A stretch of DNA of 21,316 nucleotides from a virus: positions 1 to 21,316 of the IMG/VR virus record IMGVR_UViG_3300045996_001658. One strand, given 5' to 3'. A program made the position numbers and the translations under genes. Positions 1 to 21,316 of the stretch are shown here, one piece after another. Below the pieces are notes generated by a model. The model did not search any database. It had not been told where the DNA came from and saw only the letters and a program-made list of their open reading frames with translations. Positions within the stretch are counted from its first letter, which is position 1, and each line of letters opens with the position of its first letter.

Positions 1-470
1 TGCGCGAATACCGATTTAACGAATGCGGGGGTGAGCTCGCGGATGCGCTGTTTTCCACCGGGTTGGCCATAGTCAGCAGTTAGCAACTTACTGCCGTCAA
101 TGCCCCGGACCACAGCCACATGCCCCCCGAACACAGTCGACATAACGATGATATCGCCCGGCATGGCAGTTTTGGGCGCGAAGACTTTGCGGGCGAGCTT
201 GCAGGGGCCGATGGGTGGGGGGGTGAGGCGGTTGAGATTGACGCCGACCTTCCAACCGAGGTGTTCAGCGCGGTTAATCCAGGGCTCTCGGCAGCCCATG
301 CGAAAGAGTAGCCAGTGCCCCAGATCAGCACAACTGCTGTACCGTGCGCGCATAGCGCCGATATCCCGTCGCTCGGTCACCAACTGATAGCGGGGGTGGA
401 GTTCATCCACGCCGACTGCACCATTGGTCGCCCAATCCAGGCAAGCAATGGCGGCGTCACCCCGTGTCAC
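1..470 (-). CDS. Putative NlpC/P60- or CHAP-like cysteine peptidase (phage lysin), 3' end missing
   Basis: Reading the minus strand from a GTG at 470 gives an open frame that runs off the left edge (156 codons seen). The start overlaps the TGA of the preceding gene as GTGA, which supports it. A Cys in YSSCADLGHW (about residue 47), the segment MPGDIIVM (103-110) and a His in FGGHVAVV (about 117), followed by TADYGQPGG, match the Cys...(P)GD...GHV layout of NlpC/P60 and CHAP peptidases that cut cell-wall peptides. The Cys and His would be the catalytic pair; this is a pattern match, not an alignment. It follows the fibre genes, so it may be an endolysin or a virion-associated wall hydrolase. 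No signal peptide or membrane segment is seen at the N-terminus. The C-terminus lies outside the window. Confidence 0.72.
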   Translation of the reverse strand, partial: MTRGDAAIACLDWATNGAVGVDELHPRYQLVTERRDIGAMRARYSSCADLGHWLLFRMGCREPWINRAEHLGWKVGVNLNRLTPPPIGPCKLARKVFAPKTAMPGDIIVMSTVFGGHVAVVRGIDGSKLLTADYGQPGGKQRIRELTPAFVKSVFA

Positions 471-922
471 GCTAACCATAACGACGCTCGAAAATGCACA
501 TTGTCTGTACCAGGCGTGCCGGTGGAGTAGGTGCAATCCAGCCGGATGACATCGCCGCGAACAACCGCGACCGTGTGAGTTGTGTCGGCAACGATGATGG
601 TGTTGTTTGCGCACGTCGCAGTGAGTGAGGTGGCGACCCCGTTGACGTATACCGTGGCAGTGGTGTCAATGCCGGGTGTCGCGCCGTAGCCGATTGACAG
701 GCCGAAGATATTGCAATCGCGGGGGACTTCAAACAGTGCAAGCCGCTCAGTCGTGAGCGTAGTCCCTTGGTTGTTGATCCCAAACCCCCACATAAACGGG
801 CGCCGGACCGTCACACCTGCGACATCGGCAGCTTGAATCAACCCACGCACACCGAACGTGACAAGCCCGATCCCACTGCCGCGGGGGCCGAAAATACCGG
901 GTTTTACCGTGTGAATTGCCAT
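467..922 (-). CDS. Small beta-rich structural protein, third of three tandem paralogues
   Basis: A 151-residue protein of unknown function starting at ATG 922, six bases after the previous stop. It is rich in Val, Thr and Gly with little predicted helix, as expected for a beta-sandwich. It shares a layout with its two upstream neighbours: an aromatic/Gly-rich N-terminus, a TERLALFEV strand, the VYVNGVATSL strand pair (compare LRINGVDSAV and VRLDGVDTAL), then VVRGDVIRLDCTYS and a C-terminal hydrophobic strand. Its location after the fibre genes suggests a virion-surface, fibre-tip or receptor-related part. The next gene (putative lysin) starts inside its stop codon. No strong Shine-Dalgarno is seen. 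The protein family is not recognised. Confidence 0.75.
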   Translation of the reverse strand: MAIHTVKPGIFGPRGSGIGLVTFGVRGLIQAADVAGVTVRRPFMWGFGINNQGTTLTTERLALFEVPRDCNIFGLSIGYGATPGIDTTATVYVNGVATSLTATCANNTIIVADTTHTVAVVRGDVIRLDCTYSTGTPGTDNVHFRASLWLA

Positions 923-928
923 GCGCTG

Positions 929-1348
929 CTACTCAATCACAATCACGAAATACGGGCGTGCTGTGTTGTTGGATGCATCGGATTGGACGTATTTGACGGA
1001 TAGCAATTGACCAGCCGTAACAGCCTGGCTTAGGCCAGTTGATTCCACCGAGGTTACGCCCGACCCTAGTGTTAGCGCGACCGCGGAGTCAACACCGTTA
1101 ATACGTAATGTCGCGGTTTTTGAGTTGGCGACCGAACCTGCTGTGAAGCGCGCAACGGTGATTGTGCCGGAGGTCAGACACTCCACTTCGGAGATTAGCT
1201 CCGATGCATCGGGCATACCGCCGATCCCATAGCGGTGTAGGAAGAATGTGCTAGTCGCGCCCGGCATTTGCCCGTCACCCCAAAACTTGAATGTTGGGGA
1301 GCCGGGCGGGCCGTTGTTGATCGCGCTTGCGAGTGTGATGATGCTCAC
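929..1348 (-). CDS. Small beta-rich structural protein, second of three tandem paralogues
   Basis: A 139-residue protein starting at GTG 1348, which overlaps the upstream TGA (GTGA, 4 bases). A GGGG tract about 8 bases upstream could serve as ribosome-binding site. It shows the same order of elements as its neighbours: a Gly/aromatic N-terminus, DASELISEV, TLRINGVDSAV, then VTAGQLLSVKYVQSDASNN and a final FVIVIE strand. The function is unknown. The tandem arrangement, translational coupling and position after two fibre-like genes point to tail-tip or capsid-surface decoration. No catalytic motif or membrane segment is seen. Confidence 0.75.
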   Translation of the reverse strand: MSIITLASAINNGPPGSPTFKFWGDGQMPGATSTFFLHRYGIGGMPDASELISEVECLTSGTITVARFTAGSVANSKTATLRINGVDSAVALTLGSGVTSVESTGLSQAVTAGQLLSVKYVQSDASNNTARPYFVIVIE

Positions 1349-1800
1349 GGCGTAAACCCCAGCACTACGGATGCGAACGGGTTGACCACGTTAGCGGATG
1401 CGCCGGACATGACGGTCTTGATCGACAGACGGTGTAGCTCGCCGGCCGGGATTTTGAACGAGTCGATAAAGTTTGAATCCTCGACTTGCCCCGATGCAGC
1501 CGCGGGCACTACAGCGATTAGGGCCGTATCAACCCCATCAAGCCGAACAGTGCAGGTGATCGAGATCCCGGAAATGGCAGTTGCCTTGACAAGCAATTTC
1601 TTAACGTAGATATCGGCTGTGTTACTCGGGATGATGTGCTGGCCGAATAGCTCAGTGGCGTTCGCTGCCGTGCCGAAATTCCAGGTGTATAGGTAGCGCG
1701 CGCTCGTGGAGTTGCCCCACGCGGACGCACCCCAGCATAGCTCGAAATCGCTATAGGACGTCCCTTGTGCGCCGGGTTGGTTGATTGTGATGATTGCCAT
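1345..1800 (-). CDS. Small beta-rich structural protein, first of three tandem paralogues
   Basis: A 151-residue protein starting at ATG 1800, nine bases after the preceding fibre gene's stop. It contains the features shared by the trio: NATELFGQHI, VRLDGVDTALIAV, the IPAGELHRLSIKTV strand and a C-terminal PFASVVLGF strand. The pattern is typical of small all-beta virion proteins, but no named family is recognised. It overlaps the next gene by four bases. The trio probably arose by local duplication followed by strong divergence. Confidence 0.75.
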   Translation of the reverse strand: MAIITINQPGAQGTSYSDFELCWGASAWGNSTSARYLYTWNFGTAANATELFGQHIIPSNTADIYVKKLLVKATAISGISITCTVRLDGVDTALIAVVPAAASGQVEDSNFIDSFKIPAGELHRLSIKTVMSGASANVVNPFASVVLGFTP

Positions 1801-1809
1801 CCGGCGGTC

Positions 1810-2778
1810 TCACGTAATCGTGCCGGTGCCGTCAAAAAATATCCAGTTGGTTCCGTTGAACACGACGCGGCCGACGCCCTTCTGATTTGCGGGAATAACG
1901 ATTGAGTCGCCGCCCGCGGTGTTGCCGTCGAACGTCCAGGAGTATGAGGCAGCCGGTGACAACACTTTAAATGTCATGACATCGCCCTTCATAGCGCCCG
2001 TCGTGCCGAGGGTCTTAGTCCGATTGGCTGTTGCGGTTGGCGCAGAGAACACTGGTCCGTCAGTGACTTGGATTGTGGTGGACGAATCCGCCATTGTGAT
2101 CGGCAGAGCCACTAGGTTCGGAATCGCCTGGAAGTCCGGACCCTGCAACGCAGTTGCGACACACTCCAACACGGCCGTGCCATCGGTGACACGCTGGCCA
2201 ACGATCGCGGTAGCTAGCGCGGCGGGAGCCGAACCGGCAGATGTCCCGGCAACAGCGACCACGAAAATGCGGTTACCCGACGTCGAGTTGATGAGGGTGT
2301 TTTCGGTGTAGGGCGTGGAGTTGACGCGAGCGGCGTAACCGAACGCGCCATCCTGATTCGCGCGCATGCCCCAGCGAGCTCGTGACCCCTGCCACAACAG
2401 CACATCACCCTCGCGGTAGAATCCGGTGGATGGGATGGTCGCCACTTTGCCGACAATGCGGTGCACCCAAGCGGCGGAGTCGTTATCCCCAGCCGTAAGC
2501 ACATCACCTGTCAGAGGTGATTCGCCCGCGGATAGCGTGACAACCGTGCGCGAGTTACGTAGCCGATTGGCGAGCGCGTCCGTCGCCGCAAGAGTGCTGA
2601 TAGCTGCGTCGACGTATAGCTTGCTGGTGAGGTCGGAGTTGACTGTCGCGGTACCGCTGCCGGTGATTTTGCCGCCTGCGAGATTGTTACCCCGCGCGCA
2701 AACATCCTCGAGATCGTCCGTGCTTGGGCCGCCTCCACCACCACTGCCGCCGCCAACCAATGCATCAAGTAGACTCAT
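1810..2778 (-). CDS. Tail fibre-like protein with glycine-rich N-terminal linker
   Basis: The ATG at 2778, seven bases after the upstream TGA, gives 322 residues beginning MSLLDALVGGG. A GTG at 2838 in the same frame would overlap the upstream gene by more than 50 bases and is less likely. Residues about 8-16 are almost all glycine and serine (a flexible linker). The middle contains LTSKLYVDAAI, a segment type seen in trimeric fibres. The C-terminus ends with GVGRVVFNGTNWIFFDG, close to the short 'V.FNG.NW' tip strand common in phage fibre and tip proteins. It is probably a fibre or receptor-contacting protein of the baseplate. The cognate receptor cannot be judged. Confidence 0.78.
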   Translation of the reverse strand: MSLLDALVGGGSGGGGGPSTDDLEDVCARGNNLAGGKITGSGTATVNSDLTSKLYVDAAISTLAATDALANRLRNSRTVVTLSAGESPLTGDVLTAGDNDSAAWVHRIVGKVATIPSTGFYREGDVLLWQGSRARWGMRANQDGAFGYAARVNSTPYTENTLINSTSGNRIFVVAVAGTSAGSAPAALATAIVGQRVTDGTAVLECVATALQGPDFQAIPNLVALPITMADSSTTIQVTDGPVFSAPTATANRTKTLGTTGAMKGDVMTFKVLSPAASYSWTFDGNTAGGDSIVIPANQKGVGRVVFNGTNWIFFDGTGTIT

Positions 2779-2785
2779 GATAATC

Positions 2786-3574
2786 TCAGAGGTAGGGGAT
2801 AGCTTGCATGACTCGCCAGGAGCCAGAGATCCACACAAGCTGAACGGTTCTGGGGAGACCCGCCGGAACGCTGCCGACGGTCGCGACTAGCGCGCCAAGA
2901 TAGCGAATTTCGCAGAAGTTGGTTTCATCCGAGGTAACGAATAACTCTTCGCCCTCCTGGGGAGTTCCGGTGATCGTGAGTGTTGCATCTGCCGCGAATG
3001 AAGCCGCAGGGATAAACACATATCGGACTTGATTGAAATTGACCGATGCCGCAGGTGAGCCACCCGAGAAGGTTGGCACGGCACCACGGTGAGTAACTCG
3101 CCCGTTGAGGACGAATGAGATGCGGTCGTAGAAACTACCCGAACCGGCAGTCAGCGCACCTGCGCTTGTCGCACCAAACTGTGCAGCGGTGCCCTTGACC
3201 GTTCCTCCGGTCGCCGTGATGTCCCCGCCAACGCACTCAATACCGTCCGATCCAACCGCGACATGGTCCGCGAAAGTAACGTTGCCGGTGATCGTAGAAC
3301 CGGCGAGGTTCATTGTCTGGCCGGCGCACTCGAAATAGGCGTTAAATTGCGCCGCGTCGTCGCAAATGATGCCGCCCTGAGGGTACAGCTGACCGTTAAC
3401 GATTACGTTGTTGTCGCACGTCCACTCTTCCGTCGTGCCGTGGCGGAGATTGCGGCAACGATTCGCTAACGACTGGAATGCAACACGGACCGAGGCTGCG
3501 GATCGGCTATCTCCCGGGTCTGGAACCGTAATGTTCACATCATAGTTATCGACTTCTGCAATGACACTCGCCAC
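2786..3574 (-). CDS. Tail fibre-like protein
   Basis: A 262-residue protein starting at GTG 3574. The start lies 3 bases after a GCACTAAACTAG box and has no Shine-Dalgarno. The N-terminal 45 residues (polar, with SVRVAFQSLANRCRNL) look like an attachment or helical region. The rest is Gly/Thr/Val-rich beta repeat (GSTITGNVTF, GGDITATGGTVKG), as in fibre shafts. The C-terminus ends RTVQLVWISGSWRVMQ, resembling the tip of the next fibre-like protein. It follows the gpI-like baseplate gene, which is where tail fibres usually sit. No chaperone-like gene follows. Confidence 0.78.
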   Translation of the reverse strand: MASVIAEVDNYDVNITVPDPGDSRSAASVRVAFQSLANRCRNLRHGTTEEWTCDNNVIVNGQLYPQGGIICDDAAQFNAYFECAGQTMNLAGSTITGNVTFADHVAVGSDGIECVGGDITATGGTVKGTAAQFGATSAGALTAGSGSFYDRISFVLNGRVTHRGAVPTFSGGSPAASVNFNQVRYVFIPAASFAADATLTITGTPQEGEELFVTSDETNFCEIRYLGALVATVGSVPAGLPRTVQLVWISGSWRVMQAIPYL

Positions 3575-3577
3575 GTA

Positions 3578-3589
3578 CTAGTTTAGTGC
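3578..3589 (-). promoter_or_regulatory. GCACTAAACTAG gene-start box, copy 1 (first fibre gene)
   Basis: An exact consensus copy on the coding strand, 3 bases before the GTG start at 3574 and 3 bases after the TAG stop of the gpI-like gene. There is no Shine-Dalgarno between box and start. Function is unproven: promoter element, translation signal or boundary cassette. Confidence 0.6.
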
Positions 3590-3592
3590 GGA

Positions 3593-4333
3593 CTAACTAA
3601 CGCTCACAGTAATCCAGTCAGTCGATGTGCCGTCGTAGTCCTGCATCACCTGGCCTTCCTTCAGTAGCACGATATAGCCGATTGAATGCCCGTTTCCCCA
3701 TTCTTTGGGGATGAGTCGAATGTCTGCGACCTCCGCGGCTGTGAGATTTGAATCCCACACACCCCCGTCATCCCATGTGCCAGGATCGGACCAAATGCCA
3801 TCGGACGCAAACTCCTCCAATTGGATTCCCAGCCACCATCGCGCCCATTGCTCGGGAGGTGATCCGTCGGGATCCCAACCAACAACCGTGTCTCGGTCAA
3901 TGCCGCCCTCAGCGTATAGTTTATATCGCACACCGTTACGGCCCATCAGTGTCGCATACGTGCCGTCTGTCGTGCTGGTGTAGAGGGGCGATGCGGCGTA
4001 ATGCGCGTGGAGCTGAGTCAGCAGCGCGTAGGCATTACCCCGCGTTGCGTGGTCAGTAAGCCATCGGAGTTGGCGGCTTGCGTATACTGCATCTGTTTCG
4101 GACCTACCGCGGCGGATTTTGCGATCACGTCCCGTGAGGTCGAGAGAATCATACTCATCATAGCCGGGGAACCTGCGGCGTGCGCCGAAAATGGCCCCAT
4201 CACCAATCGCGTCGGCGTGCACGAAAAAGGTGTAGAGCAGCTTATGCGCGTAACCGTACGCCTTCTTTAACCACCTTGGGGTGAGTGCTTCGAACGTATC
4301 GCGGAATGTTCTGAGAGACGGATCACCAGCCAT
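3593..4333 (-). CDS. Baseplate protein, gpI/Mu gp48-like (putative)
   Basis: A 246-residue protein starting at ATG 4333, with the TAA of the J-like gene directly before it (TAAATG). A GGTGG about 8 bases upstream is a possible ribosome-binding site. It is called mainly from its position directly after the J-like wedge and before the fibres, where P2 gpI and Mu gp48 sit to link baseplate and fibres. Its N-terminal half is helical and basic (FEALTPRWLKKAYGYAHKLLY); the C-terminal half is aromatic and acidic (WSDPGTWDDGGVWDS) and ends in beta strands. No sequence motif fixes the family, so the product name rests on synteny. Confidence 0.6.
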   Translation of the reverse strand: MAGDPSLRTFRDTFEALTPRWLKKAYGYAHKLLYTFFVHADAIGDGAIFGARRRFPGYDEYDSLDLTGRDRKIRRGRSETDAVYASRQLRWLTDHATRGNAYALLTQLHAHYAASPLYTSTTDGTYATLMGRNGVRYKLYAEGGIDRDTVVGWDPDGSPPEQWARWWLGIQLEEFASDGIWSDPGTWDDGGVWDSNLTAAEVADIRLIPKEWGNGHSIGYIVLLKEGQVMQDYDGTSTDWITVSVS

Positions 4334-5521
4334 TTACGGAGCCACCTGATGAATTGCAGTTGCAGCGATAATGCCGGCGACTGGTGCACCGTTGAGAAGG
4401 ATGGGAACATCAGCCGCAGGGTTGCTGATCACCGCGCGGAAGATGCCGAGCGGCACACCAGTTGCGGATTTAGCGCCACCAATGGCTGCTTCCAGGCCAC
4501 TGCGGTACACATAGCCGGGGGCGATGTCCGCGATGTCTCCGCCGATGGGCCGCGCGGAGATGAACTCGGATAGGGCCGCGGAGATTGCGTCGGTAATGGC
4601 GGTTTCACTGAGGCCAGCGATATTGTATAGCCAGACCTCGTATGAGACGGAGATTGCCTGTGCGGCCGCAGACTCAACCGTAGCTAGCACAGGCAGAGGG
4701 ACAACCTTAGTTTGAATGGCTTCGTTCACTGCCCCGAGGTCAGTCGATGGATCGCCGGCAGTGCCAGTGAGTGAGCCGGTCGCGTCAGCAACATAGACAG
4801 TCAGTCCGCCGTAGCCATCGGGGTAGGTGGGCGAGACCCGGGTAACGCCGATCGCTGAGCCATCAGCGCGGACGGCAGTGCGAGCAACGTAGTCATATGC
4901 GTCACTCGGGCCGTTTGGCGATAGGCTGCCAAGCTTCGCGCGGCAACGGATGCGAAGCGCCTCATCTTCCTCAGCCTCGAAACCAACAACACTCGCGGGG
5001 TTGGTGCAGGTTACGCCGGTGAAGGTCGTCACCATAACCGTGATCTCGTCGGCGAAGGAGGTGGATGCCTCGCCGATCTCACTGGCTTGAATGTCGACCA
5101 GCACATTAGTCGCCAGGGCGCCGACCACTACCGCCTCAGTGTTGACGTATTGTTTCCCGGTGATGGGATTCTTGACAATGAGGTCGCCGATCGAGAGGTT
5201 GTAGACGCCGCCGCTTGCGTTATCCAGGCGAACGACACCCGTTGCGAAGGTGGCCTCAATGCGCTCAACACCGTAGACATAGCGCGCGAGTAGCGTCAGC
5301 CAATCGCCAACCGCCAAATCGAGGTAGTTAGCCCGGGCAATGGCTGCTGTGAATTGGCTGAGGGCCGCGATGAGGGTTGCGACGATCGTGATAATCGTTC
5401 GCACTACTGCGCCCGGTCGCCAATTGGTGGTGGTGACACCGAGGGTGTTTAGCATCGTGTAGATGCTCGTCTTCACCTCATCAACGGTGAGTGGCGTGAT
5501 TAGGTCATTGATGGTAATCAC
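4334..5521 (-). CDS. Baseplate wedge protein, J-like (Mu gp47 type)
   Basis: A 395-residue protein starting at GTG 5521, overlapping the upstream TGA by four bases (GTGA). A GAGG lies 7 bases upstream, a good Shine-Dalgarno. The architecture fits the baseplate J family. The N-terminus (TPLTVDEVKTSIYTMLNTLG...WRPGAVVRTII) is followed by a small hydrophobic helix and YLDLAVGDWLTLLARYVYGVERI. A beta domain has GDLIVKNPITGKQYVNTEAV, then EEDEALRIRCRAKLGSLSPNGPSDAYDYVARTA, the most typical segment, and a final beta/alpha domain. The protein forms wedges around the hub that trigger sheath contraction. Position after the gp25-like gene matches P2 and Mu order. Confidence 0.9.
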   Translation of the reverse strand: MITINDLITPLTVDEVKTSIYTMLNTLGVTTTNWRPGAVVRTIITIVATLIAALSQFTAAIARANYLDLAVGDWLTLLARYVYGVERIEATFATGVVRLDNASGGVYNLSIGDLIVKNPITGKQYVNTEAVVVGALATNVLVDIQASEIGEASTSFADEITVMVTTFTGVTCTNPASVVGFEAEEDEALRIRCRAKLGSLSPNGPSDAYDYVARTAVRADGSAIGVTRVSPTYPDGYGGLTVYVADATGSLTGTAGDPSTDLGAVNEAIQTKVVPLPVLATVESAAAQAISVSYEVWLYNIAGLSETAITDAISAALSEFISARPIGGDIADIAPGYVYRSGLEAAIGGAKSATGVPLGIFRAVISNPAADVPILLNGAPVAGIIAATAIHQVAP

Positions 5522-5991
5522 AGCACAACCTCAAGTAGGGCCTCTAGCGACGTAACAGACATAATAGCGGTGAATTGGGTTTGCTCGGGGTTAGCGAGGA
5601 CGAATAGGCAGGTAACGGTGAGGGTCTTAGTCGCGTAGGAGTAGGAGAGCTCAACCGTGACATCGTCCACCCGGTCATCCTTCGCGAGCTCATTTTGGAT
5701 TTGCAGCGGGAGGGCGGTTATCTGCTCTTGCGTGAGCGGAGCCGACAGCAACGACACGAGGTCGAACCCAAAATCCGGATCATCCAACAACGACCCCTTG
5801 CGCGTCGACAGCCGGTGATAGGCATCCTGCGCGATGCTTTGCGCGGAGCTCATATCCGTCTCTGTCATGCTGGCGGTGAGGTCATCCGCGCACACCAGAT
5901 CCACGCCATAACCAAACGGTTCAACCGGCACAGATGACACCTTGGTCAGTAGTGCGGTCTGAGCGGCGATGAAATCTCTGACAACGTCCAC
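5518..5991 (-). CDS. Baseplate wedge protein, GPW/gp25-like (Mu gp46 type)
   Basis: A 157-residue protein starting at GTG 5991, 3 bases after a GCACTAAACTAG box. The segment AQDAYHRLSTRKGSLLDDPDFGFDLVSLL resembles the gp25/gpW core, in which a terminal repeat unit is read as 'RLxT.kGsl..dpdfG.dl'. The next segment, QIQNELAKDDRVDDVTVELSYS, is the usual C-terminal alpha/beta part. In family members this protein joins sheath and baseplate wedge. It precedes the J-like gene with a four-base overlap, so the two are translationally coupled. There is no normally spaced Shine-Dalgarno; an AGGG touches the start codon. Confidence 0.85.
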   Translation of the reverse strand: MDVVRDFIAAQTALLTKVSSVPVEPFGYGVDLVCADDLTASMTETDMSSAQSIAQDAYHRLSTRKGSLLDDPDFGFDLVSLLSAPLTQEQITALPLQIQNELAKDDRVDDVTVELSYSYATKTLTVTCLFVLANPEQTQFTAIMSVTSLEALLEVVL

Positions 5992-5994
5992 ACC

Positions 5995-6006
5995 CTAGTT
6001 TAGTGC
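5995..6006 (-). promoter_or_regulatory. GCACTAAACTAG gene-start box, copy 2 (gp25-like wedge)
   Basis: An exact consensus copy, 3 bases before the GTG at 5991 and 3 bases after the TAG stop of the hub-spike gene. Same spacing as copies 1 and 3. Confidence 0.6.
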
Positions 6007-6009
6007 GAG

Positions 6010-7167
6010 CTAATCGGAGATGAAGACTTTGCCGCTGCCGTCGGTGGTGCGGCCGAAGGCTTTGGGGTGGGAGACGAATGAGATGGTTCCCGTGATGGGA
6101 GCGCCGTCTAGCGTGCCAGTGAAATCGCCTTGCGGCATATCTACCTCAACACTATCACCCAATCGTACGGCGGCCTTACCGGTTGTGTTGCCGATATCCA
6201 GCCGCACGGGGCTAAAGCCATCACCGCCCTTACCGATGAAGTGACTCACGAATGGCAGGCCTCGATCACCCGCCTCAAACTCCACCATCACATGCGCGCC
6301 AGGAGTCAATTGCGCGTGGCAGCCGGCGACGCCCGGCCACATATCGACGCGGGTCAGGTCCGGCAACCCGGGGGCCTTACTCACCGCCTGCAACGTCACC
6401 CGATCACCCTCAGTCTGCACAACGCGATATCGGTACGCACCGTAGAGTTTTCCGGCTAGCGCATGCCGGGCAATGGCTACCAGCGCATCCGCCAACTCTG
6501 TGCAATCTGCGGGGCGGCAGAATGCGAATACCCGGAAGCCGTCGGGGTTGATTACGTACTCAACCGCGGAGATGGTTAGCGCCGTTGGCAGCCGATTGCT
6601 GATAACCGCGCCGGGTAATATTTTGCTAATGTTCGACGTAACCAGCTCAACCACGCGATCGCGCGCGTTGTAGTCTATGACATCGTAATCTGTCGGCTGG
6701 GGATTGGCGTTGGCACGTGCATCAACTCGAGTCACGCCGTCAAAGTCGACATGCCAGCCGGGGGCCACATCATCCAGGATCTGGCTATAGGGAACGGCGT
6801 TGCGGGTGTAGTGGGCGGCAATACGGCTGGTGGATGTCCAGCTTAGCGTCTCGCCCGCATCAGCCGCGGCGTCACCGGCGACAACAGATGCCTTAACGCC
6901 TGCATCATTGGCGTAGGACCTAACAGTCGCGACCTTGCGCCAACCTGCCGCGCCACCGTAGACCCTCAGCCGGCGTAGACCCTGAAAATCCCCGGTCGCA
7001 TCAGCATCAACGGTGCATTGCATGGCCGTATCGCCGATTTGCAGCACCACTCTGCCGGTCGGCACGTCTTTCTCCGCCGCCATGTCGACATCAGCCGTCC
7101 ACACACCACTAGCGGGCACGCTGATCCGCGCTTTGGTGAACGGAATACCGCCGAGAGTGAGAATCAT
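6010..7167 (-). CDS. Baseplate hub-spike protein (hub fused to OB-fold spike domain)
   Basis: The ATG at 7167 overlaps the upstream TGA (ATGA) and gives 385 residues starting MILTLGGIPF. An upstream in-frame start at 7299 would lie deep in the previous gene and adds a basic stretch with no obvious fold, so it is rejected. Residues about 1-235 are alpha/beta with YDVIDYNARDRVVEL and resemble hub proteins (Mu gp44/P2 gpD type). Residues about 243-312 (YGAYRYRVV...GLPDLTRVDMWPG...LTPGAHVMVEFEAGDRGLPFV) look like the OB-fold of gpV/gp45-type spikes. The last 70 residues form a beta-rich tail (VRLGDSVEVDMP), possibly a short trimeric spike. In Mu these functions are on two genes. It lies right before the gp25-like wedge gene, as expected. 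Confidence 0.75.
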   Translation of the reverse strand: MILTLGGIPFTKARISVPASGVWTADVDMAAEKDVPTGRVVLQIGDTAMQCTVDADATGDFQGLRRLRVYGGAAGWRKVATVRSYANDAGVKASVVAGDAAADAGETLSWTSTSRIAAHYTRNAVPYSQILDDVAPGWHVDFDGVTRVDARANANPQPTDYDVIDYNARDRVVELVTSNISKILPGAVISNRLPTALTISAVEYVINPDGFRVFAFCRPADCTELADALVAIARHALAGKLYGAYRYRVVQTEGDRVTLQAVSKAPGLPDLTRVDMWPGVAGCHAQLTPGAHVMVEFEAGDRGLPFVSHFIGKGGDGFSPVRLDIGNTTGKAAVRLGDSVEVDMPQGDFTGTLDGAPITGTISFVSHPKAFGRTTDGSGKVFISD

Positions 7168-7730
7168 CGCTTGGGGGTCTTTAAGGCCGCGTCGATTTGA
7201 TTGGTGAGGTCGCGGATTTGTTTCTGGTGCTCGCTTTCGGGACCTGGGGGTTTCTCGCCCTTTGGTTTGGCGAGCGTGAGTTTCGGCAGCCCTCGCCATT
7301 GCATCAGCTTCACGGTGTAGAGGTAGCCGCCGGATTCCTGGATAACTGGCTGCCCCACGCTAGTCACGCCCACAGCTGTCACACCCATCATCGCCAGCAG
7401 AGGGTGGTAAATGCTGAAGTAGCCCCGATCATCCTGGCTAGTTCCGCGTTTCTGCGGCGCCTTCATCATGAAATTGTGGAATTGGGTGAAGTCCTCCCAA
7501 TCCTTGTCGCTCAACAGCAGCATTTCAATGCGGGGTTTGGCGGCTTCCGTATTCAGGAAGTTGGTGAAGCTGCCAGTGTAGCCTCGGGTAGCGAGCTCTT
7601 CCCACTTGCGATTGGAGTCACCATCGTAAATCGTCGCGATACCCGGTGATCGGATATACGCCCCGCCATCACTCGTAGCGACAAGCACATAGTCAACCGG
7701 GCGGCGAAGGGGATTGTACGGTGTTGCCAT
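7164..7730 (-). CDS. Small tail/baseplate assembly protein, family not recognised
   Basis: A 188-residue protein starting at ATG 7730, one base after the tape-measure stop (TAACATG). The N-terminal 150 residues are alpha/beta, with FTQFHNFMMKAP and the ending YLYTVKLMQWRGLPKL. The C-terminal 35 residues are Pro/Lys/Glu-rich and helical. Its place between tape measure and hub matches genes for tail-tube initiator or baseplate-centre proteins (Mu gp43, T4 gp53 or P2 gpU positions), but no motif decides among them. It is coupled to the hub gene by a four-base overlap. Confidence 0.65.
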   Translation of the reverse strand: MATPYNPLRRPVDYVLVATSDGGAYIRSPGIATIYDGDSNRKWEELATRGYTGSFTNFLNTEAAKPRIEMLLLSDKDWEDFTQFHNFMMKAPQKRGTSQDDRGYFSIYHPLLAMMGVTAVGVTSVGQPVIQESGGYLYTVKLMQWRGLPKLTLAKPKGEKPPGPESEHQKQIRDLTNQIDAALKTPKR

Positions 7731-7731
7731 G

Positions 7732-9624
7732 TTACGGTGTTCCCGTTCCTAACTGCATTGCCGCGCCCATGATGGCATCCGTGACCCATCGCCTGACCTG
7801 AGACTCCAGATCGGTCTTTTGACTGTCGTTTCCGCCTTCGCCCATGTTAAACACCGCGTTGAAATTGTAGACGGCCCCACCAGCTGAGCCAGATGCACTA
7901 ACAGCAGCTTTCCCGCCGCTCATCGACTCACCACTCGGCGCCATTTCCGCCGCTGCTCGCGCGACATCGGGGGTTCCGGCACGAATACCCTGCTCTGCGC
8001 CCTCTGCGACGTTAACGCCGGCGTTCTTGAACACCACGGATGGGGAGTGGATGCCGAGGATGCCCTTGAATGTATCCCGCGCGCCAATCGCAAGCTTGGT
8101 AACCGCGTCCTTTACCCGTTGCACACCCGCGGTGATGCCGTTAACGATGCCGTCGATGATGTTGGTGGCCCATTCACCCGCTTTTCCGGCCAAATAGTCG
8201 AGAGAATCGCCAAATTCTTTGATGTTATTTTTGATGTAGCCGATTGCGTAGCCGCCGGCGATCATCAGGGCGCCGAATGCAAGCCAGGGACCAATTGCGA
8301 TGAGCGTATTGATGGCCAGCACGCCCATTGCAGCCGCCAACAGCTGCACAACCTTGATACCGGCTTGGAATGCCACCTCATTGGTGTTGAGTTGCTCGGG
8401 TAGCCAATCACCGATCGCATCGCGGAGCACGTTGCGGAGTTTCACAACCCAAAGTATGAGGGTGAGAGTCGCAATCTGCATCCCCTCAAAGAAGTTGCGT
8501 ACGTCGCTCGCGTGGTCGCCCAAGAAATCAATGATCGGCTGAAAAATCCACTCAACGGTTTTCTTCAATGACTCACCGCTAGCCGTTGATTGCGTGAACA
8601 GCTCCGTCACCTTGCTAATCTGCTCTAAGAACTTGTCGAGCTTCAACCCGCTGAAGATGGTTGTGATGCCCTTTTGCAGCGTCCGCCATTGCGCGCCCAA
8701 TGACAGCATCTGCGCTTTCGCAATCGGTCCAAGCCGCGCCTTGAAGTCATCCGCGACCTTCTGAACCGACCCGCCAAACATGCGGGCATGGCTGATCATC
8801 GCTTTGAATTGCGCGACTCCCGCTTCACCTTGCGTCTGTTGGGCGATGGCGAGCCCCTCAAGGGCGACTTGGAGGTTTCCGCCCCGCATCCCCATGGTTT
8901 GAAGGTCGTTCGCAAACCCAATCGCTTGCTCGCGTCCGATGTCAAACGAGGTTGAGATTTTATCAATCTGCTGTTGGACAAATGCACCTGAATCACGGGC
9001 GCGAACTAAGCCGTCGCCGAGGAAGAAGAGACCGACACGGAGTTTGTTGGCGGCTTCAAGCGCGAGAGTTTCACTGCGTCGAGCATCCGCCACGGCAATA
9101 CCAAACTTAGTCATCGCCCCCACAGCCGCAGTTGCAGCCGCCGCAAGTCCGATGATCGCGACCCGGAACAACCCCGTGACGGTAGAGCCGCCTCCGATCT
9201 TAGCCGCTAGGTTGCTCACACGCCCCGCCAGGCTGCCGATCGGACCACCCGCAGACTGGACAGCACCCAACACCTCTTGAAGGGACTGAGTGCTACCCTT
9301 GACAGCTGCCGTGGCCTCTTTGGCTTTGGGCTTTAGGTCTTTGAACGACCCACCCAATTGCAGATAGGCCATCTGCGACTTGGCAACAGCCGCACGATTG
9401 GTGTTGATATGTTCTTTCAGCGCCTTGACGCTGTCAGCCGTATCTTTCCCGCCACCCTTGAGGTTGCGCATCGCCGCTTGCATGCCCTTAATCGCGTCGA
9501 TGTCTTCAAACATCGCATCACGCATGCGTTCGAGCGCGGCCGCAGTGGATTCACCGACCTGCTTGCCGTTTGACTCGAAATTTAGCGAAACTGTGGCGCT
9601 AGCGCCGTCGGCCTTACCCGCCAT
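7732..9624 (-). CDS. Tail tape measure protein
   Basis: A 630-residue protein starting at ATG 9624, 3 bases after a GCACTAAACTAA box. The N-terminal 120 residues are helical and charged. There is a hydrophobic segment at about 150-175, further hydrophobic stretches at about 383-400 and 425-465, and near the C-terminus the GIHSPSVVF motif (about 524-532) that is frequent in phage tape measures. The last 60 residues are Gly/Ala/Ser-rich. It sets tail length and is exported into the host envelope at DNA entry. At about 0.15 nm per residue, 630 residues suggest a tail near 95 nm (inference). It follows the frameshifted chaperone genes, as in most tailed phages. Confidence 0.93.
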   Translation of the reverse strand: MAGKADGASATVSLNFESNGKQVGESTAAALERMRDAMFEDIDAIKGMQAAMRNLKGGGKDTADSVKALKEHINTNRAAVAKSQMAYLQLGGSFKDLKPKAKEATAAVKGSTQSLQEVLGAVQSAGGPIGSLAGRVSNLAAKIGGGSTVTGLFRVAIIGLAAAATAAVGAMTKFGIAVADARRSETLALEAANKLRVGLFFLGDGLVRARDSGAFVQQQIDKISTSFDIGREQAIGFANDLQTMGMRGGNLQVALEGLAIAQQTQGEAGVAQFKAMISHARMFGGSVQKVADDFKARLGPIAKAQMLSLGAQWRTLQKGITTIFSGLKLDKFLEQISKVTELFTQSTASGESLKKTVEWIFQPIIDFLGDHASDVRNFFEGMQIATLTLILWVVKLRNVLRDAIGDWLPEQLNTNEVAFQAGIKVVQLLAAAMGVLAINTLIAIGPWLAFGALMIAGGYAIGYIKNNIKEFGDSLDYLAGKAGEWATNIIDGIVNGITAGVQRVKDAVTKLAIGARDTFKGILGIHSPSVVFKNAGVNVAEGAEQGIRAGTPDVARAAAEMAPSGESMSGGKAAVSASGSAGGAVYNFNAVFNMGEGGNDSQKTDLESQVRRWVTDAIMGAAMQLGTGTP

Positions 9625-9627
9625 ACC

Positions 9628-9639
9628 TTAGTTTAGTGC
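9628..9639 (-). promoter_or_regulatory. GCACTAAACTAA gene-start box, copy 3 (tape measure)
   Basis: Consensus copy ending in A instead of G, 3 bases before the ATG at 9624. Its TAA is the stop codon of the frameshifted chaperone extension. An AGG lies 1 base from the ATG, too close for normal Shine-Dalgarno use. Confidence 0.6.
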
Positions 9640-10228
9640 TGCTGGGTATGGGCACGCGCGATTAAACGTAGGTTGATTAACCCCTCGGCAATCGCAGTCA
9701 TGCCCAGCATAGCTTGGGTGTTGTCCGGGTCGACACCGAACGCAGCAGCGAGGCTCTCAGCGGTTGTCAGCCAATTCCACTGTTGCGCCTTGTGCTGCTC
9801 GACTATTTTTTTAGCTGCGCGGCTTTCTTGCTGCCGGCGAGCGCGCTGCAAGCCAGCACGAGATCAACAATGATGCCAGGAGTCTCATCAATCCAGCGCC
9901 CGAATACCTCAGCGCTTGGGTATACGCGACAGGGCATGACGAACTGCTCAGCCGCTAGCGTATCGGATTTCTCGGAGTCAGCGAACTTGCGGAATAGCGC
10001 GCCCGGAGGACGCTTGACGATCACCAACCCGCGAACAGTCTCAACCCGTTCGATGTTGGATGCGCCATGCTCGCTAACGGCTTTATCGTACGCCTCTTCA
10101 TCGGCCAGCTGGCGCTTGGCCGCTGCCAACTCCGCATCATCCGCGCTCGCCGCTTCAGCTGCCGCCCTAGCCTTCGCCCGATTAGCAATCTCCGCCCGAA
10201 TGGCCTCTAGCTCTGCTTTCGCACTCAT
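9633..10228 (-). CDS. Tail assembly chaperone, long form made by -1 frameshift (G-T type)
   Basis: The short chaperone frame ends CTA AAA AAA TAG at 9803. The -1 frame across the same A7 run stays open to a TAA at 9633. A slip on A AAA AAA at 9806-9812 would give 141 + 57 = 198 residues, continuing IVEQHKAQQWNWLTTAESLAAAFG and ending AHTQQH. This is the lambda G/GT arrangement kept in many long-tailed phages, directly before the tape measure. The ATG at 9851 in the -1 frame is not needed and lies within the short form's C-terminus. Downstream structure was not found by eye. Frameshift efficiency is unknown. Confidence 0.8.
9803..10228 (-). CDS. Tail assembly chaperone, short form (G type)
   Basis: A 141-residue protein from ATG 10228. 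The N-terminal half is highly helical (MSAKAELEAIRAEIANRAKARAAAEAAS). The second half contains VKRPPGALFRKFADS and VYPSAEVFGRWIDETPGIIVDLVLA, a layout typical of the small acidic/helical chaperones that coat the tape measure during tail assembly. It ends KKAAQLKK at the slippery A7. There is no Shine-Dalgarno. On the coding strand a TATCAT hexamer sits 7 bases before the ATG, so a near-leaderless promoter is possible. Confidence 0.85.
   Translation of the reverse strand: MSAKAELEAIRAEIANRAKARAAAEAASADDAELAAAKRQLADEEAYDKAVSEHGASNIERVETVRGLVIVKRPPGALFRKFADSEKSDTLAAEQFVMPCRVYPSAEVFGRWIDETPGIIVDLVLACSALAGSKKAAQLKK
9806..9812 (-). other. Slippery heptamer A AAA AAA for programmed -1 frameshift
   Basis: Coding-strand A7 in phase X XXY YYZ with the chaperone frame (CTA AAA AAA), followed at once by the TAG stop. 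The -1 frame continues for 57 codons. Position, phase and context match known tail-chaperone slip sites. Confidence 0.82.
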
Positions 10229-10278
10229 GCGAGATATGATAAGACCTCGCGCATCACACGCAAGGCCCTAGCATCACA
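10229..10278 (-). promoter_or_regulatory. Possible promoter and direct-repeat operator before the tail chaperone
   Basis: On the coding strand TATCAT (5 of 6 to TATAAT) lies 7 bases before the ATG at 10228, with a weak TTGCGT 16 bases further upstream. TGTGATGC occurs twice, at 10251-10258 and 10271-10278, exactly 20 bases apart (about two helix turns, start to start). The upstream copy overlaps the stop of the tail tube gene. By eye only; weak evidence. Confidence 0.25.
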
Positions 10279-10753
10279 GACTGCCTTCGGATTCGTCGAA
10301 CAGCACCAGACCGTTGCGGCGGATAGACATGGGGGAGATTTCGATTTCATCCTCCAAGACTTCGCTGCCCTCGGCATGCGCTTCCTTCGTTCCAACATAC
10401 CGGCAGCCGCCAATATCGACACTCAGCGGGGGCTCGAATGATTCGCTATACGAAACAGAGATCTCGAATTCGGTGACACCGTAGCTGGTGCCTGTGGGGG
10501 AGCCGGCTGCAAGAGCTTGGCGCAGCGCTTCGCATGAGGCTTTGGGGCCTTTCAGCTTGACAGGATCCGGGACATACTTTCCACGGCTGCGCCCGCGAGG
10601 CATTTGATGCCGCCCCATGCCATAGGCGTAGGCAACTTCCAGCTTATCGCCGTAGTCAATCGAGGTGAAGCCGTAGAAGCGATCACCGTTCACCTTCACT
10701 ACCAGAGAGCCCCAGGAGATCTGGGCACCGTTTACACGTCTTAGGTCAGCCAT
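10274..10753 (-). CDS. Tail tube protein
   Basis: A 159-residue protein starting at ATG 10753, four bases after the sheath stop (TAATTAGATG). It lies directly between sheath and chaperones, the standard place for the contractile-tail tube subunit that stacks in rings inside the sheath. Sequence is beta-rich with VVKVNGDRFYGFTSIDYGDK and FEISVSYSESFEPPLSVDIGG, and the C-terminus is acidic (SEVLEDEIEISP). A long polar loop (GMGRHQMPRGRSRGKYVPDP) near residue 50 interrupts the first sheet. The call rests on position plus length and strand pattern. Confidence 0.8.
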   Translation of the reverse strand: MADLRRVNGAQISWGSLVVKVNGDRFYGFTSIDYGDKLEVAYAYGMGRHQMPRGRSRGKYVPDPVKLKGPKASCEALRQALAAGSPTGTSYGVTEFEISVSYSESFEPPLSVDIGGCRYVGTKEAHAEGSEVLEDEIEISPMSIRRNGLVLFDESEGSL

Positions 10754-10757
10754 CTAA

Positions 10758-12236
10758 TTAAGCCTTGAGGATCTGAGTAGCGGGGTTGCGGAACCCGAGA
10801 GAGTCGTTGATTGTCTTGGGGTAGGCGAGGGGAATAACCGAGCTCTGCACAGTGAGGGTTTTAGTCGCCAGGATGTTGTCGGTCCGGCTGAGCTGGGTGA
10901 AGCGCGACCGCTTGCCGTTCACACCGCCACCTGAGGCTTTGGGCTTAGCTAGCAACACAGCGCGGCAGGCTGCATCGGCTCCCGCTTCGATTTCCAGCGC
11001 TTCGGATTCGAGGATAAAACCGCTCGTCGCATCAACCACGATCGGCTTGCTGAGCCGTTTTTGAAAGTACAGGCGAATCGCGTTACGGGCGAGGATCATC
11101 ACCCGGCGGTGTTGGAAGAATTCGAAGTCAGAGCCCGTCGCGCTAAACAAGCGAGGGTTATTGACGAACGTGCCTTGCGGGCTACCATCCCAAGTGCGCA
11201 AGGTGATGAACCGCGCGTCATCCAAGCCCGGGTTTGCCGATTCATCATGCTCGGCAGGGTTGCCGTTGATGTCACGGACGCTCACGCCCTTTAGCGCACC
11301 AAGGTCGGTGTATGCAATATCCACTTCCTCAGTCACTGAGGCCAGCAGCGAGGCGACCGGAGCAATTGGTGCCCGGCGATACGCACGACCGTTATTCGCG
11401 CTCGATACGTACGCAGCGCCCGCAATCAATCCGCCGTAGGTGGTGGACTTTGCGCCGAACGCAGTTTGCAGCGCCGAGAGGTAGGTGGCTTCAGTTTGCA
11501 CAGCCGTGGGGACAGCGACATGGCCGACCCAACAACGCTCTGGCATCTGCGCCATTTTGGTTACGACCGCGTCAAAGATGGTCGCATCAACCGGGCCGAC
11601 AATGCCAACCAACTCCCACGCAACCGCGGATAGACGGAGGGCTTCCAGGGCCGAGATGAGTTCTGCACTATTGAAGTTCGGGGCGTTCGTCCGAAACTTG
11701 ATGATGTCGCCCGCGATAACGGTGTTGGCAGTCGTGAGCTGCAAACCAACGTTGTTATTCTCGGGAAACAGGATGGTGAGCGCAACGCCCAATGCGAGGG
11801 TTGGGCCGTAGGACCGTCCGCCGTCGTAACTCAACTGGTAGGTGACACCAGCCGTGCCAACCGCGCCGCCAGTGACGAACTTGACCCAACAATCGGCATC
11901 ATCACTCGGCAGTGCCGCGAGCAACGTGGTGCCCACACCGCTAATCGTGCCGGTCGCCGCAGTCTTATCAATCGTGTCTTTGCTGCCGGCCGTAGAGTTG
12001 CCTGTGCGGACAATCATCACAGGCTGACGCGCTACGGTGATATGATAACAAGCCGCTTCGGTGAGGGGGTTATTCGCGCCAAACGTGCTGATGACGGACG
12101 CGGAATTGGCAAAGGTGGCTGGCGTATTCAGCGGGCCGGATTGCGCCGCGCCGACAAGCGCGAGCACTTTCATGCCTGATGGCAGCGAGCCGATATTACC
12201 ATCTAGCTCCGTGATAATTACTGAGGGCTGAGACAT
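10758..12236 (-). CDS. Tail sheath protein
   Basis: A 492-residue protein starting at ATG 12236. The N-terminus (PSVIITELDGNIGSLPSGMKVLALVGAAQSGPLNTPATFANSASVISTFG) is the characteristic opening of sheath subunits. An inserted beta domain follows (GVTYQLSYDGGRSYGPTLALG). The C-terminal core contains DARFITLRTWD and FEFFQHRRVMILARNAIRLYFQKRLSKP, which resembles the sheath helical region. It polymerises around the tube and contracts at infection. A GCACTAAACTAA box ends 10 bases before the start, and no Shine-Dalgarno is seen. Confidence 0.93.
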   Translation of the reverse strand: MSQPSVIITELDGNIGSLPSGMKVLALVGAAQSGPLNTPATFANSASVISTFGANNPLTEAACYHITVARQPVMIVRTGNSTAGSKDTIDKTAATGTISGVGTTLLAALPSDDADCWVKFVTGGAVGTAGVTYQLSYDGGRSYGPTLALGVALTILFPENNNVGLQLTTANTVIAGDIIKFRTNAPNFNSAELISALEALRLSAVAWELVGIVGPVDATIFDAVVTKMAQMPERCWVGHVAVPTAVQTEATYLSALQTAFGAKSTTYGGLIAGAAYVSSANNGRAYRRAPIAPVASLLASVTEEVDIAYTDLGALKGVSVRDINGNPAEHDESANPGLDDARFITLRTWDGSPQGTFVNNPRLFSATGSDFEFFQHRRVMILARNAIRLYFQKRLSKPIVVDATSGFILESEALEIEAGADAACRAVLLAKPKASGGGVNGKRSRFTQLSRTDNILATKTLTVQSSVIPLAYPKTINDSLGFRNPATQILKA

Positions 12237-12246
12237 CTAGATACCA

Positions 12247-12258
12247 TTAGTTTAGTGC
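12247..12258 (-). promoter_or_regulatory. GCACTAAACTAA gene-start box, copy 4 (sheath)
   Basis: Consensus copy 10 bases before ATG 12236 and 6 bases after the upstream TAA. The 29 bases from the CATC before the box to the ATG match copy 5 at 23 positions, with identical spacing, so these two form a sub-type. Confidence 0.6.
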
Positions 12259-12264
12259 GATGGG

Positions 12265-12858
12265 TTATGGGGGCGTTACGCCGTCTGCGTAGACAACCTG
12301 GAAATCGGAAACGTCGAGCTCGGTAGTTGTGACATCGGCGTGAGTGTCGACGGGCACGCCTGTCGGTTCGAGATCGGGAATCATCGACTCAATTGAGCAA
12401 ACGCAGATCAGGCATGCGCCCGCGCGTCGCTCATTTTTCGAGACTTCCCATTTGGTGGATTCGACCTTGAATGTGCCGACCGCGGCGAGGTAGACACATC
12501 GGCGCCAGTAGTCATAAAGCAGGCGAGTGGCTTTCCACTGCGCGCGTTCGTTGTGCGCGCGTTGGCGGTCTAACGCTGTAGGCGGATCATAGCCAGTGAT
12601 GTAGACCGTGAATAGCTCGCGAAGGGTTCCGAGAGGGCGACCTGGGTCTAACCGTCCAGGATATTTGGGCGGCGCATCAGCCCCCGCATTGCCGCTCTCG
12701 TCGCCGGGCGACCAAACAATCCGTTGCTCTGGCCCAAGCTGCCGGACGGGCTCCCGCCAGCCAAAAGTGTGTTCAACGGAGCCGAATAGCGACGCCTCAG
12801 CATCAAATCGGGCTGTTACCGCGTCGTACAATTCCTCAAGTGCGAGAATGGTTGCCAT
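12265..12858 (-). CDS. Putative tail terminator/neck protein
   Basis: A 197-residue protein starting at ATG 12858, which overlaps the previous TAA by one base. An AGGGG lies 6 bases upstream. No family motif is certain. The N-terminus (ALEELYDAVTARFDAEA) is a helix like those opening tail-terminator and gp37-type proteins. The protein contains ALDRQRAHNERAQWKATRLLYDYWRR and then a beta segment. The location between the gpG-like protein and the sheath is where the tail terminator, which caps the tube and sheath, is normally encoded. Confidence 0.6.
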   Translation of the reverse strand: MATILALEELYDAVTARFDAEASLFGSVEHTFGWREPVRQLGPEQRIVWSPGDESGNAGADAPPKYPGRLDPGRPLGTLRELFTVYITGYDPPTALDRQRAHNERAQWKATRLLYDYWRRCVYLAAVGTFKVESTKWEVSKNERRAGACLICVCSIESMIPDLEPTGVPVDTHADVTTTELDVSDFQVVYADGVTPP

Positions 12859-13247
12859 TAGCCGCCCCTAACAATCTTGCTCATTGCGTCAGTGATGACG
12901 GAGAGCATGCGATCGGAGAGTCGATACACGCTCGGGAGGATTAGGCGCTTGATTCTGCCGCGAGCCTCGCCAGAGTGGTGGAGTGCGGGCGCGCCATCAA
13001 CCGTCGCGATTACCGTTCCCCCGCTTGCTTCGACTGTCACGTGCTTGGCCGCGTTGCGTAGCGGAACCTTTCCCACTTGTGTCAATTGCCATGGTTGCCC
13101 ATCTGGCCCCCTGCCGGCTGCAATGTTCGAGTCAATCTCTCGCTTTAACTCCGGCGCAACAGCCGCCGCAATTGCCTCAGGCGCACTACCCATCGCACGT
13201 GCGCGGTCAATCGCATCCTGTAGCAATGCGCGGGCTGCCTCACTCAT
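12858..13247 (-). CDS. Virion morphogenesis protein, Mu gpG-like
   Basis: A 129-residue protein from ATG 13247, overlapping the end of the DUF1320 gene by 8 bases. The N-terminal helix includes a DAIDRAR segment. GRGPDGQPWQLTQ (about residues 43-55) matches the 'D..G.pW' motif common to the Mu gpG/virion morphogenesis family. Next come ASGGTVIATVDG and a HHSGEARGRIKRLILPSVYRLSD segment, also usual in this family. These proteins act in head-tail joining or tail completion. Confidence 0.85.
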   Translation of the reverse strand: MSEAARALLQDAIDRARAMGSAPEAIAAAVAPELKREIDSNIAAGRGPDGQPWQLTQVGKVPLRNAAKHVTVEASGGTVIATVDGAPALHHSGEARGRIKRLILPSVYRLSDRMLSVITDAMSKIVRGG

Positions 13248-13704
13248 TATCTGCTAGCTCGCGTTGCAGGGTAGTCCAGGTGTATGGCGAGGCTTCGGAG
13301 TAGACGATCGGGCCGCCTTTAACGATACCGGTCGAGGCGGGGAGATCAGCGCGAAGCGGCAAATCAAACAGCCCAGCAACCGAGTCAGCCGCCTGTTGCA
13401 CTTCAGTCTCCGCCGTTTCAGCGTCATCAAAGATGCTGGCGGATTCTTTATCTGTTGGGTCGATGCCCTTTTTCAGGTAGCACCGCGCAGTGACGATTCT
13501 CTGGAGCCAATCCAGCACGATTTCCGGCACAGGAGCCTCAAACGGCGCGGCGTATCGCTTCCTCAACCGCGCATCAATCCACCGTGATTTGCTGTCCAAC
13601 TGCTGCAACACCCAACCCGGCTGCTCAATCTCCAACTCATCCGCGTACCGGCTGGGCATGAGTGACATCAACTTGAATTGTTCGACCGTGAGATATGATG
13701 CCAT
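13240..13704 (-). CDS. Head-tail connector protein, DUF1320 (Mu gp36-like)
   Basis: A 154-residue protein from ATG 13704. It has the family's layout: MASYLTVEQFKL start, a helix with LDSKSRWIDARLRKRYAAPFE (the conserved basic/acidic 'id..L..Ry..P' pattern), VPEIVLDWLQRIVTARCYLKKG, then an acidic helix (DDAETAETEVQQAADSVAGLFDLPL). The gene lies directly after the capsid gene, as in Mu-like modules. Adaptor or connector role is inferred from the family. No Shine-Dalgarno is near the start. Confidence 0.88.
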   Translation of the reverse strand: MASYLTVEQFKLMSLMPSRYADELEIEQPGWVLQQLDSKSRWIDARLRKRYAAPFEAPVPEIVLDWLQRIVTARCYLKKGIDPTDKESASIFDDAETAETEVQQAADSVAGLFDLPLRADLPASTGIVKGGPIVYSEASPYTWTTLQRELADNE

Positions 13705-13713
13705 GATGTAAGT

Positions 13714-13745
13714 CGGCCCCCCGAATATTGCTACGCGAGGGGCCG
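13714..13745 (-). terminator. Hairpin after the major capsid gene (partial terminator or RNA-stability element)
   Basis: CGGCCCC at 13714-13720 pairs perfectly with GGGGCCG at 13739-13745 (7 bp, GC only). Two more pairs are possible after one mismatch. It sits 30 bases after the capsid stop in the 70-base gap before the DUF1320 gene. No T-run follows on the minus strand, so complete rho-independent termination is unlikely. It could lower downstream expression or protect the capsid mRNA 3' end. Confidence 0.4.
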
Positions 13746-13774
13746 GGGTTAGGGTTGGAAGCTAGGACTAAGTA

Positions 13775-14818
13775 TCAGGTAGCGCGTACGCGGAAGAGCA
13801 GGTACGGGTGACCGTAGCCAACCACGTTACGACCGCGGCACTTCCAGACGAGCTCGTCCGCCATCAACAGCTGTTGATCCGTCATGCCGTCGAGGTAGTG
13901 GACCGTGAAGGGCTCGCGATTCAGGTAGGTCAGGGGGCCCAACTCACCAGCACCGATTTGCTCCACCAGCACGTAGTAGGTCGTGTCGCTACCGTTCGTG
14001 AAGCCCGCGCCAAACTCATCACATTCGATGGGCTGACCGATGCCCCAGTTGCGAACAACCGCTTCCACGTCACCACTACCGCCACCACTCGCAGCCGCTT
14101 GCGCGATATACTTCGCGTTCGTCAACTGTTGCGCGATCGTGGACAGAGCCGGGGGAACCATGATGGCCTTCGGGCGGAGGAAACGAGGGTCCTCGCCGTT
14201 GATCATCTTGATTGACCGGATATAGGTGAACACCTTCTGCAAGTTGGTGAACGCAACGTCCAGCGTCACGCCGTTGATTGGGCAGGCGCCGGGATAGGCA
14301 CCCGATGCCGCACCTGTGAAGTCGTTAGCAAACACCGCACTAGACGGGTCCAGCGGATTCAGGAGATGCGATGCACTGAAAAACGGCAGACCGTCATACG
14401 CCAGAGACGTTGACAAGCCGCCATTTCGAACCGCTGTCGCAACCTGCTTCTGCGGCCAATACGCCGCATACTGCCCGATCGTGCTGGACCATTGCTGGGC
14501 AAGCCCAACACCCGGGCCATCCGTATCATCCAACTGCGTACGCTGGAGTTTCAGCGCAGCCGCGGCTGACTTGGCTTCGTATTCCGTGGTATGCGTGAGC
14601 ACATCCTCGAAATTCTGCTCGCCGCCAAGCTTGTTGACGTACTCGATTTTGGCCGTATCAAGCAGCCAGACCAAACGCTCGCGCGCGCCTGTGATGCTGA
14701 TTTCCGGCGCAACCGAGTTCCACCAAAGGTTGGAGGAGAGGCGTTGATAGTCACGCGCGGTAATCGTCCGCATACGCGACTGGAGATCAAAAAGAAATTG
14801 GGGAGTAAGTTGACCCAT
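13775..14818 (-). CDS. Major capsid protein, Mu gpT-like
   Basis: A 347-residue protein starting at ATG 14818. An AGGA about 7 bases upstream is one of the better Shine-Dalgarno sites in the window, fitting high expression. The N-terminus (MGQLTPQFLFDLQSRMRTITARDYQRL) and the middle (EAKSAAAALKLQRTQL, LAYDGLPFFSASHLLNP) fit Mu-type major head subunit proteins. Conserved YDGLPFFS-type and late PPALSTIAQQLTNAKYI segments support this. It builds the icosahedral shell. Neighbours are the decoration protein upstream and the DUF1320 connector downstream. Confidence 0.92.
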   Translation of the reverse strand: MGQLTPQFLFDLQSRMRTITARDYQRLSSNLWWNSVAPEISITGARERLVWLLDTAKIEYVNKLGGEQNFEDVLTHTTEYEAKSAAAALKLQRTQLDDTDGPGVGLAQQWSSTIGQYAAYWPQKQVATAVRNGGLSTSLAYDGLPFFSASHLLNPLDPSSAVFANDFTGAASGAYPGACPINGVTLDVAFTNLQKVFTYIRSIKMINGEDPRFLRPKAIMVPPALSTIAQQLTNAKYIAQAAASGGGSGDVEAVVRNWGIGQPIECDEFGAGFTNGSDTTYYVLVEQIGAGELGPLTYLNREPFTVHYLDGMTDQQLLMADELVWKCRGRNVVGYGHPYLLFRVRAT

Positions 14819-14831
14819 TGTCGTATCCTAA

Positions 14832-15272
14832 TTAGGCGTCGAGGCCGCCGAGGCGGGTATGCGCGTCGTAGATCGGCTCAACCAACACGCCATCAGTTGC
14901 GGAGATTTTCCACACACGACCGGCAACTGAGCGAGTGTTGGTGTTGTCAGTGTTGCTGACCGTTTGATCGTCAAGCAGGTAGCAGAGACCGCCAACCGTA
15001 GCCGCAACAACCGTTGCATCATTCTTGAACCAGACGGCGTCTAGCTCGCGGAACAGCTCCACAACCACCGTGCCGCCAGCTGCCACGTTCTTATCTTCCG
15101 TGAACGTGCCAATCGGGATCATCGTAGTGCTAGGAACCGCCTTCGCAACCAAACCCGTGGAGGTGTCGAAGCAGGCAATGCCGCCCTGATAAACCTGTTG
15201 GGTGGTCGCCGCTAGTTCGACGTACTTTGCCTTGTAGCGCTTAACCGCGCGCTTTGCCGTTTGAGCTGCCAT
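14832..15272 (-). CDS. Putative head decoration protein
   Basis: A 146-residue protein starting at ATG 15272, one base after the scaffold stop (TAACATG). It is beta-rich, with YVELAATTQQVYQGGIACFDTS and TVGGLCYLLDDQTVSNTDN. Length and location between scaffold and capsid match lambda gpD-like or DUF2190-like decoration/stabilisation proteins. VYQGGIACFDTSTGLVAKA resembles the 'G.iv..d.. G.v.pa' motif seen in several such proteins. No catalytic residues are visible. The decoration role is inferred. Confidence 0.72.
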   Translation of the reverse strand: MAAQTAKRAVKRYKAKYVELAATTQQVYQGGIACFDTSTGLVAKAVPSTTMIPIGTFTEDKNVAAGGTVVVELFRELDAVWFKNDATVVAATVGGLCYLLDDQTVSNTDNTNTRSVAGRVWKISATDGVLVEPIYDAHTRLGGLDA

Positions 15273-15273
15273 G

Positions 15274-15858
15274 TTACTTAGCTTTCGGCGTCACGCCGAG
15301 TTGGAGAGACGTTGGGGTGTGGACGATTGCAGGCCTGGGGTTGGACAAACCCATTTGGATGTCCAGCGCGTGAGCTTGCGGAGAGAGGTAGGTGACAGCA
15401 GACGAATCAGCCGAAGTGGCGACCGTGGAGGTCGCGTTGATGGCCGGCACGTAGGGATTGCCGGCGGGGAGATTAGAAACAACCGCTTTGGCCTGCTCGA
15501 TTGGCAGGGTGTCGAGAGTCTTGATCAACTCCGGGGTGAGGTCGGGGCGGGTGGCGTAAAATGCCTTGCGATCATTCGCGGCTTTTTCCGCGCGCAACGC
15601 AGCCAATTCCTGACCATACGCCTGCACGGTCTTGCTGAGCGACGTAACCGCAGCGACGGACGCAGACTCGGCAACAGCCGCTTTCGCATCTTCCTTCGCC
15701 GGCTCATCCTCAGCAGCCATCTCAGCGTCATACGCGGCTAACGCGCGCTTAGCGCGAGCTCGCTTGACTTCATCCTTCTCATCCGGGTCTTCAGACGCAG
15801 CAACGAGCGCAGATCGCGCATCGAGCTTGTCTTTCTTATCTTCGTCTTCTTTGGCCAT
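15274..15858 (-). CDS. Scaffold protein, nested internal start within the protease gene
   Basis: An in-frame ATG at 15858 (residue 269 of the protease ORF) would give a separate 194-residue protein starting MAKEDEDKKDK. It has an acidic/basic helical N-terminus, a coiled-coil-like middle (SLSKTVQAYGQELAALRAEK) and a Pro/Ser-rich C-terminus, a typical scaffold. A GCACTACACTAA box ends 10 bases before this ATG, with the same spacing and similar flanks as before the sheath gene. Nested scaffolds sharing the 3' end of a head protease gene are known from lambda C/Nu3. Separate expression is inferred from the box and the domain boundary. Confidence 0.62.
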   Translation of the reverse strand: MAKEDEDKKDKLDARSALVAASEDPDEKDEVKRARAKRALAAYDAEMAAEDEPAKEDAKAAVAESASVAAVTSLSKTVQAYGQELAALRAEKAANDRKAFYATRPDLTPELIKTLDTLPIEQAKAVVSNLPAGNPYVPAINATSTVATSADSSAVTYLSPQAHALDIQMGLSNPRPAIVHTPTSLQLGVTPKAK

Positions 15859-16662
15859 ATCGGTATCTTTAGTGTAGTGCGATGAATCGATGGCCGACGG
15901 AGCGGCCGGGGCAACAACGGAGAAATCTCGCGCGAGCACAGCGTCAAGGGTTGATACTGAGTCTGCGAGTTTTGCGGTTACGGCAGCGGCACCTACGCGA
16001 ACGCCGGCTTGGAGAGATTGAATCTCCTCGAGCGCCAGGGGGCGGTGTTCGGCGACGTGCGCGAAGAACACTCCGGCCATGGCATCAACGCTAGACTGGA
16101 CAGCAGCTCTAGCCGCGTCTGTCATCGGCTGCATCGGGTTGCCGTCGGCTTTTCGCTCGCCGCTAGTAATGATATTGAACTTAACGCCACTACCAGCTGC
16201 CGCCGCAGATTGGTCGGGCAGGATGGCAATCACGCCAATGCTACCGATTGTCGCGGTTTCGGAGATGATGATTTCATCCGCGACCGCTGACCATGCATAC
16301 ATAGATGAACAGGCTTGGCTATCACAGAACGCGATGAGTTTTTTTCCCGCCCTATCAACGTCCGCGCGCACACCTTTAGCGCCGTCAAAGCAGCCGTTCA
16401 CATCCCCGCCGGGGGAGTCGATGTGCAGAATGATAGTGGTGGCCGGCGACTCAAGCGCTAGCTGGACCCTTGCCCGCACTGCTGCGTAGCTATCCAACCC
16501 ACCCGCGCCATTGTATGACATCGGGCCGGAGATACGGACGATTGCTTTATCCCCAACTAATGAGAATGCAGGCCCTGCAACTGAAGGGGCACACGGCATG
16601 CCGATAGCACTAGGGCTAACAGCTAGGACGCCGAACGGGCTATAGATTGGCTGGGCCGACAC
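15274..16662 (-). CDS. Head maturation protease, S49 (SppA-like), fused to scaffold
   Basis: A 462-residue protein from GTG 16662; a GCACTAGACTAG box ends 6 bases upstream and no Shine-Dalgarno is seen. Residues about 30-240 form a ClpP/crotonase-fold S49 peptidase: IILHIDSPGGDVNG (about 77-90), the probable nucleophile Ser119 in QACSSMYAW, and the probable general base Lys171 in SGERKADGNP, corresponding to the Ser-Lys dyad of SppA. Residues about 269-462 are a helical scaffold domain. The protease would trim scaffold and itself from the prohead. The domain boundary contains a second box and an in-frame ATG (nested scaffold). Confidence 0.9.
   Translation of the reverse strand: MSAQPIYSPFGVLAVSPSAIGMPCAPSVAGPAFSLVGDKAIVRISGPMSYNGAGGLDSYAAVRARVQLALESPATTIILHIDSPGGDVNGCFDGAKGVRADVDRAGKKLIAFCDSQACSSMYAWSAVADEIIISETATIGSIGVIAILPDQSAAAAGSGVKFNIITSGERKADGNPMQPMTDAARAAVQSSVDAMAGVFFAHVAEHRPLALEEIQSLQAGVRVGAAAVTAKLADSVSTLDAVLARDFSVVAPAAPSAIDSSHYTKDTDMAKEDEDKKDKLDARSALVAASEDPDEKDEVKRARAKRALAAYDAEMAAEDEPAKEDAKAAVAESASVAAVTSLSKTVQAYGQELAALRAEKAANDRKAFYATRPDLTPELIKTLDTLPIEQAKAVVSNLPAGNPYVPAINATSTVATSADSSAVTYLSPQAHALDIQMGLSNPRPAIVHTPTSLQLGVTPKAK
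15869..15880 (-). promoter_or_regulatory. GCACTACACTAA gene-start box, copy 5 (internal scaffold start)
   Basis: A variant box inside the protease/scaffold gene, 10 bases before the internal ATG 15858. The single A-to-C change from GCACTAAACTAA makes the in-frame codon TAC (Tyr) instead of TAA, so the long frame stays open. Confidence 0.55.
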
Positions 16663-16668
16663 TCACAA

Positions 16669-16680
16669 CTAGTCTAGTGC
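16669..16680 (-). promoter_or_regulatory. GCACTAGACTAG gene-start box, copy 6 (head protease)
   Basis: A one-base variant, 6 bases before GTG 16662. It overlaps the end of the portal gene: its codons GCA CTA GAC TAG encode Ala-Leu-Asp-stop, so the box includes the portal stop codon. Confidence 0.6.
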
Positions 16681-18099
16681 GGAAGGGGCGGGCGCAACGG
16701 AGTCTGCGGCTGCCATGGCTGCGTTGTTATCTGCGGCAGAGTCGGCGGGCTCAGCTGGGGGCGGTTCGACCTTCACATCCGGGGTAGATAGGATATGGCC
16801 CTCTTTGGGTGCGATTTTCTTGCCGGTGAGCGGCACACCGAATCGACGGAGGATTTCCTCAGTGTCGAGTTCATAGCCGGCGGCTGTGACTGCCTCGGTC
16901 AATGACACGATTGCACCGGCTGCTTTGCTGAGCGACTCTGCCTCAACCACGCGATCAGCCGGGGGAGCGGTATCCCAGCTGACGCGAACGAGATCATCAT
17001 ATGCCCGGGCACCAAACAACGCGACTGCCCAGGGCGGGAATACCTGAGTATTGATGCAGTGGCTGATAATGTCCGCCGTTTCGCGGATTAGGTCAGCGCG
17101 GATAGTGCGGTGAATGTCCGCGTTAGCAAATCCGCTGCCGCCTGTGGTGGTGACAATCTGCCCGGCGAGGGCGATCATAATCTCATTGTTCGCCGACTCA
17201 ATCTCCTTATCGAATACCTCCCACCCTCGGCCGGTGGTTTCGAGGATGTCGGCATCCCATCCCTCGGGGAGTGCGATGGTGGTATTGTATCCCCAGGCTA
17301 GGAGCTTTTGAACGACCTCGGCTCGCTCGGTTTCGCTGCTGCCCTTCATGGTCTTTGCGACACGGGCGGGGTTAGCGAGCGCACGGCTAAAATTGCTGCG
17401 CGCAAGCATGGCGTGCTCCTTCACAATGAACGCGCGGCCGAGAGAGTGCCAATCTCCCAGCTGCCAGGGGTTGAGCTTCCCCGCCGTTGCCATCACCCAT
17501 CGACCGTCACCCGGCTGGATCGGCAGCATGCCAGCAACACTGTTGTAATACCAACGCCCCTCGATTGGGATGTAGCGCAGGTATTCGGGTTCTAGGCGGA
17601 TGAATAGGGGGAATTTACGCCCCTGCACCGGTACGAGCTCGCCAACTGCGAGGCCCAGCTTCACCAAATCACCAGTGAACGCGGCCAACTCACCCGGCGG
17701 CAGCATCTCATCAAACATGCTCCGGCTACTATTCTCAGCCTGTAGCAGCTCAATCATCTCACCGTTACCGCGAAAGCGCTTGGGTAGTGCGATGAGGCCG
17801 CTAGTTCGCGTCTTCAGCAGACCGCTGATCTCACCATCCCTTCGCATGCTCCGGCTCAACCGGCCAATCAGGGTCATATCACCCCGATCTGCCTGCATGG
17901 TCGCGGCTTCCAGATCCGCCATCAGCCATCGCGTTTGCGACGTTGGCAGCATCTGCAACTGCCCGCCCATCCGCTCGCGTGTCTCAACGACTTGAGCAGA
18001 TTCAATGTCCGGCCCCATTGGTTGAGCAAGCCCGTCATAAACAGACACGCCCATTAGGGACTTTGCGGCGTTAGATAGCTTGCTTAGAAATGATGCCAC
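16669..18099 (-). CDS. Portal protein, DUF935 (Mu gp29-like)
   Basis: A 476-residue protein from GTG 18099, 5 bases after a GCACTAAACTAG box. It matches DUF935 portals in order: MADLEAATMQADRGDMTLIGRLSRSMRRDGEISGLLKTRTSGL, a wing region, then the signature LAGQIVTTTGGSGFANADIHRTIRADLIRETADIISHCIN near residue 315, followed by a C-terminal region with LDTEEILRRFGVPL. The Pro/Ala-rich tail (about 50 residues) is probably disordered. It forms the dodecameric DNA gate at one capsid vertex. No MuF-like head morphogenesis gene follows, unlike Mu. Confidence 0.93.
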   Translation of the reverse strand: MASFLSKLSNAAKSLMGVSVYDGLAQPMGPDIESAQVVETRERMGGQLQMLPTSQTRWLMADLEAATMQADRGDMTLIGRLSRSMRRDGEISGLLKTRTSGLIALPKRFRGNGEMIELLQAENSSRSMFDEMLPPGELAAFTGDLVKLGLAVGELVPVQGRKFPLFIRLEPEYLRYIPIEGRWYYNSVAGMLPIQPGDGRWVMATAGKLNPWQLGDWHSLGRAFIVKEHAMLARSNFSRALANPARVAKTMKGSSETERAEVVQKLLAWGYNTTIALPEGWDADILETTGRGWEVFDKEIESANNEIMIALAGQIVTTTGGSGFANADIHRTIRADLIRETADIISHCINTQVFPPWAVALFGARAYDDLVRVSWDTAPPADRVVEAESLSKAAGAIVSLTEAVTAAGYELDTEEILRRFGVPLTGKKIAPKEGHILSTPDVKVEPPPAEPADSAADNNAAMAAADSVAPAPSALD

Positions 18100-18104
18100 G
18101 CAAA

Positions 18105-18116
18105 CTAGTTTAGTGC
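18105..18116 (-). promoter_or_regulatory. GCACTAAACTAG gene-start box, copy 7 (portal)
   Basis: An exact consensus copy, 5 bases before the GTG at 18099 and in the 44-base gap after the terminase stop at 18144. No Shine-Dalgarno precedes the GTG. Confidence 0.6.
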
Positions 18117-18143
18117 GGGCGGGCGAAGATTTAGGTCGCTATC

Positions 18144-19850
18144 CTAATTGCCGTAGGGGCTGCCGTATCCTCCGCCATAAACACTGCTACGGTATGGGTC
18201 GCCATACCCCGCGTCATTCTCCCCGCCGTGCACTTCCGTGACAGGGTGATTGGCTGTTGGTGGTCGGCCTTGCCGGCTGATATCGTCCGCTGCGCGTTGT
18301 GCGAAACGGGGAATCCAGCAACTCAGACAGAATGCGTCAAACACATCGGGGGAGCGGCCGAGTATTTTCCGCAGGTCCTCTTTGCGTGTGAATTGCAGCC
18401 GGTCATGCACATTGGTCGTGAATTCGCCAGCGTGGAGCTCATCCTCAAGACGCGCGTGTTTGGGTATCGCGCCGCCCTCACGCATCCAATTACGCGCGTT
18501 AGCAACGAGCTCATCGCGGTGAAGCTCATAGACAGTCGGCTCTCTCGTTGCCCGTAGTGCAGGGAGTGATCGCACAACCCAAAACTGCCGCCCTTCACCG
18601 TGATGCTTGCGGCGCATGGCCTCAGCTTTAACGTGGGCGTGTACGCGGGTACCGATATCGCCACCACCGTCGAGTACAATGATCGGCTCACAGTTGGCGT
18701 CACGGTCGCCGGGCTGCTCATGGGCGATCATCAACTCTTCCAACTGCGTCATGATGCCCGCCTCACTCAGCTTGCGTCGCTCGCGTAGCTCTAGAACCCG
18801 CTTACCGCGGCGAGCGCAGAAACCAATATCGTCACCCTGGCCACCCTCACCAGCAGGATCGCAAGAGACATAGAGTCTGCCGTCCGCTAGCGTCTCATCA
18901 TACCGCGCTTGGGCCTCTTCAATCAACGCGAGTTGGAATGCCTTCGCCTCTTCCGCCGCGCTGAACTCACCCAACACGCGAATCTTATACCGCGCGTCAT
19001 CCTCACCCCATAACGCCGCACACTCCTCAGGCCAGCCGGGCATTGCAAGGCCGGGCACCATTGTCGTTCGGGGCACCCAAGCTTCGAGCTCGCCGTCCCA
19101 CTGTTGCATTGTCCGCCACTCCCCGGTGATATTGGGGGAATCGGTGGAAGGGATTTGCAGGTTGAACCAACCATGCTCACCCATCACCTCCTTTCGTTCG
19201 GAGTGGTGAGAGCGGTAGAATTGGCCCTCTGCTTTGGTGGGGTTGGAGATCATGCCCACCTTGGCTTGTCCGCCTGCGCGGTTGCCGAAGATGGCCTCAA
19301 ACACATACTCCGCTACGCCGGACGCTTCATCGACGAGATAAAGAATCGCTGCGCCGGACACGCCTGCGATGCCCTCTGCCTCAGCTGCCGTATAACCGCG
19401 AATCTCGGATTCGTTATCCGGGTGATCCCAGCCGGTCAACGCTCGCTTGACACTCTGGTCTGCGCCGGGGATGGGGATGCATGCGCGTTTGGCTAGGCGT
19501 TTGATCTCGCGCCAGATGATGCCATTGACCTGCCGGTCGGTAACCGCGGTGATGACAATACGCGCATTCGCGTAGCTACAGTAAAACCACAGTGCTGCAA
19601 CTGCGAAGATGGTTGACTTCCCCACCTTATGACCAGAGCACACTGACACCTTGGGGAAATCGGCAAACGCACGGAGAATCTTTTTCTGATTCCGCGTGAG
19701 ATCCATCCGCAGCACGTCCCGCGCGAATCCAACCGGGTCATTGGGATAGGAGGCGGTGACTGTCGAGGTCGTAGCAACCGGGGCAACCTTCTCCGCCGTG
19801 GCGGTCGCCACTCGGGCCAGCACACTCCAGAGTGTGTCACTATGCGCCAT
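18144..19850 (-). CDS. terL: Terminase large subunit (packaging ATPase-nuclease)
   Basis: A 568-residue protein from ATG 19850, one base after the sigma-like gene's stop. ATPase: Walker A GHKVGKST (73-80), Walker B ILYLVDE (169-175, catalytic Glu175) and coupling motif GMISNPT (199-205). Nuclease domain: DPAGEG (Asp331), IIVLDGGG (Asp394) and the third acidic residue in PDVFDAF (Asp505), the RNase-H-like triad. The C-terminal 40 residues are Gly/Tyr-rich (YGGGYGSPYGN) and probably flexible. It cuts and pumps phage DNA into the prohead through the portal encoded next. Confidence 0.96.
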   Translation of the reverse strand: MAHSDTLWSVLARVATATAEKVAPVATTSTVTASYPNDPVGFARDVLRMDLTRNQKKILRAFADFPKVSVCSGHKVGKSTIFAVAALWFYCSYANARIVITAVTDRQVNGIIWREIKRLAKRACIPIPGADQSVKRALTGWDHPDNESEIRGYTAAEAEGIAGVSGAAILYLVDEASGVAEYVFEAIFGNRAGGQAKVGMISNPTKAEGQFYRSHHSERKEVMGEHGWFNLQIPSTDSPNITGEWRTMQQWDGELEAWVPRTTMVPGLAMPGWPEECAALWGEDDARYKIRVLGEFSAAEEAKAFQLALIEEAQARYDETLADGRLYVSCDPAGEGGQGDDIGFCARRGKRVLELRERRKLSEAGIMTQLEELMIAHEQPGDRDANCEPIIVLDGGGDIGTRVHAHVKAEAMRRKHHGEGRQFWVVRSLPALRATREPTVYELHRDELVANARNWMREGGAIPKHARLEDELHAGEFTTNVHDRLQFTRKEDLRKILGRSPDVFDAFCLSCWIPRFAQRAADDISRQGRPPTANHPVTEVHGGENDAGYGDPYRSSVYGGGYGSPYGN

Positions 19851-19851
19851 A

Positions 19852-20610
19852 TCAACCGAGCTCGTGTCGCAGGCGTGCCGAGGCGCTTGCTTCTAGCCGG
19901 CGAACATCCGCCACGTTGATGCGTAGCTCTGTCGCTACCTCGGCCTGTGTTGCACCTGTGAGGCGCATCCTCATGACGTCGCACTCTTGCGCCGGTAGCT
20001 CATCAATCGCGGCGCGCAGCTCTGCTATCTCTCGGGCTGTGTCAATCGCCGCTTCCGCCTCAGGCTCAACCATCTCCGGCGCAACATCGACCGGTCCGCC
20101 GTTCAGCGCGAACCAGATCCTCCCAGCCTTCGGCGCCTTCTTTCCGCTGCGAATGAAATCCGCTTGCACTGCCTCAATGGTGGGTTCGATACCTTGGGCG
20201 GCCAATCGTTCGGCGCATCGGCGGATGGCATCTAGGCGCATCACAGCATATCGGCTGAGACCGTCGTGCAGCGCAGCTGTCAGTACGCCCCTCATCGCCA
20301 AGTCAATCTCATGCATGGCGTATGTTGACCACCTCGTACCCCGGCTGACGTCAAACCTCGACACCGCGCCTATCAACCCACGTTGCCCGCCATAGCCCGC
20401 ACATGCGGCCGCAACCATGTCATCCCGCAAATCCGGCCGACCGACCATCCCGCTCCACCGATTCGCACGTTGGATGACAAGTCGCATAGTGGAAGCGATG
20501 ATGCGATTCCGCGCGTCAATGTTCCCAGCTTGCGCCAATGTCACCAGTCGGCAGAGCTCATCAGCCGGCAGTGTCTCACATGTGGCATTCAGTAACACCT
20601 GCCGCGACAT
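19852..20610 (-). CDS. Divergent sigma-70-family protein between terminase subunit genes
   Basis: A 252-residue protein from ATG 20610, which overlaps the previous TGA by one base. AGAGGGG lies 6 bases upstream. Region order fits a sigma-70 factor: region 1.2/2.1-like LPADELCRLVTLAQAGNIDARNRIIASTMRLVIQRANRW (14-52), regions 2.2-2.4 GLIGAVSRFDVSRGTRWSTYA (78-98), region 3-like LDAIRRCAERLAAQGIEPTIEAVQ (126-149) and region 4 ELRAAIDELPAQECDVMRMRLTGATQAEVATELRINVADVRRLEASASARLR (197-248). The WWIRQA motif after STYA is replaced by HEIDLA (100-105), so the tryptophans used for -10 melting are missing. It may be a phage late sigma factor with changed specificity, or a sigma-derived packaging protein. 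Confidence 0.8.
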   Translation of the reverse strand: MSRQVLLNATCETLPADELCRLVTLAQAGNIDARNRIIASTMRLVIQRANRWSGMVGRPDLRDDMVAAACAGYGGQRGLIGAVSRFDVSRGTRWSTYAMHEIDLAMRGVLTAALHDGLSRYAVMRLDAIRRCAERLAAQGIEPTIEAVQADFIRSGKKAPKAGRIWFALNGGPVDVAPEMVEPEAEAAIDTAREIAELRAAIDELPAQECDVMRMRLTGATQAEVATELRINVADVRRLEASASARLRHELG

Positions 20611-21161
20611 CAGCTGCCCCTCTTAGCTGCCGCCACTGCCGCCACTGCTCTCAGCGCATCCGGCCAGGGGGTCAGTGCCCCCATCATATCATTCAGCAAC
20701 TGCGCGAAATACGGTGACTCTACAATCTGCCGTTGGTTGACGATTCCAGCCCCGGTCAACTTACCGAGGTCAAGAATCATGCCACCCAGTTTCTCTGCGA
20801 GGGTGATCTGCTCTTTGATGGGTAGATGTGGGCCTTCCTGCCGCAGCCGTTCTTGGAGTGCGAGACAGTGCGCTTGATGAGCTGCCGCGATTGATACCGC
20901 GGATTCCGGTGTAGCTGCGGGGTCTTGAGTTGGCGCTGATGCTGCCAGCAGCCGATCTACCTGCCGATCATGGCTCTGCGTCCACAGCTCCTCCACCGGC
21001 CCGCCAGCCGTTCTAATCTCCTTCCTCTTCTCCAGACTCGGTAATTTACTGCCGCCCCTCCACGCGCTAATCGTCGCAGCCGCCACACCAAACCGGCCGG
21101 CCAACTCAGCCACAGGCCCCGGAAAACACTCAGCAAAAATAACCGCGCCCTTGCTTCTCAT
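20610..21161 (-). CDS. Small terminase-like HTH DNA-binding protein (putative)
   Basis: A 183-residue protein starting at ATG 21161, within the TGTGCCA repeat cluster. The N-terminal helix-turn-helix (about residues 16-36: VAELAGRFGVAAATISAWRGG) is followed by basic LEKRKEIRTAGG, then helical regions with LPIKEQITLAEKLGGMILDLGKL and a short C-terminal helix. The layout (HTH plus helical oligomerisation region, directly upstream of the terminase large subunit module) suggests the small terminase that recognises the packaging site. A repressor or regulator is the alternative. No Shine-Dalgarno precedes the ATG, so the mRNA may be nearly leaderless. Confidence 0.65.
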   Translation of the reverse strand: MRSKGAVIFAECFPGPVAELAGRFGVAAATISAWRGGSKLPSLEKRKEIRTAGGPVEELWTQSHDRQVDRLLAASAPTQDPAATPESAVSIAAAHQAHCLALQERLRQEGPHLPIKEQITLAEKLGGMILDLGKLTGAGIVNQRQIVESPYFAQLLNDMMGALTPWPDALRAVAAVAAAKRGS

Positions 21162-21232
21162 GTGCCACTAATGTGCCAACTACTGGCACACTTGGCAAGG
21201 GCTGACCGGCCGATACTGGCACAGGTTGTGCC
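21161..21232. promoter_or_regulatory. TGTGCCA/TGGCACA repeat cluster with candidate promoter
   Basis: Half-sites on the plus strand: TGTGCCA at 21161 and 21172, TGGCACA at 21184 and 21217, and TGTGCC at 21227. They form two inverted pairs: TGTGCCA-5-TGGCACA (21172-21190) and TGGCACA-3-TGTGCC (21217-21232). The first pair overlaps a minus-strand candidate promoter, TTGCCA-17-CACATT, whose start point would fall just before the ATG at 21161. This suggests an operator or a packaging/terminase-binding site. The protein that binds is unknown. Confidence 0.55.
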
Positions 21233-21316
21233 GCTAAATACGCGGAACCATGGCCGACTTTTCCGGTGTTACGGTAATGGGGGGAATAGGCCCCATATTC
21301 CATGCGTTTAAATGGG

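Follow-up and report, generated by a model that had tools for sequence, protein, structure and literature searches.

Does the short DNA box that lies inside the head maturation protease gene of this phage mark a place where two separate genes were joined by the loss of a stop codon, or does it control an inner start codon from which the scaffold protein is made? The window, meaning the whole stretch of 21,316 bases that was analysed, is a virus record whose main genes all lie on the minus strand; like most of the related contigs, it is a fragment. Its closest relatives have about twenty genes in common with it, in conserved order. A scan of genomes for hosts turned up a single relative, located in an Actinomycetota MAG on a contig of 42.6 kb, a result that weakly suggests an Actinomycetota host for these phages. 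The features discussed are listed in Table 1. Ahead of the tape measure gene, two overlapping open reading frames (9633-9851 and 9803-10228, minus strand) resemble the usual tail-chaperone frameshift pair.

Table 1. Positions of the genes and box copies of the window, and of the split genes of two relatives
Feature	Position	Strand	Remarks
Sigma-70-like protein	19852..20610	(-)	between the small and large terminase genes; PF04545 1.7e-6 (region 4), PF04542 0.033 (region 2)
Portal protein (Mu portal family)	16669..18099	(-)	PF06074 4e-40
S49 head maturation protease with in-frame C-terminal scaffold, 462 aa	15274..16662	(-)	PF01343 2.1e-26, phrog_53 8.1e-58
Nested scaffold, 194 aa (candidate separate product)	15274..15858	(-)	in-frame ATG 15858 = protease Met269
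TAC codon, Tyr263	15874..15876	(-)	stop if 15874 were A or G (A gives TAA)
Box GCACTAAACTAG	18105..18116	(-)	5 nt ahead of portal GTG (18099)
Box GCACTAGACTAG	16669..16680	(-)	6 nt ahead of protease GTG (16662); final TAG = portal stop
Box GCACTACACTAA	15869..15880	(-)	inside protease gene, 10 nt ahead of scaffold ATG; codons 261-265
Box GCACTAAACTAA	12247..12258	(-)	10 nt ahead of tail sheath ATG (12236)
Box GCACTAAACTAA	9628..9639	(-)	3 nt ahead of tape measure ATG (9624); inner TAA ends chaperone-overlapping ORF
Box GCACTAAACTAG	5995..6006	(-)	3 nt ahead of gpW-like GTG (5991)
Box GCACTAAACTAG	3578..3589	(-)	3 nt ahead of spike/fibre-region GTG (3574)
Split protease/scaffold, L136	5776-6669		4-nt ATGA: protease stop overlaps scaffold start
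Split protease/scaffold, L144	6381-7391		4-nt ATGA: protease stop overlaps scaffold start

The probable nested scaffold start

The protease is an S49 head maturation protease of the lambda gpC type. It has a Peptidase_S49 domain, aligns with lambda C by BLASTP (2e-24, 33% identity), and its Ser119 and Lys171, both invariant in the family alignment (A5), there pair with Ser166 and Lys218 of lambda gpC, which we take to be the catalytic pair of that enzyme. In an AlphaFold model built from 35 family members, the protease domain is confident up to about residue 245, the linker of residues 253-268 has a pLDDT<50, and helices begin at residue 271. The model places Met269 at the domain boundary and the box codons within the low-confidence linker, where they are predicted to be disordered.

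A single-sequence search of viral_contigs returned no relatives of the protease. Alignment-based searches for protease, portal and sheath yielded 240 loci, which contained 79 distinct proteases. Among the proteases of about 78 related phages, the complete ones are, with two exceptions, single frames of roughly 410-590 residues that include the scaffold. An in-frame ATG is present at the junction in all 66 non-redundant family members, the window included, against a chance expectation of 46%, and an SD core stands 4-10 nt ahead of this ATG in 50 of the 66, compared with 39 of 497 other internal ATGs (7.8%). These counts are strong evidence that the family as a whole has an in-frame nested start for the scaffold. 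The gene of the window phage itself, with an in-frame start near the domain boundary and a C-terminus common to both products, very probably carries a nested scaffold.

An earlier note, made from the sequence alone, had placed an in-frame ATG here and derived a scaffold of 194 residues from it; both the ATG and the length are correct. Its prediction of a separate scaffold beginning MAKEDEDK is well supported by the conservation of the junction ATG. The frame and the conserved inner ATG are read directly from the sequence. That ribosomes would start at this ATG, so that the C-terminal part of the protease is made separately as the scaffold, is probable, but this step we infer rather than read.

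Nested scaffolds are textbook knowledge, and the new part of the finding is the box ahead of the inner start, not the nested scaffold itself. The lambda tail is non-contractile, and to our knowledge no comparable repeated box precedes lambda nu3. The comparison with lambda and Mu rests on the public records NC_001416 and NC_000929. As in the window, the S49 protease gene of lambda contains an in-frame internal ATG for the scaffold (C 4418-5737, nu3 5132-5737 in NC_001416), and the gene order is portal, protease/scaffold, decoration protein and major capsid protein; compared with the junction of the window, nu3 is annotated to start further upstream, at codon 239. By BLASTP, that junction aligns near residue 313 of lambda gpC, where an in-frame Met is also found (GGRMTKET; L337). 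The likeness to Mu (NC_000929) lies in gene Z, which starts inside the protease gene I and shares its frame, and in the portal and capsid proteins, which in the window are of the Mu-type and gpT families, respectively. The late genes of Mu use the activator C (PMC4461284).

Boxes in the window and its relatives

The box of the window is 12 bp long and has a -10-like core, TANNNT. Its pattern, GCACTANACTAR, has seven matches on the coding strand of the whole window and none on the opposite strand, the chance level being 0.01 per strand in dinucleotide shuffles. Every one of the seven copies has an ATG or GTG start 3-10 nt downstream. A -35 element would be sought about 17 nt upstream, but by eye the flanks of the seven boxes contain no common hexamer there. 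None of the roughly 240 related loci repeats the window's own box, and DNA pattern matches to it elsewhere were rejected as chance-like in appearance.

Boxes of other sequence are found in several relatives. In L175, TCAGTTCCTTAG occurs in four identical copies, all on the same strand. One precedes the portal gene, one is in the protease gene ahead of the scaffold ATG, one lies within the gene that precedes the sheath gene, and one stands before the spike region; the next ATG follows after 24, 14, 5 and about 20 nt, respectively. In L195 and L198, CTACAATAG is located ahead of the portal gene, in the protease gene (with 11 nt to the scaffold ATG), within the gene that precedes the sheath gene, and ahead of the tape measure gene, one copy in L195 lying about 60 nt ahead of the tape measure ATG. 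The boxes of L175 and L195 in the gene before the sheath are unlike in sequence, yet they occupy the identical codon, 5 nt from the identical ATG. In the window and the relatives checked, the coding strand carries every full-score copy.

Per-contig k-mer enrichment was swamped by GC-rich coding repeats and was replaced by a comparison of the region upstream of the portal gene with the scaffold junction. Among 48 phages, a 12-mer shared by the two regions with at most one mismatch (0-1) is present only in the window, L175 and L195/L198. In a shuffle test, such a match arose in 0 of 200 shuffles for the window, L175 and L198, and in 0.5% for L195. The presence of a box at this position in three kinds of phage is a direct observation. 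Since these boxes differ at matching sites, the places are kept while the box sequence changes from phage to phage.

L182 carries GCGCTA(C/G)CCTA(G/C) just ahead of several starts. The count is weak evidence, as several matches also arose with the reversed pattern used as a control; more weight falls on how close the copies lie to starts. A first apparent L182 box, CGACACCGAT, was dropped because it lay mostly within genes. L331, a contig of L182, has two adjacent -10-like boxes, GCGCTACAATAG (of the L195 type) and GCGCTAGCCTAC, ahead of one start. L235 contains a weaker box set, GTGGTANNAT. Many GC-rich relatives without the sigma-like gene described below seem to have another motif (TAGTT ... 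GTGGCT) some 10-45 nt ahead of the portal gene, with TAGTT at about 35-45 nt, possibly a different promoter.

Function of the box

The sigma-70-like protein of the window matches phrog_351 (5.7e-20) and sigma factors in the PDB (from 2.4e-7, spanning both regions). Its assignment to the sigma-70 family rests on region 4, which is over the cut-off, with region 2 weak in the window; in L182, L187 and L198, region 2 is over the cut-off. Of the 53 contigs that cover 900 nt or more ahead of the large terminase gene, only L175, L182, L187, L198 and L235 have homologues at the corresponding place; L195 is near-identical to L198 and starts further downstream. All phages encoding the sigma-like protein fall into a single clade (SH-aLRT 97). 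The TANNNT core, that of a sigma -10 element, is present in four of five box types (window, L182, L195 and L235) and missing from the L175 box (core TTCCTT).

A reasonably likely role for the box is that of an internal promoter, specific to the phage, for the nested scaffold. Transcription from it would give a short-leadered or leaderless scaffold mRNA and thus scaffold in excess over protease. The identical box type precedes the portal, protease, sheath and tape measure genes and two further tail genes, and the phage-encoded sigma-70-like protein may read it, a step that is less certain than the promoter itself. All phages with the shared portal/scaffold 12-mer encode the sigma-like protein (L195 by way of L198), which speaks for the promoter. 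Several observations speak against it: no -35 element was recognisable by eye near the boxes, the second position of the -10 hexamer is not an A in the L175 box, a search of L187, which encodes the sigma-like protein, found no box, and L182 has boxes but none at the scaffold. The link between sigma-like protein and box comes from a handful of genomes in one clade, and the 3-nt spacing of three window copies is tight for a promoter if transcripts begin anywhere other than at the start codon itself.

In mycobacteria, leaderless RTG starts that have a normal -10 hexamer occur commonly (PMC4633059). In the family as a whole, none of 46 portal starts has an SD, which fits leaderless or short-leadered portal transcripts; 83 of 98 sheath starts have one. 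Late promoters that depend on phage-encoded sigma factors or RNA polymerases (T4 gp55; the giant phage AR9) are likewise short elements repeated ahead of late genes, although their enzymes and motifs differ from those considered here. Late promoters of AR9 also occur inside open reading frames and could yield N-terminally truncated proteins (PMC5312081). A broader scenario, which we put forward only tentatively, is a contractile-tailed clade with a fast-changing sigma-like factor. Its late-promoter box would be swapped genome-wide in concert at fixed sites, one of them in the protease gene and driving the nested scaffold, and each new box would be fitted to the protease frame.

The box may instead be an operator, at which a phage regulator, as a repressor or by blocking elongation in the manner of a "stoperator", represses or times the late genes. 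L5-type stoperators have one orientation and a phage-specific sequence. Asymmetric short repeats in one orientation near starts, differing in sequence among relatives, are the pattern of repressor-site co-evolution, and L182 and L187 carry an integrase, so that part of the clade is probably temperate. We nevertheless consider an operator unlikely, because the boxes occur in head and tail genes alike (the window and most contigs being fragmentary), TANNNT recurs in most box types, and the box-bearing clade is the clade of the sigma-like gene. L5-type stoperators are bound by a repressor, whereas in the window clade the boxes go together with a sigma-like gene and most box types have the -10-like core. 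Stoperators are 13-bp sites of transcription regulation and have been contrasted with the start-associated sequences (SAS) of mycobacteriophages (PMC3203893).

That the box acts in the mRNA as a signal for translation initiation, the role proposed for the SAS, is more doubtful still. All seven window copies are at the location of an SD, and none of the seven genes that they precede has an SD core, compared with 3 of 17 box-free genes; the window phage or its host seems to be poor in SD-led starts. However, by eye the box is unlike the SD consensus AGGAGG, the spacing in L175 and L195 is too variable for a ribosome-binding site, and turnover of the box sequence between phages would be unexpected for a signal read by conserved ribosomes. 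The SAS of cluster K mycobacteriophages, GGGATAGGAGCCC, is conserved across subclusters, and its function is unproven (PMC3203893). It resembles the window boxes as a short asymmetric repeat, mostly in one orientation and just ahead of start codons. The window box is not a cluster K SAS: its sequence is unlike GGGATAGGAGCCC and varies among relatives, it has no SD-like part, and one copy lies inside a gene.

That the protease copy has no regulatory role, the scaffold being translated from a long mRNA as in lambda, is very improbable. Most relatives do have an SD and no box at the junction, but only about 1e-5 copies are expected in the 30 nt before the inner ATG (an estimate from the pattern length), and different boxes occupy the corresponding place in L175 and L195/L198. 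Moreover, only 3.5% of synonymous recodings of this stretch restore the box, so its presence is not forced by the peptide.

The middle base of the protease copy

The box copy inside the protease gene differs from GCACTAAACTAR at a single base, and the protease frame runs through it as TCG CAC TAC ACT AAA (S-H-Y-T-K). The earlier note had recognised this base as the one that would create a stop codon, in the same place where another copy ends the extension of the tail chaperone. This is borne out, as an A at 15874 would turn the codon of Tyr263 into TAA, and the TAA at 9635-9633, in the identical register, is the stop of the frame overlapping the chaperone. The equivalent base is a G in the copy ahead of the protease gene, where no stop needs avoiding. 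The altered base is a variable box position anyway, and the change at 15874 is therefore less dramatic than had been implied.

The frame in which a box is read limits its sequence. In register 1, the box cannot be translated without a stop, owing to its TAG/TAA end. In register 2, that of the protease copy of the window, only C or T is allowed as the third base of the TAN triplet, and the window has C. In register 3, that of the protease copies of L175 and L195, the base at the TAN position is unconstrained. As the protease copy must be translated, its otherwise free middle base would have to be a pyrimidine, which, as TAC, would keep the protease frame open. These rules account for the C at 15874 and make an ancestral stop loss needless. 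Thus, of the two origins offered by the earlier note, a box kept under two constraints is well supported, and the joining of protease and scaffold genes by stop loss is not.

A dedicated, repeated control site for an inner start, kept in position and swapped in sequence, would show a regulatory site and a protein frame sharing the same bases. If the promoter reading is true, every box that enters the protease gene must obey the register rules, and the locus would lend itself to direct tests of how phages adjust the ratio of scaffold to protease, and of the joint change of a phage sigma factor and its promoters.

An origin of the fused gene in an A-to-C change inside the box here is extremely improbable: although the only stop-blocking base is the one unlike the majority of copies, and two distant relatives have split genes, the base also varies in the copy ahead of the protease gene, and nearly all complete relatives, every close one included, are fused, most of them with no box at the junction, so that the fusion is older than the box. 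The split versions that the earlier note had proposed to look for do exist, but only in the outlying L136 and L144, where the two genes are joined by a short overlap without a box; L136 is distant from the window in a tree computed without L144. A sequencing error at 15874 is also made less likely by the fusion of all close kin, since an A at this position would make the window phage the sole split one among them.
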